A DNA stretch of 64,000 nt, taken from assembly GCA_015061165.1 (NCBI GenBank), contig SUXC01000012.1, positions 1-64,000 on the forward strand. The letters run 5' to 3'. Made by a program: the position numbers and the translations under genes. Source of the DNA: Bacteroidales bacterium (lineage in GTDB: Bacteria > Bacteroidota > Bacteroidia > Bacteroidales > Paludibacteraceae). The notes under the pieces were generated by a model. That model had not been told where the DNA came from, made no database searches, and saw nothing but the letters and a program-made list of their open reading frames with translations. Shown here one piece after another: positions 1 through 64,000 of this stretch. How positions within the stretch are numbered: position 1 is the stretch's first letter; each line of letters begins with the position of its first letter.

Positions 1-311
1 CAGAAACGTTCGGGACTTAGCAACGATAGATGTCCTACGGGATATAGATTATCCCTCTTGTGCCTATTTTGGTACGTCTTTTGCGTATATACGTATGCGC
101 ACACGCGTACCTTAACTATGTAGCACGAGAGTATATTTATATTCGGCGTGGGCTTCGCGTTGTCGGTTCTAATGTTTCGGGCAATGCGAGAGCCTCTGAG
201 TGTGGAACTGGCAAAAGGCAAGTTTCACGCTTTTTTGTTGTGTCTAATTGGTTTAGAAAACTCACCAGTGAGTAAAAACATATATGTTTAACTGATTAAA
301 ACAACAAAACA
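1..311 (+). other. Gene-free leader with inverted repeats upstream of lipoprotein operon
   Basis: No convincing coding sequence is visible. An open frame at 60-275 has atypical composition and resembles no family I know. The DNA holds several short inverted repeats, including actcac/gtgagt at 260-273 and the 14-bp palindrome aaacatatatgttt at 276-289, just before the first lipoprotein gene. No TTTG/TAnnTTTG promoter is clear, so it could be a 5' untranslated leader whose promoter lies outside the window. A structured regulatory RNA is possible but not shown. Confidence 0.4.
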
Positions 312-1106
312 ATGAAAAAAATTATGCTAATGGTGCTATCTGTAGCACTTTGCGCTTCTTGCGCAGCAAAAAAGCCTGTACAACAACCTGCACAGCAATC
401 TGTTCAACAACAAGTTGATCCTCAACAGGCTAAACTTGATAGTCTCCGTCGTGCTCAAGAGATTCGTCGTATTGAACTGCAAATGCAAGCAGAAGAAGCA
501 GACATGCAAGCACAACTTGAAATTGCAAAATTAAAGGCTGATAATGCAAAACGCGCTACATCTAAACGTGTAGCACAAGACTTGTACACCCCTTGTATTG
601 ATGAGAGTTATGACAAGCCAGGTGAATATATGGCAGCATTGGGCATTGCAGAGGGAGAAATAGAGCGCGGTCCCGCTCAGATTAATGCAAATCGCTATGC
701 TATTGCTAATATAGCTTCGCGTTATATTGGTGTAATAAAAAATGGCATTTCACAATTTGCAAAAAATGACAATACTCGTACAGGACAAAGTGTGAAAGAA
801 AATCAACTTGAGGGTCTTGCACAAGCGGTTGGAGAAAAAGCAATTAATAAGTATGCAGAAGTAGTATGTACTAAATTTGAACAAGATGATATGGGTACTT
901 ACACATGCTATGTTGCAGTACATGTTCCTCTAAAAAATGCACTTGATGCCTTTGATGAAGTTGTTGACGAATTAGGTGTCTTACAAAATGATTATGACCG
1001 TGAAAAATGCCGTAATTGGATGGAAGCAGAGTTGAATAAACAAGCGGCTGCTAAAGAGGCAGAGAAAAAAGAACTTCAAGATTTGCGCCAGCAACTCGGT
1101 GAATAA
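312..1106 (+). CDS. LPP20-like lipoprotein with coiled coil
   Basis: A 264-residue predicted lipoprotein. The first 17 residues form a signal peptide ending in the lipobox CASC (Cys17). A Gln-rich linker (about 20-40) and a charged coiled coil (about 38-80) follow. Residues 105-215 have alternating Ala-rich helices and strands and resemble the LPP20-like fold of the next two proteins (family resemblance inferred, weak). It is probably anchored to the outer membrane facing the periplasm. The stop overlaps the next start by one base (TAATG), so the genes are translationally coupled. The function is unknown. Confidence 0.7.
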   Translation: MKKIMLMVLSVALCASCAAKKPVQQPAQQSVQQQVDPQQAKLDSLRRAQEIRRIELQMQAEEADMQAQLEIAKLKADNAKRATSKRVAQDLYTPCIDESYDKPGEYMAALGIAEGEIERGPAQINANRYAIANIASRYIGVIKNGISQFAKNDNTRTGQSVKENQLEGLAQAVGEKAINKYAEVVCTKFEQDDMGTYTCYVAVHVPLKNALDAFDEVVDELGVLQNDYDREKCRNWMEAELNKQAAAKEAEKKELQDLRQQLGE

Positions 1107-1540
1107 TGAAAATTCGCATTGTTATTATCACTATCATGGTACTCTTATCGCCCACTATCGCGTGGGCGATAGGGGAGCCAGTGTGGCTTAAACATTTGCC
1201 AAAACCTAATAACGACACTTACTATTATCGAGTAACGAAAGCAGAAGGACATACATACGAAGAAGCATATACTAAGGCATTTTCAATGGCTATATTGGAG
1301 AGTCAGTGGAAGATTGGTGTCAAAGTAAACAAATCGAGTAATCTGCAAACTATAGAAGAAACGATTACTTCTGATTTGAATTTGCAAAGTTCTAATATGA
1401 ATTTACCGCTGAATAAGGTCTGTGAATATGAAAAAGCAAGTCCTAACATTGCTAATGGTGTAGTTCTTTATATCCTTTGGCAAGTAGCACGCTACGGAAA
1501 TGTAAAGACTGAGTTTGAAGATTATTTAGACTGTGAATAA
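1106..1540 (+). CDS. Secreted LPP20-like protein
   Basis: A 144-residue protein with a Sec signal peptide (about 1-21, cleavage after AWA). The mature part holds the pattern YYYRVTKAEGHTYEEAYTKA, typical of LPP20-like domains, and ends in a KVCEYE...VARYG segment. It is a clear paralogue of the N-terminal half of the next protein, which has the matching blocks YLYVVEHGEGSTKREAL and KVCEF...VAKSG. It lacks that protein's C-terminal membrane part. It is probably periplasmic and part of one complex or pathway with its neighbours, but the role is unknown. Confidence 0.65.
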   Translation: MKIRIVIITIMVLLSPTIAWAIGEPVWLKHLPKPNNDTYYYRVTKAEGHTYEEAYTKAFSMAILESQWKIGVKVNKSSNLQTIEETITSDLNLQSSNMNLPLNKVCEYEKASPNIANGVVLYILWQVARYGNVKTEFEDYLDCE

Positions 1541-1573
1541 TCCATAGTTATGAATATAACAACCTATAATATA

Positions 1574-2506
1574 ATGAAAAAAATACTATTCTTTATGCTA
1601 TTATTAGCATCGGTTTCTATATCGGTTGCAGCGCAAACACCCCGTAAACCCAATTATCGTCCGGATTGGTTTTACAACACTCCTCACCCAGAAAACGCTA
1701 CTTATTTATATGTAGTAGAACATGGCGAAGGAAGTACTAAACGCGAAGCATTAAATCAAGCGATGGCGCGCGTTTTTCAAAGCACAGCAACTCGCATTGG
1801 TTCACTTGTGTCCACAGAAGAGATTAATCGTGCGGTACAAGCAGGAACAGATTATAGTGTGATTAGTCAAAGCATGAAAGTTCCCATTCACAAGGTTTGT
1901 GAATTTCCAATTCAAGATACGACCGATTATAGTTGGACAATGTATGTGTTATGTCAAGTAGCAAAATCAGGTAGCATTACTCCCGAATTTGAGCCATGCG
2001 ATGTATGTAACGCACATACCGTATTTGACAAACAAATGCAATACTATAGAGAGTCTATTGCTAATGCAGAAAAAAATGCTATCAAAAACAAACGCAAAAA
2101 GAATGGTGTAGCATTCGTGGAGTCTATGTTTCTGCCAGGTTTAGGTCAAATGGTAAAAGGACATGGTGCAGAGGGAGCCTTTACACTCATTGGTGAATTA
2201 GGATTAATTGGTGGAGGTGTGGCTACATATTATATTGCCAAAGATGAATTAGCTCTTTTGAAAACAGGTACATTGGATTTGAATGGTTATAACACATCCG
2301 CTCAAAAATACAATGATATGCGAACAGTAACTTATACACTTTTTGCAGCAGCAGGTGCCTTATATGTGTTCAATTTGTGCCGAGCATGTTTGGCTACGGA
2401 TAAAAAAAGTCAAAAAAATCTTAAAAACTTATCTTTCTATCCAACAGTTGTTCCTATGGAAAATCAACAAATGGCAATGGGAGTGGGAATGTCTGTAAAC
2501 TTCTAA
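1574..2506 (+). CDS. LPP20-like protein with C-terminal membrane domain
   Basis: I use the ATG at 1574 (MKKILFF...), which starts a normal signal peptide, and not the ATG at 1550. The protein has about 310 residues. The N-terminal half is the LPP20-like domain shared with the preceding gene. The C-terminal part has two hydrophobic segments, one starting with an LPGLGQMVKG motif, as in DUF5683-type membrane proteins where an 'LPGxGQ' precedes helices. This would place it in a membrane with the LPP20 domain in the periplasm. It is third in the operon. Function unknown. Confidence 0.65.
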   Translation: MKKILFFMLLLASVSISVAAQTPRKPNYRPDWFYNTPHPENATYLYVVEHGEGSTKREALNQAMARVFQSTATRIGSLVSTEEINRAVQAGTDYSVISQSMKVPIHKVCEFPIQDTTDYSWTMYVLCQVAKSGSITPEFEPCDVCNAHTVFDKQMQYYRESIANAEKNAIKNKRKKNGVAFVESMFLPGLGQMVKGHGAEGAFTLIGELGLIGGGVATYYIAKDELALLKTGTLDLNGYNTSAQKYNDMRTVTYTLFAAAGALYVFNLCRACLATDKKSQKNLKNLSFYPTVVPMENQQMAMGVGMSVNF

Positions 2507-2518
2507 AAACACTATATT

Positions 2519-2971
2519 ATGAAAAGATTATTATTTCAACTATGCAGCGTGATTTGCTGTGTTGTGTTGTTTACTTCTTGTGAGCAAGAGGATGTCATTA
2601 TTGATAATATACAATATATTAATAGTCCCAATTGTTGCTTGAGCATGTATAAAGCCTCATGGAATGGGAGTACGCTAAAAATAGACGAAGGAGGATATAT
2701 CACATTTAAAACTAAAATTACTGGGACTTTATTATTGGATTGCGAAGGTGCGGTTAAAATATATCAAAATGGCAAAAAAATTCATCATACAGATGTATCC
2801 GAATATAGGCGTATAACTATTAAGCATATACCTGCTAATGCTATAATCAAAATAAAAGCACCATACGACTCGTATACATATACATCATTCGTGAGCGATA
2901 TTGCAATAAATTCTAACACAGGAAATTCTAATACAGGAACTTCTACTCCTAATTCAGGATTTGATTTTTAA
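2519..2971 (+). CDS. Small predicted lipoprotein, unknown
   Basis: 150 residues. The signal peptide ends in the lipobox LFTSC (Cys about 21), so the protein is probably lipid-anchored. The mature domain is strand-rich (lipocalin- or galectin-like size) and ends in a low-complexity Asn/Thr/Ser/Gly tail with repeated NSNTG. I do not recognise a family. It starts 12 bases after the previous stop and ends 5 bases before the next start, so it belongs to the same operon. Confidence 0.6.
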   Translation: MKRLLFQLCSVICCVVLFTSCEQEDVIIDNIQYINSPNCCLSMYKASWNGSTLKIDEGGYITFKTKITGTLLLDCEGAVKIYQNGKKIHHTDVSEYRRITIKHIPANAIIKIKAPYDSYTYTSFVSDIAINSNTGNSNTGTSTPNSGFDF

Positions 2972-2976
2972 AATAC

Positions 2977-3993
2977 ATGAATATGAAAAAGATTATCTTA
3001 TTTGCACTTATTGCAATAACATGTGTAAGTTGTCTAAACACATTGGAGGATGAAGGTGTATATGCGACAATTACTTACAAAGGTCGATTGCTAGATAAAT
3101 CATCTCTGCAACCTATATCTGGTATGGTAGTACAAATTACTGATGGTACCACCGTGCAGTCGCAGGCGACAACTACCGAGGAGGGTAGATTTCAATTAGA
3201 AGTTGTGTTGACAGATATAACCGATGATTATTATATTCTATTAAGTGGTCATGCTCATTATCCTCTAAAAAAAGGTCAATTAGTGGGCTTTGGAAAGAGT
3301 GAATATGATTTTGCCGATATTTTATTAGAGAGCAGAGATGTTATTACAACAATTTATGCAGGCATGATAGATGAAACGACTTTGCAGTTAGAAGCAGAAG
3401 TTGGTGAAGGTATTGAATATTTGGAACGAGGTTTTGTTTATGGTAAAGGTGATAATCCTACCATTGATGTTTCTGAATATACAAAAGTAATAGCACCTAC
3501 ATCTGATTCGCAAAAATTTGAAATAAATATCCCAAATATTGCTTTTCCAATATCTAATGTACTATACGCCCGTGCCTATGTGATTGTTTCAAATGAGATT
3601 ATATATGGAGATGTAAAAATGATTCAACATCCATATTTGGATTTACCTACATTTATTCATAGTGGGGTGACTTATCGTGTAGCGCCAGAATTTGATATCG
3701 AATATATAGATTGGTTTCAAGCAACTAGTACGTGTAAAAATTTAACATATGGAGGACATTCAGATTGGGTTATTCCTACAAAGGAAGAATTAAATACCAT
3801 GTATGTTAATCGAGCAGTGATAGGTGGTTTTAAAACGCAACATCTTTATGGCAATTATTATTGCTATTGGAGTAGCAGTGAGTATAGTTCATCATGCGCA
3901 TGGGCACAAACATGGCTAGATGGTTTCCAAGGGATTAGTGAGAAAGATGATTCCCATTACTTTCGTGTGCGTTGTGTCAGGAAAGAAAATTAA
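2977..3993 (+). CDS. Lipoprotein with DUF1566 (Lcl C-terminal type) domain
   Basis: A 338-residue lipoprotein (lipobox CVSC near residue 19; a second ATG at 2983 is equally possible). Residues about 30-115 look like a carboxypeptidase-regulatory/Ig-like beta domain (GRLLDKSSLQPISGMVVQI). The C-terminal 100 residues carry the DUF1566 pattern: a WVIPTKEEL motif, a YWSSSEY motif and a terminal FRVRCVR. DUF1566 domains are common in surface proteins and are thought to be adhesive or recognition modules (family knowledge); the ligand here is unknown. It is fifth in the operon. Confidence 0.75.
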   Translation: MNMKKIILFALIAITCVSCLNTLEDEGVYATITYKGRLLDKSSLQPISGMVVQITDGTTVQSQATTTEEGRFQLEVVLTDITDDYYILLSGHAHYPLKKGQLVGFGKSEYDFADILLESRDVITTIYAGMIDETTLQLEAEVGEGIEYLERGFVYGKGDNPTIDVSEYTKVIAPTSDSQKFEINIPNIAFPISNVLYARAYVIVSNEIIYGDVKMIQHPYLDLPTFIHSGVTYRVAPEFDIEYIDWFQATSTCKNLTYGGHSDWVIPTKEELNTMYVNRAVIGGFKTQHLYGNYYCYWSSSEYSSSCAWAQTWLDGFQGISEKDDSHYFRVRCVRKEN

Positions 3994-4011
3994 CAATATA
4001 TATACATTATT

Positions 4012-4281
4012 ATGAAGAATAAATTAATAATTTTGTTATTATTCATAGTATACAGTAGTGGGGAGGGCGTTTCTATGGATATTGATAAAGCTATACAATA
4101 TTATAAAAAAAGTGCCCTGTTAGGGGATTCTACTATTTTCGGAAGCACAATATCTATTAGCAAAATGCTATAAAGATGGTATAGGAGTATCTAAGAATCT
4201 TATTGAAGCGAAAAATGGTGTTCAAGATCTGCTGATCAGGGAAATACTTCTGCCGAAGAATTATTACAAGAACTTAGATAA
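4012..4281 (+). pseudogene. Broken Sel1-repeat gene with two compensating frameshifts
   Basis: It starts as MKNKLIILLLFIV, runs into a Sel1-type repeat (YSSGEGVSMDIDKAIQYYKK), then stops at 4171 in that frame. The repeat continues in the +1 frame from about 4142 (EAQYLLAKCYKDGIGVSKN) and returns to the first frame near 4211 (KWCSRSADQGNTSAEELL), ending at 4281. One extra T in the TTTT run near 4138 and one missing A in the run near 4207-4211 explain both shifts, and the total length (270 nt) is divisible by three. It is either a young pseudogene or two homopolymer sequencing errors. Sel1 proteins are helical scaffold proteins. Confidence 0.75.
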
Positions 4282-4368
4282 CATAACATACTATTTTCAT
4301 TATAGAGGAATGGTTTGCACGTTTTTGTTTGGGTTGGAATGTTTGACTCCCACAAACAAGCATAGTAG

Positions 4369-4398
4369 GAAGTGGGCTATTAGTAGCTAGCCCACTTC
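4369..4398 (+). terminator. Hairpin terminator after the lipoprotein operon
   Basis: An 11-bp perfect stem (gaagtgggcta / tagcccacttc) with an 8-nt loop, followed by a short T-rich stretch (tttat). It lies about 90 bases after the Sel1 remnant and before the next promoter, so it probably ends the operon transcript. Confidence 0.65.
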
Positions 4399-4427
4399 TT
4401 TATCACGAACAACCTAAGCAAAAAGAT

Positions 4428-4459
4428 TTTGCGTTAGCAGATAAAAACTTGTACCTTTG
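4428..4459 (+). promoter_or_regulatory. Bacteroidetes sigma-ABfr-type promoter
   Basis: TTTG at 4428-4431, 20 bp, then TACCTTTG at 4452-4459, 34 bases before the ATG of the next gene. This matches the -33/-7 consensus of Bacteroidetes housekeeping promoters. Confidence 0.75.
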
Positions 4460-4493
4460 CAGCGAAAATCAATCAAAAAATAATTATTAACTC

Positions 4494-5051
4494 ATGAAAC
4501 AAAAATATAAGACATTACTAATTGTTATCATTAGTATCGTGGGTTGGAATGTGATACTGTTTTTGATTATTGCTATTAGCCTAATGGTAGAAAAGTCGAA
4601 GGATACAGATCGCCCTATCCAAGAAGAAGAGTATTATGGTGGGTATGGTGCTGAATGCCAACGATTTGATAGTTTATTGAGTAACACTACCGATGAAGAA
4701 TTGGTAGTTGTACTTAGATATGCTATTTCGCGTCGCTATGTTCATAACAGAGATATAGATCCATATCATAATAAGCAAGTGATGTGTGAGCCATGGAAAC
4801 GCTCGGAGAGGATATTTAATAAAATAGCAGATAGACATGATTTGCTTCAGCAGATATATCCCGATGTCTATATGTTGAAAGATTATTTGCGATGGTTCAG
4901 CATGTCAGGGGAGGTATATCCAGATACTGCTGTTTCAAATAGCATACTAAGATATATAGAAAAAGAAGAAATCAAAATAGATTCAGAGGTGCATCCTGCC
5001 GAATATTTTTCCACTCCATTATTATATCAACCTCGTAGACCTCTTCCATAA
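4494..5051 (+). CDS. Single-pass membrane protein, unknown
   Basis: 185 residues. One strong N-terminal membrane helix (about residues 8-32) is followed by an acidic linker and a mostly helical soluble domain with many aromatic and charged residues (YPDVYMLKDYLRWF). I do not recognise a family. It has its own promoter and appears to be a single-gene unit; the 190 bases downstream hold no gene. Confidence 0.5.
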   Translation: MKQKYKTLLIVIISIVGWNVILFLIIAISLMVEKSKDTDRPIQEEEYYGGYGAECQRFDSLLSNTTDEELVVVLRYAISRRYVHNRDIDPYHNKQVMCEPWKRSERIFNKIADRHDLLQQIYPDVYMLKDYLRWFSMSGEVYPDTAVSNSILRYIEKEEIKIDSEVHPAEYFSTPLLYQPRRPLP

Positions 5052-5243
5052 ATATGGTAGATTTGCTGTTATTTACAGGAGATGAATGGTGATTATTTCT
5101 GCAAAATCATAGAAAATTGCATCAATTCGGTAATTTGTAGATTCCAAATTTCGGGGGCAGAGGGGTATTTCAGCGAAATATATTTCGGGGTAAGAGGTGT
5201 CCCATTCGCATAATTCCAAGATTGTCAACAGAATAATAAAAAA
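5052..5243. other. Intergenic, imperfect 34-bp direct repeat
   Basis: No gene seen. The stretches starting at about 5147 and 5181 (both near aatttcgggg, followed by agaggkgt) form an imperfect direct repeat about 34 bp apart. No TAnnTTTG promoter is clear for the following gene. Confidence 0.35.
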
Positions 5244-6056
5244 TTGAAGATATATATTTTACATATCGCCTTATTCTTCTGCGGATTATTGCTAATCAAT
5301 AGTCCTATCTCTGCACAAGTATTGCTGCCACAGTATTCCGTGTGGGAGGGATTTACGTTTGGCAGCCAACAAGCAGTAGAATCCCGCGAAGCGGAAGAAC
5401 GGTTTGCACGATTCTTGTTGGGTTTGGAGCATCAAACTCCTACCCAGCAAGCAGAGCTGATTGGTGCATTGCTTGCCAAAGCAGAGCAAAACAATGCTAC
5501 AGCGCGGTTTCTCACACTTGCTGAGAAATACCTCTATGACCCCAACTCGCCCTATCGCAATGATGAATGGTATTTGCTATTCTTGCAATATGCAGCCACG
5601 CATCAGTTAGCAGATTACACCACCAATCCTCGCTACCTGAAGCACTACACAATGGTGCAGAAAAATAGTGTAGGATCACCTGCTACGGATTTTCCTTTCA
5701 CTACCCAAGCAGGCGAAAAAGGGCGGTTGTACAATCTGCAAAGTCCATATATTCTACTATTCTTCCACGACCCCAATTGCGAGGAGTGTCAATATGTGAA
5801 ACAACAATTGGAGAGCCAATATACCCATTTTGCGCAGCAAGGGGTACAAGTGGTGGCAGTATATATCGATGATGAGGTAGAAGCATGGAGAAAAGCACAA
5901 TATCCCTCTACATGGCTCAGCATATATGCGCCAGAAATAGATCAGCAAGACTTATACGACATCAAAGCCCTACCTACATTATACCTTATAGATGCCAAAA
6001 AACGCGTACTCCACAAAGATGCGCGCTTGGATAAAATTTCCAATTATAAATTTTGA
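5244..6056 (+). CDS. DUF5106 / thioredoxin-fold secreted protein
   Basis: About 270 residues, secreted (signal peptide ending near SAQ, residue 25). The N-terminal half has the helical layout of DUF5106 proteins, with a YLYDPNSPYRNDEWYLLFL segment. The C-terminal half is a TlpA-like thioredoxin fold with the redox pair CEEC (FHDPNCEECQYVKQQL) and the cis-Pro segment ALPTLYLID. It is probably a periplasmic or outer-membrane-side disulphide oxidoreductase. The only usable start is TTG at 5244, since an in-frame stop lies just upstream. The C-terminus (DKISNYKF) looks slightly short. Confidence 0.75.
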   Translation: MKIYILHIALFFCGLLLINSPISAQVLLPQYSVWEGFTFGSQQAVESREAEERFARFLLGLEHQTPTQQAELIGALLAKAEQNNATARFLTLAEKYLYDPNSPYRNDEWYLLFLQYAATHQLADYTTNPRYLKHYTMVQKNSVGSPATDFPFTTQAGEKGRLYNLQSPYILLFFHDPNCEECQYVKQQLESQYTHFAQQGVQVVAVYIDDEVEAWRKAQYPSTWLSIYAPEIDQQDLYDIKALPTLYLIDAKKRVLHKDARLDKISNYKF

Positions 6057-6186
6057 GTAAGCGCGGGCAGAAATGCTCGCGTTGCTTTTTCGTTCTTTGG
6101 CAAGGGTTCGGTATCCCTTCTGGAAATGGAAACTATTACTCGCGGGGAAACCCCGCGCACAGAACCGATGGGTGGGAAGAAATGGG

Positions 6187-6208
6187 CTCTCGGCGTGCAC
6201 GCCGAGAG
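6187..6208. repeat. Perfect 22-bp palindrome
   Basis: ctctcggcgtg followed at once by its exact reverse complement. It is G/C-rich in otherwise mixed DNA. It could be a cruciform, a dimeric protein site or a terminator stem, but no T-tract follows on either strand. Confidence 0.7.
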
Positions 6209-6228
6209 GTTCAACCAATAACAGAGAT

Positions 6229-6306
6229 ATCCGAATGACATTCGGAGAAATAGACATAGACAAGGAGTACCCGAATATCATTCGGGGAAATAAACATAGA
6301 AGAACT
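6229..6306. repeat. Tandem 40-bp units, each centred on CCGAAT-n-ATTCGG
   Basis: Two units exactly 40 bp apart (ccgaat at 6231 and 6271). Each carries an inverted repeat (tccgaatg/cattcgga and cccgaat/attcggg) followed by the shared tail gGAAATAnACATAGA. The loop bases differ while the arms are kept. Confidence 0.65.
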
Positions 6307-6739
6307 TGCGAGGTACTGCGAAATGCGCCTCATGAACAATGAACAAACAAAAGGAAGGATGTTTGCCAGACCACTGGCAAAAACAGGACAGGTGATGGGA
6401 GAAAGTGACGGAAGAAAATGACTCTCAAGAGTCTGTGGGGTGATAGTGATAACGAATAAATAAAAAAAAGTAAATCGGTGTAATAAAATGATAAACAACT
6501 TGTTACGAATTAGATTTCGTGTTTTAGTTTACATAAATAAAGTAATGAAACATCCCGTATTTTCCGTAAATCCCGTATTCAAATGACTCCTACATTTACG
6601 GGGAATACGGGAAATACGGGATTAGAATACCCAAAATACCCAAACAGTATTTTGATAGAAAAATAGATATCATAGCATAATAAAGGGATATAGATGTGCT
6701 ACGGAAAGTATAGCTATGTGCCAACGAAGGTATTCTATC

Positions 6740-6772
6740 AACCCGTCAAGAACCCGTTATGAACCCGTAATT
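6740..6772. repeat. 11-bp tandem repeat, unit aacccgtnan(g/t)
   Basis: Three consecutive 11-mers starting aacccgt at 6740, 6751 and 6762. Same period as the other 11-bp arrays in this window but a different sequence. Confidence 0.7.
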
Positions 6773-6939
6773 GGTAGCGTAACGATGAGAGCACTGATTG
6801 TATTTGGAGTGTTGCTATCCAAAAAAGTAGATACTTAAGGAGAACAAAATGTTCTTTCCTACACTGAATTGTGCAAAAGTGTGAAAAATGAAAGATTATT
6901 AAAAAAGTACACCTTTTTCGCTGAAAAAAGCACAATAAT

Positions 6940-6970
6940 TTTGTCAATTCAAAAAAATATACTACCTTTG
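6940..6970 (+). promoter_or_regulatory. Promoter of the AraC-family gene
   Basis: TTTG at 6940-6943, 19 bp, TACCTTTG at 6963-6970. It overlaps a possible GTG start at 6970, so translation must begin downstream at the ATG at 6994. Confidence 0.75.
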
Positions 6971-6993
6971 TGCCCGAATTAAAACCTTTTATT

Positions 6994-7839
6994 ATGAAAG
7001 AAGAGAAAATACCATTGATTGATTGCCCCTTTGACTATCTCTTTGGAGAGGCCAGTGGAAAGGTGCTGAACGAATACGGACGATTCCCATGTCAGATACA
7101 GTGTGCTGTTTATGCCTTTATGCTTAAGGGTAATGCACGCGCTACGTTCAATATCACCAAATATGAGTTCAAGGAGAATGACTTGATTTATGTCAAGCCA
7201 GGTAGTTTCTTCTTGGTGCACGACTTTAGTGAGGATGCGCGTTTGTCATATATCGTATTCTCATCATCATTTGTAGAGAAAAGTACTTATGGCATGCGCC
7301 GTATGTCATTCCCGTTGCCATCCTCGATGCCCATGGTAAGCTTAAATCCAGAGCAAACAGATGTGGTGGTGCATTTCTCTCAAACATTGGAGAAGGCACT
7401 GAATACGACTCCCTCTATGCTATCTTCGGAAAGAATGGCATTTATCTTTAATTTGATTCATCAGACGTTCTATGAACTCCGTTCTTCAACGAAGGAGTAT
7501 TTCCCTCAGCAGGATCGTAAGAGCGAGATATTTCATGAATATAGTGATTTGGTGCTGCATCACTATCACGAGTGGCACCAAGTTCTGGAATATGCAGAAG
7601 CGATGCATATCACTGTTCCACACCTATGTTCAACCATCAAGAGTGTGAGTGGGCATACCGCAGGAGATATTATCGCTGACGCTATTCTTATGGATGCTAA
7701 GTCGCAACTCAAGGTGAGCAACGTACCTATTAAGGAGATTGCTGCCAAATTAGGTTTTGAGAATGTGGCTTTCTTCAATCGCTTCTTCAAGAGCCATGTG
7801 GGTGTCACCCCTCGGGCATATAGAAATACAGATAGTTAG
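6994..7839 (+). CDS. AraC-family transcriptional regulator
   Basis: 281 residues from ATG 6994; an upstream GTG overlaps the promoter and is not used. Residues about 15-140 form a cupin-like sensing domain. The C-terminal 100 residues hold the two helix-turn-helix motifs of AraC regulators; the last is IKEIAAKLGFENVAFFNRFF followed by GVTPRAYR, the usual signature. It is probably a cytoplasmic activator. The target is unknown; the leftward DUF5686/xerD block ends only 9 bp away and is convergent, so it is not an obvious target. Confidence 0.85.
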   Translation: MKEEKIPLIDCPFDYLFGEASGKVLNEYGRFPCQIQCAVYAFMLKGNARATFNITKYEFKENDLIYVKPGSFFLVHDFSEDARLSYIVFSSSFVEKSTYGMRRMSFPLPSSMPMVSLNPEQTDVVVHFSQTLEKALNTTPSMLSSERMAFIFNLIHQTFYELRSSTKEYFPQQDRKSEIFHEYSDLVLHHYHEWHQVLEYAEAMHITVPHLCSTIKSVSGHTAGDIIADAILMDAKSQLKVSNVPIKEIAAKLGFENVAFFNRFFKSHVGVTPRAYRNTDS

Positions 7840-7848
7840 GCAGTAGTA

Positions 7849-10266
7849 TCATAGTCCCAAATTCAGGCGGAAACGAATAGTCCACCATGGCATATGCGGG
7901 TCGTGGATATTCGTTAGGCGGAATATGCCATATACTTCGCCTATGCGCAGGATATTGCCAATACCTACACCCAGTTCTACATAGGGAACGTGCATATTGG
8001 TTAATGGGCGATATGTTGATGAGGTAGCAGGTAAAGTGGGGAATGGTAGCACCGTCTGATGGTCGTGGCGCATTGCGCCGTATGCTACTTTGAGTTCGAT
8101 GAGTTCGTGCAAACGCGCATAACGCAACCCCGGAATAAGGTTGAATAGTACGCCCCTGCCATCCCACAAGGCTTGCAACGATATATATTGGTCGGCTGCG
8201 TATTGATATGTATTCATCAGTGTAAAACGGTGCATATCAAAGGTATGTGTCTGGTTGCCCGCAAAGATATGCAACAATGGATATGGCACTTTGCCGAAGA
8301 TTAGACCAGCCTGCAACAGATAGTTGAGTTCGCCACCCATGCCCAAATCTATATTGTGGCGCAAAAGCAGTTGCAGGTTGCCATACATGCGATACGACGG
8401 CATATCCATCGTCTGATAACTACCCAATTCGGTACCTAAGTACAATACAGGCAGGTGGTTATAGATATATCGGCGGTGGAAATAGGAATCCACTTTGCGT
8501 TCGTTGAAACTAATACGTGCCAATGCACCTATGGTAGAATAGACAAACGAAGGTTGGGCATTATAGTCCTGAGAGGGCAATCCATAGCCCATTCTGCCGA
8601 TTTTGACGTATGCTTGCGTTTCTAAGTATTTGTTCCAATCATCTTCGAAATGCAATCTTCCTTCACGGCGGCGAACAGAGGTGTTGTAGTAGTAATCTTC
8701 GTTAAAAGGTGCACCGCGCAATAGTTCCGTAATCAAGTTAAGCCGAGCATTGAAAATGCTATTCTCGCGTAGGTTCTCGTGAAAATCATCCATATCGGAA
8801 TAGACGTATCGGTCTTCGTACTTGAGTTGGAGCGTGTGTCGGCGTTCGGAAGGCAACTTGATATTCACTTCTCCCATCCCTTTCCATGCTCTGTCTTTGG
8901 TACTATATGCCACATATCCTCCCAACGATAGGTTTTTCCACAATGTCTCAGTAGTACGCAGCGGAATAGCCACACGCAGTCCCTCCACATTATTCACCTT
9001 GATTAGTTCGTTGATTTTGCCTATCTCAACCGGTTGATTAATAGGAATATATCCTGTCTGCACCATGTATGCTATGAATTTTGCGGTCTTGAATAGCGGT
9101 GTGTTGCTCAGGCTATCCATAGCATGGGTGATCTGGCGTTGAGAGTCGGGAGTCGAGAGTCGGGAATCAGAGATCGGGAGTCGGGAGTCGGGAATCGGGA
9201 ATTGGGAATCGGGAATCGGGAATTGGGTGTTGCGTGTGAGGAATAGGGTGGGGAAGATATGCGAGGTGTCTGTCTTAATAGCAAAGTCCAACAATAGCGA
9301 CATATCTTCCGTATGGAGGAGGTTATTGGTACTAAAGGTCTGATTAATGGTCAGTTGTCTGAGGTAATTGATGTTGGTTTGGACAGGTACAGAGGCTTGT
9401 ATGCTACGCAGCGCGTAGGTAGCAGAGTCAATAGCCATCTCGCCGTTGAAGGTGGCATAGAAGGCGTTCTTTGTGCGGAAATGCACGATATAATGCTTCT
9501 CAGTGCCCACTTGCATACTATCAGCAAGGAAATAATTGTAATAGGTATTGCCCGAAGTTGCCAAGGGACTAAGCAACGATGCTGACAATATATTGACGTG
9601 GTTATCATAGAAATTGCAGGTGGATTGCAATTGGTTGAGCAGGATATGATAGTCGGTCAGCGTGAGTAGTGTGGCTTTCTCCTCCACTTCTGTTGCCTGT
9701 TGTTTGCGCCAATATAAGGGAATAAGGTAGGTGGAGTCCTCCGCTTGCAGCATACCCGTTTGCAGGCTCTTCCATAGATGGCGTTGTAGGTGTCGAGACT
9801 GAATATCGGATACGTACAATGCCGTGTGCATATTCGTTTGTTGCATGTCCGCCGCCTGTTCGTTGGCAGGGCGGTGCTTGCGCACCCGCTCCATGAGTGC
9901 CAACGCTGGGTTGGCATCTGGGGTGACAAACACTTCGGCAAGGTTGCCTATCTTCTCCTTCAAGGCTATTTGTATGCCTACTTGTTGCCCTGCTTCGATA
10001 GGCACGCGCTCGGTATGGTAGCCCACAGCAGATATGACCATGGTGCGCTTCTTGTCCAATGTTCCGCGCAAGAGGAACATACCTTCGGGGTTGCTCATTG
10101 TGCCAATGGTTGTGCCTTGGAAGTAGATATTGACATTAGTCAAAGGCTCGCCCGTGTAGGCATCATACACATCGCCAATGACAATGGTCTCGCGGATGTA
10201 CTCTTCCGCCCATAGTCCATTGCCTATCGCCCATAGCCCCAATAATATGAATATCAGTCGTTTCAT
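7849..10266 (-). CDS. DUF5686 outer-membrane protein with carboxypeptidase-regulatory domain
   Basis: 806 residues from the ATG at 10266, which starts a clear signal peptide ([17 protein letters not shown]). A longer open frame upstream only overlaps xerD and is ignored. Residues about 25-110 are a CarboxypepD-reg-like beta domain ([20 protein letters not shown]); the middle is DUF5686; the last 350 residues are strand-rich with an aromatic-ended barrel ([12 protein letters not shown]). It is probably an outer-membrane barrel of unknown cargo. The start overlaps the xerD stop (ATGA). An 84-nt heptamer array is embedded in frame at residues about 348-376. Confidence 0.85.
9141..9224 (-). repeat. 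Twelve-unit heptanucleotide array inside a coding region
   Basis: Twelve consecutive 7-mers of the type gggaatc/gggagtc, 84 nt in all, lying in the DUF5686 gene. Since 84 is divisible by three the frame is kept; it encodes a [14 protein letters not shown]-type 7-residue repeat. Related arrays lie at 13289-13351 and 31664-31698. Confidence 0.9.
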
Positions 10267-11144
10267 TGATTCTCTGGGTGGTATTTGAGTACTGCTTCGC
10301 GCAGGTCTTGGATATTCACATGGGTGTAAATCTCGGTGGTAACGATGGACTCGTGTCCGAGCAATTGCTGTATGATACGCAGGTCGGCGCCGTTTTGCAG
10401 CAGGTGTGTCGCAAAAGAGTGGCGCAGCGTGTGTGGAGAGATCGTTTTGCGGATGCCTGCTGCCTCTGCCAATCGCTTGACGATGGTGAAAATCATCGCC
10501 CGTGTGAGTTGCCTGCCATAGTGATTGAGGAAGGCAATATCGCTGGCTTCGGGTTTGATGTCCAACTGACTGCGGTCTTTGAGCCAATAGCCAAACTGTT
10601 CATCCGCCACAGGCGAGATGGGTACTAATCGCTGTTTACTGCCTTTGCCAAGGATACGCATATATCCCTCTTTGCGGTAGATGTTGCTTAGGCGAAGTTC
10701 GGTCAGTTCGCTCACGCGCAACCCGCTACCGTAGAGCATTTCGATAATAGCACGATTGCGATGTCCTTCGGGTTTCGACATGTCGATTTGCGCAATCATC
10801 GCATCTATCTCCTCCAGGCTCAGCACCTCGGGCAGGTGTTTCTCCACGCGCGGCATCTCTAATAGTTCGGAGGGGTCTTGCTCGATGTAACGATGGTATA
10901 GCAAAAAGCGGTAGAAGGAGTGGATACTGGATAGTAGTCGCGCTTGTGTCTTGGCACTTTTAATGCCCTTGAAGGTCTCAAACACAAAGGCTTGCAAATC
11001 ATCAAACGTAGCACGTACCACATCTATCTGATGCTCTTCCATATAGGTTTTGAGGCGGTTGAAATCCAACTCGTATGCCACAATGGAGTTGTCGCTCAAG
11101 CCGCGTTCCAATTTGAGGTAGGTATGGTATTCGCGTTCAATCAT
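10263..11144 (-). CDS. xerD: Tyrosine recombinase XerD
   Basis: 293 residues, the normal XerC/D length. The N-terminal SAM-like DNA-binding domain (about 1-90) is followed by the catalytic domain with all key residues: Arg in GSGLRVSEL, Lys in GKGSKQR, the [12 protein letters not shown] box (His and Arg), the LGHESIVTT His, and the Tyr nucleophile in TEIYTHV. It resolves chromosome dimers at dif with XerC (family knowledge). XerD is more likely than XerC or a phage integrase because it sits among housekeeping genes. It overlaps both neighbours by 4 bases. Confidence 0.9.
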
Positions 11145-11680
11145 CTGTAGTTAGCAGGACCTTGATAAGTAGCATGATAGCGAGTAGAATCCGTGGTATA
11201 GAGCAGTATGTCTAAACAAATGTCCTTTTCGCTAATATATTCTAATTGCAATTCTCCTGCTGTAAAACCGATTATGCGTTGTATTTGGCTCTCTTGAATA
11301 TCCAATAGGTAGCAACCTGTGATGTTGCCGCCCTCAAAGTCTTTATAGGGCAGGAATGTTCTTACTTGTGTGGTTGTATCCATGCGGTAAATGCCCTCTT
11401 GCAGTACGCTATCGGTCATGGAGAGAAATATGTCCGAGAAATAGAGATTCAGACCTGTACCTGTGATATGGTAGGCAGAGTCAAATGCCAATCCTTCGGT
11501 CAATAAATCCACGGAGAACACTTGTCTGTCTAATAGCGGATAGTATTGCTTGTGCCATTGCAGGTCAGCAATCACATAGATGCTGTCGTATGGCATAGCA
11601 TCATTTATCTCGTTTTTGTTGCCATGTTGGCATGCGGTCAGCATTGCCAATAGTAGTAATATGATATATTCTTTTTTCAT
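11141..11680 (-). CDS. Predicted lipoprotein, unknown
   Basis: 179 residues with a short signal peptide and lipobox LTAC (Cys about 17). The mature part is strand-rich and acidic; I do not recognise a family. The stop overlaps the xerD start (ATGA), and the gene sits between xerD and a LolE-type permease, so it is co-transcribed with housekeeping envelope genes. Confidence 0.6.
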
Positions 11681-11693
11681 ACTCTTTCCTTTA

Positions 11694-11725
11694 ACTCCTA
11701 AACTCCTAAACCCCTGAACTCTTAG
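11694..11725. repeat. Octanucleotide array between lipoprotein and permease genes
   Basis: Four consecutive 8-mers of the type actcctaa, running into the last codons of the permease gene. Part of the short-period repeat class described in the findings. Confidence 0.6.
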
Positions 11726-12935
11726 CTTCCTGCACCTTCCTCGCGGGTATCCATGCGGCGAGGAAACCTAATGTTAATACCACGGCTGCCACTATCAGCA
11801 CATCGGTGGTCTGTACGGCTACGGGATAGGCGGATACAACATATTCTGTCCCGTTACCTAATTTCAGTATGCCCAAATGTTCTTGGGCTAAACATACAAT
11901 CAGTCCGATTGCCAACCCCACCATTGCGCCTAAAGCCGAGATCAGCCAACCTTCGAACAGGAAAATGCGCTGAATCATCTTTTTGTTTGCGCCCAAGTGA
12001 CTAAGTGTTTGTATGTCCGTTTGTTTATCTATGATAAGCATGGATAGTGAGCCGATGATATTGAACGATGCAATCAGTAGGATAAACACCAATAGTAGGG
12101 TTGTCAGCAGTTTCTCTACCCGCAGGATGCGGAAGAAGTCGGCCTGTTGTTCGTAGCGGTCGAGTACGGCAAACCCTTCGCCCAATAGCGATTGTATGGC
12201 TTTTTTTGCTTGTTTTACAGAGGTGTGTGGGGCTACTTTGACGAGCAACGCGCTGACTTCGTGGTTGCCGTAGTCTAATAGTCGGCGTGTGAGGTCAATA
12301 TCCACGAGCATAACTTCGTTGTCGTATTTCACTTGTTGTACGGCAAAGGTGCCTGCGATAAAGCACACCTCATCGTTGAAGGATTGGTCGGGGCGAAGCA
12401 TATTCACTTTGGCATTGCGCTTGGGGGCATAGAGTTGCAATGGACTGATAAACCGTGCGCCGATACCCATTTGCCATGCTAATCCTTGTCCTAATACGGC
12501 GCGGTCAAAAGCTCCGTCATATACCTCGTAATGTCCTTCGGTGATGATGTTCTCAATATGGGTGAGGGTAGGGAACACAGAATCCACACCGTACAATCGC
12601 ACGGGCATCTGTTTGTCCTCGAACTGCAATAATGCTGTTTCCTCTATGCTCTGGCTCACCATTGCCACTTCGGACAATTGGCGCAACGCATCAAAGCGTT
12701 CGCCTTGGTCGTGAAACGATTTCCCACTGACGGCTTCGATACGAATATCGGGGTCGAACTGCGAGAACAGTTGTTCCACCATCACACCAAAGCCGTTCAT
12801 CACGCTCAGCACGCATACCATAGCAGCAGTTACGACACCCACAGCAGCGGCACTGATACCACTGATGATGTGAATGGCATTGTACTGTTTTTTAGCGAAC
12901 AAGTAACGCCATGCTATTTTCAGTTCGGTTTTCAC
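11706..12935 (-). CDS. LolC/LolE-type ABC transporter permease
   Basis: 409 residues with the MacB/FtsX-family layout: one N-terminal membrane helix (about 22-48), a large periplasmic domain (about 50-265), and three C-terminal helices (about 275-300, 325-350, 375-395). The start (MKTELKIAWRYLFAKKQYN) matches the lipoprotein-releasing permease group. With a LolD ATPase it would pull lipoproteins from the inner membrane toward LolA. No ATPase is adjacent. It overlaps rbfA by 4 bases. Confidence 0.85.
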   Translation of the reverse strand: MKTELKIAWRYLFAKKQYNAIHIISGISAAAVGVVTAAMVCVLSVMNGFGVMVEQLFSQFDPDIRIEAVSGKSFHDQGERFDALRQLSEVAMVSQSIEETALLQFEDKQMPVRLYGVDSVFPTLTHIENIITEGHYEVYDGAFDRAVLGQGLAWQMGIGARFISPLQLYAPKRNAKVNMLRPDQSFNDEVCFIAGTFAVQQVKYDNEVMLVDIDLTRRLLDYGNHEVSALLVKVAPHTSVKQAKKAIQSLLGEGFAVLDRYEQQADFFRILRVEKLLTTLLLVFILLIASFNIIGSLSMLIIDKQTDIQTLSHLGANKKMIQRIFLFEGWLISALGAMVGLAIGLIVCLAQEHLGILKLGNGTEYVVSAYPVAVQTTDVLIVAAVVLTLGFLAAWIPARKVQEAKSSGV

Positions 12936-13267
12936 TGCTTCAGCAGTTCATCAATGCGTGCCATCTTGTCGATGGTCTCATCGAGGTGAAAATGCAGTTC
13001 TGGAATGATACGCAACTGATGGCGTTGCAGGTGTCCCATCTCGCCACGAATTTTCGCGGTGTCTGCTTGCACTTGCGCAATCACGCTTGTTACTTTGTCC
13101 TGTGGAAAGATGCTTAGATAGACGTGTGCAATGCTTAGGTCGGGTGATATACGCACTTCGCTGACCGAAATCAGCGTACCGCGTATCGCGCGCGCGTACC
13201 TTAAAAAAATATCGCTCAAATCTTTTTGAATCAAGCGTTCGATTTTTTGTTGTCTGGTTGATTCCAT
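12932..13267 (-). CDS. rbfA: 30S ribosome-binding factor RbfA
   Basis: 111 residues, the usual length. It has the RbfA KH-like fold pattern: RQQKIERLIQKDLSDIF at the N-terminus, ISVSEVRISPDLSIAHVYLS in the middle, and an RIIPELHFHLDETIDKMARI C-terminal stretch. It helps the 30S subunit mature and is needed in the cold (family knowledge). It overlaps the downstream permease gene; a heptamer array lies just upstream of its start. Confidence 0.92.
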   Translation of the reverse strand: MESTRQQKIERLIQKDLSDIFLRYARAIRGTLISVSEVRISPDLSIAHVYLSIFPQDKVTSVIAQVQADTAKIRGEMGHLQRHQLRIIPELHFHLDETIDKMARIDELLKQ

Positions 13268-13288
13268 AATTACGATTGTTGGTTGTTC

Positions 13289-13351
13289 GGAGTCGGGAAT
13301 CGGGAGGCGAGAGTCGGGGAACGAGAGTCGCGAGTCGCGAATCGGGAGTCC
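13289..13351. repeat. Nine-unit heptanucleotide array upstream of rbfA
   Basis: Nine consecutive 7-mers (ggagtcg, ggaatcg, agagtcg and similar). Same unit family as the arrays at 9141 and 31664. It lies in the presumed leader of rbfA. Confidence 0.85.
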
Positions 13352-13383
13352 GAAGTGTAACTTTAAACAGAGTTATACGCAAT

Positions 13384-13409
13384 AAGGGAAAAGATCATCT
13401 CTTTTCCCT
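13384..13409 (-). terminator. Hairpin downstream of rpmH
   Basis: A perfect 10-bp stem (agggaaaaga / tcttttccct) with a 5-nt loop. A second, weaker stem (ccttagg/cctaagg, 13419-13439) lies between it and rpmH. The U-tract is short, so termination efficiency is uncertain. Confidence 0.6.
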
Positions 13410-13454
13410 ATGCTGATGCCTTAGGAAAAAGCCCTAAGGTAGTCTAATCGCTGA

Positions 13455-13613
13455 TTAGCGTTTGTGGCGACCTTCGTCTGCTACAGTCAATTTCTTGCGG
13501 CCGTGTGCACGACGTGCTGCCAATACGCGGCGACCATTTGCAGTTGCCATACGAGCGCGGAATCCGTGTTTGTTACGACGACGGCGTTGGCTTGGTTGGA
13601 ATGTACGTTTCAT
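13455..13613 (-). CDS. rpmH: 50S ribosomal protein L34
   Basis: 52 residues reading [20 protein letters not shown] at the start and GRHKR at the end, the standard L34 sequence: small, very basic. It has its own strong promoter just upstream. In many bacteria rpmH sits beside dnaA and rnpA; here it does not, as is common in Bacteroidetes. Confidence 0.97.
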
Positions 13614-13676
13614 TGTTTATGTCATTTTATGCCCCATCTCGTGGGCGTGGTTAATAATTTCGTGCAAAAAAGCGTG

Positions 13677-13708
13677 CAAAGGTACTGCTTTTTTTTGAAC
13701 TGACCAAA
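13677..13708 (-). promoter_or_regulatory. Promoter of rpmH
   Basis: On the minus strand: TTTG (13705-13708), 20 bp, TACCTTTG (13677-13684), about 64 bases before the rpmH start. Confidence 0.75.
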
Positions 13709-13763
13709 TTTTTTTGAGAAAAAAGCACTTTTTTATAAAATGTACATTCATTTTTTCACGTTA

Positions 13764-14843
13764 TTAGTGTATTTTTATCTCCTCTACGGGTTGCCGTTTG
13801 TCCAAGTCCAATGCTGCAAATTGAAATTTGACACGTTTGAAATTGATGTTCTTCAAATCTATGCAACGGATAGAACTGTCGTACATAGTGCGGAAATATA
13901 GGCGTTGATTGTGCAGGTCCGAGGCTATTGTTACTTGTGTGGCACTTGGCATGCTGGGCACTTCGCGTGGGTCGGCAAATTGTATGCCCACTGGAATGTC
14001 GAAGTTATTGAGCAGGTGAAAGGCTTGTACCACTGTGGCATCTTCATCGCCCAAGCGAGGGGCCGTGCTTTGGAAGAAGGCTGCGCGGATAAAGCGAGAA
14101 GGAGGAGTCATGTCGCCGGGTAGTCCGTGCAATCCGCTACCGCCACCAAAAGCGTTGAGATTGAGTGTCCCTACTTGACGGTGATTCACCGTGCCAGCTG
14201 ATAAATTAACATAGTTGTTGAGGTTTGTCAAATGCCATGTAAACTCGGGTGAGTTGGTCAGTACGCCTAATGGGTTTTCGTGGAAATGCAGTTGTTGGTT
14301 TACGATTTCCAATACCACTTGCCTGCCATTGGGTTCGGTGATACGCCAATGTACGGTGCTGGCGCGAGGGTCGGTGCCTATCACGCGAATATCTTTGATA
14401 CCCGTCTTGAGTTCGTTGATAGTGGCAAAGTTACTCAGAATCCACGCTGCGAGTTGCATATCGCTCACGCTTTGCTCCTTCTGGTTGGGGTCGTAAGGCT
14501 GGTATTCACCGTATTGCGGGAAGTAGAATAGTCCCACGCCCAATCCCGCTTCGTTGATACCTTCCATAATGAACTCTGTTTCCTCAACAGCTATGCCCAC
14601 GTAGCCGTATTTGGCTGTGAATTGTTTGCCGTTCATGGTGCCATCGGGTAGGAAAGATTGTTGTACTTGTCCGCGTGGTACGACCACGTACATGGTGTGG
14701 AGCGGTGTGGCTGCCCATTCAATGGTGCGCGCGGTCACGGGACTGTTGTCCACAGTGTGGAGGGTGATGCCTGTACAAGCAGAGGCTCGTTGGGCAAAGA
14801 AACTACCTGCAATCAGGCAGGCTAAGATTACTAATCGTTTCAT
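13764..14843 (-). CDS. Choloylglycine hydrolase family (Ntn amidase)
   Basis: 359 residues from the ATG at 14843 (MKRLVILACLIAG); a longer frame runs back through a repeat array and is not used. Signal peptide cleavage after RASA would expose Cys23 (CTGITLHT), which fits an N-terminal-nucleophile hydrolase. TARTIEW matches the conserved Arg segment, and LTNSPEFTWHLTNLNNY carries the conserved Asn. The family includes bile-salt hydrolases and penicillin V acylases (family knowledge); the substrate cannot be told from sequence. A gut organism makes bile salts plausible (inference). Confidence 0.85.
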   Translation of the reverse strand: MKRLVILACLIAGSFFAQRASACTGITLHTVDNSPVTARTIEWAATPLHTMYVVVPRGQVQQSFLPDGTMNGKQFTAKYGYVGIAVEETEFIMEGINEAGLGVGLFYFPQYGEYQPYDPNQKEQSVSDMQLAAWILSNFATINELKTGIKDIRVIGTDPRASTVHWRITEPNGRQVVLEIVNQQLHFHENPLGVLTNSPEFTWHLTNLNNYVNLSAGTVNHRQVGTLNLNAFGGGSGLHGLPGDMTPPSRFIRAAFFQSTAPRLGDEDATVVQAFHLLNNFDIPVGIQFADPREVPSMPSATQVTIASDLHNQRLYFRTMYDSSIRCIDLKNINFKRVKFQFAALDLDKRQPVEEIKIH

Positions 14844-14878
14844 AATTTTTAATTGGTTAAAAGGTTTATGTTTCCAGA

Positions 14879-14934
14879 GCCCGGTAGCCGGTATCCAACT
14901 ATAGGTGCCCAGTATCTGGTATCTGGTATGGTGC
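14879..14934. repeat. Eight-unit heptanucleotide array
   Basis: Eight consecutive 7-mers including gcccggt, agccggt and atctggt twice. It lies in the gap between the divergent amidase and ddl genes. Confidence 0.8.
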
Positions 14935-14968
14935 AAAACTTGTGCCATAATAAAAAAGAGTAGAAAAA

Positions 14969-15000
14969 ATTGTATATTTGCAAAATATTTAGTACCTTTG
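14969..15000 (+). promoter_or_regulatory. Promoter of ddl
   Basis: TACCTTTG at 14993-15000 with a weak -33 match (attg at 14969-14972), 27 bases before the ddl ATG. Confidence 0.6.
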
Positions 15001-15026
15001 CAGGCAAATTGGATAAATAGGTAAAA

Positions 15027-16022
15027 ATGAAACGAAAAATAGCCATCATAGCAGGAGGTGATAGCTCCGAATACGAAGTCTCGTTGCGCAGTGCAGCAGG
15101 CATAGAGTCCTTCTTAGCCGACCAACAACAATATACCACCACTATTGTTCTGCTTCGTGGAACGGATTGGAAAGCCAAAGTGAGTGAGAATGAATGGGTA
15201 GCCATAGATAAAAATGATTTCTCCTATACCCATAATGGCGAGAAGCATACTTTTGACTTCGCCTATATCACTATTCATGGTACACCCGGAGAGAACGGTG
15301 TGCTGCAAGGGTATTTTGATATGATAGGTATGCCCTACTCGTGCTGCGGGGTGTTGGCTGCTGCTATGACCTTTAATAAATATACTTGCAACCACTATCT
15401 CAAGGGCTTTGGTGTGCGCGTGGCGGAGAGCGTTTTGCTGCGCAAAGAGGCGATTAGGCGATTAGACGATGAGGCGAGAGGCAAGGAGATTGTGGAGAAA
15501 GTGGGGCTTCCCTGTTTCATCAAAACGAATGTGGGTGGCTCGTCTTTTGGTGTAACCAAGGTGAAGACGGTAGAGGAGGTCGAACCTGCTATCGCGAAGG
15601 CTTTTGCCGAAGGTGATGAGGTTATCTGCGAAGCGTTTATGCAAGGCGTTGAGATCACCTGCGGTGCGTACAAAACCCGCGAAAAAGCAGTGGCATTCCC
15701 TATCACGGAAGTGGTAACAAGTAATGAGTTTTTTGACTATGATGCCAAATATAATGGTCAGGTGGATGAGATAACCCCTGCTCGTATCCCCGATGAGGTG
15801 CGCGATAAGGTGCAGGCTTTGACCCTCAAGATTTACGAGATATTAGGCTGCAAAGGTATTATTCGTATTGACTATATTCTGACAGAGGGCTGGACAATCA
15901 ACCTTCTCGAGGTGAATACCACCCCTGGTATGACTGCCACTTCGTTCATTCCTCAGCAAGTGCGCGCAGCGGGGCTTAACATAGGAGAGGTACTCTCCGA
16001 AATCATTGAGGATAGTTTTTAG
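15027..16022 (+). CDS. ddl: D-alanine--D-alanine ligase
   Basis: 331 residues. It joins two D-Ala for peptidoglycan (family knowledge). ATP-grasp layout is clear: N-terminal IAIIAGGDSSEYEVSLRS, HGTPGENGVLQGYFDMIG, the ATP-binding GLPCFIKTNVGGSSFGVTKV, EAFMQGVEITCG, and the Mg-binding GIIRIDYIL...LLEVNTTPGMT. Residues about 142-154 (EAIRRLDDEARGKE) come from an in-frame GAGGCGAT octamer array in the linker before the ATP-binding domain. A polyprenyl synthase follows 37 bases later. Confidence 0.95.
   Translation: MKRKIAIIAGGDSSEYEVSLRSAAGIESFLADQQQYTTTIVLLRGTDWKAKVSENEWVAIDKNDFSYTHNGEKHTFDFAYITIHGTPGENGVLQGYFDMIGMPYSCCGVLAAAMTFNKYTCNHYLKGFGVRVAESVLLRKEAIRRLDDEARGKEIVEKVGLPCFIKTNVGGSSFGVTKVKTVEEVEPAIAKAFAEGDEVICEAFMQGVEITCGAYKTREKAVAFPITEVVTSNEFFDYDAKYNGQVDEITPARIPDEVRDKVQALTLKIYEILGCKGIIRIDYILTEGWTINLLEVNTTPGMTATSFIPQQVRAAGLNIGEVLSEIIEDSF
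15447..15486 (+). repeat. Octanucleotide array inside ddl
   Basis: Five 8-mers (gaggcgat, taggcgat, tagacgat, gaggcgag, aggcaagg) in frame in ddl, encoding EAIRRLDDEARGK. Confidence 0.85.
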
Positions 16023-16059
16023 TTGAAAGTTTAGAGTTTAAAGTTTAAAGGCATGGGTT

Positions 16060-17004
16060 ATGGATATAAACAGTGAGATAGCGAAACTGAATTGGAAGCG
16101 TGAGCCATACGGATTGTATGAGCCTATTGAATACACATTGGCAGCAGGTGGCAAACGTGTGCGCCCTCAGTTGGCTATGATTGCCTGCCAAATGTTTGGC
16201 GGCAATGAGGAAGAAGCATTGCCCGCAGCGTTGGCGTTGGAGGTGTTTCACAACTTCACGTTGCTGCACGACGATGTGATGGATAAGGCGGATATGCGAC
16301 GTGGCAGACCCACAGTCCATGTGAAGTGGAATGAGAACACCGCTATCCTCTCTGGCGATCAAATGTTAATAGAAGCCTACAAACTGCTATCGGATGTACC
16401 GTCGGATAAACTCCCTAAGGTGCTGCGTTTGTTCAATAAGATGGCTACTGAGATTTGCGAAGGACAGCAATATGATGTGGACTTCGAGAGCATGGAGCAT
16501 GTGACGAAAGATGAGTATCTGATGATGATACGCCTGAAGACATCGGTGCTCTTGGCCACTGCGTTGCAGATCGGAGCGTATATCGCTGATGCCGATGAAC
16601 AAGCACAAGAGGCATTGTATCAGTTTGGTATAGCCATTGGTTTGGCTTTCCAAATACAAGATGATATTTTGGACGTATGGGGCGACCCTAAGACTTTTGG
16701 CAAAGCAGTAGGTGGCGATATTAGTTGTAATAAGAAGACCTTTGTCTATTTAGAGGCGATGAGGCGATTAGGTGATGAGGCGAAGAACTTAGAACAATGG
16801 TACAGCCAAGTCTTGGAGGACAATACCGAAAAGATTGCTGCTGTCAAGGCTATCTTTGAGCAGTTGGGCGTAAGAGAAGCATGCGAAAACGTGGTGGAAG
16901 ATTATACCCAAAAGGCTTTGGCGATATTGGACACGCTGCCACAGAATGTAGCCACTGACCAACTCCGCCATCTGGCACATAAACTCCATACTCGCAAAGA
17001 TTAG
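16060..17004 (+). CDS. Short-chain polyprenyl diphosphate synthase
   Basis: 314 residues, trans-type isoprenyl synthase. Both Asp-rich motifs are present: LLHDDVMDKADMRRG (first) and FQIQDDILDVWGD (second), with GGKRVRPQL upstream. It makes farnesyl- or geranylgeranyl-diphosphate type products (chain length not predictable here). Residues about 231-242 (LEAMRRLGDEAKN), after the second Asp motif, are encoded by an octamer array like that in ddl, recJ and aroC. A second, different synthase lies at 19953. Confidence 0.9.
   Translation: MDINSEIAKLNWKREPYGLYEPIEYTLAAGGKRVRPQLAMIACQMFGGNEEEALPAALALEVFHNFTLLHDDVMDKADMRRGRPTVHVKWNENTAILSGDQMLIEAYKLLSDVPSDKLPKVLRLFNKMATEICEGQQYDVDFESMEHVTKDEYLMMIRLKTSVLLATALQIGAYIADADEQAQEALYQFGIAIGLAFQIQDDILDVWGDPKTFGKAVGGDISCNKKTFVYLEAMRRLGDEAKNLEQWYSQVLEDNTEKIAAVKAIFEQLGVREACENVVEDYTQKALAILDTLPQNVATDQLRHLAHKLHTRKD
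16753..16784 (+). repeat. Octanucleotide array inside polyprenyl synthase gene
   Basis: Four 8-mers (gaggcgat, gaggcgat, taggtgat, gaggcgaa), encoding EAMRRLGDEAK. Confidence 0.85.
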
Positions 17005-17012
17005 TACACATA

Positions 17013-17060
17013 GTAAATTGCGGAATAAATTGTAAATAGTAAATTGTTAAATAGTAAATA
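17013..17060. repeat. Heptamer-like AT-rich array (gtaaatt/agtaaat)
   Basis: A run of gtaaatt, gtaaata and agtaaat units with mostly 7-bp spacing in the short gap before the next gene. The same unit recurs inside recG and before rpe. Confidence 0.6.
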
Positions 17061-17065
17061 CCCTT

Positions 17066-17836
17066 ATGCCTTATCGTAGATTACCAAAGACCGATCAAGC
17101 ACGTTTGTATGCTTTGCAACAAGCAGTTCGCCACGCAGGCGAAGTGGAGTATAACCAACAGGCTATCCATTATAAGACGCTGACCGAGGCGCAACGATTC
17201 TTGTTGCAGTTTGAAAACCAAGTGGCACAGTACCATGCTAATTTTGATAGCAAGGTCATGGATAATAAACAGTATCGCCACAAAGTACGCAATGCTCGCA
17301 TGTATATCTCCCACTTTATCCAAGTGCTGAACTTGGCTGCTATTCGAGGCGAGATAAAGAAAGGGCATAAAGAGTTGTACAAGTTAGATGCGAACAACCA
17401 TACCTTGCCTGATCTCAGTACTGAAGAGAATCTTATCACTTGGGGCAAGAATATCATTGAAGGAGAGAATGAGCGTATCGCACAAGGCGGTTTCCCTATC
17501 TACAACCCTGCTATCAATAAGGTAAAAGTGCATTATGATATATTCTGTGAGCACTACAACCAACACGCTCTGCACCAACGCTCGCACACACGTGTGTACA
17601 GCGAGATAGAAGGTATGCGCGAACAAGCAGATGCGCTGATTCTGGATATTTGGGATCAGGTGGAAGCGTTCTACAAAGATGAACTGCCATACGCCAAACT
17701 GACCAAGTGTCAGGCATACGGTATGATTTACTATTATCGTACAGGAGAGGCGCAACTAACGCCTAAGACCGACCAACAGATATTGCGAGAACGCGCTCAA
17801 CAGACTACACTTGAATGGTCTGAGATGGCAGAATGA
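17066..17836 (+). CDS. Conserved-looking helical protein, unknown
   Basis: 256 residues, cytoplasmic (no signal), largely helical and rich in Gln, Tyr and His. It has a repeated-helix pattern and a C-terminal IYYYRTGEAQLTPKTDQQIL segment. I do not recognise a family. It follows the polyprenyl synthase by 61 bases that hold a heptamer array. Its 3' end overlaps the convergent 5-formyl-THF cyclo-ligase gene by 32 bases. Confidence 0.6.
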   Translation: MPYRRLPKTDQARLYALQQAVRHAGEVEYNQQAIHYKTLTEAQRFLLQFENQVAQYHANFDSKVMDNKQYRHKVRNARMYISHFIQVLNLAAIRGEIKKGHKELYKLDANNHTLPDLSTEENLITWGKNIIEGENERIAQGGFPIYNPAINKVKVHYDIFCEHYNQHALHQRSHTRVYSEIEGMREQADALILDIWDQVEAFYKDELPYAKLTKCQAYGMIYYYRTGEAQLTPKTDQQILRERAQQTTLEWSEMAE

Positions 17837-18407
17837 TGCGGTGCATCTTCTGATCGTGCTTGCGCACGGGCACTTCGTCCACCAATTGGAAGTCATATCC
17901 CACGCCAATGATAGTGGCGTGGGTTTGTTTTTTGAGGAAGCGGTCGTAATATCCTCCACCACGCCCTAAGCGGTTGCCCTCTTTGTCGAAGGCTACTGCG
18001 GGAACGATGATGACATCAATATTGCCCTCGAACGGAGGTGTGGTAGGTTCAGGAATACCCACTTTGCCACGGTGCATCTTGTCGTTTCCTTCGTAGGGAT
18101 TAGCCGTCATACCATTGCGATGAGTAACGGGTAATAGCAATACCTTATCGCGTTTGTAGCGTTTGAAGAGGGGCAGGACGTCCACTTCGTTGTTCTTAGG
18201 GTAGTATAGCAGTACCGTTTTTGCCTCGCGGAAAGCGGTCATCTTCTCTAATTGACTTAGGATTAACTCCGACTGAGCGGTGCGCTCCTCGGCTGACAAC
18301 ATACGACGCTTTTGGATAAGCAACTCTCGCATGCGCTGTTTGGCACGGTGCAAACGACACTGTGGCAACAGGCTGAGTAGGTCTTTTATGTTCGATTCGA
18401 ATAACAT
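17805..18407 (-). CDS. 5-formyltetrahydrofolate cyclo-ligase
   Basis: 200 residues from the ATG at 18407 (MLFESNIKDLL); the upstream extension reads through the promoter. It converts 5-formyl-THF to 5,10-methenyl-THF with ATP (family knowledge). Diagnostic stretches: basic N-terminal helix RAKQRMRELLIQKR, YYPKNNEVDVLPLF, and the C-terminal PAVAFDKEGNRLGRGGGYYD, the family signature. Its end overlaps the convergent gene by 32 bases. Confidence 0.92.
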   Translation of the reverse strand: MLFESNIKDLLSLLPQCRLHRAKQRMRELLIQKRRMLSAEERTAQSELILSQLEKMTAFREAKTVLLYYPKNNEVDVLPLFKRYKRDKVLLLPVTHRNGMTANPYEGNDKMHRGKVGIPEPTTPPFEGNIDVIIVPAVAFDKEGNRLGRGGGYYDRFLKKQTHATIIGVGYDFQLVDEVPVRKHDQKMHRIILPSQTIQV

Positions 18408-18436
18408 GATACAATATGTATTTTTGATTGGTGCTG

Positions 18437-18468
18437 CAAAGGTACTGCTTTTTTTACATATTTGCAAA
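18437..18468 (-). promoter_or_regulatory. Promoter of 5-formyl-THF cyclo-ligase
   Basis: On the minus strand: TTTG (18465-18468), 20 bp, TACCTTTG (18437-18444). It is back to back with the promoter at 18504. Confidence 0.75.
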
Positions 18469-18503
18469 CATTCCTCATCTTTTTACGAAATAATCCAAAT
18501 ATA

Positions 18504-18535
18504 TTTGCGTATGTCAGAAAAAAGTAGTACCTTTG
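18504..18535 (+). promoter_or_regulatory. Promoter of DUF6242-like lipoprotein gene
   Basis: TTTG at 18504-18507, 20 bp, TACCTTTG at 18528-18535. Confidence 0.75.
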
Positions 18536-18571
18536 CTGCGTATTTTGTTGTTGTTTAACATTTATTAGAAA

Positions 18572-19960
18572 ATGCAGAAGTTTACATATATATTTGCGTT
18601 TATCTCAATGCTGCTATTGGTGGCTTGCGAGAATCAGAGCGAAGAGGTTAATCTCTCCACAGAAACACGAGTAGAGGCTTTTACTTTCTATGAGGATACA
18701 CTCAATCCTGGATTAACAGAAGCCGTCTTTAAGATTGAACACAAGAGTTGGCCCGATACGGGTAGAATCTATAGTGTGGATTCATTGCGCTACGGCACCT
18801 GCTTGGATAGCGTGGTGCCACACGTAACCTATATGATTACACCTTCAACTGCTCTATTCGTTACCCCTGATACGGTCATGATAAGTACGGGTTCTGATAC
18901 GCTGAACTTTAGCAGACCACCTCTGTATCTGATGGTACAAGCAGCCGATACATTGTATAAACGTTGCTATCGTATCGATATAGATGTGCATCAAGCAGAC
19001 CCTGACCTGTATGTATGGAAGCAAATGACACCCCAACTGTTTGCCCCCGCTGCTGCGCCTGAACATTGCTACATGAAGGCAATATATAGCGATGGACTCA
19101 TTCATCTATTGGTAAACAATGGCTTTAATACCCAATTATATCAGTCGGCAGACGGCGCGGTATGGAGCGCAATGGAAGCACCCGTAGGATTGCCTACGCC
19201 ATGTCAAGTGCGCGATATAGTGCAATGCGGTAATACACTGTACTATGTGGCAGACAGCAAACTCTATACCTCCACTGACCTAATTCATTGGACAGAAACA
19301 GATTTCTCGGAGTACGATTACGCGTTGGTGAATATGTTGGTGGCGTTTGACGGTAAAGCATGGTGCGTACTGCAAGAGCGCAATACAGAAACCTTGATGT
19401 TGGGCATTGTGGTAGGCGAGGATATTCAGCCTATGCGCACTGTGGCAGGGTTGGCAGATGGCAAATTGCCAAAGAATTTCCCTGTGAGCGATTTTGCGGC
19501 ATTGTCGTTTGAGAGTAGTAGCGAACGCCCTCGTGCTATGGTAGTGGGTGGACGTACCATAGACGGTACTGCCGTGAATACCCGTTGGAACTTAGAATAT
19601 GAGTCGTCGGAGGGTTATCGCATAGCAGACTTCTCAATAGAGCAACCATCGTTTAACTCGCTGACAGGAACTGCGATTATTCAATATGACGGCCGTTTGG
19701 TGATGTTCGGCGGTGTGGATAATGACCTACAATGGCGCAGCGATATTCTCTATTCCGATGATGAAGGTATGAACTGGTATGTGCCAGATACAGTGCATAA
19801 TAAGTTACCAGAAACCTATACTTCTCGCCAAAACCCAACGGTAGTGGTGGATGAGAAACAAAATATCTATGTGATAGGTGGTCAATCGTTCTCTGGCTCC
19901 TATAGCGATGTCTATCGTGGTTATCTGAACGAATTAAAATGGGCAGCCCTCAATGACTAA
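18572..19960 (+). CDS. DUF6242-like beta-propeller lipoprotein
   Basis: 462 residues; lipobox LVAC (Cys about 20). Residues about 35-150 look like an Ig-type domain. The rest holds kelch-like repeats (YQSADGAVWSAMEAPVG, YDGRLVMFGGVDNDLQW, YVIGGQSFSGSYSDVYR) consistent with a six- or seven-bladed propeller, the arrangement of DUF6242 proteins. It is probably on the cell surface or in the periplasm. Its 3' end overlaps the next gene by 8 bases. Confidence 0.75.
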   Translation: MQKFTYIFAFISMLLLVACENQSEEVNLSTETRVEAFTFYEDTLNPGLTEAVFKIEHKSWPDTGRIYSVDSLRYGTCLDSVVPHVTYMITPSTALFVTPDTVMISTGSDTLNFSRPPLYLMVQAADTLYKRCYRIDIDVHQADPDLYVWKQMTPQLFAPAAAPEHCYMKAIYSDGLIHLLVNNGFNTQLYQSADGAVWSAMEAPVGLPTPCQVRDIVQCGNTLYYVADSKLYTSTDLIHWTETDFSEYDYALVNMLVAFDGKAWCVLQERNTETLMLGIVVGEDIQPMRTVAGLADGKLPKNFPVSDFAALSFESSSERPRAMVVGGRTIDGTAVNTRWNLEYESSEGYRIADFSIEQPSFNSLTGTAIIQYDGRLVMFGGVDNDLQWRSDILYSDDEGMNWYVPDTVHNKLPETYTSRQNPTVVVDEKQNIYVIGGQSFSGSYSDVYRGYLNELKWAALND

Positions 19961-20945
19961 TCCTCAAGATATACGCAAAGTCATACTGTCGGAGTTCCGT
20001 CAGTACGAAGATATGTTTGCTCAGACCTTGCAGAGCGGTGATGACCTACTGTCGCAAGTATTAGACTATATCCATTCGAAACGTGGCAAGCAACTGCGCC
20101 CGATATTGGTGATTTTGTCGGCTGCGCTGTGTCGCGGAGTGACGGATAAGACCATCCAAACAGCCGTTGCGTTGGAACTGATGCACACTGCATCGTTGGT
20201 ACACGATGATGTGGTGGATGACTCGCCTATGCGCCGTGGCAGCGAGGCCGTACATGCCTTGTGGAACAACAAAATAGCCGTACTGGTAGGCGATTACCTG
20301 CTGACTCGCGTGATGCATATCCTATCTGAACTGCGCAACGTGACCATACTGCATATCATGTCGGAGATGGGTGCTTCGCTGACTTCTGGTGAGTTGTTGC
20401 AGTTGCACTCTGGACAGTCGATGTGGATTAGCGAGGAACAGTACAACAAAGTGATAGAGCAGAAGACCGCCTGCCTATTCGCTGCGTGCAGCGAGGCTGG
20501 TGCAGCGAGCACCGGTGCTACCATGCGGCAGATGACTGCTATGCGACAATTTGGAATGCACCTGGGTATGTGCTTCCAACTCAAAGATGATGTGCTGGAT
20601 TACTCCGACGTGGAAGATATAGGCAAGCCAACAATGAATGATATTCGTGACGGAAAAGCCACGTTGCCATTGCTCATCTCGCTGAAACGTGCTACAAAAG
20701 AAGATGCGGAGCATATCCGCGAAGTGGCAGAAGCCCTTGCCAATAAATCGCCACATATTGATCCCTTTGAGGCAGAACAAGAGATAAAATCGTTTATTCT
20801 GCGCTATGACGGCATTCGCTATGCGCACCAAGAAATGGAAAAACACCGCAAAAAAGCCATAGCAGCGTTGTCCATCTTCCCCGATAATAAATACAAAGAG
20901 AGTTTGATTACCCTGCTGAACTACGCTATTAGTCGCGTAAAGTGA
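19953..20945 (+). CDS. Long-chain polyprenyl diphosphate synthase (IspB-like)
   Basis: 330 residues. Asp-rich motifs are LVHDDVVDDSPMRRG and FQLKDDVLDYSD, with GKQLRP upstream. The DDVVDDS form with the following RRG and the 'DDVLDY' second motif are those of octaprenyl/solanesyl-type synthases that make menaquinone side chains (family knowledge). Product length cannot be read directly. It overlaps the preceding lipoprotein gene by 8 bases. The gap to the convergent sufD is filled by an 11-bp repeat. Confidence 0.88.
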   Translation: MTNPQDIRKVILSEFRQYEDMFAQTLQSGDDLLSQVLDYIHSKRGKQLRPILVILSAALCRGVTDKTIQTAVALELMHTASLVHDDVVDDSPMRRGSEAVHALWNNKIAVLVGDYLLTRVMHILSELRNVTILHIMSEMGASLTSGELLQLHSGQSMWISEEQYNKVIEQKTACLFAACSEAGAASTGATMRQMTAMRQFGMHLGMCFQLKDDVLDYSDVEDIGKPTMNDIRDGKATLPLLISLKRATKEDAEHIREVAEALANKSPHIDPFEAEQEIKSFILRYDGIRYAHQEMEKHRKKAIAALSIFPDNKYKESLITLLNYAISRVK

Positions 20946-20996
20946 TAACAAACTGACAGCGATATGAGGGGCGTCTGCCGTTGATTACACGGCGAA

Positions 20997-21095
20997 GTTC
21001 CTATGAAGTTCCTATGAAGTCCCTATGAAGTTCCTATGGAGATGAGAGGCAAGTAGAGGGCAAGTAGAGGGAAAACAAGGGGAGAACAATAGGGG
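20997..21095. repeat. Nine-unit 11-bp array between convergent genes
   Basis: Exactly 99 bp that read as nine 11-mers: four of the type gttcctatgaa, then gatgagaggca, two of the type agtagaggg(c/a)a, then aacaaggggag and aacaatagggg. The unit drifts along the array while the 11-bp register holds. It ends 4 bases before the sufD stop codon. Confidence 0.88.
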
Positions 21096-21098
21096 TGC

Positions 21099-21761
21099 TT
21101 AGAGGATTCGGTTGATTTTTTCGATAAGATTTTCTTGCAGTTGTGTGTCGGATAGTGTTTGGAGCACTTCATCAAAGAAAGCACACAAGAGTAGTTTGGC
21201 TGCGGTATCGCGGTCAATACAGCGTTGCTGCATATAGAAAAGCGCGGACTCGTCGAGTTGTCCCGTAGTGGCACCGTGACTGGCCTTGACATCGTCGGCA
21301 TAAATCTCCAATTGCGGTTCGGTGATCATCTCCGCTTGGCGGGAAAGAAGGATGTTGCGGTTGGTTTGGTATGCCTCGGTCTGTTGCGCATCGGGCTGAA
21401 TCTTTAGTTCGCCACGGAAAGACCCCCTCGTTTGGTCGTCCAGCACGAACTTCAGCGTTTGCGAGGAATAACCGCCACCTATATTATGGTACACGCGCGT
21501 GAGCAGGTGGGCTTGTTGCGAGCCGTGGAGAAGCCCCATGGCATAAATCTCGGTACGGCAATGGGGAGCATTCTGCTCTACCGTGAGCGTGGATTGCCAC
21601 TCGGCATTCGTTTCATTCTCCGATAGATAGATGACATGCACGCGCAGGGAGGAGTTCTCTTCTTGTACAATATGCCAATGCGTGTTGGGCTCATTGATAA
21701 AAACAAACTCGCGTGTCTCGCCCGCTGCGAGTGTAATATGTTGGATAGAAGACTGCGTCAT
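21099..21761 (-). CDS. sufD: SufD-like Fe-S cluster assembly protein (short form)
   Basis: 220 residues, about half the usual SufD length. It keeps the SufBD core beta-helix signature: LEIYADDVKASHGATTGQLD followed by ALFYMQQRCIDRDTAAKLLL. SufBCD is the scaffold that builds Fe-S clusters (family knowledge). The N-terminal domain of full SufD is absent; the ATG at 21761 is preceded by a heptamer array, with no SufD-like sequence upstream. It follows sufC by 30 bases. Confidence 0.82.
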   Translation of the reverse strand: MTQSSIQHITLAAGETREFVFINEPNTHWHIVQEENSSLRVHVIYLSENETNAEWQSTLTVEQNAPHCRTEIYAMGLLHGSQQAHLLTRVYHNIGGGYSSQTLKFVLDDQTRGSFRGELKIQPDAQQTEAYQTNRNILLSRQAEMITEPQLEIYADDVKASHGATTGQLDESALFYMQQRCIDRDTAAKLLLCAFFDEVLQTLSDTQLQENLIEKINRIL

Positions 21762-21794
21762 TCTTAATTCAAAATTCTTAATTCAAAATTCTTA
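21760..21794. repeat. Heptamer array between sufC and sufD
   Basis: Five alternating 7-mers (attctta, attcaaa). It covers the sufD start region and runs into the last codon(s) of sufC. Confidence 0.75.
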
Positions 21795-22532
21795 TTCATT
21801 CAAGAACGCATATCCTTTTTCTTCGAGTTCGAGTGCCAACTCCTTGCCACCCGTACGCACCATCTTGCCATCCGCCAATACATGCACGAAGTCGGGTACG
21901 ATATAATCCAACAGGCGTTGGTAGTGCGTAATCACGATAGAGGCAGTATGCGGAGTCTTGAGTTTATTGACACCCTCCGCCACAATACGCAGTGCATCAA
22001 TATCCAAGCCCGAGTCCGTTTCATCAAGAATAGAAAGGCATGGCTCAAGCATAGCCATCTGGAAAATCTCGTTGCGTTTTTTCTCTCCGCCCGAAAAACC
22101 TTCGTTCACGGAGCGATTGGTGAGGCGGTTGTCCATACCTACCAAAGCCTTCTTCTCACGCATGAGGCGGAGGAACTCGGGTGCTTTGAGTGGTGCCTTG
22201 CCTTCGTGCTGGCGTTTCTCATTGAGCGCAGTGCGCATGAAATTCACAACCGATACGCCCGGTATCTCCACAGGATATTGAAACGAGAGGAAAATGCCTT
22301 CGCGTGCGCGAACCTCTGGCGCCATGTCCAAGAGATTCTTGCCACGGAAGATGACTTCACCTTCGGTAACGGTATAGGCAGGATGTCCTGTCAAGACGTT
22401 GGAAAGGGTAGATTTGCCTGCACCATTAGGACCCATGATAGCATGTACCTCGCCCTCGTGAATGGTGAGGTTGAGCCCCTTAAGTATTTCCTTGCCTGCA
22501 ATAGAGGCATGTAAGTTCTTTATTTCGAGCAT
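21792..22532 (-). CDS. sufC: Fe-S cluster assembly ATPase SufC
   Basis: 246 residues, the normal length. Walker [10 protein letters not shown] (residues 34-42), ABC signature [15 protein letters not shown], Walker [18 protein letters not shown], and switch His in [14 protein letters not shown]. The [11 protein letters not shown] form is specific for SufC. It powers the SufBCD scaffold. sufB is not next to it: upstream is an unrelated peptidase gene that overlaps it by 13 bases. Confidence 0.95.
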
Positions 22533-23503
22533 ATTGTAGTAATGACAGTCTGTCCGACTGCTTGAAGGGTTTGTAGGTTAATATTTCGCATATCATCGTG
22601 CTGCGTATGCCACCATTCAGCAAAACCTGTGCCATTTTGAGGTTTATAGTCAATGATGTCCACGCAGGGGATATTGGCAATAGTATTCACATAGTAGTGG
22701 TCGTCGGTAATGGGGTAGGCTGTCTGATTGACAAAATAGCGACCATAGCCCAAACGAGATGCCGTGCGCCATAGTTGCTCCACATAGTTGCCTGCATAAT
22801 TCACAGAGAAATACTCGCGAGGGAAAGTGGCAGACGGGTCGCCCACCATGTCGAGAAGGATGCCGTATTGAATTTTGAATTTTGAATTTTGAGTTTTGTA
22901 TTCTTTCGCCCAATACTGGCTACCAAGGCACCATGTGTCGGGGCGCTCTTTGCCCGTATAGTGAGTGGGCGTGCCCATGTCCTCGCAGTCGAAAAAGACA
23001 ATCTGCACGGACGGCGTAAATTCGCCTTGCGCCTTTCGAATGGATAGTTGGCGCAGAATCTCAAGGATTACTCCCACGCCACTGGCTCCGTCGTTGGCTC
23101 CGATGACAGGCGTGAAGCGGTCTTCGTAGAGAGGCTCTTCGTCGCTCCACGGACGCGAATCCCAATGGGCGCAAAGCAAAATAGCATTGGTGGTACTACC
23201 CTCGAAAAACGCTACTATATTGCGCAAAGGCTGCTCCTCGCCCGCATAATTGGTCATAGTGCCGTATTGATTCTGCACCTGCGCTCCGAACCGCGCCAAC
23301 TGGCTATGCAGCCAATCGCCACAAGCAGCATGCTCCTCAGTGGCAGGCACACGAGCACCAAACGCCACCTGCTGGGCAATATAACTATAGGCTGAGTCCG
23401 CTGAAAAAGCACAGCGGACATCAGCAGTAGTAGTGGTGGGTTTGGTTTGGCATGCCACTAAACCCAACAAAAAGATAATATATAATAACCTTCTGAAAAT
23501 CAA
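22520..23503 (-). CDS. M28-family glutaminyl-cyclase-like lipoprotein
   Basis: 327 residues; lipobox LVAC (Cys about 18). M28 zinc site residues are visible: His-Asp in [10 protein letters not shown], Asp in [12 protein letters not shown], Glu in FFDCEDMG, Asp in LLDMVGDP, His in EWWHTQHDD. The layout fits glutaminyl-peptide cyclotransferases, which make N-terminal pyroglutamate on exported proteins (family knowledge); an aminopeptidase remains possible. A 35-nt heptamer array encodes the QNSKFKIQ stretch near residue 205. Confidence 0.85.
22868..22902 (-). repeat. Heptamer array inside the M28 gene
   Basis: Five 7-mers of the type ttgaatt (plus strand), in a surface-loop position of the encoded enzyme ([13 protein letters not shown]). 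Confidence 0.8.
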
Positions 23504-23504
23504 A

Positions 23505-24467
23505 TTAGTGGATATTCAATTCGCTAACAGAACGGTGGTTCTGGATAGCCAAGATAGTTTGTGCAATAGGTTTTGCCATAGAAACGACATTCACCTTGGC
23601 GCAACGCTCCGTATTGAAAGGAATAGAGTCGGTGAAAATCAGTTCCTCCAACGATGAGTTGGTCACGCGCTCGCATGCAGGCCCCGACATCAGACCGTGG
23701 CTGACCAATGCGCGAACAGACTTGGCACCTGCCTCTATCATTACTTCTGCAGCCTTGCAGAGCGTACCTGCTGTGTCAGCAATATCATCGATAATCACGA
23801 CATTCTTGTCCTTGACATCACCCAACACGCGCATCTCGCCGATTTGATTGGCATTAGGGCGGTGCTTGTAGCAGATGACCATAGGCACATCTTGCTTTGT
23901 GAGCGCGGTGAGTTTCTTAGCAAACACCGAAGCACGCTTGGTGCCACCTACGTCTGGCGAAGCTACGATAAGGTTGTCTAAGTTGAGACTTTGCACATAG
24001 TCAGCCAATACATTAGCACCATAGAGGTGATCCACAGGAATATCAAAGAAACCTTGGATTTGGTCGGCATGGAGATCCACGGTAATCACGCGATCCACAC
24101 CTACGCCTTGCAGCAGATTAGCACATACCTTTGCGCCAATCGATACACGTGGTTTATCCTTTCGGTCCTGACGCGCCCAACCGAAATAAGGGATAACAGC
24201 AATGACCTTGTAGGCACTGGCACGCTTAGCGGCATCAATGGCGAGCAAGAGCTCCATGATGTTGTCGCTGCTTGGGCAAGTGGATTGCACAATGTACACG
24301 GATTGACCACGAACCGACTCCTCGAAACTTACGGCAAACTCACCGTCAGAAAAACGAGCCACCTGGATGTTACCTAATGAACACCCTAAATACTCACACA
24401 TACGCTTAGCGAGCTCACCTCCTTGAGAAAGAGCAAAAACCTTGTAGGGACTGGTTTCAACTATCAT
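23505..24467 (-). CDS. prs: Ribose-phosphate pyrophosphokinase
   Basis: 320 residues from ATG 24467 (MIVETSPYKVFAL); an upstream TTG adds three residues and is less likely. It makes PRPP from ribose-5-phosphate and ATP (family knowledge). Signatures: FSDGEFAVSFEESVRG, catalytic loop PYFGWARQDRKDKPR, VDLHADQIQGFFDIPVDHLY, and the PRPP-binding VVIIDDIADTAGTL. It has its own promoter, back to back with the acetyltransferase promoter. Confidence 0.95.
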   Translation of the reverse strand: MIVETSPYKVFALSQGGELAKRMCEYLGCSLGNIQVARFSDGEFAVSFEESVRGQSVYIVQSTCPSSDNIMELLLAIDAAKRASAYKVIAVIPYFGWARQDRKDKPRVSIGAKVCANLLQGVGVDRVITVDLHADQIQGFFDIPVDHLYGANVLADYVQSLNLDNLIVASPDVGGTKRASVFAKKLTALTKQDVPMVICYKHRPNANQIGEMRVLGDVKDKNVVIIDDIADTAGTLCKAAEVMIEAGAKSVRALVSHGLMSGPACERVTNSSLEELIFTDSIPFNTERCAKVNVVSMAKPIAQTILAIQNHRSVSELNIH

Positions 24468-24504
24468 AACAGACAAATTATTGAGTTAGTTTTGAAATAA
24501 TGTG

Positions 24505-24536
24505 CAAAAGTACTACTTTTTTTTGAAATATGCAAG
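24505..24536 (-). promoter_or_regulatory. Promoter of prs
   Basis: On the minus strand TACTTTTG at 24505-24512 with a -33-like CTTG about 20 bp upstream. Confidence 0.6.
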
Positions 24537-24541
24537 TACAA

Positions 24542-24573
24542 TTTGCACAAATGAAAAAAAAATGCTATCTTTG
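24542..24573 (+). promoter_or_regulatory. Promoter of the GNAT gene
   Basis: TTTG at 24542-24545, 20 bp, TATCTTTG at 24566-24573. It sets the downstream start at ATG 24598. Confidence 0.72.
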
Positions 24574-24597
24574 CAGACGATTATAAATTGCGGGGAT

Positions 24598-25557
24598 ATG
24601 ACCAATAAACAATTATATTCAGAATTTTGTCAATCTAATACCGATTTACCCATTTTTATGCAGTATTGGTGGATGGATGCCGTGTGCGCAGGTAAACAGT
24701 GGGATGTGCTGCTTGCAATGGATGATTCGGGAGCGATTATGGCAGTATTACCTTATTTGTTACGCTCGCGCATGCGCGTGAACTATATGATTATGCCTCA
24801 GATGACACAAATAGGAGGTATGTGGTTGCGCGAAGATGTACGAAATAATGAAGATAAGGTGCGAGAGGTATGTAGGCAGTTCCAAAATGAATTGATGGCA
24901 CTGAACCTGAGTTACTACTATCAGCATTATCCGTTGCATAGTACGGCTCCTCAGTATATGCAAGAATTGGGCTACAAGATAAAGAAGCGTATCACCTATC
25001 GCATAGAGGATTTGAGTGATTTAGATGCCGTGATTGATAGCTTCTCCAAAAACAAAAAGCGCCAACTGCAAAAGGCATTATCGCTGCACGCGGATTTGTC
25101 GTTGCACGTGGAAGACTTTTATCGTTTTCATGTGGATTGCTTGCAGCAGCAGGGCAAGGTGATTAGTTATACACGTGAGTTCTTATTGGTGTTGGAGCGT
25201 AAGGCAAGCAGACTGAATCAATGTCAGATAGTGGCTGTGCGCAATGCCGATGAGGAGCTGTTGGCTGCGGCGTTCTTGGTGTGGGATAAGCACTCAATGT
25301 ATTACCTGATACCATGTTATAGTCCGCAATACAAAGATTCGGGTGCGAGTGCGCTGTTGGTATTGGAGGCAATGAAATTGGCGCGCAAGCAAGGCGTGGC
25401 ATTTGACTTTGAGGGTAGTATGATTAAGGGGGTTGCTCAACATTACAAGCAGTTTGGCAGCAAGCCCGTTACCTATTATAGCGTAGAGAAATACTACCAC
25501 TGGTGGTTCTGGCTGGCCAATGCGTGGAACAGGTTGAGAGAAAGGAAGATGCGATGA
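24598..25557 (+). CDS. GNAT/FemAB-like acyltransferase
   Basis: 320 residues from ATG 24598 (MTNKQLYSEFC); the longer frame starts before the promoter. The C-terminal half has the CelD/BcsL-type GNAT pattern: FSKNKKRQLQKA, then ELLAAAFLVWDKHSMYYLIPC, ALLVLEAMKLARKQGVAFDFEGS and HYKQFGSKPVTYY. Such proteins transfer acyl or aminoacyl groups to cell-surface polymers (family knowledge). It heads a cluster with two glycosyltransferases, so a role in envelope polysaccharide modification is likely. Confidence 0.75.
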   Translation: MTNKQLYSEFCQSNTDLPIFMQYWWMDAVCAGKQWDVLLAMDDSGAIMAVLPYLLRSRMRVNYMIMPQMTQIGGMWLREDVRNNEDKVREVCRQFQNELMALNLSYYYQHYPLHSTAPQYMQELGYKIKKRITYRIEDLSDLDAVIDSFSKNKKRQLQKALSLHADLSLHVEDFYRFHVDCLQQQGKVISYTREFLLVLERKASRLNQCQIVAVRNADEELLAAAFLVWDKHSMYYLIPCYSPQYKDSGASALLVLEAMKLARKQGVAFDFEGSMIKGVAQHYKQFGSKPVTYYSVEKYYHWWFWLANAWNRLRERKMR

Positions 25558-25563
25558 GGCAAT

Positions 25564-26574
25564 ATGCATTTTGTATCCAAACATATTATATTTCTGCAAT
25601 CTGCTCATGCTGCAACCGATGAGCGGGTCTGTTACCATCAAGCGCAAGCTCTGAGGAATTTAGGGCATGTGGTGGAGGTATATGGTATGGATTCTTTTCA
25701 TAGTTTCAAACCTCAATCTGCTGATGTTTATATAGTTGATACACCGATTGCTCTGTGGAAAATTCGCCGTGTTTCTGCAAAAATCATTTATGACGTTACA
25801 GAGTGGTATCCCTCAAAAAAGAATTTGCGCAATGTACGCTTCGGAAAACTGGTGAAGGCTATAGTTTTGATGATAGCTTCTGTTTGGGCGGGGTGTAGAT
25901 GTTCGGCTTTTATCTTTGGCGAATACGATAAAGCCAAGCCTTTTCGCTTTTTGTTTCCTCGCAAAAAACATATTTTCTTACCTTATTATCCCGATTTGGC
26001 TTATATCCACCCTGCTCCTGTCAATGATATTACGCAGGAGTGTCGTGTCCTATATGCAGGTGCTTTGACAAAAGAAAAAGGCTGGAAACGTGTGATGGAC
26101 ACAATGTGTGAGGCTGCTAAGAAAATGCCACAAACCCATTTTTATTTGGATGTGATAACTAAAGATGATTGCTTAGATTTGCCTACATACGATAATTTAT
26201 CTGTTCGTAAACTGGACTTTATGCCTTTTTTGCAGTTTTGTCGGCAGATTGTAGATTATGATATTTTCTTGGATTTGCGCGATATTGATTTTGAAAATAC
26301 TCGTTGTCTGCCTATTAAGTTGTTTTATTATATGGCATGCGGGCGTCCCTCAATCTATGCTAACTTGTCGGCTATATCCAAGGGCGTATCTGAGATACAT
26401 CAATGCGCTCAATTAGTTAATAATGTAGTGGAGGCAGTCAATGCTTTGTGTGAATATGTTTGCAACCGAGAATTATATCAATCGCATTGCAGTAATGCCT
26501 TACATGCTTCAATAAACAAATTCAACTGGAATCATATAAAATCCTCTTTTATTCAACTTATTTATGAAGTTTAA
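25564..26574 (+). CDS. Glycosyltransferase, GT4/GT-B-like
   Basis: 336 residues, cytoplasmic face of the membrane. N-terminal SAHAATDERVCYHQAQAL and the LYAGALTKEKGWKRVMD segment fit the acceptor and donor domains of GT4-type enzymes; ENTRCLPIKLFYYMACGRPS carries the conserved Glu and the nucleotide-sugar-binding Pro-rich loop. The sugar is unknown. It starts 6 bases after the GNAT gene and overlaps the next gene by 11. Confidence 0.78.
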   Translation: MHFVSKHIIFLQSAHAATDERVCYHQAQALRNLGHVVEVYGMDSFHSFKPQSADVYIVDTPIALWKIRRVSAKIIYDVTEWYPSKKNLRNVRFGKLVKAIVLMIASVWAGCRCSAFIFGEYDKAKPFRFLFPRKKHIFLPYYPDLAYIHPAPVNDITQECRVLYAGALTKEKGWKRVMDTMCEAAKKMPQTHFYLDVITKDDCLDLPTYDNLSVRKLDFMPFLQFCRQIVDYDIFLDLRDIDFENTRCLPIKLFYYMACGRPSIYANLSAISKGVSEIHQCAQLVNNVVEAVNALCEYVCNRELYQSHCSNALHASINKFNWNHIKSSFIQLIYEV

Positions 26575-27379
26575 ACATGTCATATTCACTCGCTTTAATT
26601 TACAGTATGACTTAGAAAGTGATTTGTACATTCAGACTGCATGGCTGGATGAGCGTTTTCGGTTGTTTGAACAGTATTGTTTGCCGTCTATAGTAAGACA
26701 AACTAGTTTACATTTTACATGGGTCATTTTATCAAGCAATCAGACCCCCGATTGGTATAAAAATCGTCTCGCGAACTATGCTCAACGCTATCGGAATATC
26801 CAAATCGAATATTGTGCCTATTACGAAAATGTAAATGTTTTGTACAAAGCATTGGGCGAAAAATATGTGGAAGATAATGACTTTCTTTTATCTACAAGGA
26901 TTGATAGCGACGATATGTTGGCTGTTGATTTTGTTAGTACATTGCAATCGTATGTTCAATCCTATTTGTCCAATGAGGCTGTTATCTCGTTTACGAATGG
27001 AGTCCAATGGTTTGAAAAGGATAATATAGTGTTTGCTACTTCCTATTCGCAAAACCATTTCTTAAATTTTTTAGAGTGTCGCCACCATATACGTACATGT
27101 TTAGGAATGGACCATACAAAAGTGTCAGAGAAAGCGCTTGTGCAGTTGAACCATATAGCCATGTGGTGCGAGATTGTCCATGGCAATAATATCTGCAATG
27201 GATATACGCCTGCCTATCGTTATTCTACGCCTATTATTAGCGAAGGTTCATACCCGATTCATCTGCCAGTATCCAATACCATACGGCAATATCTGTTTCT
27301 GATGCGAGAGCACATCAGATTTCGCTATCATCAGATTGGTCGTGGCTTGCGGAAGTTAGTTGGGCATCGTATTTCTTGA
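26564..27379 (+). CDS. Putative rhamnosyltransferase-family protein
   Basis: 271 residues. The N-terminus VIFTRFNLQYDLESD, the segment LPSIVRQTSLHFTWVILSS and the DxD-like LLSTRIDSDDMLAVDFV match the 'putative rhamnosyl transferase' family (GT-A fold). It would add a sugar to an envelope glycan. The 3' end overlaps the convergent flippase gene by 65 bases. Confidence 0.78.
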   Translation: MKFKHVIFTRFNLQYDLESDLYIQTAWLDERFRLFEQYCLPSIVRQTSLHFTWVILSSNQTPDWYKNRLANYAQRYRNIQIEYCAYYENVNVLYKALGEKYVEDNDFLLSTRIDSDDMLAVDFVSTLQSYVQSYLSNEAVISFTNGVQWFEKDNIVFATSYSQNHFLNFLECRHHIRTCLGMDHTKVSEKALVQLNHIAMWCEIVHGNNICNGYTPAYRYSTPIISEGSYPIHLPVSNTIRQYLFLMREHIRFRYHQIGRGLRKLVGHRIS

Positions 27380-28631
27380 TTAGACTGACCAACCAAAGGT
27401 ACTGAGCAATGACGGATATGGCTGTGCCGATGGCATAGCATATAATAGCCAGTGTAAAATCATTCTGCCAAATACCTATAACTACAGCTACGGTACGCAG
27501 TATTGCCGTTAGTATCTCGAAGCCGAAGCCGATTTGCTGCTTGAAAAATATATCGGCTAAGAAACCTGTGCTGGCAGTTAGAATACTGCATAGTAACCAT
27601 GGCAACATCCAACGCAGATACACGCTTGTTGTCTCCCAACCATCGCCTAAAAACCATGAGGTTAATTCGGGCAATATCCAGTATAAAACTCCAAATGTAG
27701 GAACACCTATTACCAATACCCACAAGGTAAATCGTCGGAAATAACTGCTGATAGGTTGGCGGTTGTTCACACAAACAGTAGTGTGTTGATACAGCACTTG
27801 GTATATGGAGCGCGTAATCATATTAATAGGTGTGAAACCCAATAGCAATGCCATACTCCACCAACCTATATATTCTGCTCCGAATAATGGTGTCAATAGT
27901 AAAACGGGTAATTGACCTGCCACCATATTGACAAAACTGCGAGGCAAAGAAAACTGTGGAAACTTCTTGTAACGCTTAGCTACGGCTTTGATATGCTCCC
28001 ATGAGGGGCGCAATAGTTGGTTCTTAATACCGCTGCGGTATAGTGCTATTAGTCTGATAATCAGCGATAGCAAAGGTGCAATGACTATGGAATAAATCAA
28101 TCCGCCTCGTAGTACGCCTGCGTGTCCGAACCCTATTTTGGCGATTGCGGAAAAGGTGCTTTGTGATAATTGATACTTGCTGATACTACTGTATTGTGTG
28201 TGGCGTATGTACCAGTAATTCAGAATGTTCCATCCTCCTGTGATAAGTATGAATATAGGCAGTAGCCAATAGTAATTGGCCAAATCTGGTGTGTTGAATA
28301 GTTGGGCTATCTGTTCGGAGAAAAATACGCTTATCCCTGTTATGCCGACTACGAATAATAGTATGCATGTGCATAAATACGCCACCCATACTCCTTCGGT
28401 ATCTTTCTTGGGCAAAACAATGGCATTGTAGTATTCTGCGGTGGATAATATTACCAATATACCACTAATACTCACAAACAGATTCATAAGTCCAAAGTCC
28501 TCGGGTGCGTACATACGTGTAAGGATAGGATAGACAATTAATCCTATCACTTGTGCCACTACATTAGCGGATAGCAATTTCCCTACATTGCGTACATTGG
28601 CGGATGATATGAAATTATGCAATTTACCCAT
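27315..28631 (-). CDS. Wzx-type polysaccharide flippase
   Basis: 438 residues from ATG 28631 (MGKLHNFISS); the upstream extension reads through the promoter. The protein is almost entirely hydrophobic, with about 12 membrane helices, and has the MATE/PST-like layout (NVVAQVIGLIVYPILTRMY near the start). It moves lipid-linked oligosaccharides across the inner membrane (family knowledge), fitting the neighbouring glycosyltransferases. It is transcribed toward them and overlaps the last by 65 bases. Confidence 0.85.
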   Translation of the reverse strand: MGKLHNFISSANVRNVGKLLSANVVAQVIGLIVYPILTRMYAPEDFGLMNLFVSISGILVILSTAEYYNAIVLPKKDTEGVWVAYLCTCILLFVVGITGISVFFSEQIAQLFNTPDLANYYWLLPIFILITGGWNILNYWYIRHTQYSSISKYQLSQSTFSAIAKIGFGHAGVLRGGLIYSIVIAPLLSLIIRLIALYRSGIKNQLLRPSWEHIKAVAKRYKKFPQFSLPRSFVNMVAGQLPVLLLTPLFGAEYIGWWSMALLLGFTPINMITRSIYQVLYQHTTVCVNNRQPISSYFRRFTLWVLVIGVPTFGVLYWILPELTSWFLGDGWETTSVYLRWMLPWLLCSILTASTGFLADIFFKQQIGFGFEILTAILRTVAVVIGIWQNDFTLAIICYAIGTAISVIAQYLWLVSLIKKYDAQLTSASHDQSDDSEI

Positions 28632-28639
28632 TTCGACCG

Positions 28640-28671
28640 CAAAAGTACTACTTTTATCCGAAAATAACAAC
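28640..28671 (-). promoter_or_regulatory. Promoter of the flippase gene
   Basis: On the minus strand TACTTTTG at 28640-28647, with GTTG about 20 bp upstream at 28668-28671. Confidence 0.6.
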
Positions 28672-28707
28672 TATTTTGTGAAAAAATTGTAAAAAACACG
28701 GGAGATA

Positions 28708-28739
28708 TTTGCACAATTCAGAAAAAAGCAGTAAATTTG
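28708..28739 (+). promoter_or_regulatory. Promoter of tonB-like gene
   Basis: TTTG at 28708-28711, 20 bp, TAAATTTG at 28732-28739, 65 bases before the ATG. Confidence 0.7.
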
Positions 28740-28804
28740 CACCCTGAAATGGTAGTGCGACAAAAAGCACCCTGAAAATGTAAACATAAAAAACACAAAA
28801 CAAT

Positions 28805-29485
28805 ATGCAACTGAAGAAAAATCCCCAAGCAAGTTTGGAAGACAAAAAGCTGACCTACGTGCTTATAGGTTTGGCATTTGTATTGAGTATCTGCTATGTC
28901 GCTTTTGAGTGGACCGAGAAAGAAGTGACAAAGTATGAAGTCGTGGACACGGATTTCGTTTTCGAAGAGGAAATTGACATCCAACAAACCTCGCAAGAGA
29001 CTCCTCCCCCTCCACCACCACCAGCACCAGTAGAGGTAGAAGTACTGAACGTGGTAGAAGATGACGTGGAAGTAGAAGAGATTCAGATTAACACTGAAGA
29101 TGACAAGGATGTAGAGGTTGTGATTGCTCCTCCAGTAGAGGCTCCAGTCGAGGAAGAGGAAGAAGAAGTGATTTTCGTGGTAGTAGAGTCAATGCCAGAG
29201 TTCCCTGGTGGACAACAAGCCATGATGCGCTATATCGCTGATAACATCAAGTATCCTGTTATTGCACAAGAGAACGGTATCCAAGGTCGTGTAATCTGCC
29301 AATTCGTGGTAGAGAAGGACGGTAAGGTATCTGATATTCAGGTAGTACGTTCTTCTGGCGAGGCTTCGCTTGACAAAGAGGCTCAACGTGTGATTAACAG
29401 CATGCCTAAATGGAAACCAGGTAAACAACGTGGTAAACCAGTACGCGTGAAATATACTTTGCCTGTAAACTTCCGTTTGCAATAA
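28805..29485 (+). CDS. tonB: TonB-family energy-transducing protein
   Basis: 226 residues: a short cytoplasmic N-terminus, one membrane helix (about 16-36), a Pro run followed by a long acidic Glu/Val-rich linker (about 60-125), and the C-terminal TonB domain (PEFPGGQQAMMRYIADNIKY...GRVICQFVVEKDGKVSDIQV...MPKWKPGKQRGKPVRVKYTL). It couples the proton-motive force to outer-membrane receptors (family knowledge). No exbB/exbD is adjacent. The 980-residue barrel downstream could be a client (inference). Confidence 0.92.
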   Translation: MQLKKNPQASLEDKKLTYVLIGLAFVLSICYVAFEWTEKEVTKYEVVDTDFVFEEEIDIQQTSQETPPPPPPPAPVEVEVLNVVEDDVEVEEIQINTEDDKDVEVVIAPPVEAPVEEEEEEVIFVVVESMPEFPGGQQAMMRYIADNIKYPVIAQENGIQGRVICQFVVEKDGKVSDIQVVRSSGEASLDKEAQRVINSMPKWKPGKQRGKPVRVKYTLPVNFRLQ

Positions 29486-29488
29486 TAT

Positions 29489-29532
29489 CTCGCCTTTAGC
29501 CTAAGTGCCTAATCGCCTTTAGCCTAAATCGC
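29489..29532. repeat. Octamer-type array between tonB and recG
   Basis: Reverse-complement units of the taggcgat family (tcgcctttagcc, tgcctaa). It holds a 14-bp stretch (tcgcctttagccta) twice, 23 bp apart. An intergenic relative of the arrays inside ddl, aroC and recJ. Confidence 0.7.
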
Positions 29533-29540
29533 GAAACGAA

Positions 29541-31652
29541 ATGGATTTATCCATTCGAAATATAGAATACTGTAAGGGTGTCGGCACGAAACGTGCCGAC
29601 ATTCTTCGTAAAGAGCTGGGCGTGAAGTCTGCGCTGGATATGCTATATCAATTTCCGTACAAGTATATTGATCGCAGTCGCTTTTATTATATCCATGAGA
29701 TAGAAGATGAGGAGACCTACGTCCAGATTATCGGGCATATCACAGAATGGCATACTATAGGTATTGGTAATGCGCAGCGTTTGTCTGCCACTTTTACCGA
29801 TGGACGACATACGATTGAACTGGTTTGGTTCAAGGGGGTGAAGTATGTTAAGTTGGAGCGTAATGTGCAATATCTGCTTTTTGGTAAGCCATCGCGCTTT
29901 AATCATCAGTACAATTTTGTCCACCCTGAACTGACACCGATGAGCAAGGTACAGCCCGAGATGACACAGGGGCTGGAACCGCACTATAACACCACTGAGG
30001 GTATGAAACGTGCGGGGCTTAACTCCAAAGCCATTCGCACCATTATTGCACACCTCATTCCCGAACTCCAACAACAAGGCATGGTGGACACGCTCGGCAT
30101 GGATATTGTTGGGCGCTACCACCTCATGCGCCTGAGTGAGGCTCTGATAAATATCCATTTCCCCAAGGATACACCTACTATGCAGAAGGCACGCGAGCGA
30201 CTGAAGTTTGAGGAACTGTTTTATATCCAACTGCAGATTCTCAGGCAGATGAAACGCCGTGAGCAGAATAGGGGTTTCATGATGCCGATAGTGGGCAAGG
30301 CTTTTCATGCGTTTTATCAAAATTGCTTGCCTTTCCCGCTGACTAATGCGCAGAAGCGGGTGGTGAGGGAGATTCAGACTGACCTTAAGTCGGGCAAACA
30401 GATGAACCGCCTATTGCAGGGCGATGTAGGCAGTGGTAAAACTATCGTAGCACTGCTGACGGCATTGTTGGCAGTGGATAATGGCTATCAGGCATGTATC
30501 ATGGCGCCCACCGAGATCCTCGCCAACCAGCACTACGAGACTATCCAACAACTCCTCTCACCAATTGCCAATCGCCAATCGCCAATCGCCGTAAATTGTA
30601 AATTACTCACGGGTTCCACTACTGCCAAGCAACGCCAGCCTATCCACGAGCAATTGCGCTCGGGCGAGATTAATATTCTTATCGGCACGCATGCTTTGAT
30701 TGAAGATACGGTGCAGTTTGCCAATTTGGGCTTGTGTATCATTGATGAGCAGCACCGTTTTGGTGTAGCGCAGCGCGCTAAGTTGTGGAACAAGAACACA
30801 CAGCCGCCGCATGTGTTGGTTATGACCGCTACGCCTATCCCCCGCACATTGGCAATGACGGTGTATGGCGACTTGCAGGTGAGTGTCATTGATGAACTGC
30901 CTCCTGGGCGCAAGCCTGTGCAGACATTGCACTATTCTATTCAGCGCAGAGTGACCATTAATCAGTTTATTGCTCAGCAGATTGACATGGGTCGTCAGGT
31001 GTATGTGGTCTATCCGCTCATTAATGAGAACGAGAAGCTGGACTTGCAGGACCTTACCAATGGCTACAACCAACTCTGCGAGACTTTTCCTCATTACCGT
31101 ATCTCTATGGTGCATGGGCAGATGAAGGCGAAGGATAAGGATGAGCAGATGCAGCGTTTCGTGAGTGGTGAGACACAGATTTTGGTGGCGACTACGGTGA
31201 TTGAGGTGGGAGTGAATGTGCCGAATGCCAGTGTGATGATTATTGAGAATGCTGAGCGATTTGGTCTGAGCCAATTGCATCAGTTGCGTGGTCGTGTAGG
31301 TCGTGGTGCGGAGCAGAGTTATTGTATCTTGCTCACGCGTCTGGAGATGAGCAAGGACACGCGCAAGCGTATGGATATTATGGTGGCTACCAACGATGGT
31401 TTCCGTATTGCGGAAGCGGATTTGCAGTTGCGTGGTCCAGGCGATTTGGAGGGCACGCAGCAGTCGGGCTTGCCGTTTGAGTTGCATATTGCCAGTCTGA
31501 GTACGGATGGGCAACTGTTGGAGGTAGCGCGTCAGGCGGCTATGGAGGTGCTGGATGCCGATCCGCTGCTGGAGCAGATGCACAATCGTATATACAAACA
31601 GCGACTCGACTATCTGCGAATCGCTGCTGGTAATTGGGGAGAGATTTCTTAG
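29541..31652 (+). CDS. recG: ATP-dependent DNA helicase RecG
   Basis: 703 residues, the usual length. N-terminal wedge/OB region, then SF2 motifs: GDVGSGKTIVALL (Walker A), APTEILANQHYE, DEQHRFGV (DExH box), MTATPIPRTLAMT, STVIEVGVNVPNAS-like motif V, and QLRGRVGRG (motif VI). It remodels stalled forks and Holliday junctions (family knowledge). Between motif Ia and the GST motif, residues about 341-356 (PIANRQSPIAVNCK) are encoded by a heptamer array. Confidence 0.95.
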   Translation: MDLSIRNIEYCKGVGTKRADILRKELGVKSALDMLYQFPYKYIDRSRFYYIHEIEDEETYVQIIGHITEWHTIGIGNAQRLSATFTDGRHTIELVWFKGVKYVKLERNVQYLLFGKPSRFNHQYNFVHPELTPMSKVQPEMTQGLEPHYNTTEGMKRAGLNSKAIRTIIAHLIPELQQQGMVDTLGMDIVGRYHLMRLSEALINIHFPKDTPTMQKARERLKFEELFYIQLQILRQMKRREQNRGFMMPIVGKAFHAFYQNCLPFPLTNAQKRVVREIQTDLKSGKQMNRLLQGDVGSGKTIVALLTALLAVDNGYQACIMAPTEILANQHYETIQQLLSPIANRQSPIAVNCKLLTGSTTAKQRQPIHEQLRSGEINILIGTHALIEDTVQFANLGLCIIDEQHRFGVAQRAKLWNKNTQPPHVLVMTATPIPRTLAMTVYGDLQVSVIDELPPGRKPVQTLHYSIQRRVTINQFIAQQIDMGRQVYVVYPLINENEKLDLQDLTNGYNQLCETFPHYRISMVHGQMKAKDKDEQMQRFVSGETQILVATTVIEVGVNVPNASVMIIENAERFGLSQLHQLRGRVGRGAEQSYCILLTRLEMSKDTRKRMDIMVATNDGFRIAEADLQLRGPGDLEGTQQSGLPFELHIASLSTDGQLLEVARQAAMEVLDADPLLEQMHNRIYKQRLDYLRIAAGNWGEIS
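30562..30605 (+). repeat. Composite heptamer array inside recG
   Basis: Four CAATYGC units (30562-30589) followed by two gtaaatt units (30591-30604), joining two heptamer families found separately elsewhere. Confidence 0.8.
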
Positions 31653-31663
31653 TTTTTTTTATC

Positions 31664-31698
31664 GGGAATCGGGAGTCGGGATTCTGGAATCGGGACTG
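31664..31698. repeat. Heptamer array between recG and the barrel gene
   Basis: Five 7-mers (gggaatc, gggagtc, gggattc, tggaatc, gggactg) in the gap between convergent genes. Confidence 0.8.
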
Positions 31699-31707
31699 GG
31701 AATCCGA

Positions 31708-34650
31708 TTATCTTGGGGGCATAGGTGGTCTGCCACCGCTTTCAATCATCTGTTGTTGCCATGCGGCGGCACCTTTGGCTTTCAGTCCGCCCATACGGTT
31801 GAGTTTGTAGGTAAAGGTCAGCATAGCGTATGTGGGTAGGGTATTGAATCGTTTGTAACTAACGTAGTCTTCGCCTATGGTTTGTACGATGTTTTTCTTG
31901 TCGTGCAATAGGTCATACACTTTGAGCGTAAGGGTAGCATTGTTCCATGTCTTGTCGATGGAGGCGTTCCACATAATCTCGTTGGGGTCGTCAATGCCTG
32001 TGTAGCCATATCGTCCTGTGAAACCAATATCGGTGCTGATGTTCCATTGTTTAGGTAGGTGGAAGGTTACATCGCCCGTGATAATCCAATCGCCTACGCT
32101 GCTTTTGCTCTGGTCGTTGAGTGAGTTGCGGGTGAGGGAATAGATATTGGTGTTCTTGATACCTATATCCACTATCTTGTGCGTAAATCGCAGACCTATG
32201 TCGCTGCTCACGCGCAGGTTGCCTGTGTGGGAGGCTTGGCCTAATGGCATAGTGCCTGCGTCAATCATCTGCTCAATTTGTGCGGCATCTTGTTCGCGGA
32301 GGATATATGCTACGCGCTCGTTGTAGTTGATGGCGGTGCGGGTGTGGAGTTGGAACATCTTGTTGGCAAATGGTGTGTTGGACATCATATCCCAACCTAT
32401 GTTCCATGGGATAATGTCTGCATTCACGGTTTGCATATAGCGTTTACCTGTCTGGTCGTAGATGGTATTGTTGGTGAGTGCATCTTCGGTCACGGTGGCA
32501 CGCAGACCCGTCATGAAACTGGAGAACTTCTCTTGGTTAAAACTGGAGTACATCATAAAGATATTGTGTCGGTAGGCGGGTTGCAGTCCTAAGTTGCCGA
32601 CTGTCTCGTTGAGTGCATCGGAGTTATTGCGCACAGGTTCCATCTGCGTGATGGAGGGTTGTTGGGTAGTGCCTCGATAGATGATACGCGCAAATTTCTT
32701 GCGTTCGAAGCGATAGCGGAAGTTGAGGTTAGGCGAGAAGTTCCAATTATTATATAGGGTATCGCGCGCGAGGGTATTGCCATAGTAGGTGCGTGAGTGT
32801 GTTTGTTGTGCGATAGCGCGTGCACCTACCATCAGGTCGAATTTCTCTTGTACCCAGCGGTAGTTGAGTTCCAGTTGCTCGGAGTAGAGGCTATTGAGTA
32901 GGTTGTTGCTGTAGATGCTATCATAGACGGAGTAATCGCCTGTGATAGAGTCTTTGGTGTATTGATTTTTCTCGGAGATACGGTTGTTGCCTGAGAGGGA
33001 TAGTACCATTTCCAACAGGTGGTTGTTTTCGTATATGGGTTCAACGTATGAGGTGCGCAGTGAGTAACTATAGGTATTGTTGCCTGATAGGGTACGTTGG
33101 TCCACTGTGGCTATTTGTTGCAGTTGGTCGTAGGAATAAGTTTGGGTAGTGCCTTTGGTGTTGGTGAAATTGATGTTGGCTTGCATGGTGAGCGAACGCC
33201 CTGGTCGCAGGAATTTGTGGTTGTATATGGCTCGCAGTCCAGCATTGATGTTTTCGGATAGGGAGAACTGTTGTTGGTATCCATCGTTGATACGGATGAC
33301 GTGGTTGAGTGTGTCAATGACGGTATCGCGGTCGAAGGTGTAGATATTGTAGGAGTTACCCTCGTTGTTGGTGTAACCAATGGTGGGGCGGAGTATGAGT
33401 TTGTTGAGGGTGTCTATTTGGTACTCCAATTCCAGGCGCATTTGCGCGTTCCATGAGTGCGAAAGTTTGCTGGTGGAGTCGTTGTTGATATAGGTATATT
33501 CGTTGGTGTAACTCTCTTTGTTGGTGCGTGTACGTGTATCGTTTTGTGCGTGGTTGAAGGTAGCATCGCCTCCGAGGAGGAGTGAGGTGGTGTTGTCTCG
33601 TTTGGTGATGCGGTTAGTGAGGTCGATATTGGTGTTTACGCCTATGTTCTCTGAGGCGGTGATACCTGCGTTTTCTCCTCCCCAGTTGCCTCGTCCGCGT
33701 CCAGAGCGTATCTCGTTGGTGTTGTTGGCGCCTGCGATGATGGTTGTTTGGCTCTCGCCAAGGAGTAGGTTGGTGAAGATGTTGGCTCCGTAGCGGAAGT
33801 CATTGGATAGGAACTGCTGGTCGTAGTCAAACCAATTCCCGTTATCGCCCACCAAGTCCATACCTAATGCGCCAGAATAGTTGCCAAACACGCCTCGTTT
33901 GCGGTTTTGCTTAAGGCTGAGGTTGATGATACGCTCGGTGTCGTCGTCCTCGAAACCAGTGAGTTTAGCCATTTCGCTTTTCTCATCGATGACTTGTATT
34001 TTCTCAATCATCTCGGCGGGGATATTCTTGGTGGCAGTCTGTACGTCGTCGCCAAAGAATTTCTTGCCGTCTATGCGCACGCTCTTGATCTCTTCGCCGT
34101 TGATGGTTACTTTGCCTTCTTTGTCCACCTCTACACCGTTCATTTTCTTTAGTAGTTCTTCCACGGTGGCTGTTTCGCTGACTTGGTATGCAGCGGTGTT
34201 GTACTCAATGGTGTCGCCTTTGACGGTCATTTCGGCGGCGTGTCCTTGTACGCTGACTTCGGCGAGGTGTTGTACTTGTTCGTGTAGGTGAATAGTGGGC
34301 AGGTCGAGGTGTTTGTTCGGCATTTGTATCTCTTGGGTGCGTTCTGCGAATCCGACGGATGAGATGATGAGTTTGTATTTGCCTGCGGGAATATTATTGA
34401 GGATAAATATGCCGTCGTATGCTGTTTGTGCTCCCTGAATAAGGGTGGAGTCTATGGTGTTTTTACTTGTGTTGGGGTCAATGGTATTGGGTATGTGTTG
34501 GTATTGGAACAAGCGTACGGTAGCCATTTCCACGGGGGCGTTGTCGGTTTTGGAGAGTATAGTTCCCGATAGTGTATGCTGTGCGAGCATGAGGGGATTA
34601 GTGATGAAGAGGAGTGTGCAAAGTATGCACCAAAAATGTGTCCGTTTCAT
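31708..34650 (-). CDS. Outer-membrane beta-barrel protein, TonB-receptor-like
   Basis: 980 residues. Signal peptide (about 1-23), a carboxypeptidase-regulatory domain (TLSGTILSKTDNAPVEMATV, about 25-110), a plug-like domain (VEELLKKMNGVEVDKEGKV, about 150-240), and a long strand-rich barrel. This is the 'outer membrane beta-barrel family' layout common in Bacteroidetes. The C-terminus is a Pro/Gly tail (GGRPPMPPR), not an aromatic residue. It probably imports or binds an unknown ligand. It ends 56 bases from the convergent recG. Confidence 0.85.
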   Translation of the reverse strand: MKRTHFWCILCTLLFITNPLMLAQHTLSGTILSKTDNAPVEMATVRLFQYQHIPNTIDPNTSKNTIDSTLIQGAQTAYDGIFILNNIPAGKYKLIISSVGFAERTQEIQMPNKHLDLPTIHLHEQVQHLAEVSVQGHAAEMTVKGDTIEYNTAAYQVSETATVEELLKKMNGVEVDKEGKVTINGEEIKSVRIDGKKFFGDDVQTATKNIPAEMIEKIQVIDEKSEMAKLTGFEDDDTERIINLSLKQNRKRGVFGNYSGALGMDLVGDNGNWFDYDQQFLSNDFRYGANIFTNLLLGESQTTIIAGANNTNEIRSGRGRGNWGGENAGITASENIGVNTNIDLTNRITKRDNTTSLLLGGDATFNHAQNDTRTRTNKESYTNEYTYINNDSTSKLSHSWNAQMRLELEYQIDTLNKLILRPTIGYTNNEGNSYNIYTFDRDTVIDTLNHVIRINDGYQQQFSLSENINAGLRAIYNHKFLRPGRSLTMQANINFTNTKGTTQTYSYDQLQQIATVDQRTLSGNNTYSYSLRTSYVEPIYENNHLLEMVLSLSGNNRISEKNQYTKDSITGDYSVYDSIYSNNLLNSLYSEQLELNYRWVQEKFDLMVGARAIAQQTHSRTYYGNTLARDTLYNNWNFSPNLNFRYRFERKKFARIIYRGTTQQPSITQMEPVRNNSDALNETVGNLGLQPAYRHNIFMMYSSFNQEKFSSFMTGLRATVTEDALTNNTIYDQTGKRYMQTVNADIIPWNIGWDMMSNTPFANKMFQLHTRTAINYNERVAYILREQDAAQIEQMIDAGTMPLGQASHTGNLRVSSDIGLRFTHKIVDIGIKNTNIYSLTRNSLNDQSKSSVGDWIITGDVTFHLPKQWNISTDIGFTGRYGYTGIDDPNEIMWNASIDKTWNNATLTLKVYDLLHDKKNIVQTIGEDYVSYKRFNTLPTYAMLTFTYKLNRMGGLKAKGAAAWQQQMIESGGRPPMPPR

Positions 34651-34721
34651 TGTCGTATTTTTTTTTGTACCTATGGGTTTGATACAAAAAATGTGCCAAA
34701 AATTATGTATATACCTTACTC

Positions 34722-35714
34722 TTAGTGAATGAAATCAGCCAATACCAATGCTGTCATGGCTTCTACAACAGGCACAGCGCGAACGGCGATGCAAGCATCG
34801 TGCCTACCCATCGCCTCTTCGCCTTTCGCCTCTCGCCTCATCGCCTCAAACGTCTTCTTACTCGACGCCGTAGGCTTGAACACACAGCGGAATGTGATAG
34901 GAGTGCCGTCGCTGATACCACCTGCTATACCGCCCGAAACAAGCGTGGAATCGCCCGAGAGATACATCTGGCTGCCACGTAGCGACACTCCGCCAAAGCC
35001 CGAACCATACTCAAACCCTTTGCAGCCATTTATACTCATCATAGCGTATGCTATGTGCGCTTGCAACTTGTCGAAGATAGGTTCGCCCACGCCCACGGGC
35101 ACACCTGTAACCGTACACTGCACAATACCGCCAATACTATCGCCCTCTTCGCGGACGTGGCGGATATATTCCTCGAAATCAGCAGGATTGGTCTGTTCGC
35201 CTACTTGAATAAGTTCGGCATGGATACGTATGCCTTGCTCGGCAAGCAGTTGCTTAGCCACCGCGCCTGCTACCACCCGCGAGGCTGTCTCGCGCGCTGA
35301 AGCGCGCCCCCCACCACGGTGGTCGCGGATACCATATTTCTCTTGATATACGCGGTCGGCATGACCAAGGCGAAAAGAGTGTTTGAGCCACTCGTAATCT
35401 TCGGGGCGAGCATCGCGGTTGCGAATGATAAAAGCGATGGGTGTGCCCAATGTGATGCCGTCCATCACACCACTCAGCCACTCCACCTCATCCGCCTCAT
35501 TCACCGCTCGCGGGGAAACCCCTTGATTGTGTTCCCTTCCCTTTAGGGAGGGGGTAGGGGTAGGCTTCCGCCCCGCTCTGCGGGCAAGCTCGCTCTGTAT
35601 GAGCGCGAGGTCAATATGCAGCCCCGCAGGCACACCGTCCAGCACACCGCCGATGGCTCGACCGTGTGATTCTCCAAAGGAGGTGAAACTGAATCTATTG
35701 CCTAATGTATTCAT
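34722..35714 (-). CDS. aroC: Chorismate synthase with two in-frame repeat insertions
   Basis: 330 residues from ATG 35714 (MNTLGNRFSFTSFGESHG); the longer frame reads the promoter. It makes chorismate from EPSP with reduced FMN (family knowledge). Conserved blocks: FTSFGESHGRAIGGVLDGVP, RDHRGGGRASARET, GSGFGGVSLRGSQ, GGIAGGISDGTPI, and VRAVPVVEAM. Residues about 48-70 (RKPTPTPSLKGREHNQGVSP) come from a dispersed DNA repeat, and residues about 290-302 (FEAMRREAKGEEAMG) from an octamer array. Both sit in loops, so the enzyme may still work. Confidence 0.9.
   Translation of the reverse strand: MNTLGNRFSFTSFGESHGRAIGGVLDGVPAGLHIDLALIQSELARRAGRKPTPTPSLKGREHNQGVSPRAVNEADEVEWLSGVMDGITLGTPIAFIIRNRDARPEDYEWLKHSFRLGHADRVYQEKYGIRDHRGGGRASARETASRVVAGAVAKQLLAEQGIRIHAELIQVGEQTNPADFEEYIRHVREEGDSIGGIVQCTVTGVPVGVGEPIFDKLQAHIAYAMMSINGCKGFEYGSGFGGVSLRGSQMYLSGDSTLVSGGIAGGISDGTPITFRCVFKPTASSKKTFEAMRREAKGEEAMGRHDACIAVRAVPVVEAMTALVLADFIH
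34811..34848 (-). repeat. Octamer array inside aroC
   Basis: Reverse-complement gaggcgat/gaggcgag/aggcgaa units, encoding EAMRREAKGEEAMG. Confidence 0.82.
35536..35567 (-). repeat. Dispersed 32-bp repeat inside aroC
   Basis: Matches 39689-39720 with three differences (core cttccctttagggagggg). Reading on the minus strand, it gives the peptide KPTPTPSLKGR in aroC. Confidence 0.85.
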
Positions 35715-35725
35715 AAAATAGGCTG

Positions 35726-35757
35726 CAAAAGTACTACTTTTTTTGTAAATATGCAAA
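35726..35757 (-). promoter_or_regulatory. Promoter of aroC
   Basis: On the minus strand TTTG (35754-35757), 20 bp, TACTTTTG (35726-35733), 12 bases before the ATG. Confidence 0.72.
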
Positions 35758-36086
35758 TTTTCTGTGTAGATGTGCAAAAAATAGTTTTTTCATTTCGATT
35801 TGCTATTTTTTGCAATCGTTTGCACAAATAAAAAGTAGGATTTTAGTATATTTTTGTTGCATGCATGAGAAATATTTAGTAACTTTGCAGGCAGTTTGCA
35901 AATCAACCATGAACATGTCCAATACATCATGCGTAAAATCTTCGATTTCTGCCCTTCAAAATAGGGGGGGGTATTGGCGTTGTTTGGTCGGAGATAGTTC
36001 CTCAGATAGGAGATATTGTATGTTGTCGTGGCTTTTGGCTGCGACTTCTGCGTTTTATTGGTTGGCTACCTATGGTATGCCCGCCA

Positions 36087-36180
36087 TCTGCCCCTCATCT
36101 CCATTGGAACCTCATTGGAACCTGATTGGAATCTGATTGGAACCTCACCGAATGATGACCGAGGGAACGTAGGGAGAAGG
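36087..36180. repeat. 11-bp array, core unit attggaacctc
   Basis: Four attggaa(c/t)ct(c/g) units from 36104 to 36147, flanked by weaker 11-bp neighbours (atctgcccctc before; accgaatgatg and accgagggaac after). Confidence 0.85.
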
Positions 36181-36204
36181 GTGTATGATTGACATAGTGC
36201 CGCA

Positions 36205-36237
36205 GCGGAGGATAAGCGGAGGATAAGCGGAGGATAA
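36205..36237. repeat. 11-bp array, unit gcggaggataa
   Basis: Three perfect copies, followed by a partial fourth (gccg). Confidence 0.9.
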
Positions 36238-36451
36238 GCCGTCATTAGCTTAACGCTTCAGCCACAATTCGTGAGCGACAGCGAGCCACTTTCGCTTTAG
36301 CCCGGAGCGTCTTTCCAACGGAATGGAAAGAGCGGCATCCGCCTAGAAAGGCAAAGAATAGAAACAGCCCAACGGGTGCACGCGAAGCGAGCCACAAACG
36401 TGAACAAAGTGAACAACTAATTATATTAACTTTTTAAATCAAAAAACATTT

Positions 36452-39400
36452 ATGAAAAAATCAATCTTTTTATTTTTCGCAGCCATCCTATGTGCGGTGT
36501 CTGTGCAAGCAGAAGACCTCTTCTTGAGAGGTACTTTTAACGATTGGGGTGAAACTCACAAATTTGTAGACGGTACTGGAACTGTGACTATTGACCTCAC
36601 AGCAAATACCACTTACACCTTTTTGGTCGCAAATAGTGGCTGGGGAACCAAGTATGGAACAGCAACAATTACGGCTGATGGAACAAAAACTTTGACCAAA
36701 GGCGGTAGTGATATGAGTATCACAACAACCTTTAATGGAACATATACATTCACTTTTGAGCTATCTTCAAAGAAACTTACTGTTAAATACCCAACGGAGG
36801 ATGTTCCTGTTGAGACTCACGATATTACCGTAAAAGCAAAATATCCTGCAGCATGGAATGCTGGAAAAGCAGCTATTCACTTCTGGGGTACTGGCGTAGC
36901 TTCCCCAGGAACTCCTGCTGCTATGACCAAAGATGGTGATTGGTGGACATATACCGTTACTGGCGTTCCTACTACTTCACCATTAAGCGTTATCTTCATC
37001 AATGGTGACAATTGGAATGGCGATAAGAACCAAACCGTTGATATTACAGGTATTACAGAAAGCACTTGCTACCAAGTGACAGCTGGTTCTGGCAAAGCAA
37101 CTGCTGCGAAAGCAGATTGCGAGACAGGCGAAGGTGAGGTTATTGAAACTCACGATATTACCGTAAAAGCTTTCTATCCTGCTGCATGGAATGCAGGCAA
37201 GGCTGCTATTCACTTCTGGGGTGATGGCGTAGCTTCTCCTGGAACTCCTGCTGCTATGGAAAAAGATGGTGACTGGTGGAGTTACACCGTTACTGGCGTT
37301 CCTACTACATCTAAATTGAGCGTTATCTTCATCAATGGTGATAACTGGAACGGCGATGCTAACCAAACCGTTGATATTACTGGTATTACAGAAAGCACTT
37401 GCTACCAAGTGACAGCTGGTTCAGGCAAAGCAACTGCTGCGAAAGCAGATTGCGAAAGCACACCAGCCACTCCAGAACCAGAGCCAACCGAGTTGGCTTA
37501 CAATGTAACTGTTCCTGCTGGTACAAAGGCTTGCTATATTTGCGGTAACATGACCGGTTGGAACTTTACTGAGATGACCAAAGTCGATGATACTCACTAT
37601 ACTATCACTATCGAAGGTGCAAAGAAAAATGATGGATACAAATACGCATCAGGTGGCGATTGGGGGTATGTGGAGAAGGATGCCAATGGAAACGAAATTG
37701 GCGATCGCACTTATGTAGATGGAAATGATGTTGTTGCAAGATGGGCTTCTGTTTATGATCCAGATGCTGTTGAGCAAGAACTCACATATTCGGTAACCGT
37801 TCCAGAGGGAACTTATGCTTGCTATATCGCTATGGACACTGACCCTGCACAAGATGGTTGGGAGTTTAATGAGATGACTAAAGTAGATGATACTCATTAT
37901 ACATTCACACGCACTGGTTTGAAAAGTAAAACTTATAAGTATGCTTCTGGCGCAGGTTGGGAATATGTAGAGAAAACAGATGAAGATGGTGAAGTTGCTG
38001 ACCGCACATGGGCAGAAAATGACGTTGTTGCAAAATGGGCTTCTGTTTATAACCCAACTGCTCCTACCTACGACTACTACCTCACTGGTTCACTCGTTGG
38101 CGGTTGGGATGTTAAACAACAGGGTATTGAAAAAGATGGCGAACTCTATAAAGCTACTTTCAATGCACTTGCTGCTGGAACTTATGAGTTCAAGATTACT
38201 GCTGGCGATTGGGAGCACCAATGGAATTACAACAACCTCGGTGCAGCTTATGAAGAGGTTTCACAAGGTGTAGATGGTGAAGAAAAGCCTAATGGAAATA
38301 TCAAAATCATTACCGAAGAAGTTAAGAACATCACTATTATCTTCGACGCTACTGCAGGTAAAATCACTTTCGATGGCTTGACACCTTATGTTGCTCCTCT
38401 CACTTATACTGTTACCGTTCCTGCTGGCACAGAGAAGTGCTACATCGCTGGTGCGTTTGCGCAGTCAAATTGGAATACCTTCCTAGAAATGGAGCAAGTT
38501 GTTGGCGAAGATAAGTTTACTATTACCATTATAGGAGCAAAAGAAACCGACGAGTACAAATATGCATGCCAAGCAGATTGGGCATATGCAGAAGTAATTG
38601 ATGGTGGTGGCAATCGCACCAATTGGAGCGAATTGGATGAAGTAACAGCATGGAATAAACCTGTCGTTTATACCTACTACTTAATGGGTGTTGATGGCGA
38701 TTGGACGACTGGCATTGAGATGGAAGTAAACACTGGCGCTGAAAACGAAGTAATGCTTACTTGCCAACCAGTAAATGGTGAAGTTAAAATCAAACGACTT
38801 GGTGATGATGAAAGCGAATATTGGTACGGTGGTAAATCGTTAAAAGAAGAGGCAGGTAATTTAGGTACCAATACTGAAGCAGCTACCGATGGCGATGGCA
38901 ATATCGCCCTTGAAGAAGGAATTTACAACTTCTACTTCAATACTGCTGATGGTAAACTTTGGATTGCTGCTGCAACCGACTGCGAACTAGCAACCATCAC
39001 CCTTACTACTGGCAACAACGACGATATTATCGCAGCTAATATCGGCAACACCGTAAATGTTGTTATCGAGCGCAGCTTCACCGCTAACGATGGCTTCTAC
39101 ACTCTCTGCGTGCCATTCAACATGGATCCTTCCGTCATCGGTAAAGCATACTCACTTGGTACTATTACCGAGCACGTAGCTGGCGAAGGTATTAATATTA
39201 ACCTTGAAGAGGAGACGTATATGCTCTCTGCAGGTGTGCCATATCTCGTTCTTCCTAAAGCGACTATGAGCGAACTCCTAGTAGAGAACGTTACTATCGA
39301 ATCAGATCCAGCTTCAGGTCAAAATGTTACTAACGGGGAGGGGACTGTGAACATATTCTTCGAAGGTTTCTATAGTGCTCCTGGTAGAACAACCAATGAA

Positions 39401-39664
39401 ACAACAGAATACTATGTAGGTAACAATGGTTATTTGTACAATGGAGAGGTTGAAATACGTGGCTTGTCTGGTCTCTTCACTATCACTGATGAAAATGGTG
39501 CTCCTCTTAAGGTTCGTGCACGCGTAGTGACACGCGAGGAGGTGGAAACGGGTCTTGACAATAACCAATTGCCAAACATCAATATCCAAAAGGTACTCGA
39601 GAACGGTCAACTCATCATCATCCGTGAAGGCGTTAAGTATAACGTACAAGGACAAAAACTCTAA
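36452..39664 (+). CDS. Large secreted multi-module carbohydrate-binding-like protein
   Basis: 1070 residues with a signal peptide (cleaved near VQA, 20). Modules: an SBM-like domain (LFLRGTFNDWGETHKF, about 22-110); two near-identical 111-residue units (121-231 and 232-336) with AAIHFWGxGVASPGTPAAM; three related domains with CYIxGxxxxWNxFxEM cores (about 350-550 and 650-750); SusE/F-like domains between and after; and a C-terminal region ending in QLIIIREGVKYNVQGQKL. That end resembles Bacteroidales surface-sorting tails (inference). It is probably a glycan-binding surface protein. Confidence 0.75.
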   Translation: MKKSIFLFFAAILCAVSVQAEDLFLRGTFNDWGETHKFVDGTGTVTIDLTANTTYTFLVANSGWGTKYGTATITADGTKTLTKGGSDMSITTTFNGTYTFTFELSSKKLTVKYPTEDVPVETHDITVKAKYPAAWNAGKAAIHFWGTGVASPGTPAAMTKDGDWWTYTVTGVPTTSPLSVIFINGDNWNGDKNQTVDITGITESTCYQVTAGSGKATAAKADCETGEGEVIETHDITVKAFYPAAWNAGKAAIHFWGDGVASPGTPAAMEKDGDWWSYTVTGVPTTSKLSVIFINGDNWNGDANQTVDITGITESTCYQVTAGSGKATAAKADCESTPATPEPEPTELAYNVTVPAGTKACYICGNMTGWNFTEMTKVDDTHYTITIEGAKKNDGYKYASGGDWGYVEKDANGNEIGDRTYVDGNDVVARWASVYDPDAVEQELTYSVTVPEGTYACYIAMDTDPAQDGWEFNEMTKVDDTHYTFTRTGLKSKTYKYASGAGWEYVEKTDEDGEVADRTWAENDVVAKWASVYNPTAPTYDYYLTGSLVGGWDVKQQGIEKDGELYKATFNALAAGTYEFKITAGDWEHQWNYNNLGAAYEEVSQGVDGEEKPNGNIKIITEEVKNITIIFDATAGKITFDGLTPYVAPLTYTVTVPAGTEKCYIAGAFAQSNWNTFLEMEQVVGEDKFTITIIGAKETDEYKYACQADWAYAEVIDGGGNRTNWSELDEVTAWNKPVVYTYYLMGVDGDWTTGIEMEVNTGAENEVMLTCQPVNGEVKIKRLGDDESEYWYGGKSLKEEAGNLGTNTEAATDGDGNIALEEGIYNFYFNTADGKLWIAAATDCELATITLTTGNNDDIIAANIGNTVNVVIERSFTANDGFYTLCVPFNMDPSVIGKAYSLGTITEHVAGEGININLEEETYMLSAGVPYLVLPKATMSELLVENVTIESDPASGQNVTNGEGTVNIFFEGFYSAPGRTTNETTEYYVGNNGYLYNGEVEIRGLSGLFTITDENGAPLKVRARVVTREEVETGLDNNQLPNINIQKVLENGQLIIIREGVKYNVQGQKL

Positions 39665-39682
39665 TAATAACATCCGTCTATG

Positions 39683-39720
39683 CCCTCCCTTCCCTTTAGG
39701 GAGGGGCTGGGGGTAGGCTT
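39683..39720. repeat. Dispersed repeat with stem ccctccct/agggaggg
   Basis: It lies just after the 1070-residue gene. The stem 39683-39690/39698-39705 has a 7-nt loop, followed by gggtaggctt. Its near-copy lies inside aroC (35536-35567). Confidence 0.7.
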
Positions 39721-39737
39721 ATTAAATTGTATTTGAA

Positions 39738-39869
39738 ATGAAAAAAGTATATGTAGCGCCTCAGACTGAGGCAATCCAACTTCTTGGTGAAAACGCAATC
39801 ATGGCTGTTAGCCCTGGTGGTGGATTTACATTGCAATACGGTGAAGGCGATGGTGGTGGCATGCGTTAA
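39738..39869 (+). CDS. 43-residue peptide of unknown function
   Basis: It reads MKKVYVAPQTEAIQLLGENA at the start and has a Gly-rich tail (SPGGGF...GEGDGGGMR). Short proteins with an MKK-Y-P-E opening occur downstream of surface-protein genes in Bacteroidales (general knowledge, not a named family). It is likely co-transcribed with the 1070-residue gene and is followed by a strong hairpin. A GG-type processing site is possible but unproven. Confidence 0.6.
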   Translation: MKKVYVAPQTEAIQLLGENAIMAVSPGGGFTLQYGEGDGGGMR

Positions 39870-39967
39870 TCTCCCGCCACTAGTACATTAACTGACTTTA
39901 TTGCTCCTCCCTCTGCGAGTTTATTGCTCCCTTCTGGCAAAGGACACCCTCCCGCAGAGTTACCATA

Positions 39968-39993
39968 CCAACCGCCCCACAAAGGGCGGTTGG
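39968..39993. terminator. Repeat hairpin copy 1 (ccaaccgccc/gggcggttgg)
   Basis: 10-bp perfect stem, 6-nt loop. First of five near-identical hairpins within 3.1 kb. Confidence 0.75.
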
Positions 39994-40123
39994 CTGTATT
40001 AAATCCAGCATGATCATATGAAAAATATCTTAAATAGTACTAAATTGCATAATTTTTGTACAATAATTTTCAAATCTCAAAAATTTATTGTACCTTTGCA
40101 GCAAAAATAAGGATGATGTATTA

Positions 40124-40767
40124 ATGAGTGCAACGGATTATTTAAATAATGCACAAGAGTGGTTAGCTCAGCAATCTCAAAGAACGATCGATTACCAATG
40201 GGAGATTCAGCATCACAACCAAATGCACAAAGCCTACGAAACCTCCTGGTAGGTCTTTCTCGATTTGAGCAATTTCCAGTAGCAATACAATGGGCAAGGG
40301 AAAACCATTGTGTTGTAGATATGTTTGGCGCTTTTGCAAAAGAGCGACATTTGTTGTTATTCCAAAGTGGTAACGAAAGCGAGAATTGGATTGATCCCAC
40401 CACAAACTTGGTCTATAAAATGAATAATCTCATGCATGTTGGTGGAGATATACTAAAACTATTAAATAGAGTTGAGTTATACAACCAATTATTCCCACAC
40501 ATTGCATTGCGGTTCGTGGGGTTTCATGTGATGAGTGAAAGTAATGCTTATCCTGTATTCACACAACCATTTGTAGATAATGTGCGTTTCGCTACAGTAG
40601 AAGAGATTCTCGCATATATGAAATCTCGCGGGTTCAAGCCACAAGATAGAGATGGTGTTTTCTCAAATGGATATTACTTGTTGAGTGATGTTAAACCCAA
40701 AAATGTATTAGCATCTGATAATGGTTTAGCCATATTTGTGATTGATGCTGATGTCTCCTTGGTGTAA
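40124..40767 (+). pseudogene. PolyVal-type kinase-like gene with probable frameshift
   Basis: From ATG 40124 one frame reads MSATDYLNNAQEWLAQQSQR and stops at about 40252 (AYETSW). The protein continues in the next frame from about 40246 (LVGLSRFEQFP) to 40767. One missing base near 40244-40247 would join them as AYETS-LVGLSRFE. The C-terminal 150 residues hold kinase-like motifs: SDVKPKNVL (catalytic loop) and FVIDADV (metal loop), as in kinase domains of phage polyvalent proteins. An alternative GTG at 40159 would give an intact 202-residue protein. Confidence 0.55.
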
Positions 40768-40827
40768 CATTCTCATTCGTACACGAACCATTTGGCATTT
40801 TGTACAAGCCCATTTATCTCTTCCACA

Positions 40828-40854
40828 CCAACCGCCCCCACAAAGGGCGGTTGG
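40828..40854. terminator. Repeat hairpin copy 2
   Basis: 10-bp stem ccaaccgccc/gggcggttgg with a 7-nt loop, 60 bases after the kinase-like gene. Confidence 0.75.
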
Positions 40855-40869
40855 CTGTAATTATATATA

Positions 40870-41247
40870 GTTGGAAAAGTGTAAGAAAAGCCCAAGATAA
40901 TGTTGGAAAAATGTAAAAATCACAAAAAAAACAATTTGGGAAACGCTATTTCCCCAATTAGAAAACTATCCAAGCAAAGAAGAACTGAAAAAACTAATGG
41001 CAAATAATTCACAATAATACTCCCATAGAATAAGGTATATTGCATAATTTTTGCACAATAATTTTCAAATCTCAAAAAAAATATAGTACCTTTGCAGCAA
41101 GACACCTCTCCCGCAGAGTTACCATACCAACTGCCCCCACAAAGGGCGGTTGGCTGTAATTATATATAGTTGGAAAAGTGTAAGAAAATGCCCAAGATAA
41201 TGTTGGAAAAATGTAAAAATCACAAAAAAACATGTTGGAAAAGTGTA
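40870..41247. repeat. Duplicated leader module with five GTTGGAAAARTGTA motifs
   Basis: About 80 bp after hairpin copy 2 are repeated almost exactly after hairpin copy 3 (from 41154). The 14-mer GTTGGAAAARTGTA occurs at 40870, 40902, 41169, 41202 and 41234, with 32-33-bp spacing inside each cluster. The last three lie just upstream of the DUF4143 promoter. Confidence 0.8.
41063..41153 (+). other. Promoter directly followed by hairpin copy 3
   Basis: TTTC/TACCTTTG at 41063-41094 resembles the promoter in front of the kinase-like gene at 40068-40098 (about 50 bp of near identity upstream). It is followed after only 32 bases by hairpin copy 3 (41127-41136/41144-41153). A transcript of about 55-60 nt could result. 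Confidence 0.55.
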
Positions 41248-41262
41248 TTTTTTCATTTTTAT

Positions 41263-41293
41263 TTTGTTGATTAATAGAAAATTACTACCTTTG
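41263..41293 (+). promoter_or_regulatory. Promoter of DUF4143 ATPase gene
   Basis: TTTG at 41263-41266, 19 bp, TACCTTTG at 41286-41293. The likely transcription start is next to the TTG at 41302, so ATG 41314 is the preferred start. Confidence 0.75.
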
Positions 41294-41313
41294 CAGAAAA
41301 ATTGAGTGAAATT

Positions 41314-42681
41314 ATGCTATATCGCAAGAATGAAAGTCGTATTCGCGAGTTCTTTCGCAATGATAAAAGAGCTCTATTAGTGACAGGTGCAAGACAAACA
41401 GGAAAGACTTACTCTATTCGCAAAGTAGCGAAGGAGTGCTTTGATGTTGTTGTGGAGATAAACTTTGTCGAAAATCCAGAAGCCATTGCCATGTTTAGCA
41501 ATGTTAACAACTCTCAAGAACTACTCTTGAGAATTAGTGCATTCGCTAAACAACATTTAATTCCTCATAAAACAATCATCTTCTTTGACGAGGTGCAAGA
41601 ATGCAAAGAGATTGTAACTGCCATCAAATTTCTTGTGGACGAAGGTAGTTATCACTATGTACTAAGCGGATCACTATTAGGCGTAGAACTACACGATATT
41701 AGGAGTATTCCTGTCGGGTATCTATCTGTCCTTGAAATGCACCCCCTCGACTTGGAAGAGTTTGCAATCGCACAAGGAGTATCGCCTATAGTTTTGTCTC
41801 ATCTAAAAGAGTGCTACGACCAACAAAAAGCAGTTGATCATTTAGTACACAACAAGATGTTGGATCTTCTGCGTCTATATCTCATTATTGGCGGTATGCC
41901 TCATGTAGTAGAAACGTATCTAACAACTAATAATCTCAAACGAGTATTGGAAATACAAAAAGATATTATCCGTCTTTACAAACAAGATATTGCTAAATAC
42001 GACAAACAACGCAAACTAAATATAGCCGACATATATAACCTCATTCCTTCAGAACTTAATGCAAAGAACAAGAGATTCATTCTTAAACAATTGAACGAAA
42101 AAGGACGTTTCTCAAAGTACGAAAATAGTTTTGTATGGTTGCAAGATGCAGGAGTGGCAATACCTGTATATAATATTGATGAGCCCACAGTGCCATTGTT
42201 GTTAAGCAAACAGCGTAATCTATTCAAACTATTTTTGAGTGATGTAGGACTATTAGCTGCTATGTACGCAGGTAATATACAACAAAAATTACTTTCTGGA
42301 GAATTAGAAATCAATTTTGGGGCAATCTATGAGAATTTCGCCGCACAGGAATTGTACGCACATGGCTTAGCTGGTGACGAACATCAATTATTCTATTTCA
42401 ACAGCAAACAGCAAGGAGAATTAGATTTTGTAATAGAAAATGATGGCGCTATACTACCTATTGAAATCAAATCGGGCAAGGCATATCATCGTCATAATGC
42501 ACTAAACAATGTATTAAGTAATCAGCAATATGCTATACCAAAAGCCATTGTGTTTAGCAACGAAAACGTGGAAGAACAAGATAAAGTGATATATTTCCCT
42601 ATTTATATGATAATGTTCTTACAAAAACAAGAACTCAGCGATGATGCCATCTATAAATTTGATATTTCAGGCTTAAATTAA
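41314..42681 (+). CDS. AAA+ ATPase with DUF4143 C-terminal domain
   Basis: 455 residues from ATG 41314. Walker A GARQTGKT (about 25-32), Walker B TIIFFDEVQE, sensor YVLSGSLLG, then a winged-helix region and a C-terminal DUF4143 part with a PD-(D/E)XK-like pattern (FYFNSKQQGELDFVIENDGA followed by IEIKSGK). Such ATPases occur in many copies in Bacteroidetes; the function is uncertain. It sits beside phage-like and repeat-rich DNA. Three spaced 14-mers upstream suggest specific regulation. Confidence 0.85.
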   Translation: MLYRKNESRIREFFRNDKRALLVTGARQTGKTYSIRKVAKECFDVVVEINFVENPEAIAMFSNVNNSQELLLRISAFAKQHLIPHKTIIFFDEVQECKEIVTAIKFLVDEGSYHYVLSGSLLGVELHDIRSIPVGYLSVLEMHPLDLEEFAIAQGVSPIVLSHLKECYDQQKAVDHLVHNKMLDLLRLYLIIGGMPHVVETYLTTNNLKRVLEIQKDIIRLYKQDIAKYDKQRKLNIADIYNLIPSELNAKNKRFILKQLNEKGRFSKYENSFVWLQDAGVAIPVYNIDEPTVPLLLSKQRNLFKLFLSDVGLLAAMYAGNIQQKLLSGELEINFGAIYENFAAQELYAHGLAGDEHQLFYFNSKQQGELDFVIENDGAILPIEIKSGKAYHRHNALNNVLSNQQYAIPKAIVFSNENVEEQDKVIYFPIYMIMFLQKQELSDDAIYKFDISGLN

Positions 42682-42751
42682 TTCTAATAAAAACTGCGCA
42701 ATCTTAAAGCAAACTTTGAATTAGCGCAATATTCAATATACTCACACCATC

Positions 42752-42777
42752 CCAACCGCCTCACAAAGGGCGGTTGG
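42752..42777. terminator. Repeat hairpin copy 4
   Basis: Stem ccaaccgcct/gggcggttgg with one G-T pair, about 70 bases after the DUF4143 gene. Confidence 0.7.
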
Positions 42778-43056
42778 TTGTGTTTACTCAGACCTTTTTA
42801 GAGTATTCTCCATCCTAAAAATATAGAAAAATAATTAAAAATACATAATTTAATTGGTAGAAATGAAAAAAATATAGTAATTTTGCGCAATCTTAAAGTA
42901 CAACTTTAAATTAGCGCAATATAATACGATACTCACCCACACACCTACCGCTATTTTTATCAAACTGATGCTAATATATCAACACGGGTAAAAACTTCGT
43001 TTCTCCACGCAATCACAAAAACCTGTGCACATCACAGATTTTATAACCCCATCTCA

Positions 43057-43081
43057 CAACCGCCCCCACAAAGGGCGGTTG
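43057..43081. terminator. Repeat hairpin copy 5
   Basis: 9-bp stem caaccgccc/gggcggttg with a 7-nt loop. No gene lies just upstream, only the orphan promoter at 42878. Confidence 0.65.
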
Positions 43082-43108
43082 GTTTCCATAAATGAGGGAT
43101 ACATCATA

Positions 43109-43163
43109 GACTGGAATTGTATAGTTATTGTCTGGTTATTGTGTGGTTATTGTGTGGTGCGTG
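43109..43163. repeat. 11-bp array, unit t(c/g)tggttattg
   Basis: Five consecutive 11-mers (43109, 43120, 43131, 43142, 43153), the middle ones tctggttattg and tgtggttattg. Confidence 0.85.
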
Positions 43164-43243
43164 CAGGGAGACGAAGAGTTGGGCGAAGAACCCCGTCGCC
43201 TACTTAGCCCCCTCCATGCAAACTAAAGGGAAAGTACAGGACA

Positions 43244-43276
43244 GTAATAGAGTGATAACGGAGTGGTAACGGGAAA
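43244..43276. repeat. 11-bp array, unit rtaacggrgtg
   Basis: Three 11-mers (gtaatagagtg, ataacggagtg, gtaacgggaaa). Confidence 0.7.
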
Positions 43277-43373
43277 GACTGCTGGAAGAGGGGAAAATAT
43301 CAGAAAAAATGGTATGGGGCGCATAACTTTGCTGCACAATTTTGAGGTGGTTTTCCTGAAAAATAGACTATCA

Positions 43374-43405
43374 TTTGGAAAATTGCAAAATATTTTGTAC
43401 CTTTG
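43374..43405 (+). promoter_or_regulatory. Promoter of PCMD-protein gene
   Basis: TTTG at 43374-43377, 20 bp, TACCTTTG at 43398-43405. A heptamer array (43418-43452) lies between it and the ATG. Confidence 0.75.
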
Positions 43406-43417
43406 CACGCTTTTTAT

Positions 43418-43452
43418 GTGAATTATGCAATTTGAATAGTGAATTTTGAATT
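43418..43452. repeat. Heptamer array in the leader of the PCMD gene
   Basis: Five 7-mers (gtgaatt, atgcaat, ttgaata, gtgaatt, ttgaatt) within the presumed 5' untranslated region. Confidence 0.75.
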
Positions 43453-43458
43453 ATAAAG

Positions 43459-44415
43459 ATGAAAAAAGTACTCTTTCTACCATTATTAGTCCTGTCGTTG
43501 TCCCTATTGGCCGAACGCATCGAACCCCTGCCGTTTGGCGACATGGAACAATGGACAGTGCGATATATCAAAGAATCGAAACTATTAGGCGGACAGACAA
43601 AAACCCTATATTGCTTGGATCCCACCGACACTATTCGTGAGAATGCCCCCTATGTATTCGGACAAAATGGCAACCCATGGGCTACCAGCAACGCCTACGC
43701 CAACGTAGTAGGCATAGAGAAAGCCGCAGGCACCATGAAACCCGAAAAGAGAGAAGATGGAGGCACCTGTTGCCGACTGGATGTGGATATGTTGGGCGTG
43801 CGCGTGATGGGCATAATAGACATACAAGTGCTGGTGTCAGGCACACTGTTCACAGGGCGCAACATAGAACCCATAACGACCGCTGCCGACCCCTATCAGA
43901 ACATAGACTTTGGCGTGCCATTCACGGGCAGACCAACGGCGTTGATGCTGGACTACAAATGCGTGGTGGAGCAAGAAAGCTGGTACTGGTTCGCCAAAGG
44001 AACTGCCAAACCTAAAAAACGCGAGTTTGAGAACGGCGAGATAGATGAAGCTGAAGCATACATCTACCTGCAACACCGATGGGAAGATGAGAAAGGCAAA
44101 ATACACTCCATCCGCGTGGGAACAGGATACGAACGCTTCTCCAAGACACAAACAGAATGGGTGAACGCCCACCGCATACCTATCCACTACGGCGACATCA
44201 CAGGCGAACCGTGGTACAAAGACTACATGGGCTTCAAAGGCATCGAACGCGCCATGAATAGCCGAGGCAAAATAACACTGATTCAAGAAGAAGGATGGGA
44301 CGGAACATTGGAACCAACACATATGGTCATCGTAATAACCTCAGGCAAAATGGAAGCCTTCGAGGGACACGAAGGAAATACCCTGTGGGTGGATAATGTG
44401 GGGTTGGTGTATTAA
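43459..44415 (+). CDS. PCMD-domain secreted protein
   Basis: 318 residues with a signal peptide (about 1-18). Matches the putative carbohydrate-metabolism domain (PCMD) pattern: GDMEQWTVRYIKES at the N-terminus, VLVSGTLFTGRNIEP, FGVPFTGRPTALMLDYKC, and the C-terminal MVIVITSGKMEAFEGHEGNTLWVDNVGL. The fold is a beta-sandwich thought to bind glycans (family knowledge). A run of three genes (PCMD, SGNH-like, GT2) follows on this strand, suggesting envelope glycan work. Confidence 0.82.
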   Translation: MKKVLFLPLLVLSLSLLAERIEPLPFGDMEQWTVRYIKESKLLGGQTKTLYCLDPTDTIRENAPYVFGQNGNPWATSNAYANVVGIEKAAGTMKPEKREDGGTCCRLDVDMLGVRVMGIIDIQVLVSGTLFTGRNIEPITTAADPYQNIDFGVPFTGRPTALMLDYKCVVEQESWYWFAKGTAKPKKREFENGEIDEAEAYIYLQHRWEDEKGKIHSIRVGTGYERFSKTQTEWVNAHRIPIHYGDITGEPWYKDYMGFKGIERAMNSRGKITLIQEEGWDGTLEPTHMVIVITSGKMEAFEGHEGNTLWVDNVGLVY

Positions 44416-44443
44416 GAGTTTAAAGTTTAAAGGCTGGAATTAT

Positions 44444-45166
44444 ATGAAAAGGATTTTACTAATTATGTGTGTAGCGCTCTGTTTGCCACTATTGTGCATG
44501 GGCAAAGAGCGATTGGTACTGATTGGCGATGCCTCAATGGCACCCCACAGTATTGCCAACCCCGATGTACGCGGATGGGGAGAGAAATTACCCGCTTTGT
44601 TCACAGACAAAGTGGAAGTGGTGAACTTTGCACAAGCAGGCGAGAGTACGCATACCCTCGTAGATGTTCGACTGAAGAAAATCATCGACCAATGCCAATC
44701 AGGCGATTTCGTGGTCTTGCAATTAGGACAAAATGACCTGCGCGATGATCACGGAAATATGTATTACACCGCCGAAGAAATGGCACGACAACTGGCGAAC
44801 ATTGTTGCGCAACTGCAAAAAAAACGCACGAAAGTGATCCTATGTACACCCATCGTGCAACCATACTTCAAAGAAGATCAAATAGTATTGCGCATGGGTG
44901 TGTATTCCGATGTGATTCGCCGAGTAGCCAAAGCAACAGAAACCTACCTAATCGACCTGGAGGTGCTGACACTGAATTGGATGAATAGGATTGGCGAGCA
45001 AAACGCTTCGCTGTTCTTCAAACATGTCTCCACCGACACCCAACGCCGTGAGTACATGCTGACCGAAGCAGGTGCCACAGAAGTGAGCCGAATGTTTGTG
45101 GAAGATGTGCAGGCACAGAAAATCAAGAAACTGAAAAAACAAGTAGTGCTCTCCATTGAGCAATAA
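44444..45166 (+). CDS. Degenerate SGNH/GDSL-hydrolase-like protein
   Basis: 240 residues from ATG 44444 with a signal peptide (MKRILLIMCVALCLPLLC). The scaffold is that of rhamnogalacturonan-acetylesterase-like SGNH enzymes: LVLIGDASMAP (block I), NFAQAGEST (block II), VVLQLGQNDLRDD (block III), and LTEAGATEVS (block V). The catalytic Ser of GDS is Ala here, and the DxxH of block V has no His (TDTQRREYML). It may be catalytically dead and act in binding, or use shifted residues. Confidence 0.72.
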   Translation: MKRILLIMCVALCLPLLCMGKERLVLIGDASMAPHSIANPDVRGWGEKLPALFTDKVEVVNFAQAGESTHTLVDVRLKKIIDQCQSGDFVVLQLGQNDLRDDHGNMYYTAEEMARQLANIVAQLQKKRTKVILCTPIVQPYFKEDQIVLRMGVYSDVIRRVAKATETYLIDLEVLTLNWMNRIGEQNASLFFKHVSTDTQRREYMLTEAGATEVSRMFVEDVQAQKIKKLKKQVVLSIEQ

Positions 45167-46328
45167 TAGGGTGGGCGTATTCTTCTCACATCTGGACTAC
45201 TGCTTGCTGGGAGCATTGGCATTGGTGATGCTATACCAATGCTACTTCTACTTGCGATATATGACTGGTGTCGCTCGTTGGCAACGCAAACACAGCGCGC
45301 AGCCTCCTGTGGCAGATGTGGACCTCCCCAAAGTGAGTGTCATCGTATGCGCACGCAACGAACAGACAAACCTGAGCGACTACCTACATACCCTGCTCGC
45401 ACAAGACTACCCCTGCTATGAGGTGATAGTGGTGAACGATGGATCAGAAGACAATACGCAGCAAGTGCTGGAGCAGTATGCACAGCAGTACAACAACCTA
45501 TACGTAACCTTCGTACCGCGTGAGGCGCGCGTGCTCAGCAGCAAGAAATTGGCACTGACAATAGGCATCAAGGCAGCACATTACGACTACCTGCTATTAA
45601 CCGATGCCGATTGCCGTCCCGAATCGCGCCAATGGATTAGAGAGATGATGAGTGCCTTTGTGCGAGGCGGAGAACAAACGGAAGTGGTGTTGGGATACGG
45701 CGCGTACTTTGAGAAAAATACATGGCTGAGCAGTATCATTAACTACGATACACTATTCATCGCCCTGCAATACATGGGCATGGCCGCCGCACGACACCCA
45801 TACATGGGCGTGGGCAGAAACTTGGCATATAAGAAAGATACATTCTTTCAGCATGATGGCTTCAGAGGAATGCTCAACGAACGGTCAGGCGATGATGACC
45901 TATTCGTGAATAAAGTTACAAATCGTGGCAACACCGTCATTGTAGGTTCGCGCGAGAGTATCACTTGGTCGCCACCCAAAATGACATGGCAAGAATGGAT
46001 ACATCAGAAACGCAGACACTTGTCAGTATCACACCACTACAAGACAAGCAGCAAACTGCGACTGGGCATGGAACCCATGACACGCGGACTATTGTACGCC
46101 CTCTTGATAGCCGTGAGCATATGGGGCAGCGGGATGGCGATAGGCATAGCATACGGACTATGGTGGCTGAGACTGATCATGCAAATGAGCGTAATCAATG
46201 CAACTGCCTACCGATTGGGCGGAAGGCTATTTGGCATAGAGATTGTGGCATATGACATAGTACTACCCCTTATCTCGCTATGGATACTCGCTACACAACG
46301 CCTGCATAAACGACCCATATATTGGTAA
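45156..46328 (+). CDS. Membrane glycosyltransferase family 2
   Basis: About 390 residues. The start is unclear: TTG 45156 overlaps the previous gene, GTG 45171 lies 4 bases after its stop. One N-terminal helix (about 15-35), a GT-A domain (KVSVIVCARNEQTNLSDYL, VVNDGSEDNT, LLLTDADCRP, then SGDDDLFVNKV and a QKRRHLS motif like the QxxRW box of processive enzymes), and three C-terminal helices. It would make or extend a glycan at the inner membrane. The sugar is unknown. Confidence 0.85.
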   Translation: MSNNRVGVFFSHLDYCLLGALALVMLYQCYFYLRYMTGVARWQRKHSAQPPVADVDLPKVSVIVCARNEQTNLSDYLHTLLAQDYPCYEVIVVNDGSEDNTQQVLEQYAQQYNNLYVTFVPREARVLSSKKLALTIGIKAAHYDYLLLTDADCRPESRQWIREMMSAFVRGGEQTEVVLGYGAYFEKNTWLSSIINYDTLFIALQYMGMAAARHPYMGVGRNLAYKKDTFFQHDGFRGMLNERSGDDDLFVNKVTNRGNTVIVGSRESITWSPPKMTWQEWIHQKRRHLSVSHHYKTSSKLRLGMEPMTRGLLYALLIAVSIWGSGMAIGIAYGLWWLRLIMQMSVINATAYRLGGRLFGIEIVAYDIVLPLISLWILATQRLHKRPIYW

Positions 46329-46370
46329 AAATAACCCACACAATACTAAACAACTCTAAACAATACTCAT

Positions 46371-46676
46371 ATGGAAGAGCAAAAATTGAATATCAACCTC
46401 TCGCCTGAGATGGCAGAAGGTACCTACAGCAATTTGGCAATCGTGGCACACTCCTCATCGGAGTTCGTGGTGGATTTCGTGCGCATGATGCCCGGACAAA
46501 AGAATGCAAACGTGCAATCACGCGTGATTATGACACCTGAAAATACCAAAAAACTGCTCTTTGCGCTGCAAGAGAACGTAGCCAAATACGAGAAGCAATT
46601 TGGTACAATCAAGTTGCATGGCACACCTGCCCCAGGAAGCACTATCCCTATGTCCTTCGGCGGCGGGCAAGCCTAA
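46371..46676 (+). CDS. DUF3467 protein
   Basis: 101 residues, cytoplasmic. It has the DUF3467 pattern: LSPEMAEGTYSNLAIVAHSS, EFVVDFVRMMPG, VQSRVIMTPENTKKLLFALQ. The function of the family is unknown. It ends in a Gly-rich tail. The spacing of 42 bases from the GT2 stop permits co-transcription. Confidence 0.88.
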   Translation: MEEQKLNINLSPEMAEGTYSNLAIVAHSSSEFVVDFVRMMPGQKNANVQSRVIMTPENTKKLLFALQENVAKYEKQFGTIKLHGTPAPGSTIPMSFGGGQA

Positions 46677-46803
46677 AACTTGTGTTTTTATTGGTATCTT
46701 GCGGCTTGGTTCGCGGTCACAATGACCCCACATTGCTCCCTTGAACCGCACCGCAATCTACCTAATAAAAAAGCAACTTTTGTAGATAACTAAATTAACA
46801 CCT

Positions 46804-47682
46804 ATGAAAAAGACATTTCCAGCGAGCCAACTCATTATCAATGAGGACGGCAGTATATTTCACTTGCATATTCGCCCCGAACATCTGGCGGATAAAGTGA
46901 TATTGGTCGGCGACCAAGGTCGCGTGAATATGGTGGCTTCGTTCTTCGATGAAGGCAGCATTGAGTGCGATATCCAAAGTCGTGAGTTTCACACCATTAC
47001 GGGCAAGTACCAAGGCAAACGCATTTCCTGTATTTCCACAGGTATCGGTACCGACAACTGCGATATCGTGCTCAACGAACTGGATGCCCTTGCGAATATT
47101 GATTTCGCAACGCGCACCGAGAAAGATGAGCACCGCACCTTAGAGATTGTGCGCGTGGGTACGTGCGGAGGCATGCAAGAGGACATCCCTCTTGGCACAT
47201 TCCTCGTGAGCGAGAAATCTATTGGTTGGGATGGGGTGTTAGCATTCTACGAAGGTCGCGATGAAGTGGCTGACCTCGGTTTTGAGGACGCATTGGTGGA
47301 CTTCATCCACTATCCAGCCAAAGCGGCGCGCCCATACGTGGTGGCTGCTAACCCCGAGTTGGTAAACCGCATTGCAGGCAACGATATGATGCGTGGTTGC
47401 ACCATCGCTGCCAACGGATTCTATGGTCCACAAGGTCGCGTGTTGCGTTGCGATTTGGCGGTGAAGGACATCAACGAGCGTATCACCGACTTCCGCTACG
47501 AGGGACAACGTATCACAAACTACGAGATGGAGGGTAGTGCTATCGCAGGTCTTAGTCTGCTGATGGGACACAAAGCCATGACCGTGTGTTGCGTCATCGC
47601 CCAACGCAAAGTGGAAGCTGCGAACACTGACTACAAACCTCGTATCCAACAATTGGTACATACCGTCTTGGAGCGTATTTGA
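46804..47682 (+). CDS. Nucleoside phosphorylase (uridine-phosphorylase-like)
   Basis: 292 residues of the PNP/UDP family. Conserved segments: DKVILVGDQGRVNMVASFF, ISTGIGTDNCDIVLNEL, EIVRVGTCGGMQEDIPLGTFLVSE, and ITNYEMEGSAIAGLSLLMG, where the Met-Glu-Gly motif contacts the ribose. It would split a nucleoside with phosphate into base and ribose-1-phosphate (family knowledge). Base specificity is not clear. Confidence 0.88.
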   Translation: MKKTFPASQLIINEDGSIFHLHIRPEHLADKVILVGDQGRVNMVASFFDEGSIECDIQSREFHTITGKYQGKRISCISTGIGTDNCDIVLNELDALANIDFATRTEKDEHRTLEIVRVGTCGGMQEDIPLGTFLVSEKSIGWDGVLAFYEGRDEVADLGFEDALVDFIHYPAKAARPYVVAANPELVNRIAGNDMMRGCTIAANGFYGPQGRVLRCDLAVKDINERITDFRYEGQRITNYEMEGSAIAGLSLLMGHKAMTVCCVIAQRKVEAANTDYKPRIQQLVHTVLERI

Positions 47683-47715
47683 GATTGCCCTCGAAGCCAA
47701 GAAAAATGTAGAGAG

Positions 47716-48717
47716 ATGAGCACTTTCTTATTCATAGTACAAGAATACATCCGGTTGGGGATACCCGAACAGATTGATTACAAGAAATTTTACTTGTACT
47801 CGCTCATTACGCACTCTACTGCCATTGAGGGCTCTACAGTTACCGAAATAGAAAACCAATTGCTGTTTGATGAGGGTATCACTGCACCTGGACGAACGTT
47901 GCAGGAACAAATGATGAACCTCGATCTAAAACATGCCTACGAAGTAGCACAAGAACGAGCAAAACATCACACTCCATTTTCGGTAGCAATGTTGCGTAAC
48001 CTCTCTGCTTGTCTTATGGAACGTACAGGCTCCACATACAACACACCTTTAGGGACCTTCTCTTCTGCATCAGGCGACCTGCGCTTGCTTAATGTCACCG
48101 CAGGTTTTGGAGGACGCTCGTACATGGCATTTGCCAAAGTGCCACAGGCATTGCAAGAGTTTTGTGAATGGCTCAACAACGAACGGAAACAAATCAATAA
48201 GGCAGACATGTTGTCCGCCTATCGCCTGAGTTTCTTGGCACATTACCGCTTGGTGACTATTCATCCTTGGGCAGACGGAAACGGAAGAATGGCACGATTG
48301 GTGATGAATATGTTGCAATGGGAGTATGACCTTATTCCTGTTAAAGTGCTCAAAGAGCAAAAAGCACAATATATTCAAGCACTGATTGATACGCGCGAAC
48401 AAGACAACGAGGATATCTTTGTGGATGCTATGTTGCGTATCCATCAACAAAATCTATCTGCCGAAATAGCAGCGTTCAATGCTTCAATGGAGGCAAATGA
48501 TACAAAAGATGATACAAAAAAACTGACAGATAGACAGCAGATTATATTGGATTTGATTCGTGAAGATGAAACAATAACCATCTCGCAAATGATACAAAAG
48601 ATACAAGTATCAGAGATAACCATCAAACGAGAACTATCTATCCTCAAAAAAATAGGAGTTATTAAGCGAATAGGCGGACGAAAAGGGGGTAAATGGCTAA
48701 TTACTAAACATTCATAG
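47716..48717 (+). CDS. Fic-family AMPylase-like protein with C-terminal winged helix
   Basis: 333 residues. N-terminal inhibitory motif STAIEG (residues about 34-39, class II type), Fic core HPWADGNGRMAR starting near His183 (matches HxFx(D/E)GNGRxxR with Trp for Phe), and a C-terminal wHTH domain (LDLIREDETITISQMIQKIQ, then VSEITIKRELSILKKIG). Fic enzymes transfer AMP or related groups to protein targets; the wHTH suggests self-regulation or DNA binding. It lies next to the three-gene island. Confidence 0.9.
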   Translation: MSTFLFIVQEYIRLGIPEQIDYKKFYLYSLITHSTAIEGSTVTEIENQLLFDEGITAPGRTLQEQMMNLDLKHAYEVAQERAKHHTPFSVAMLRNLSACLMERTGSTYNTPLGTFSSASGDLRLLNVTAGFGGRSYMAFAKVPQALQEFCEWLNNERKQINKADMLSAYRLSFLAHYRLVTIHPWADGNGRMARLVMNMLQWEYDLIPVKVLKEQKAQYIQALIDTREQDNEDIFVDAMLRIHQQNLSAEIAAFNASMEANDTKDDTKKLTDRQQIILDLIREDETITISQMIQKIQVSEITIKRELSILKKIGVIKRIGGRKGGKWLITKHS

Positions 48718-49059
48718 CTTATACCTTTTATTAAGATTTTCTTCTATTTGCCCTTGATTATACCTACCGACCGAACACCGAGGGAAAAACCGAGACAACT
48801 CCAATAGGCAATAACGGCAAAATAGTACTTTTGTTAAGATTCCTTTCCGTTAACCTTCTCTAGCTGCTTCGTGTAAAAGACCAAGGAGAAAGCAAAGACG
48901 AACCAAGGAACGACCTTAGAACTCAAAATTACAAAAAATACTTTTTATTAAGATGTGTAATCAAAGTTTATAATCAATAGCAGGATAAGGCGCATCCATT
49001 AAGTTTCAAATCGTTAATAAATATCCTACTAAACATAGTCATAATAGCATTATATTAAA
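48718..49059. promoter_or_regulatory. Island upstream region with three TACYTTTTATTAAGAT copies
   Basis: No gene. The motif TACYTTTTATTAAGAT occurs at 48722, 48826 (one base shorter) and 48939, about 104 and 113 bp apart, all on the plus strand and ending about 105 bases before the DUF1848 start. 11-bp-like runs (accgaccgaac/accgagggaaa; accaaggagaa...accaaggaacg) fill the spaces. A classical TTTG/TAnnTTTG promoter is not clear. Confidence 0.55.
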
Positions 49060-50118
49060 ATGGCATGGGATAAAATACAAATACAACGTGAAAATGGCGA
49101 AGTGGTGGAAGCACAAGCACCAATCATTATATCTGCAAGTAGAAGTACAGATATTCCTGCTTTTTATACAGACTGGTTTTTTGACCGATTAAAAAAAGGT
49201 TATTCAGCTTGGACTAATCCGTTTAACGGAGTTAAAAGTTATATTTCATACGCGAATACTCGTTTTATTGTTTTTTGGTCAAAGAATCCTGCACCGCTAT
49301 TACCGTATTTAGGCTATTTGCGCGAGAAGAATATTAACTGTTATATACAATTTTCTCTGAATGATTACGAATCAGAAAAATTAGAGCAGGGAGTTCCACC
49401 TCTGCACTTCCGTATTAAAACATTTAAGCAGTTAGTTGATAAATTAGGTAAAGGACATGTCATTTGGCGATTTGATCCACTGATTTTAACTAGAGAGATT
49501 AGTAGTCATTCTCTTCTTAAAAAGATAGAATATATAGGAGACCAATTATATGGATATACGGACAAATTAGTATTTAGTTTCGCAGATATTATATCCTATC
49601 GAAAAGTCAAAAGTAACTTAGAGAAGAACAATATACATTATATTGATTGGACAGAGGAAGGAATGAGTGAATTCGTAAAAGGGCTGATTGAACTCAATAA
49701 GAAATGGAATTATCAATTAGCCACATGCGGAGAGAAATATCATTTTGAGGGCATAGAACACAATCGTTGTATAGATGATAGTTTGATAATACGTTTTGCA
49801 TATAACGATCCAATATTAATGAATTTCTTGAAGGTTAAACTATGCGATATGCCTTCTCCCGATATATTTGGAGAGATAGCTCCCTTACCAAAAGATGCGA
49901 TTGTACTACCTAATGGAAAATATGTAATACATGGCAACAATCAAGATAAGGGACAACGCCAATTCTGTGGTTGCATTAACAGTAAGGACATCGGAGAATA
50001 CAATACTTGCCCACATCTTTGTGAATATTGCTATGCGAACACAAGTAAAGAAATCGCATTGCAAAACTATAGGAATAGTAAACAAAATCCAAATGGTGAA
50101 ACAATAACAGGAAGATAA
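49060..50118 (+). CDS. DUF1848 protein with C-terminal CxC...CxxxCxxC cluster
   Basis: 352 residues, cytoplasmic. DUF1848 pattern: IIISASRSTDIPAFYTDWFF, GYSAWTNPFNG, FIVFWSKNPAPLLPYL, CYIQFSLNDYE, VIWRFDPLILT. The C-terminus has C303-x-C305 and C317-x3-C321-x2-C324 (CPHLCEYCYAN). CxxxCxxC is the spacing that binds the [4Fe-4S] cluster of radical SAM enzymes, and the rest fits a TIM-barrel, so a radical-SAM-like enzyme is plausible (inference). One base separates it from the next gene. The three-gene operon is A/T-richer than its surroundings. Confidence 0.8.
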   Translation: MAWDKIQIQRENGEVVEAQAPIIISASRSTDIPAFYTDWFFDRLKKGYSAWTNPFNGVKSYISYANTRFIVFWSKNPAPLLPYLGYLREKNINCYIQFSLNDYESEKLEQGVPPLHFRIKTFKQLVDKLGKGHVIWRFDPLILTREISSHSLLKKIEYIGDQLYGYTDKLVFSFADIISYRKVKSNLEKNNIHYIDWTEEGMSEFVKGLIELNKKWNYQLATCGEKYHFEGIEHNRCIDDSLIIRFAYNDPILMNFLKVKLCDMPSPDIFGEIAPLPKDAIVLPNGKYVIHGNNQDKGQRQFCGCINSKDIGEYNTCPHLCEYCYANTSKEIALQNYRNSKQNPNGETITGR

Positions 50119-50119
50119 T

Positions 50120-53100
50120 ATGAATTATTTGGAAGGATTGGATGATATATCGGATATTACATTCGATAAAATTATAAACTTGGCAAAAAATAATGTTCCT
50201 CTAGAAAGGAGAGATAATCCATGGATAGGACTAAAGCATGGCCTCAAATTACTTTCTAATGAAGATGAGTTAGCACAATATATTAGTGCATATGGTATTA
50301 TGCACCGAGAAAAAATTTATGCAGCTCTTGACACAATCCAAAATTGTGAAGAGTTCTTTTCAAAAAACATAACAATTATAGACTGGGGTTGTGGACAAGC
50401 ACTGGCAACCATGTGCTTCTATGATTATATGCGTCAAAGAGGTATTGAACCCTCTATTTCGAATGTCATTCTCATAGAGCCATCAACTATTGCTCTTCAT
50501 CGAGCAAAAGAACATATACAGAAATATTCAGCGCGACCAACTATCAAATTAGTCAACAAATTAATTGATAATGTTAATTCATCAGATATCCATACTATCA
50601 ATACTGACATTGTATTACATTTCTTTTCCAATATTTTAGATATTGACACTATTGATCTTAAAAAGCTATCTTTATTGATACAAAACGAAATAACATTTGA
50701 TCAATTCTTCTTTTGTGTAGGACCACAAAATATAGGGGCTTCTAGAATCGCCGAATTTGCGAAACTATTTAACATTACTGAAAATGATTTGATAAGTAAA
50801 CAAGAGGGATTTTTGCGTACAAGAGGAACAATCAGTATGATGACATTTAAAATTCTCTCAAATACTCCTGAGATTATCAAAGTTGAATTCTATAGAAATA
50901 AAGATAATGACACGCATTTTAACACTTTACTAAAAAGGGTCATCAAAGATTTACCTTCTTGTAATTCTTTAAGTGAAAATGCTCTCGCTTTCTATCGGGC
51001 AGTTATTTCATTAGAAAGAATGAAATCTGCTGGTATTGGCGAAGAATTCTATTATCCGTATACATTGGAAGAAGAAAATAATAACACTCACAAAGTTAAA
51101 TTCAACATTGATATATGTGACAATCCTCAGTTTGAAACTATATTTACAAGAAATTTAAACCCCTCAATTACGAAATGGCCAAAACACTTAAATATTGGAT
51201 TAAGCATAAACATAGATGATACTCGCTATCGCTTATTTGAATATATATATCCTTATACGGATTTAAAGGACATTAACATTGAGGAACAATTTATTTCTGT
51301 CAATTTAGCAATGTTTTCTATAAACTCTGACATTGCTGACAAATTAGAACTGACGGAAAACATCATTCAAGTCTTAACCGAAATATTAACAAACAAAGAA
51401 ACTACATTATCTGATCTTGAGTCAATACTGCAAGATGCTATCGGACATAATGTTTCATTGCATCCTTATTTATCATTAACTCTTTCATCTGAAGCACCAG
51501 TCTTTGCACAAATAAATTCAGAGTTAAAAAGTTTATTTCATAAGAAACCTTCAGGACTGATGTTAGATTTTTTAACAGGAAGTATTAAAAAAAATGATAT
51601 CGGCTCTATTCATGAAGACGCAATTATTAATGTTGTTGATATAGATTATAGTCAGCGGCAGGCGATTGCAACGGCACTAAATAGTAAACTTTCTGTCATC
51701 ACAGGTCCTCCTGGCACGGGTAAAACACAGATGATTGTCAATCTGCTTGCTAATGCGCTATTGCATGGCAAATCTGTACTCGTAGCAAGCAAAAACAACA
51801 AGGCTGTAAACAATATTAAGGAGCGTTTCGACAATATAGATTCTCACCAATATTTTCTACGATTTGGTTCTCGAGATCTAATAACCTCAAAATTGTTGCC
51901 CACACTGGATAGCTATGATGAAAAAATTAAAAACAATGATTATGATCCAGTATACTTAACATCAATACGTGAAGAGTATGACAAACAATGCAAACTAATT
52001 TCCGAAACACGCCAAGTACTTGGAGAAGTAATTCAACTAACTGATTTAAGACTTGATTTGGAAAATTCATTAAGGCAGTTAGTCAATCATTTTACTCAAA
52101 TAGAAAAAGAGTATCACCTATCTCTTGAGAATTTACGCGAAGAAAATAAGGAAATAGCCGAAAGTGCAGAGTCTAACAAATACAATTGGGACAAGACAGC
52201 CAATAATATTAGCAAATTGACAAATACACTTTATACTTACTCCTTTATTATAAAGAGGATTTTCTTTAATTTATTTTTGAAGAAGAAATTCTCGCAACGT
52301 TTTCAGGAAGATTTATCGTTACTTCCTACAAAAATTACAAATCACATAGAAAATGAGATTGGTACAGAGCATTTATGTGATGTATATAACTATAATCAAT
52401 TAATTCAATGTTGTACAATAGAACAAAATTGGATTAATCGCATACTTGAATATCGGAAGAATAGACATTTGATTTGTTCACGATTTGAGATTGAATGTGC
52501 TAGATTTAAAAGTGCGGAACAAGAGATTAATGAGAAGATTCATACTGTCTTAGAAAATATAAAAGAGATTTCTCAAAGCAAATCTCAAGAACAGTTGATT
52601 GAAATTATTGAGAGTGCAAAAAAGTATATCTCTTCAATCGGAGCAGACTTAGTTACTGAGTTGATAAAGTTACGACTAAATCAAAAAGATTCAGCAAATA
52701 TAATTGCTAAATACAAAAATTATTTTCCAGACCAAATACCTTGGAAGGACGAGGAATTAGAAGAGTTTACGAAAAATGCATATAATTTTATTAATATTTT
52801 TAACATTAATAGCGTCACTAGTTTATCAGTGAAAAGTGCTTTCCCATTACAAGAAAATCTCTTTGATATTGTTATTATAGATGAGGCTTCACAATGCGAT
52901 GTCGCATCTGCGTTGCCATTAATTTATCGAGCCAAACAACTTGTCGTAATTGGAGATCCGTTGCAATTAAAACATATCACTTCTATTACAACAAGCGAAG
53001 AGATGGCTATCAAAGAACATTTGTCACTTAGTGAAAATACATTTATTCGGTATGCAAGTTATTCTTTATGGGATTATTGTCATGACTTGATAACTAGTGC

Positions 53101-54124
53101 GAATATTAATAATAGACAGATAGTTTTAGATAACCACTATAGATGTCATCCACAAATCATAGGTTATTCTAATGAAATGTTCTACCAGAAACGATTAGGT
53201 CGTCCTTTGAAGGTATGTACAAACTCACAAAAGAATCATTTATCTCATAAGGGTATCATATGGGTTGATGTTGTTGGCGAACAACAAAATAATATCCGAA
53301 AAGTTAATAAGGAAGAAGTTGAAAAATCACTTTCTATTGCTGTAGAACTCGCTGAAAAGCACAAGGACATTACTATTGGTATCATTTCACCATTTAAGCA
53401 TCAAATAGAAGAAATCAATGCTCAAATCCCCGAAGAATTACGCAATAGAATAGTAGCAGATACGGTTCACAAGTTTCAGGGCGATGAACGAGATGTGATT
53501 ATTTATTCTTTGGTGGTCACAAACAATTCACCAGAACGACTAATAAAATGGATTGATATCAGTGTACCAAACCTTGTTAATGTTGCAGTTACTCGCGCCC
53601 GTTCAACGCTTTATATTGTTGGTAATCGTGACTATATAAAACAACATTCTCACAAAGAGTTACCATTAGGTCGTCTCGTTATGTATACAGAAAATAATTG
53701 TTTTGTTGAAAATATCAATCAAGAAACATTTATTATAGATACAAATGTTTTTGTAGATTGTCCAGATATACTGAATCGTATCAATCCAAATATGCAAATT
53801 ATAATATCTGCAAAAGTCGTAGATGAACTGGATAAACTCAAAGTAACTTTAGATGATTCAAAAAAAGGCAATGCAGAATTAGCTCTCAGATATCTCAATC
53901 GAAGTTTCGATGGACATCATATTAGAATGGAATGTGCAGATATGGAATATCTACCAGTAGATTTTAATAGAAAAAATCCTGACAATATGATTTTGTCTAT
54001 TGCATTAAAATACAAAAACCAGAACCCTATCCTTATCACTTCGGATAATGGTTTACAATTAAAAGCCAAGGGTATGAGAATAAATACATTAACATTACAC
54101 GATTTTCTACACAGCAACAAATGA
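50120..54124 (+). CDS. Methyltransferase-like / SF1 helicase / PIN nuclease fusion
   Basis: 1334 residues. (1) About 1-260: Rossmann methyltransferase-like domain with SAM motif IIDWGCGQALAT (Asp88) and acidic VILIEPS (Glu120), closest in look to Rsm22-type enzymes (weak). (2) About 500-1175: SF1 helicase, Walker A GPPGTGKT (529-536), a coiled-coil insertion of about 340 residues, DEASQ (921-925), GDPLQLKH, DTVHKFQGDERDVIIYS, VAVTRAR (1155-1161), as in Upf1/Dna2-like enzymes. (3) About 1200-1334: PIN domain with all four acidic residues (Asp1207, Glu1236, Asp1288, Asp1309). Stop overlaps the next start. It probably acts on RNA or DNA; the target is unknown. Confidence 0.85.
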   Translation: MNYLEGLDDISDITFDKIINLAKNNVPLERRDNPWIGLKHGLKLLSNEDELAQYISAYGIMHREKIYAALDTIQNCEEFFSKNITIIDWGCGQALATMCFYDYMRQRGIEPSISNVILIEPSTIALHRAKEHIQKYSARPTIKLVNKLIDNVNSSDIHTINTDIVLHFFSNILDIDTIDLKKLSLLIQNEITFDQFFFCVGPQNIGASRIAEFAKLFNITENDLISKQEGFLRTRGTISMMTFKILSNTPEIIKVEFYRNKDNDTHFNTLLKRVIKDLPSCNSLSENALAFYRAVISLERMKSAGIGEEFYYPYTLEEENNNTHKVKFNIDICDNPQFETIFTRNLNPSITKWPKHLNIGLSINIDDTRYRLFEYIYPYTDLKDINIEEQFISVNLAMFSINSDIADKLELTENIIQVLTEILTNKETTLSDLESILQDAIGHNVSLHPYLSLTLSSEAPVFAQINSELKSLFHKKPSGLMLDFLTGSIKKNDIGSIHEDAIINVVDIDYSQRQAIATALNSKLSVITGPPGTGKTQMIVNLLANALLHGKSVLVASKNNKAVNNIKERFDNIDSHQYFLRFGSRDLITSKLLPTLDSYDEKIKNNDYDPVYLTSIREEYDKQCKLISETRQVLGEVIQLTDLRLDLENSLRQLVNHFTQIEKEYHLSLENLREENKEIAESAESNKYNWDKTANNISKLTNTLYTYSFIIKRIFFNLFLKKKFSQRFQEDLSLLPTKITNHIENEIGTEHLCDVYNYNQLIQCCTIEQNWINRILEYRKNRHLICSRFEIECARFKSAEQEINEKIHTVLENIKEISQSKSQEQLIEIIESAKKYISSIGADLVTELIKLRLNQKDSANIIAKYKNYFPDQIPWKDEELEEFTKNAYNFINIFNINSVTSLSVKSAFPLQENLFDIVIIDEASQCDVASALPLIYRAKQLVVIGDPLQLKHITSITTSEEMAIKEHLSLSENTFIRYASYSLWDYCHDLITSANINNRQIVLDNHYRCHPQIIGYSNEMFYQKRLGRPLKVCTNSQKNHLSHKGIIWVDVVGEQQNNIRKVNKEEVEKSLSIAVELAEKHKDITIGIISPFKHQIEEINAQIPEELRNRIVADTVHKFQGDERDVIIYSLVVTNNSPERLIKWIDISVPNLVNVAVTRARSTLYIVGNRDYIKQHSHKELPLGRLVMYTENNCFVENINQETFIIDTNVFVDCPDILNRINPNMQIIISAKVVDELDKLKVTLDDSKKGNAELALRYLNRSFDGHHIRMECADMEYLPVDFNRKNPDNMILSIALKYKNQNPILITSDNGLQLKAKGMRINTLTLHDFLHSNK

Positions 54125-54414
54125 TGAATAATATAATTCAAGAATATTTGCATAAGGCTATCACAAATGGCGATACCATAACTATTAAATATATTAAACC
54201 TAATGGTGAATCTTCTATTAGGCAAATTAGTGAGATTTGCTATTCTTATGAATTTGGTGGTGATAACGAATATATTGAAGCTTTCTGCCATACTAGAAAC
54301 GAAAGAAGAACATTTAAGATAAGTCGAATCATTGATATTGAAGATATTAATAAAAAAGAAAGCATTTCTCAAGTCAAAAAGAAAAAGACTGCTTATACAG
54401 GTAACATGTTATAA
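54121..54414 (+). CDS. Small WYL-like domain protein
   Basis: 97 residues. The core TITIKYIKPNGESSIRQISE, YIEAFCHTRNERRTFKISRI matches the WYL fold (SH3-like strands with the Arg pair and 'F-x-x-x-R-I' end). WYL domains sense nucleic-acid or nucleotide ligands and regulate defence systems (family knowledge). There is no helix-turn-helix, so it may act on the upstream helicase/nuclease by protein contact. It overlaps the helicase gene (ATGA at 54121), or starts at ATG 54124. Confidence 0.72.
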   Translation: MMNNIIQEYLHKAITNGDTITIKYIKPNGESSIRQISEICYSYEFGGDNEYIEAFCHTRNERRTFKISRIIDIEDINKKESISQVKKKKTAYTGNML

Positions 54415-54459
54415 AATTGCGGATTAAAGCAGTATATATATGATATTTATCATATTCAT

Positions 54460-54490
54460 TTTGTAAAATCACAAATTTTCATTACCTTTG
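54460..54490 (+). promoter_or_regulatory. Promoter of recJ
   Basis: TTTG at 54460-54463, 19 bp, TACCTTTG at 54483-54490. It separates the island from the housekeeping genes to the right. Confidence 0.78.
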
Positions 54491-54505
54491 CAGCAAATTT
54501 GAACG

Positions 54506-56305
54506 ATGACCTATAGTTGGAATATACGATGTCTAACGGTTTTGGAGCAAGAAACGCAAAAGCAGTTAGAGAAAGAACTGAATATCAGTTCGGCGGCGGC
54601 GCGTATGTTGGTGGTGCGTGGCATACAGACAGCCGATGAGGCACGGGCGTTTGTGCGACCATCGTTGGACAAACTGCACGACCCCTTCCTGATGCGCGAT
54701 ATGGACAAAGCCGTTGAACGCCTGCACCATGCTATCACCCAAAACGAGAAAATCCTCATCTATGGCGATTACGATGTGGATGGCACTACTGCCGTGGCAC
54801 TGATGTATCGATTCTTAGAGGCGATGAGGCGAGAAGGCGATGAGGCGAAAGGCGCGGAAATCGATTACTATATTCCTGACAGATATTCTGAGGGTTATGG
54901 CGTTTCGCAGCGGGGAATAGACTATGCTGCGGCACAAGGATGTGGGCTGATAATCACGCTTGACTGCGGCATAAAAGCCGTAGAGAAAATTGCATATGCC
55001 AACAGCAAAGGCATTGATGTAATCGTCTGTGATCATCATACCCCAGGCGATGAGTTGCCACAAGCCGTGGCAGTACTTAATATGAAACGCAACGACTGTC
55101 CATACCCATATAAGGATCTATCAGGTTGTGGTGTTGGTTTCAAATTGGCGCAAGCATATACTCAACGCTATGGTTTATCATTCGAACACCTTATACCACT
55201 ATTGCAACTCTTGGCGATGTCAATAGCTTCGGACATAGTGCCTATCACGGGCGAGAACCGCATATTGGCGCACTATGGCATCAAGCAACTCAATACCCAA
55301 CCATTCACGGGTTTGTCGGCAATCATGCAAGTGGCAGGCATTGAGGCAAAAAAGATAACTATCAACGAATTAGTATATAAGATTGGTCCGCGCATTAACG
55401 CCTGCGGACGCATGAAGTCTGGGCGCGCAGCTGTCGAACTGCTGCTGACCGATGACCCCGCGTTTGCTCGCCAACAAGCCGAAGAGGTCAATCACCACAA
55501 CGAGGATCGCCGCGACTGCGATACAGAAACCACCAAAGAAGCATTGCAACAATTGCAAGACGATCCTAACTTTGCTCAACGCCATTCGACAGTAGTCTAT
55601 GCACCCCATTGGCACAAAGGTGTGGTGGGCATTGTGGCATCGCGTCTCACAGAAACCTACTACCGCCCTACTATCGTTCTCACCGCAGGCGAGGATGGTA
55701 TCATCTCAGGCTCGGCTCGTTCGGTAGGAGGATTTGATATCTATGCTGCTATTGATTCGTGCCATGACTTGCTCACTAACTTTGGCGGACATAAATACGC
55801 TGCGGGACTCAGTATGCACATCAATGACCTGCCTGAGTTTAAGCAACGCTTTGAAGCGTATGTAGCAACACATATCCAACCCAATCAGTTGCAACCCACA
55901 TTGGATATTGAGGCAGAAATTACACTCGGTGATATCACATCGCACTTCCGCAGTGTACTGCGCCACTTGGAGCCCTTTGGTCCTGGCAATCCGCGTCCGT
56001 TGTTTGTATCGCGCCGACTAATCAATCACCGCGATACACGCATAGTGGGAAAAAGAGGGGTAAAAGATTCTAAGGATTCAACACCTCGTCCTCTACACTT
56101 ACGATTAGATGTTACAGATGGAACGATTAATCAAGATGGTACGGTAAACGCCATCACGGGTATCGCCTTCGGGCGTGCCGATATGGCAGAGTATATCCAA
56201 AACGGCAATGCCGTGGACATCTGCTACGAACTCAACGAAAATACATTCAACCACTATACCACCATCCAAATGATGGTGCAGGACATCAGAGCAATTAAGA
56301 ATTAA
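54506..56305 (+). CDS. recJ: Single-stranded-DNA exonuclease RecJ
   Basis: 599 residues. DHH phosphoesterase: IYGDYDVDGTTAVAL (motif I), LIITLDCGIKA, VIVCDHHTPGDELP (DHH), then the DHHA1 region HKGVVGIVASRLTETYYRPT and SGSARSVGGFDI, GGHKYAAGLSM. It degrades ssDNA 5'-3' in repair (family knowledge). Residues about 105-118 (EAMRREGDEAKGAE), between motif I and IDYYIPDRY, are encoded by an octamer array. It lies 18 bases before tdk. Confidence 0.95.
   Translation: MTYSWNIRCLTVLEQETQKQLEKELNISSAAARMLVVRGIQTADEARAFVRPSLDKLHDPFLMRDMDKAVERLHHAITQNEKILIYGDYDVDGTTAVALMYRFLEAMRREGDEAKGAEIDYYIPDRYSEGYGVSQRGIDYAAAQGCGLIITLDCGIKAVEKIAYANSKGIDVIVCDHHTPGDELPQAVAVLNMKRNDCPYPYKDLSGCGVGFKLAQAYTQRYGLSFEHLIPLLQLLAMSIASDIVPITGENRILAHYGIKQLNTQPFTGLSAIMQVAGIEAKKITINELVYKIGPRINACGRMKSGRAAVELLLTDDPAFARQQAEEVNHHNEDRRDCDTETTKEALQQLQDDPNFAQRHSTVVYAPHWHKGVVGIVASRLTETYYRPTIVLTAGEDGIISGSARSVGGFDIYAAIDSCHDLLTNFGGHKYAAGLSMHINDLPEFKQRFEAYVATHIQPNQLQPTLDIEAEITLGDITSHFRSVLRHLEPFGPGNPRPLFVSRRLINHRDTRIVGKRGVKDSKDSTPRPLHLRLDVTDGTINQDGTVNAITGIAFGRADMAEYIQNGNAVDICYELNENTFNHYTTIQMMVQDIRAIKN
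54818..54857 (+). repeat. Octamer array inside recJ
   Basis: Five 8-mers (gaggcgat, gaggcgag, aaggcgat, gaggcgaa, aggcgcgg), encoding EAMRREGDEAKGA. Confidence 0.88.
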
Positions 56306-56319
56306 GAATTTTGAATTAA
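56292..56319. repeat. Heptamer array across the recJ stop
   Basis: Four 7-mers (caattaa, gaattaa, gaatttt, gaattaa). The recJ stop codon lies inside the array, and the tdk ATG lies 3 bases after it. Confidence 0.72.
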
Positions 56320-56322
56320 GAT

Positions 56323-56916
56323 ATGTTTAGTGAATTAGAGACCAAAGGTCCTCGTCTGCGTCGAGGCAGTATTGAAGTAGTCTGCGGAAGTATGTTCTCG
56401 GGCAAGACCGAAGAACTTATCCGTCGTATGAAACGCGCACAGTTTGCCAAACTGAAGGTGGAAATCTTCAAACCCGCTATTGACGTGCGCTATAGCGAAG
56501 CCGAAGTCGTTAGCCACGACCGCAATGCCATTCAGTCCACACCTGTGGACAGCAGCCAGAACATATTGCTAATGGCAAATGATGTGGACGTTGTGGGTAT
56601 AGATGAAGCACAATTCTTCGATATGGGTATCGTGGAGGTGGCCAACGAGTTGGCGCGTCGCGGTATTCGCGTGATATGTGCAGGCTTAGATATGGATTTC
56701 AAAGGTGTACCTTTCGGACCAATGCCAGCATTGATGGCTATTGCCGATGATGTGTACAAGACCCACGCTATCTGTGTGCACTGCGGAGATTTGGCATACG
56801 TAAGCCACCGTACCGTCAGCAGCGACAAACGTGTCCTACTCGGCGAGACCGAGAGTTATGAGCCTCTGTGTCGCGCTTGCTACGAAAGAGCCAAAGCGCA
56901 GGATACTACGAACTAA
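56323..56916 (+). CDS. tdk: Thymidine kinase
   Basis: 197 residues, class II (TK1-like). P-loop [26 protein letters not shown] (Walker B), lasso loop with [13 protein letters not shown] and the second zinc pair CRACYERA. It phosphorylates thymidine from ATP (family knowledge). The heptamer array just upstream covers its presumed translation start region. Confidence 0.95.
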
Positions 56917-56925
56917 ACAGCAAAA

Positions 56926-57849
56926 CTACCACTCCCCCTCTATGCTTTGTTCGGGAGTGAAATAGAGATTGGTGGTATCACCTGCCCATGTGAAGCGATA
57001 AATGTCAAACGTGCTTTGTGGCAGAGGATATAGCAGGGGTGCATCCAATGTTGCCATACCAGTGTAGTAGGTCTTGCCAATCTCAAAGGCTTCTTTCCCG
57101 TTGCTACCATTGTTCTCCTTGGCGGATATACCAAAATACGCTTGCGCATTGGGGTCTTCATACAATTCGGTAAAACGGTGAAAGAAATATTCCGCAGGTG
57201 TATGCCAACCCTCTGCTCGAAGAGTTACACTATCTATCGTTTCGCCCACCCATGGGATATGCGACTGAATCGCTGCCACACTATCCATAGGATAAATATA
57301 ATCCCATACCCCTTCCACACGATAGTGGAATGAGATAGGTATTGTGCTTGAATCATTGGTTTGTACGGTTTCTACGAATAAACGCCCTGCGGGTTTGTTA
57401 GTCGTATGATCCACTACAAAGGCAAACACCCAATACTCGTGACCTGCATCTAAGAATGTGTAGAAATGTTCCGTAGTACCATATTGCAGTGAATGAGATG
57501 CAAAGTCTGCCACAAACGGCGTGAGTTGCTGTAGCTGTTGGTTGCGCCAATATAGATAATCTACATATGCACTATCCAATGCCAATAGCATGAACTGTTT
57601 GGCTACTTTCATTGGATCAATATTCTCGCGCACAGGTTGAATGCCCGTGAGGTAAAACGCCCGTTTGTTGGTAGAGAAATTCACGCGTGCATAACCCGCC
57701 GACACTTCTTCCACCTGAATTGTGATATCCACGTTCTTGGTATGCGCCTCTACATCGGGGTTGCACGATGCAAAGCCTATCATGCCTATCACCCATACCC
57801 CATAGCCTAATAGCCTCATTACCTTATCGCCTAATTGCCTAAAAATCAT
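56926..57849 (-). CDS. Predicted lipoprotein, unknown
   Basis: 307 residues from ATG 57849; the ATG at 57819 would give a cleaner signal peptide (MRLLGYGVWVIGMIGFASC). The lipobox is FASC. The first 16 codons are an octamer array (ttaggcga/tgaggcta type) that overlaps the end of the upstream gene, so the N-terminus may have been extended by the repeat. The mature part has an N-terminal fibronectin-like strand pattern; no family recognised. It is co-transcribed with the hydrolase gene. Confidence 0.6.
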   Translation of the reverse strand: MIFRQLGDKVMRLLGYGVWVIGMIGFASCNPDVEAHTKNVDITIQVEEVSAGYARVNFSTNKRAFYLTGIQPVRENIDPMKVAKQFMLLALDSAYVDYLYWRNQQLQQLTPFVADFASHSLQYGTTEHFYTFLDAGHEYWVFAFVVDHTTNKPAGRLFVETVQTNDSSTIPISFHYRVEGVWDYIYPMDSVAAIQSHIPWVGETIDSVTLRAEGWHTPAEYFFHRFTELYEDPNAQAYFGISAKENNGSNGKEAFEIGKTYYTGMATLDAPLLYPLPQSTFDIYRFTWAGDTTNLYFTPEQSIEGEW

Positions 57850-59155
57850 AATTCCCCTCCTCTTCTTTTTCTTCGTTAATCAATAGCGTTTGCACGGTAT
57901 ATATAAACCGCATACAGGTAGCCACGTGTCCACCAAAATGCCCTAAACTATATTGAATATTGGCACCCTTCCATTTGGTTTTGGCGCGCGTAGCATTCTC
58001 GTATGGTACCACATCGTCATCAATGGAGTGCATGATAAACACGGGTGCTTTGGGTGTCCAAGAATAGGTGAGAATAGAGTTGTTTACCAATGCTTTGTAT
58101 AATTCCGACACCTCTCTACTTGTGCGATCCATACCTTTGGGTGTCAGCAGATCGCTGGTAACATTCGTGCCCAGCAAATCGTTGATTTGTCCTGTAGTAT
58201 AGTGCTTGCTATTTACCCATTCATCCAAATGTTCATAGATATACGGTTGCATGAGTTGGCTCATGTCCACATCCAGTTTGTTGCCTACCACCATACCTTG
58301 CAGCATGATAGGCACGGCACATGGATAACTGGCAAAATTGGTTTCCACAAAGCGGTCGTAGGTTGCTTTCACATCGTATGGACCACCACCTGCAAACACG
58401 CGACGAATCTTAATGTTTTCATCATCGTGGTGCTCAATCAGGTGCTGCACTGCCATCGTGGTGGCGCCGCCTTGCGAGTACCCCATCAGATAAATATCAT
58501 CATGCTCTGGTGCACAACCTGCTGCCTCCATGAAAGGCACCACTGCTCGATACATATCCAGCACATTGCGCGCGGTAATATCCATCACCAAATAGGGATG
58601 AATATGATGGGCTGTCAATCCGTAGCCCAAATAATCGGGGATAATCAGCGCATAGCCCAACTTCACTAATAAGCCCTCCAATGAAAAGATATTGCTGGGT
58701 GCTTCTGCATTGCTGGCAATCGTGTAATGCGACACCAATATATATCGTTTGATGGTATCGTGGGCTGGCAGAATCACTTTACCCGATAGCATGATTGGAT
58801 TACCTTCCAGGTCAATGGACTCATACACACCACTCAGTTCAATGGCAGTAGTCATATTCCTAACATCCAACAACTGCTGCGCTACATTATTTACCGTGGT
58901 AGAGGTGGCACGCTGAGCTTGAGGGAGATGTTCAGGAGCGGTGCTACAAGTATCAATAGCATCGAGTCCCCACAGGGCCAACTGATTAGGGTCTTGCACC
59001 AATTGTTGCAGATTGGTGGTCTTCTGTGCTACCACTCTAAACATACCTTTTTGTGCCAATGCAGGATCCGTAAAATCCACAAAATGCCATTCACCATGCT
59101 GACAGCTTGCCAGCAATAACACTATGCCTAATAATATGTATATTACTTTTTTCAT
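57839..59155 (-). CDS. Secreted alpha/beta hydrolase, lipase-like lipoprotein
   Basis: 438 residues; lipobox LASC (Cys18). Alpha/beta-hydrolase fold: nucleophile elbow IYLMGYSQGGATTMAV, Asp in FIMHSIDDDVVPYENA, His in YSLGHFGGHVATCM, the order expected for a Ser-Asp-His triad. It resembles bacterial secretory-lipase-like proteins (weak). It would hydrolyse an ester outside the cytoplasm. It overlaps the next gene by 11 bases. Confidence 0.82.
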   Translation of the reverse strand: MKKVIYILLGIVLLLASCQHGEWHFVDFTDPALAQKGMFRVVAQKTTNLQQLVQDPNQLALWGLDAIDTCSTAPEHLPQAQRATSTTVNNVAQQLLDVRNMTTAIELSGVYESIDLEGNPIMLSGKVILPAHDTIKRYILVSHYTIASNAEAPSNIFSLEGLLVKLGYALIIPDYLGYGLTAHHIHPYLVMDITARNVLDMYRAVVPFMEAAGCAPEHDDIYLMGYSQGGATTMAVQHLIEHHDDENIKIRRVFAGGGPYDVKATYDRFVETNFASYPCAVPIMLQGMVVGNKLDVDMSQLMQPYIYEHLDEWVNSKHYTTGQINDLLGTNVTSDLLTPKGMDRTSREVSELYKALVNNSILTYSWTPKAPVFIMHSIDDDVVPYENATRAKTKWKGANIQYSLGHFGGHVATCMRFIYTVQTLLINEEKEEEGNYDF

Positions 59156-59179
59156 CTCTTTGCCTTTAAACCATCAACT

Positions 59180-60046
59180 CTACAACCTACACCCCACGCT
59201 TGCTGTGCATATCCGCGAGCCCAACATATACACCTCGTTGCTGTTCATAAGCGAAAACATACCGCCCAGTTCCACCATTCCGTACCATCTGCCCTTGCCC
59301 ACACGCACACTCATGAGCGAGATGTTCACCGCAGGTGCCAATGTTGTTGTACGACCTTTGTAGTCTGTTTCTGTGCCTGTATTGATGTTCAAACCTAATC
59401 CTAATGCCGAATACAAAGACACATATTCTGAGTGAAAATACGCAAAGCGTATCGTTGGTAGCAGAATGATATTATGAAAATTCTGATTCTTCACGCGCAC
59501 TAATTCTGTGCCTTGTCCGTTGCGTGTTACATTATCCCACAGTACACCCGAATAATCCACCTGCATACCTACGCTGTACCAATATCCCATGTTATATAGG
59601 TATTCAACATACCAATGTTGTGTATAGCGATAATGCTCTTTGTATGTGGCTATGTACTCCGTCGGCAATATAGTAGGGTGATGCTCTTCGTGCCAAACCA
59701 AACTCTCAAATAGCATATCTCCCCATCCTATACGCAACTCGTGTGGCATAGAGTCAATGGTGGCAAAAGTTTCAGCCCGAACGCTATCACGCAATTGCCT
59801 AACTTCCATATTCATCCTCGTGCGTGTAGTACGCTGTATGGAACGAAGCGAGTCGCGCATCTCGCGTACATCGCTCCATTGATAATGGTGAACCTCTGAG
59901 GACTCCATCATAGTGTCTTGTACAATCACAGTATCTTGCACAATCACGCTGTCAATAGCCAACGAATCTTCCACAATCAATGTTTGTGCTGCTGATGGCA
60001 GACACATCAGCCACACCCACCATACTATTAATACTTTCGCTCTCAT
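59180..60046 (-). CDS. Outer-membrane beta-barrel protein
   Basis: 288 residues with a signal peptide (cleaved near SAAQ, 21). Residues about 22-90 contain Val/Asp-rich repeats (SVIVQDTVIVQDTMM) and a helical segment with RxLRDS repeats. The C-terminal 180 residues are strand-rich with alternating aromatics, consistent with an 8-stranded barrel ending in GCRL. It follows the hydrolase operon on the same strand (24 bases). Function unknown. Confidence 0.68.
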   Translation of the reverse strand: MRAKVLIVWWVWLMCLPSAAQTLIVEDSLAIDSVIVQDTVIVQDTMMESSEVHHYQWSDVREMRDSLRSIQRTTRTRMNMEVRQLRDSVRAETFATIDSMPHELRIGWGDMLFESLVWHEEHHPTILPTEYIATYKEHYRYTQHWYVEYLYNMGYWYSVGMQVDYSGVLWDNVTRNGQGTELVRVKNQNFHNIILLPTIRFAYFHSEYVSLYSALGLGLNINTGTETDYKGRTTTLAPAVNISLMSVRVGKGRWYGMVELGGMFSLMNSNEVYMLGSRICTASVGCRL

Positions 60047-60072
60047 ATGTAGAACTACCCTATAGATACAGC

Positions 60073-60110
60073 ACTCCCCACAAAATCAGTGCCAGAGTTT
60101 TGTGGGGAGT
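60073..60110 (-). terminator. Strong hairpin after pepD
   Basis: A perfect 13-bp stem (actccccacaaaa/ttttgtggggagt) with a 12-nt loop. It lies between the pepD stop and the barrel gene. There is no long U-tract, but stability is high. Confidence 0.65.
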
Positions 60111-60124
60111 AGCAGAATTATTTA

Positions 60125-61564
60125 TTACAATGCTTTCAGAGTAGCTTGTAAGAACTCATAGAATTTAGCCACTGTGGCAATATTCACGCGCTCGTCGGGC
60201 GAGTGAGGATACTTGATGGTTGGACCAAACGAAATCATATCCATGCCTGGATAGTTGCGACCAATAATACCGCATTCCAATCCTGCGTGGATGATTATCA
60301 CGCGTGGTTCCACGCCGTAGTTGGTTTGGTAGGTGGTCTTCATCACCTCCAGGATATGGCTCTTGAGGTTAGGTTTCCATCCTGGGTAGGAACCAGAGAA
60401 CTCTACTTCTGCGCCTGCCATAGCAAAGACGGAGTGGATGATGTCTTGCAACTCCTCTTTGCGTGATTCTACAGATGAGCGGGTCAAGCAATATACGACC
60501 ACTGCATCTGCCTCTGTCTTGACCATAGCGAGGTTGTTGCTGGTTTCTACCACATCAGGCATCTCTGGTATCACGCGATAAACACCGTGAGGGCAAGCGG
60601 TAATGGCATGAATAAGGAAGTCTTGTACATCTTCTGGCAACTCGGTGGCAGGACATGCTACCTCCTCTGCTGTAAAGCGGATAGCATCTTCCACACCATC
60701 ATATTCAGCCACGAATAGGTCTTCGTATTCGGCTACAAGGTCCATTATTTCATCCACACCTTCGGCGGGTACGGTGATGATAGCCGATGCCTCGCGAGGG
60801 ATAGCATTGCGCAAACTACCACCTTCTGCGCTTGCCAAACGAGCCTCAAGGTTAGCCACTGCATCTTTGAGGAAACGGAATAGCAGTTTGTTGGCATTCG
60901 CACGTTGCAAATGTATGTCGCAACCCGAGTGACCTCCCTTGCAACCAGTGATGCTCACTTTCAATGCCACATCACCTTCTTCTACTTCCACAGGCGTATA
61001 GGCGAACTTAGCAGTAGTGTCCACGCCACCTGCGCAACCCACATACAACTCGCCTTCCGACTCCGAGTCAAGGTTGAGCAATGTCTTGCCCTGCAACATA
61101 CCTCCTTCCAGTGCGAAGGCACCGTACATGCCTGTCTCTTCATCCACTGTTACCAACACTTCCAATGGTGGGTGTACTGCATTTTTATCAGCTAAGATAG
61201 CCATCGCAGCAGCTACTCCTATACCGTTGTCTGCGCCGAGTGTAGTGCCTTTGGCTGTTACCCATTCGCCATCCACGTATGCCTCGATAGGGTCTTTCTC
61301 AAAGTCAAATACGGTATCGTTGTTCTTTTGTGGCACCATGTCGCTATGTCCTTGCAGGATAACGCCAGGGTGATTTTCGTATCCAGGGCTAGCTGGCTTG
61401 CGAATAATCACATTGCCCATATTATCTACTATGGTTTCCAAACCCAGTGAACGACCAAATTCTGCCACGAAGGCAGTTACTTCTTCTTTCTTGCCCGATG
61501 GACGGGGAATCTGTGTCAGACTATGGAAATGATTCCATACTGCTTGTGGTTGTAAATTTTTCAT
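60125..61564 (-). CDS. pepD: Aminoacyl-histidine dipeptidase (PepD, M20)
   Basis: 479 residues. M20 metal ligands: His in VILQGHSDMVPQ, Asp in LGADNGIGVA, Glu pair in VTVDEETGMYGAF, Asp in LLNLDSESEG, His near the C-terminus in FGPTIKYPHSPDERV. The length and the C-terminal domain fit PepD/carnosinase-type enzymes, which split Xaa-His dipeptides (family knowledge). Cytoplasmic. Confidence 0.92.
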   Translation of the reverse strand: MKNLQPQAVWNHFHSLTQIPRPSGKKEEVTAFVAEFGRSLGLETIVDNMGNVIIRKPASPGYENHPGVILQGHSDMVPQKNNDTVFDFEKDPIEAYVDGEWVTAKGTTLGADNGIGVAAAMAILADKNAVHPPLEVLVTVDEETGMYGAFALEGGMLQGKTLLNLDSESEGELYVGCAGGVDTTAKFAYTPVEVEEGDVALKVSITGCKGGHSGCDIHLQRANANKLLFRFLKDAVANLEARLASAEGGSLRNAIPREASAIITVPAEGVDEIMDLVAEYEDLFVAEYDGVEDAIRFTAEEVACPATELPEDVQDFLIHAITACPHGVYRVIPEMPDVVETSNNLAMVKTEADAVVVYCLTRSSVESRKEELQDIIHSVFAMAGAEVEFSGSYPGWKPNLKSHILEVMKTTYQTNYGVEPRVIIIHAGLECGIIGRNYPGMDMISFGPTIKYPHSPDERVNIATVAKFYEFLQATLKAL

Positions 61565-61598
61565 ATATCCTTGCCTTTAACTTTTAATTTCTAAACTC

Positions 61599-62630
61599 CT
61601 AATCCACCGTCATCTCTCCGCAGAGCGATACTGACAGCATTTTCTTTACTTTTTCTAAGTTGTCGCCATACTCTCCCAGCACATGCATCATTTTGGTCAG
61701 TAGTGCTTCGGTGGTAATATCGTAGCCCGAGATAACGCCTGCTTTCAGCAGATTGATGCTTACGGCATATTGCCCCATGCTTACCGAACCTGTGTTGCAT
61801 TGTGTCTTATTCACAATCACCACTCCTCGATCTACGGCGCTACGCAAATGTTCGTATAGCCATTCGTGGGTAGGGGCGTTGCCCGAACCAAAGGTTTCCA
61901 GCACTACACCGTGCAAGTTGGGTATATCCAGCAACGCTGCCACCACCGCCTCGGTAATGCCAGGGAAGAGTTTAAGGATAGCCACGCGCGTATCAAAACG
62001 CTCATACACATGCAATCCACGTGCCGTATTACCTATGGACTGAATCAAAGGCCGATTGTATGTAATGTGTACGCCCGCACGCGCAAGCGCGGGATAATTA
62101 TAGGAGTTGAATGCCGAGAAATGCTCCGCGTTGCGCTTCGTTGTACGATTACCGCGATACAACTCTCCGTCCATATATACCGTCACTTCGGGTACCAATG
62201 CTTTGCCGTCTGCATCATAGGCTGCGGCTATCTCAATGGCGGTCAGCAGGTTCTCTTTGGCATCCGAACGCAGTACGCCTACAGGCAACTGACTACCTGT
62301 AAACACTACGGGTTTGCACAGGTTGTCGAACATAAAACTCAATGCTGATGCTGAATAGGCCATCGTGTCTGTGCCATGCAAAATCACAAACCCGTCGTAG
62401 GCATCATAGTGCTGTTGCACGGTTTGTGCCATTTGGCGCCAGTTGTCGGGATTCAAATCCGATGAGTCCAGCAGGGGCTCAAACGGAATCATATCCACAT
62501 GTATATCCCCGGCAAAGAGTTCGGGAACGTATGTCTTGAATGTCTGAATGTCAGCAGGATGCAGTGCACCTGTCTCTGCATCACGCACCATGGAAATGGT
62601 ACCACCAGTAAAGAGGAGTAATACGTTCAT
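61599..62630 (-). CDS. ansA: Type I L-asparaginase
   Basis: 343 residues from ATG 62630 (MNVLLLFTGGTISM); the longer frame starts before the promoter. Catalytic Thr in FTGGTIS and second catalytic block FVILHGTDTMAYSASALSF are intact. No signal peptide, so it is the cytoplasmic type. It converts asparagine to aspartate and ammonia (family knowledge). Confidence 0.93.
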   Translation of the reverse strand: MNVLLLFTGGTISMVRDAETGALHPADIQTFKTYVPELFAGDIHVDMIPFEPLLDSSDLNPDNWRQMAQTVQQHYDAYDGFVILHGTDTMAYSASALSFMFDNLCKPVVFTGSQLPVGVLRSDAKENLLTAIEIAAAYDADGKALVPEVTVYMDGELYRGNRTTKRNAEHFSAFNSYNYPALARAGVHITYNRPLIQSIGNTARGLHVYERFDTRVAILKLFPGITEAVVAALLDIPNLHGVVLETFGSGNAPTHEWLYEHLRSAVDRGVVIVNKTQCNTGSVSMGQYAVSINLLKAGVISGYDITTEALLTKMMHVLGEYGDNLEKVKKMLSVSLCGEMTVD

Positions 62631-62647
62631 ATACCAAAATTTGGACA

Positions 62648-62679
62648 CAAAGGTACGAGTTTTTTTTTATATATGCAAG
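62648..62679 (-). promoter_or_regulatory. Promoter of ansA
   Basis: On the minus strand TACCTTTG at 62648-62655 with CTTG about 20 bp upstream. Confidence 0.65.
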
Positions 62680-62742
62680 GCTTTGCATTACTTTTTTGTT
62701 TTTTGGTGGATAGTTGGTGTTTTTTTTATCTTTTTAAACTTT

Positions 62743-62757
62743 TGGCACGAAATTTGT
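62743..62757 (+). promoter_or_regulatory. Sigma-54-type promoter of the response-regulator gene
   Basis: TGGCACG-N4-TTGT, matching the -24/-12 consensus TGGCACG-N4-TTGC at all but the last base. It predicts transcription from about 62769, downstream of the ATG at 62765, so translation should begin at ATG 62789. Confidence 0.75.
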
Positions 62758-62788
62758 ATATTGTATGCAAAACTATATTTTATGTGTC

Positions 62789-63493
62789 ATGGCAAATCCT
62801 AAACATATACTATTGGTCGAAGACGATATTAGTCTTTCTACTGTGTTAGCAGATTATTTACAAAGTAAGGAATATCAAGTCCAGACTGCCCCAAACGGGC
62901 AGGAGGCTTGGGAATTACTTAATAAGAGGCATTTTGATATTTTGCTGACTAATATTTCCATGCCCAAAATGAATGGGTGGCAACTCCTCAAGACGGTGCG
63001 TGATAGTGGTCAATTGATGCCTGTCATTATTATTAGTGCGAAGACGGACCGCGAGGATATTATTCGTGGCTATCATTTGGGATGCGATGATTATGTCACC
63101 AAGCCATTCTCTATGGATATACTGATATGCAAAATTGAGGCTATTCTCCGTAGGTATGCCGTTGGTTCTCAATCCGATATGATGGAGTTCGAATTGGATG
63201 GCGTTCGTTTCGATGCGGTGCGCCAGACTTTAGGTACTAAGCGCCTTAGTTCGCGTGAGAACGAGTTGCTGTTGATGCTTTGTCAGAATATGGGACAAAC
63301 GGTTGAGCGCAACCGTATATTGATGAGTTTGTGGGGAAGCGATACCTATTTCAATGCGCGTTCGTTGAGTGTATATGTCAATCACCTGCGTAATTACATT
63401 GGCAAAGATAGTATGGTGAAAATCCTCAGCGTGCATGGAAAAGGGTACAAATTGGTACTAATGAACGAAAAAAACAGCAAAATTGAGGAATAA
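62789..63493 (+). CDS. OmpR-family response regulator lacking the phospho-acceptor Asp
   Basis: 234 residues from ATG 62789 (MANPKHILLVEDD). Receiver domain about 1-115: acidic pair EDD, VIIISAKTD, and the Lys of VTKPFS are kept, but the site FDILLTNISMPKMNG has Asn55 where Asp is expected. The C-terminal winged helix (about 125-230, SSRENELLLMLCQN...LSVYVNHLRNYIG) is normal. It is probably an 'atypical' regulator working without phosphorylation. No histidine kinase is adjacent. It is driven by a sigma-54-type promoter. Confidence 0.88.
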   Translation: MANPKHILLVEDDISLSTVLADYLQSKEYQVQTAPNGQEAWELLNKRHFDILLTNISMPKMNGWQLLKTVRDSGQLMPVIIISAKTDREDIIRGYHLGCDDYVTKPFSMDILICKIEAILRRYAVGSQSDMMEFELDGVRFDAVRQTLGTKRLSSRENELLLMLCQNMGQTVERNRILMSLWGSDTYFNARSLSVYVNHLRNYIGKDSMVKILSVHGKGYKLVLMNEKNSKIEE

Positions 63494-63523
63494 TTGTTCA
63501 AAATGCAACCAATGTGCTATGTT

Positions 63524-63538
63524 TGGCACGGTATTTGT
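63524..63538 (+). promoter_or_regulatory. Second sigma-54-type promoter
   Basis: TGGCACG-GTAT-TTGT, same match as at 62743. Predicted transcription start about 63550. Confidence 0.72.
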
Positions 63539-63549
63539 AAGTGGTTTAT

Positions 63550-63633
63550 TGCGCAAGTAATTGTGTTATTAATAAATAGTGTTTTTCATAATGAGAGAAG
63601 AGTTCGATGAGAGATCGCGCTCTTCTTTTTTTT
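63550..63633 (+). ncRNA. Candidate sigma-54-dependent small RNA
   Basis: About 84 nt from the predicted start to an intrinsic terminator (stem agaagag/ctcttct with inner stem cgat/atcg, then eight Ts at 63626-63633). No gene fits: the only ATG frame (63591) runs through the terminator. It lies between the response-regulator gene and rpe, which has its own promoter. Confidence 0.5.
63596..63633 (+). terminator. Intrinsic terminator
   Basis: 7-bp outer stem, 4-bp inner stem, GAGAG loop, U8 tract. It would end the candidate small RNA or the response-regulator transcript. Confidence 0.75.
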
Positions 63634-63685
63634 GTCCTTTCCTTTGCACTGTCACGATAAACTTTACACTTTAATCTACAAACTC

Positions 63686-63717
63686 TTGCGTATGTCGCAA
63701 AAAAATACTACCTTTGC
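63686..63717 (+). promoter_or_regulatory. Promoter of rpe
   Basis: CTTG at 63686-63689, 20 bp, TACCTTTG at 63710-63717, with an aaatagt-type heptamer array (63732-63775) between it and the ATG. Confidence 0.68.
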
Positions 63718-63731
63718 ACCGCAAATCACCC

Positions 63732-63775
63732 AAATAGTAAATAAATTGTAAATACTAAATAGTCAAATCGTAAAT
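63732..63775. repeat. Heptamer array in the leader of rpe
   Basis: aaat recurs at 63732, 63739, 63743, 63750, 63757, 63765 and 63772, mostly 7 bp apart (aaatagt, aaatact, aaatagt, aaatcgt). Confidence 0.68.
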
Positions 63776-63779
63776 CCCC

Positions 63780-64000
63780 ATGCGTTTTATTTCTCCTTCT
63801 CTTTTGGCAGCCGACTTTGGCAATCTGCAACGCGAGTGCGAAATGATTAACCGTAGCAGTGCGGAATGGTTGCATATAGATGTGATGGATGGTGTCTTTG
63901 TGCCAAACATTTCTTTCGGTTTTCCAGTGATGAAGGCTGTGGCAAAGCATTGTACCAAGCCCTTAGACGTCCATCTCATGATTACCGAGCCCGAGAAGTA
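63780..64000 (+). CDS. rpe: Ribulose-phosphate 3-epimerase (5' part)
   Basis: The gene runs off the window edge; 73 residues are visible. They read SPSLLAADFGNLQRE, AEWLHIDVMDGVFVPNISFG and LDVHLMITEPEK, the N-terminal third of Rpe with metal-binding His and Asp. It interconverts ribulose-5-phosphate and xylulose-5-phosphate (family knowledge). Confidence 0.93.
   Translation, partial: MRFISPSLLAADFGNLQRECEMINRSSAEWLHIDVMDGVFVPNISFGFPVMKAVAKHCTKPLDVHLMITEPEK

Follow-up and report, generated by a model that had tools for sequence, protein, structure and literature searches.

What is the three-gene operon that separates a Fic gene from recJ in a gut-type Bacteroidales genome, and does it represent, as the initial annotation of this DNA proposed, an undescribed defence-like operon? 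The stretch analysed (hereafter the window) comprises 64,000 nucleotides, and the operon consists of three open reading frames, all on the + strand, with a 1-base gap between the first two and an ATGA overlap between the second and the third. The tight coupling and the gene order claimed for it were both confirmed by ORF calling.

Layout and protein parts of the operon

The features of the operon and of its edges were as follows (evidence in brackets):

48718..49059, + strand: leader 5' of the operon, carrying three direct repeats of 17 nt (repeat search)
49060..50118, + strand: DUF1848 protein, 352 aa (ORF, Pfam)
50120..54124, + strand: fusion protein of methyltransferase (MT) domain, middle region, SF1 helicase and PIN domain, 1334 aa (ORF, Pfam, alignment, PDB matches)
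50120..50899, + strand: MT domain, predicted Rsm22/METTL17-like class I methyltransferase (alignment, AlphaFold2, VIA)
51611..53704, + strand: SF1 helicase core of the UPF1/SMUBP2 type, with Lys535 in Walker A (Pfam, PDB, conserved motifs)
53726..54109, + strand: PIN nuclease domain, Asp1207 (Pfam, alignment)
54121..54414, + strand: solo WYL-domain protein, 97 aa (Pfam)
54460..54490, + strand: recJ promoter of the Bacteroidota type, TTTG-N19-TACCTTTG, outside the operon and just 3' of it, between the operon and recJ (right edge)

The operon is A/T-richer than both flanks, as had been noted: its G+C content was 0.32, vs. 0.447 in the remainder of the window, and lower than that of every other 5.4-kb segment (their minimum was 0.361). 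The Fic gene was identified by Pfam on the upstream side, and the operon does end where the recJ promoter begins. Between Fic and the DUF1848 gene, the leader contained three copies of ATAC-TTTTRTTAAGAT at 48721, 48824 and 48938 (span 48721-48954, spacing 103 and 114 nt), each with a -7-like box; these repeats are possible tandem promoters or operators, judging from their sequence. No known RNA family was found in the operon region. At 41302-42681 of the window lay a second A/T-rich stretch, in which a probable ATPase gene of the AAA/DUF4143 type was recognised by eye.

The MT domain (residues 1-260 of the fusion protein) was seen weakly by Pfam (Methyltransf_32 at 0.003, below the cut-off), and its presence was confirmed by the family alignment and the predicted fold. 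The alignment of 58 relatives showed the hallmark motifs DWGCGQ and FSNILDI, and the AlphaFold2 model (pLDDT 92) had a class I methyltransferase fold. In VIA, a second structural look, the best nine rows for this model were METTL17/Rsm22 (Z 17.5-14.7), and the next families reached 13.9 at most; in the predicted structure, Rsm22/METTL17 is clearly the closest fold. No Rsm22 model was among the 25 listed of the 33 Pfam families matched at E<=1, and the MT profile gave CmoA-like matches in PDB (0.003-0.04). The likeness to Rsm22/METTL17 seen here is one of fold. Those proteins differ in being mitochondrial ribosome assembly factors without a fused helicase.

The helicase part matched Pfam AAA_11 (1e-26) and AAA_12 (1e-30) and, among solved structures, SMUBP-2, SEN1 and UPF1, with the SF1 helicase motifs conserved among relatives. 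The PIN domain matched PIN_4 (5e-20), so that the proposed fusion of methyltransferase, helicase and PIN holds, the first part by alignment and predicted fold and the other two by Pfam. Family alignments placed Lys535 in the Walker A motif, Asp1207 in the PIN site and Cys317, 321 and 324 in the DUF1848 protein, all as claimed. The PIN acidic site was complete in the window and in one related locus (L025), and eroded in two others (L024 and L036).

The 97-aa protein matched WYL (7e-9), in agreement with the WYL core reported earlier, but lacked a helix-turn-helix; it is therefore a lone domain of the sensor-like kind rather than a WYL transcription regulator of the classical type. WYL was present only together with PIN-bearing versions (L024, L025, L036 and the window), and both were missing from the PIN-less SF1 loci. 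The same was seen in the window's clade on the MT tree, where PIN and WYL co-occurred and the PIN-less members had neither.

The DUF1848 protein and its AlkB-like alternative

The first gene matched Pfam DUF1848 at 1.5e-87. In an alignment of 55 relatives, the C-terminal CX3CX2C motif (Cys317, 321, 324) was invariant, as were four further cysteines (Cys223, 237, 303 and 305). For the AlphaFold2 model (pLDDT 94), rows 1-23 of VIA were radical-SAM enzymes throughout, with spore photoproduct lyase ranking first (Z 8.6, a moderate score; rmsd 3.7 over 182 residues) and RlmN, viperin and Cfr also present. This likeness came up in VIA only: the 50 best Foldseek rows did not include the radical-SAM enzymes, the best being generic barrels, and a search with the sequence found no relative among the solved structures in PDB. 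The DUF1848 protein shares with the radical-SAM superfamily the CX3CX2C motif and, in VIA, the TIM-barrel fold, but in that superfamily the motif lies near the N-terminus after strand 1. Because the motif is C-terminal here, a circular permutation was inferred, and the protein is predicted to be a circularly permuted radical-SAM-like enzyme. A permuted DUF1848 profile gave no radical-SAM match in PDB; permuted sequences gave weak matches to radical-SAM models of NCBIfam (best 2.7e-4). DUF1848 was mentioned nowhere in the literature searched, which took in few subscription papers and did not include the main one on UG/Abi.

A gene for an AlkB-like Fe(II)/2OG oxygenase (PF13532) replaced or accompanied DUF1848. 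This was seen in just 1 of the 46 loci from Bacteroidales but in 19 of 37 others, including all eight from Flavobacteriales and all four from Cytophagales. The association with these two orders had a p of 1e-7 on raw counts; on the tree, with three independent pairs of which two were informative, it was not significant. The oxygen-dependent AlkB-like and the oxygen-independent DUF1848 enzymes may do similar chemistry. Outside Bacteroidota, a Moraxella osloensis plasmid (L202:4754-10473) carried an MT gene followed by an AlkB-like PF13532 gene, approximately 3 kb from a viperin gene.

Mobility, recurrence and genomic setting

The operon is mobile, moves horizontally and was recently acquired in this genome. 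A close relative (G014) had the orthologues of Fic and recJ side by side, with a 35-bp gap and no operon between them, i.e. an empty site. In a second species (L023), the two large operon genes were nearly identical to those of the window (dS 0.03), whereas the flanking genes had long diverged (dS 0.69 for Fic and 0.82 for recJ). Purifying selection acts on both large genes (dN/dS of 0.15-0.17 between the window and L023); the WYL gene had too few substitutions for such a reading. In five of six relatives' loci tested, the operon was A/T-richer than its surroundings. The empty site also showed that the operon is not core genome, and the gene set recurred in L024, L025 and, up to the contig edge, L036. 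In another Bacteroidales genome (L028:3024-10260), a PIN-less SF1 version lay just downstream of recJ, on which account recJ may be an insertion hotspot.

A scan of GTDB genomes for the MT domain gave 288 stretches, from which the best 79 loci were read. The domain was patchily distributed, occurring in 24 of 393 genomes of the order. The family was found mostly in Bacteroidota, and also in Chlorobiota, Ignavibacteriota, Bacillota, Deferribacterota and Campylobacterota; two Moraxella plasmids also carried a relative, and plasmid and phage collections held few copies. In 63 of 81 cases, DUF1848 was no more than three genes away from MT (L025 is counted as lacking it, though tblastn does find it there), mostly at 0-5 bp or overlapping; it was also fused to MT in L038 and L114. 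The parts attached to MT (outputs) comprised an SF1 helicase, SF1-PIN with WYL, NERD-UvrD, a DpdF-like helicase (accompanied in L033 by a nuclease of the DUF559 type), leucine-rich repeats, and a four-gene form with a helicase and an ADP-ribosyltransferase/glycohydrolase (ART/ARG) protein. On the MT tree, output type required 12 changes, vs. a minimum of 5. What is conserved is the pairing of MT with DUF1848 (or the AlkB-like oxygenase), and helicase-PIN-WYL is one of several outputs; the gene set described initially does recur, but it is not the whole of the system, which is wider.

The co-divergence expected between DUF1848 and MT was not found (Spearman 0.04 between distances, within shuffles), so that MT and DUF1848 exchange partners and are not necessarily joined in a tight complex. 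DUF1848 genes without MT were numerous (80 vs. 24 of 393 genomes), and DUF1848 may have another role besides its partnership with MT. In L186, L187, L189, L190 and L195, a DUF1848 gene (355-369 aa) stood beside a 479-aa gene with no MT detected adjoining; in L189 this neighbour was M20 peptidase-like. A Schlafen AlbA_2/HATPase_c_4 protein, a possible further output part, followed DUF1848 directly in L223:9995-12609, and followed DUF1848 and the MT gene in L054:8871-12640. Four-gene operons in L191:8617-13590 and L192:8476-14453 consisted of DUF1848, a protein of 663-695 aa of unknown function, an SF1 helicase and a small gene, the last weakly methyltransferase-like in L191.

Relatives did lie near known defence genes. 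From beside the operons, at most one gene was taken on each side of a locus. The resulting 102 flanking proteins matched 156 PADLOC models at 1e-20 (BrxL, PtuA and those of retron reverse transcriptases among them), vs. 10 for 102 random genes of the same order; these counts are of models, not proteins, and one protein can match many models of one family. At least two loci lay inside a BREX operon, with the module between pglX and pglZ (L080:9383-14506 and L078:8340-14506). The order was brxB, brxC, a 347-aa gene, pglX, AlkB-like, MT-helicase, a 277-aa gene, pglZ and brxL in L080, and brxC, pglX, helicase, a 640-aa gene, AlkB-like, DUF1848, MT-helicase, a 241-aa gene, pglZ and brxL in L078. 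In L081, the genes downstream of MT matched those of the BREX-embedded loci in length (a likeness by length alone). The window operon itself had no directly adjacent known defence gene but Fic, which was present there before the insertion.

Comparison with named systems and interpretation

No system of PADLOC (copy dated 2023) or NCBIfam matched the operon beyond single domains; a recent description could have been missed, given the date of that copy and since the search covered neither the main UG/Abi paper nor most of the subscription literature. The claim that no named system has this set of genes stands in those two collections, and is to be qualified in that the parts are partly known: PADLOC lists its DUF1848 model as reverse-transcriptase-associated, and the UG25 reverse-transcriptase model (DRT accessory set) has the MT domain at its N-terminus. 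The UG25 model matched the operon by N-terminal positions 35-160 only, and the fusion protein has helicase-PIN in place of the reverse-transcriptase domain. A search of 295 genomes of the class yielded no true UG25 reverse transcriptase bearing MT.

The logic of helicase plus methyltransferase is shared with type I BREX, into whose operons the two relatives above are built, but the window operon has no adjoining brxC, pglX, pglZ or brxL, and its MT is not PglX-like; the sole strong PglZ match in the window's genome was a 517-aa frame on another contig (contig 21). The main text of a 2026 BREX survey does not mention radical SAM, AlkB or DUF1848. Mokosh (MkoA/MkoC) has the same type of SF1 helicase, and PADLOC MkoC matched at 1.8e-58, with the best stretch in the helicase part; its phospholipase-D and kinase parts are absent here (no PLD nuclease or kinase was among the Pfam families listed for the operon), and the operon has MT, PIN, DUF1848 and WYL instead. 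DISARM, Dpd and ARMADA likewise combine a modification enzyme, a large helicase and a nuclease, and many relatives carry a DpdF-like helicase, but a core of radical-SAM/AlkB plus Rsm22-like MT is not reported for them. There is no mention of radical SAM or AlkB in PMC12458937.

Since relatives lie among anti-phage genes, and sometimes inside BREX operons, the best reading is a bacterial immune module of a new type. The operon is probably a mobile member of an unnamed, modular invader-defence family, widespread and apparently undescribed. The initial proposal of a candidate defence-like operon is partly borne out, by recurrence, mobility, absence from the core genome and the defence/BREX setting of relatives, and limited by the partly known models. 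Much less confidence attaches to the chemical detail (substrate, mark and trigger). DUF1848 and MT would act on one nucleic acid, setting or reading a chemical mark; from fold likeness, the substrate would most likely be RNA or an RNA-containing structure. The helicase would translocate on invader nucleic acid that lacks (or bears) the mark, and the PIN domain would then cut. The WYL protein may sense a ligand and keep PIN in check, since it appears only when PIN is present. More tentatively, and somewhat against the balance of probability, the family could form an unnamed immune superfamily. At its core, a mark on nucleic acid would be made by an AlkB-like oxygenase in aerobes or, in anaerobes, by a permuted enzyme of the radical-SAM type, together with an Rsm22-like MT that brings in exchangeable effectors (a helicase-nuclease, an ADP-ribosyltransferase or a reverse transcriptase); some would be docked into BREX.

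The top fold match of DUF1848 to spore photoproduct lyase, the AlkB-like partner and the ADP-ribosyltransferase/glycohydrolase partner, which also acts on a reversible modification, would also suit a mobile module for nucleic-acid repair or damage reversal. The SPL-like radical-SAM or AlkB-like enzyme would reverse a base lesion located by MT and helicase, PIN or other nucleases would process what is unrepairable, and the benefit would be survival of chemical or phage-made damage and not immunity. We consider this unlikely, as immunity, and not housekeeping repair, is where one typically meets residence in BREX operons and among defence genes, partners such as nucleases and Schlafen-like proteins, a recent transfer and a patchy distribution.

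An abortive or toxin-antitoxin-like unit, in which a triggered PIN (or ART) harms the cell's own RNA under the control of DUF1848, MT and WYL, also seems improbable: PIN is a common domain of ribonuclease toxins, WYL is confined to the versions with PIN and the four-gene form has ART partners, but most variants have large helicases, some have no PIN at all, and the PIN site was eroded in two of the four PIN-bearing loci. That the genes form an accidental cluster or a metabolic operon without an immune role is very doubtful indeed; some DUF1848 genes do stand alone, but the adjacency is repeated in dozens of unrelated loci, a recurrence that makes chance unlikely, and gene fusions, mobility and the defence neighbourhood argue in the same direction.

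All parts of the operon have clear catalytic motifs, so that the immune reading is open to direct mutant test. If true, the module would explain extra genes in some BREX operons, connect DUF1848, a large family without a known function, with immunity, extend radical-SAM chemistry in bacterial defence beyond viperin, and present oxygen-dependent and oxygen-independent enzymes as alternatives within one system.

What the first reader, a model, noticed from the sequence alone, without database searches (positions are those of the whole stretch)
50120..54124. One polypeptide joins a methyltransferase-like, helicase and PIN nuclease domain
Residues 88-120 carry a SAM-type motif, 529-1161 the SF1 motifs with a coiled insertion of about 340 residues between motifs Ia and II, and 1207-1309 all four PIN acids. 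The first module may act as a sensor, pseudo-enzyme or RNA-modifying unit. SF1-PIN joins are known in RNA decay; adding an N-terminal methyltransferase-like domain is unusual to my knowledge.
Basis: partly seen in the sequence, partly recalled or inferred. Interest (0 to 1): 0.82.

Follow-up and report, generated by a model that had tools for sequence, protein, structure and literature searches.

The report
Methyltransferase-helicase-nuclease with radical-SAM partner gene
A gut-type bacterium carries an acquired gene set whose largest protein fuses an RNA-methyltransferase-like head, an RNA-helicase motor and an RNA-cutting tail beside a radical-enzyme gene, one branch of a widespread mix-and-match family that looks like an undescribed bacterial immune module.

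Summary
In detail: 50120-54124 (+) is one intact 1334-aa ORF with a methyltransferase head, a UPF1-like SF1 helicase with a long coiled insert, and a PIN domain with all four acids (D1207, E1236, D1288, D1309). The head models as a class I methyltransferase, closest to METTL17/Rsm22 (Z 17.3). One base upstream lies a DUF1848 gene, modelled as a radical-SAM-like barrel; a WYL gene overlaps the stop codon downstream. The cassette is 31-33% GC between 44-50% flanks, and one relative shows the empty site. The same head recurs across phyla with other partners (DEAD, UvrD-like or SF1 helicases, Sel1, LRR, FGE-sulfatase). 73 of 77 classed loci carry a DUF1848 or an AlkB-family dioxygenase gene on the same strand, most within 100 bp. 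Profiles place UG25 reverse transcriptases nearby. Some loci sit inside BREX, and neighbours are rich in defence models. Best reading: a mobile defence-type module with a constant nucleic-acid-modifying pair and an exchangeable effector, here an RNA helicase-nuclease. Fold, linkage, modularity and lateral acquisition are computed; anti-phage function, target and catalysis are inferred.

The parts
49060..50118 (+). DUF1848 gene (352 aa), radical-SAM-like barrel with C-terminal CX3CX2C (C317, C321, C324)
   Evidence: Pfam PF08902 1.5e-87; padloc RTasDUF1848 2.2e-40; model pLDDT 92.7, VIA top 30 rows all radical-SAM enzymes, best Z 9.1; the three Cys invariant in 60 rows
50120..54124 (+). 1334-aa fusion: methyltransferase head, UPF1-like SF1 helicase, PIN nuclease
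50120..50869 (+). Rsm22/METTL17-like class I methyltransferase head (residues 1-250)
   Evidence: model; VIA Z 17.3 to 8csp chain 7 over 228 residues at 3.5 A; conservation
50912..51589 (+). Linking region (residues about 265-490), modelled alpha/beta, fold not identified
   Evidence: model
51641..53629 (+). SF1 helicase core (residues 508-1170)
   Evidence: Pfam AAA_11/AAA_12; closest PDB chains SMUBP-2, SEN1, UPF1
51857..52804 (+). Poorly conserved coiled insertion between motifs Ia and II (residues about 580-895)
   Evidence: nine-row alignment
53729..54097 (+). PIN nuclease domain (residues 1204-1326), tetrad D1207 E1236 D1288 D1309
   Evidence: PIN_4 5e-20; alignment; tetrad
54124..54414 (+). 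Small WYL-domain ORF (96 aa), its ATG overlaps the fusion's stop codon
   Evidence: translation; PF13280 6.9e-9, over cut-off
48711..54505 (.). Inserted low-GC cassette, absent from relative G054 where Fic and RecJ lie about 110 bp apart

Best explanation
The locus is a laterally acquired conflict (most likely anti-phage) module. Its constant core is a nucleic-acid-modifying pair: an Rsm22-like SAM methyltransferase head plus the radical-SAM-like DUF1848 enzyme, which relatives replace or supplement with an AlkB dioxygenase. The variable part fused to the head decides what is engaged or done; here it is a UPF1-like helicase that would translocate on RNA and a PIN domain that would cut it. The WYL gene probably regulates the operon. 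Shown by computation: architecture, folds, conserved motifs, core linkage, exchangeable effectors, insertion. Inferred: RNA as target, catalysis by head and DUF1848, anti-phage role, regulation.
For: Head fold and conserved SAM site. 73 of 77 classed head loci carry DUF1848 and/or AlkB; all 85 partner ORFs on the head's strand; 55 of 77 have a partner within 100 bp. 18 of 19 strong-head genomes have DUF1848 against 62 of 374 others, Fisher p 1.1e-12, kinship not corrected. Exchangeable effectors. Four of four viral contigs and a Moraxella plasmid repeat the pairing. Defence surroundings: BREX genes; 167 padloc models hit by 145 neighbours against 8 by 137 controls. Low GC and empty site. Helicase resembles the Mokosh helicase MkoC, 1.8e-58.
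Against: No activity or phage test exists. DUF1848 also occurs without a detected head: 62 of 374 genomes lacking a strong head, so it has other roles. PIN is absent in 5 of 9 UPF1-type loci and its tetrad is eroded in 2 of the 4 that have it, so cutting is not essential to the module. Padloc similarity of the helicase may be shared by UPF1-like helicases in general. Foldseek gave DUF1848 no match at E <= 0.001 and VIA Z 9.1 is modest.
Confidence: 0.58

Rival explanations
1. Translation or RNA quality control rather than defence: the head docks on the small ribosomal subunit as METTL17/Rsm22 does, and helicase and PIN clear or cut stalled mRNA, a bacterial analogue of UPF1-directed decay.
For: Best structural match is Rsm22/METTL17, which in mitochondria binds h31 and occludes the mRNA channel (PMC9892005, passages); helicase is UPF1-like; the tail is a nuclease.
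Against: Patchy distribution (25 of 393 order genomes), low GC, empty site, defence-rich neighbours and BREX embedding fit conflict better than housekeeping; relatives swap the helicase for LRR, Sel1 or FGE-sulfatase parts.
Confidence: 0.2
2. Demodification or direct-reversal repair: AlkB and the DUF1848 enzyme (fold relatives include spore photoproduct lyase) strip modifications or damage from nucleic acid, for example phage DNA hypermodifications, so that helicase or nuclease partners can act; the head senses the modified base.
For: Two unrelated enzyme classes, both with members known (recalled) to act on nucleic-acid bases, occupy the same place; some loci lie inside BREX.
Against: The head keeps a near-invariant SAM site, as for a writer; the substrate of DUF1848 is unknown.
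Confidence: 0.2
3. The head is a non-catalytic SAM-binding or ribosome-binding adaptor that controls the helicase-nuclease.
For: Yeast Rsm22 lost SAM binding but keeps the fold (PMC9892005, passages); the window head has A94 where 61 of 95 heads have G (33 have A).
Against: D88 in 94 of 95, G92 and Q93 in 95, E or D at 120 in 94, H167 and N171 in 93, D174 in 93: strong conservation at the cofactor pocket and after strand 4.
Confidence: 0.25
4. Annotation or assembly artefact: separate genes joined by error.
For: None found.
Against: Same three-part order in L063, L064, L090; two-part order in five more loci from other assemblies.
Confidence: 0.01

Closest known systems
Mokosh type II (MkoC), SF1 helicase-nuclease defence
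   Same: One polypeptide with a related SF1 helicase core (MkoC 1.8e-58, MkoA 1.7e-51) plus a nuclease
   Different: Nuclease is PIN, not the PLD recalled for Mokosh; adds a methyltransferase head and a DUF1848 partner
UG25 reverse transcriptases with DUF1848 (padloc RT_UG25, RTasDUF1848)
   Same: The UG25 profile matches 28 of 95 heads, in its first part for L092 (positions 12-122) and for the window head (positions 35-160, E 9.8e-7); window DUF1848 matches RTasDUF1848
   Different: Here the head carries a helicase and PIN in place of the reverse transcriptase; no full UG25 protein was retrieved here
Rsm22/METTL17 small-subunit assembly factors
   Same: Best fold match, Z 17.3; the head profile also finds true Rsm22 proteins in Bacteroidota at E about 1e-5
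   Different: No Rsm22 Pfam match, no four-Cys cluster motif, fused to effectors, patchy and mobile
UPF1/SMUBP-2/SEN1 helicases
   Same: Motifs and best PDB matches
   Different: Fused methyltransferase and PIN; an insertion of about 320-340 aa with little conservation

Membership tests
Class I SAM methyltransferase | Seven-stranded Rossmann-like fold | tested here: met
   Model pLDDT 88.2; 385 Foldseek matches E <= 0.001, top rows mostly methyltransferases; VIA 944 of 1000 chains Z >= 8
Class I SAM methyltransferase | Glycine-rich motif I and acid after strand 2 | tested here: met
   DWGCGQA 88-94, E120; near-invariant in 95 heads
Class I SAM methyltransferase | Methyl transfer | not testable with these tools
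   needs enzyme assay
Rsm22/METTL17 | Pfam PF09243 match | tested here: not met
   No match at E <= 0.001 in the window's genome; not among the 11 families hit by any of 95 heads at E <= 0.01
Rsm22/METTL17 | Four conserved cysteines binding a 4Fe-4S cluster | tested here: not met
   Only C91, C199 and partly C99 are Cys-rich columns; motif described in PMC12375894 (passages)
Rsm22/METTL17 | Overall fold | tested here: met
   First eight VIA rows, Z 14.7-17.3, next family 13.7
UPF1-like SF1B helicase | AAA_11/AAA_12 and SF1 motifs | tested here: met
PIN nuclease | PIN profile and four acids | tested here: met
   PIN_4 5e-20; D1207 E1236 D1288 D1309; fold not modelled
Radical SAM (DUF1848 partner) | CX3CX2C motif | tested here: met
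   CPHLCEYC 317-324, Cys invariant in 60 rows
Radical SAM (DUF1848 partner) | Radical-SAM barrel fold | tested here: inconclusive
   VIA top 30 rows all radical-SAM, Z 7.1-9.1, but no Foldseek match at E <= 0.001
Mokosh | Related SF1 helicase | tested here: met
Mokosh | PLD nuclease domain | tested here: not met
   Region after the helicase is PIN_4; no PLD among the 25 of 33 Pfam families shown; the best stretch of the MkoC match ends at residue 1196, before the PIN
UG25 DRT | Reverse transcriptase domain | tested here: not met
   None among the 25 of 33 Pfam families shown; rest of protein is helicase and PIN
PLuB, ProA, Hhe defence helicases | NCBIfam curated cut-off | tested here: not met
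   Scores 119.8, 126 and 95.6 against cut-offs 999, 1500 and 2000

The most novel reading that the evidence does not exclude
An undescribed superfamily of bacterial conflict systems: a constant two-enzyme core (Rsm22-like methyltransferase head plus a radical-SAM DUF1848 enzyme, an AlkB dioxygenase, or both in series) writes and then reworks a mark on RNA or DNA, and many exchangeable modules (UPF1-like helicase with or without PIN, UvrD-like, DEAD, Sel1, LRR, FGE-sulfatase, reverse transcriptase) read or execute it. DUF1848 would be a radical-SAM enzyme whose cluster loop has moved to the C-terminus.
Probability: 0.4. Interest if true: 0.9.

Novelty: new variant of a known kind. Interest (0 to 1): 0.74.

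Why it matters
It would join scattered, mostly unannotated helicases, reverse transcriptases and orphan domains into one modular immune family, give a testable role to the orphan family DUF1848, suggest that radical-SAM and AlkB chemistry are interchangeable in defence, and show a bacterial RNA helicase-PIN effector reminiscent of eukaryotic RNA decay.

Tried and rejected
Assembly or fusion artefact: rejected, the same architecture occurs in three other loci. Head as Rsm22 family member: rejected on Pfam and Cys motif, kept as fold relative. Head recombining freely with effectors: on a head tree of 95 rows (the window head plus 94 locus heads; duplicates, weak matches, the phage-record row L033, the split L015 and the truncated L067 and L070 left out) effector labels need 12 changes, so partners mostly travel with the head and swaps are few. 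Frequent phage carriage: only 4 of 301 pattern matches in the viral collection encode a relative. Full UG25 reverse transcriptase: not retrieved; the UG25 profile search of 296 phylum genomes mostly found the reverse-transcriptase part of other proteins, and plasmid searches with two heads gave only two Moraxella records. Padloc enrichment is a count of models, not of distinct proteins, and one family (PDC-S05) supplies many of the rows shown. DUF1848 as a partner unique to heads: rejected. Reading the linking region 265-490: not resolved. Plain Foldseek of DUF1848 was uninformative.

Not in print in the held library: searches for DUF1848, UG25, methyltransferase+helicase+PIN, AlkB+radical SAM+helicase+conflict, BREX+AlkB, Upf1-like+PIN+anti-phage gave nothing describing this; most subscription papers and preprints are not held.
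Full report
Observation. The ORF at 50120-54124 (+) is intact, 1334 aa. Pfam supports helicase and PIN above cut-off and the methyltransferase only weakly.

Head. A model of residues 1-500 built on 95 rows (95 of the 96 first assembled, after dropping one phage-record row) has pLDDT 88.2. Foldseek gives 385 PDB matches at E <= 0.001; the top rows are mostly methyltransferases. VIA ranks human METTL17 and yeast Rsm22 chains in its first eight rows (Z 14.7-17.3; best 228 residues at 3.5 A, 13% identity) and the next family at 13.7 (that chain 7 of 8csp is METTL17 is my reading of the assembly-intermediate entries). Residues of the cofactor pocket are near-invariant. The profile of the head also detects true Rsm22 proteins weakly (L267 E 7.0e-6, L270 7.6e-5; Pfam Rsm22 3.1e-18 and 4.7e-19). 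But the window's genome has no PF09243 match, and the four-Cys cluster that marks Rsm22/METTL17 (PMC12375894, passages read) is absent. It is Rsm22-like, not a member.

Helicase and PIN. Closest PDB chains by sequence are SMUBP-2, SEN1 and UPF1. Nine loci share the helicase (the window included): four have the PIN (window, L063, L064, L090) and five do not. The tetrad is intact in the window and L064 and eroded in L063 and L090. The same PIN (60% identity over the best segment) also follows a different SF1 helicase in L005, with an intact tetrad. PIN is therefore an accessory that is gained, lost or decays.

Operon. DUF1848 ends one base before the fusion begins. Its model (pLDDT 92.7) aligns best to radical-SAM enzymes, the first 30 VIA rows (HemN 9.1, Elp3, spore photoproduct lyase, RlmN, viperin, PFL-activating enzyme), although Foldseek alone gave nothing at E <= 0.001. 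C317, C321 and C324 form CX3CX2C, invariant in 60 rows, but lie near the C-terminus, whereas in the matched enzymes the aligned ranges mostly start beyond where I recall their cluster loop to be; I infer a circular permutation. A 96-aa WYL ORF overlaps the fusion's stop. WYL-like ORFs follow the fusion in all four PIN loci (L063 only at E 0.0047, under cut-off) and, by reading the ORFs, in none of the five others.

Acquisition. GC is 31-33% across 49-54 kb against 44-50% in most flanking kilobases. Of 18 RecJ regions fetched from genus relatives, one (G054, L248) keeps Fic (90.6% identity) about 110 bp from RecJ; its two sides match the window at 247/271 and 202/251 bases up to 48710 and from 54506, so the cassette is missing there. 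Another (G040) has a PIN-less cassette on the other side of RecJ. The other 16 show neither.

Family. The head is in 25 of 393 order genomes (19 with E < 1e-20) and 13 of 375 phylum genomes, of which 9 are weak (two of these checked are Rsm22). A scan of 84,980 species genomes gave 380 pattern matches, 310 relatives, of which the best 80 (79 loci) were kept: mostly Bacteroidota, also cyanobacteria, Sulfurovum, Denitrovibrio and Bacillota by record title. Of 79 loci I classed 77 (L067 and L070 end inside the gene): 45 DEAD-box helicase, 14 with the head at the C-terminus of a protein of about 490 aa, 9 UPF1-like, 4 stand-alone, 2 UvrD-like, 1 LRR, 2 other. Classes were assigned by tail similarity, with Pfam on representatives. 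Near-duplicates such as L097/L098 are counted separately. Sel1, FGE-sulfatase, further UvrD-like and a DUF1848-head-LRR fusion (L041) come from the genome searches.

Partner enzyme. Local profiles find DUF1848 only in 48, AlkB only in 16, both in 9, neither in 4 of 77 loci; L090, L111 and L115 are cut at a contig start, L126 is a real absence. AlkB identity is by Pfam PF13532 (3.1e-30, 2.5e-33, 1.8e-41 for three representatives). All 85 partner ORFs lie on the head's strand; 55 of 77 loci have one within 100 bp, 70 within 3.5 kb. In 393 genomes, 18 of 19 strong-head genomes have DUF1848 against 62 of 374 others (p 1.1e-12, relatedness ignored). Independently, 4 of 4 viral contigs carry DUF1848 (one a fragment), and a Moraxella plasmid has head plus AlkB near an annotated viperin. 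Conversely DUF1848 often occurs alone.

Defence context. L119 has PglZ (5.6e-54) and an Eco57I-type methylase beside the head; L088 has BrxL (3.4e-132). The head-at-C-terminus loci include an SF1 helicase and a 2CompART/2CompARG ADP-ribosylation protein (L112). Of 221 flanking proteins 145 were scanned: they hit 167 padloc models at E <= 1e-20; 137 of 209 proteins from 20 control regions hit 8. These are model counts.

UG25 link. 28 of 95 heads match padloc's RT_UG25 profile and 13 match RT_UG35; 29 match C3a159, labelled methyl transferase. Where positions were shown, the UG25 match lies in the first 160 of 870 profile positions. With padloc's RTasDUF1848 matching the window's DUF1848 this indicates that UG25 reverse transcriptases share the core, but no full UG25 protein was seen here. 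The one held paper naming UG25 (PMC8934634, one passage) does not contain the word methyltransferase.

Mechanism. I judge most likely that head and DUF1848 (or AlkB) act in turn on a base or nucleotide of nucleic acid and that the fused module supplies targeting or execution; in this variant a UPF1-like motor and PIN nuclease suggest RNA. Mitochondrial Rsm22/METTL17 blocks the mRNA channel and holds h31 (PMC9892005, passages), so ribosome engagement is a concrete alternative. None of this is shown by experiment.

Noticed in passing
window 40159-42681: Second low-GC stretch (34-36%) with a Kinase-PolyVal gene (PF18762, 4e-20) and an AAA_14/DUF4143 ATPase gene; may be another acquired segment.
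   Followed up: partly
window 47716-48717: Fic-domain protein with a DeoR-like HTH, padloc SoFic match 1.5e-29, directly beside the insertion site.
   Followed up: no
L005 3-1893: A different SF1 helicase followed by the same PIN (57-60% identity), in overlapping frames, perhaps a frameshift.
   Followed up: partly
L041 685-3384 (-): DUF1848, the methyltransferase head and LRR repeats fused in one 900-aa frame.
   Followed up: partly
L266 919-3618: Head fused to FGE-sulfatase domains (PF03781, 1.1e-86) downstream of DUF1848.
   Followed up: partly
L112 3620-8648: Four-gene set: AlkB, SF1 helicase, 2CompART/2CompARG ADP-ribosylation protein, head protein.
   Followed up: partly
L191 7881-9473: Moraxella plasmid with stand-alone head plus AlkB a few genes from an annotated viperin.
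   Followed up: partly
L066 11488-12171: Aspartyl-protease-like gene directly after a PIN-less head-helicase (PF13650, 3e-6).
   Followed up: no
L109 12403-13233, L119 10952-11557, L192 13118-13909: Coiled-coil protein of about 200-280 aa with an apparent C-terminal membrane segment (read by eye) repeatedly follows the DEAD-type head proteins; no Pfam family over its cut-off for L109.
   Followed up: no
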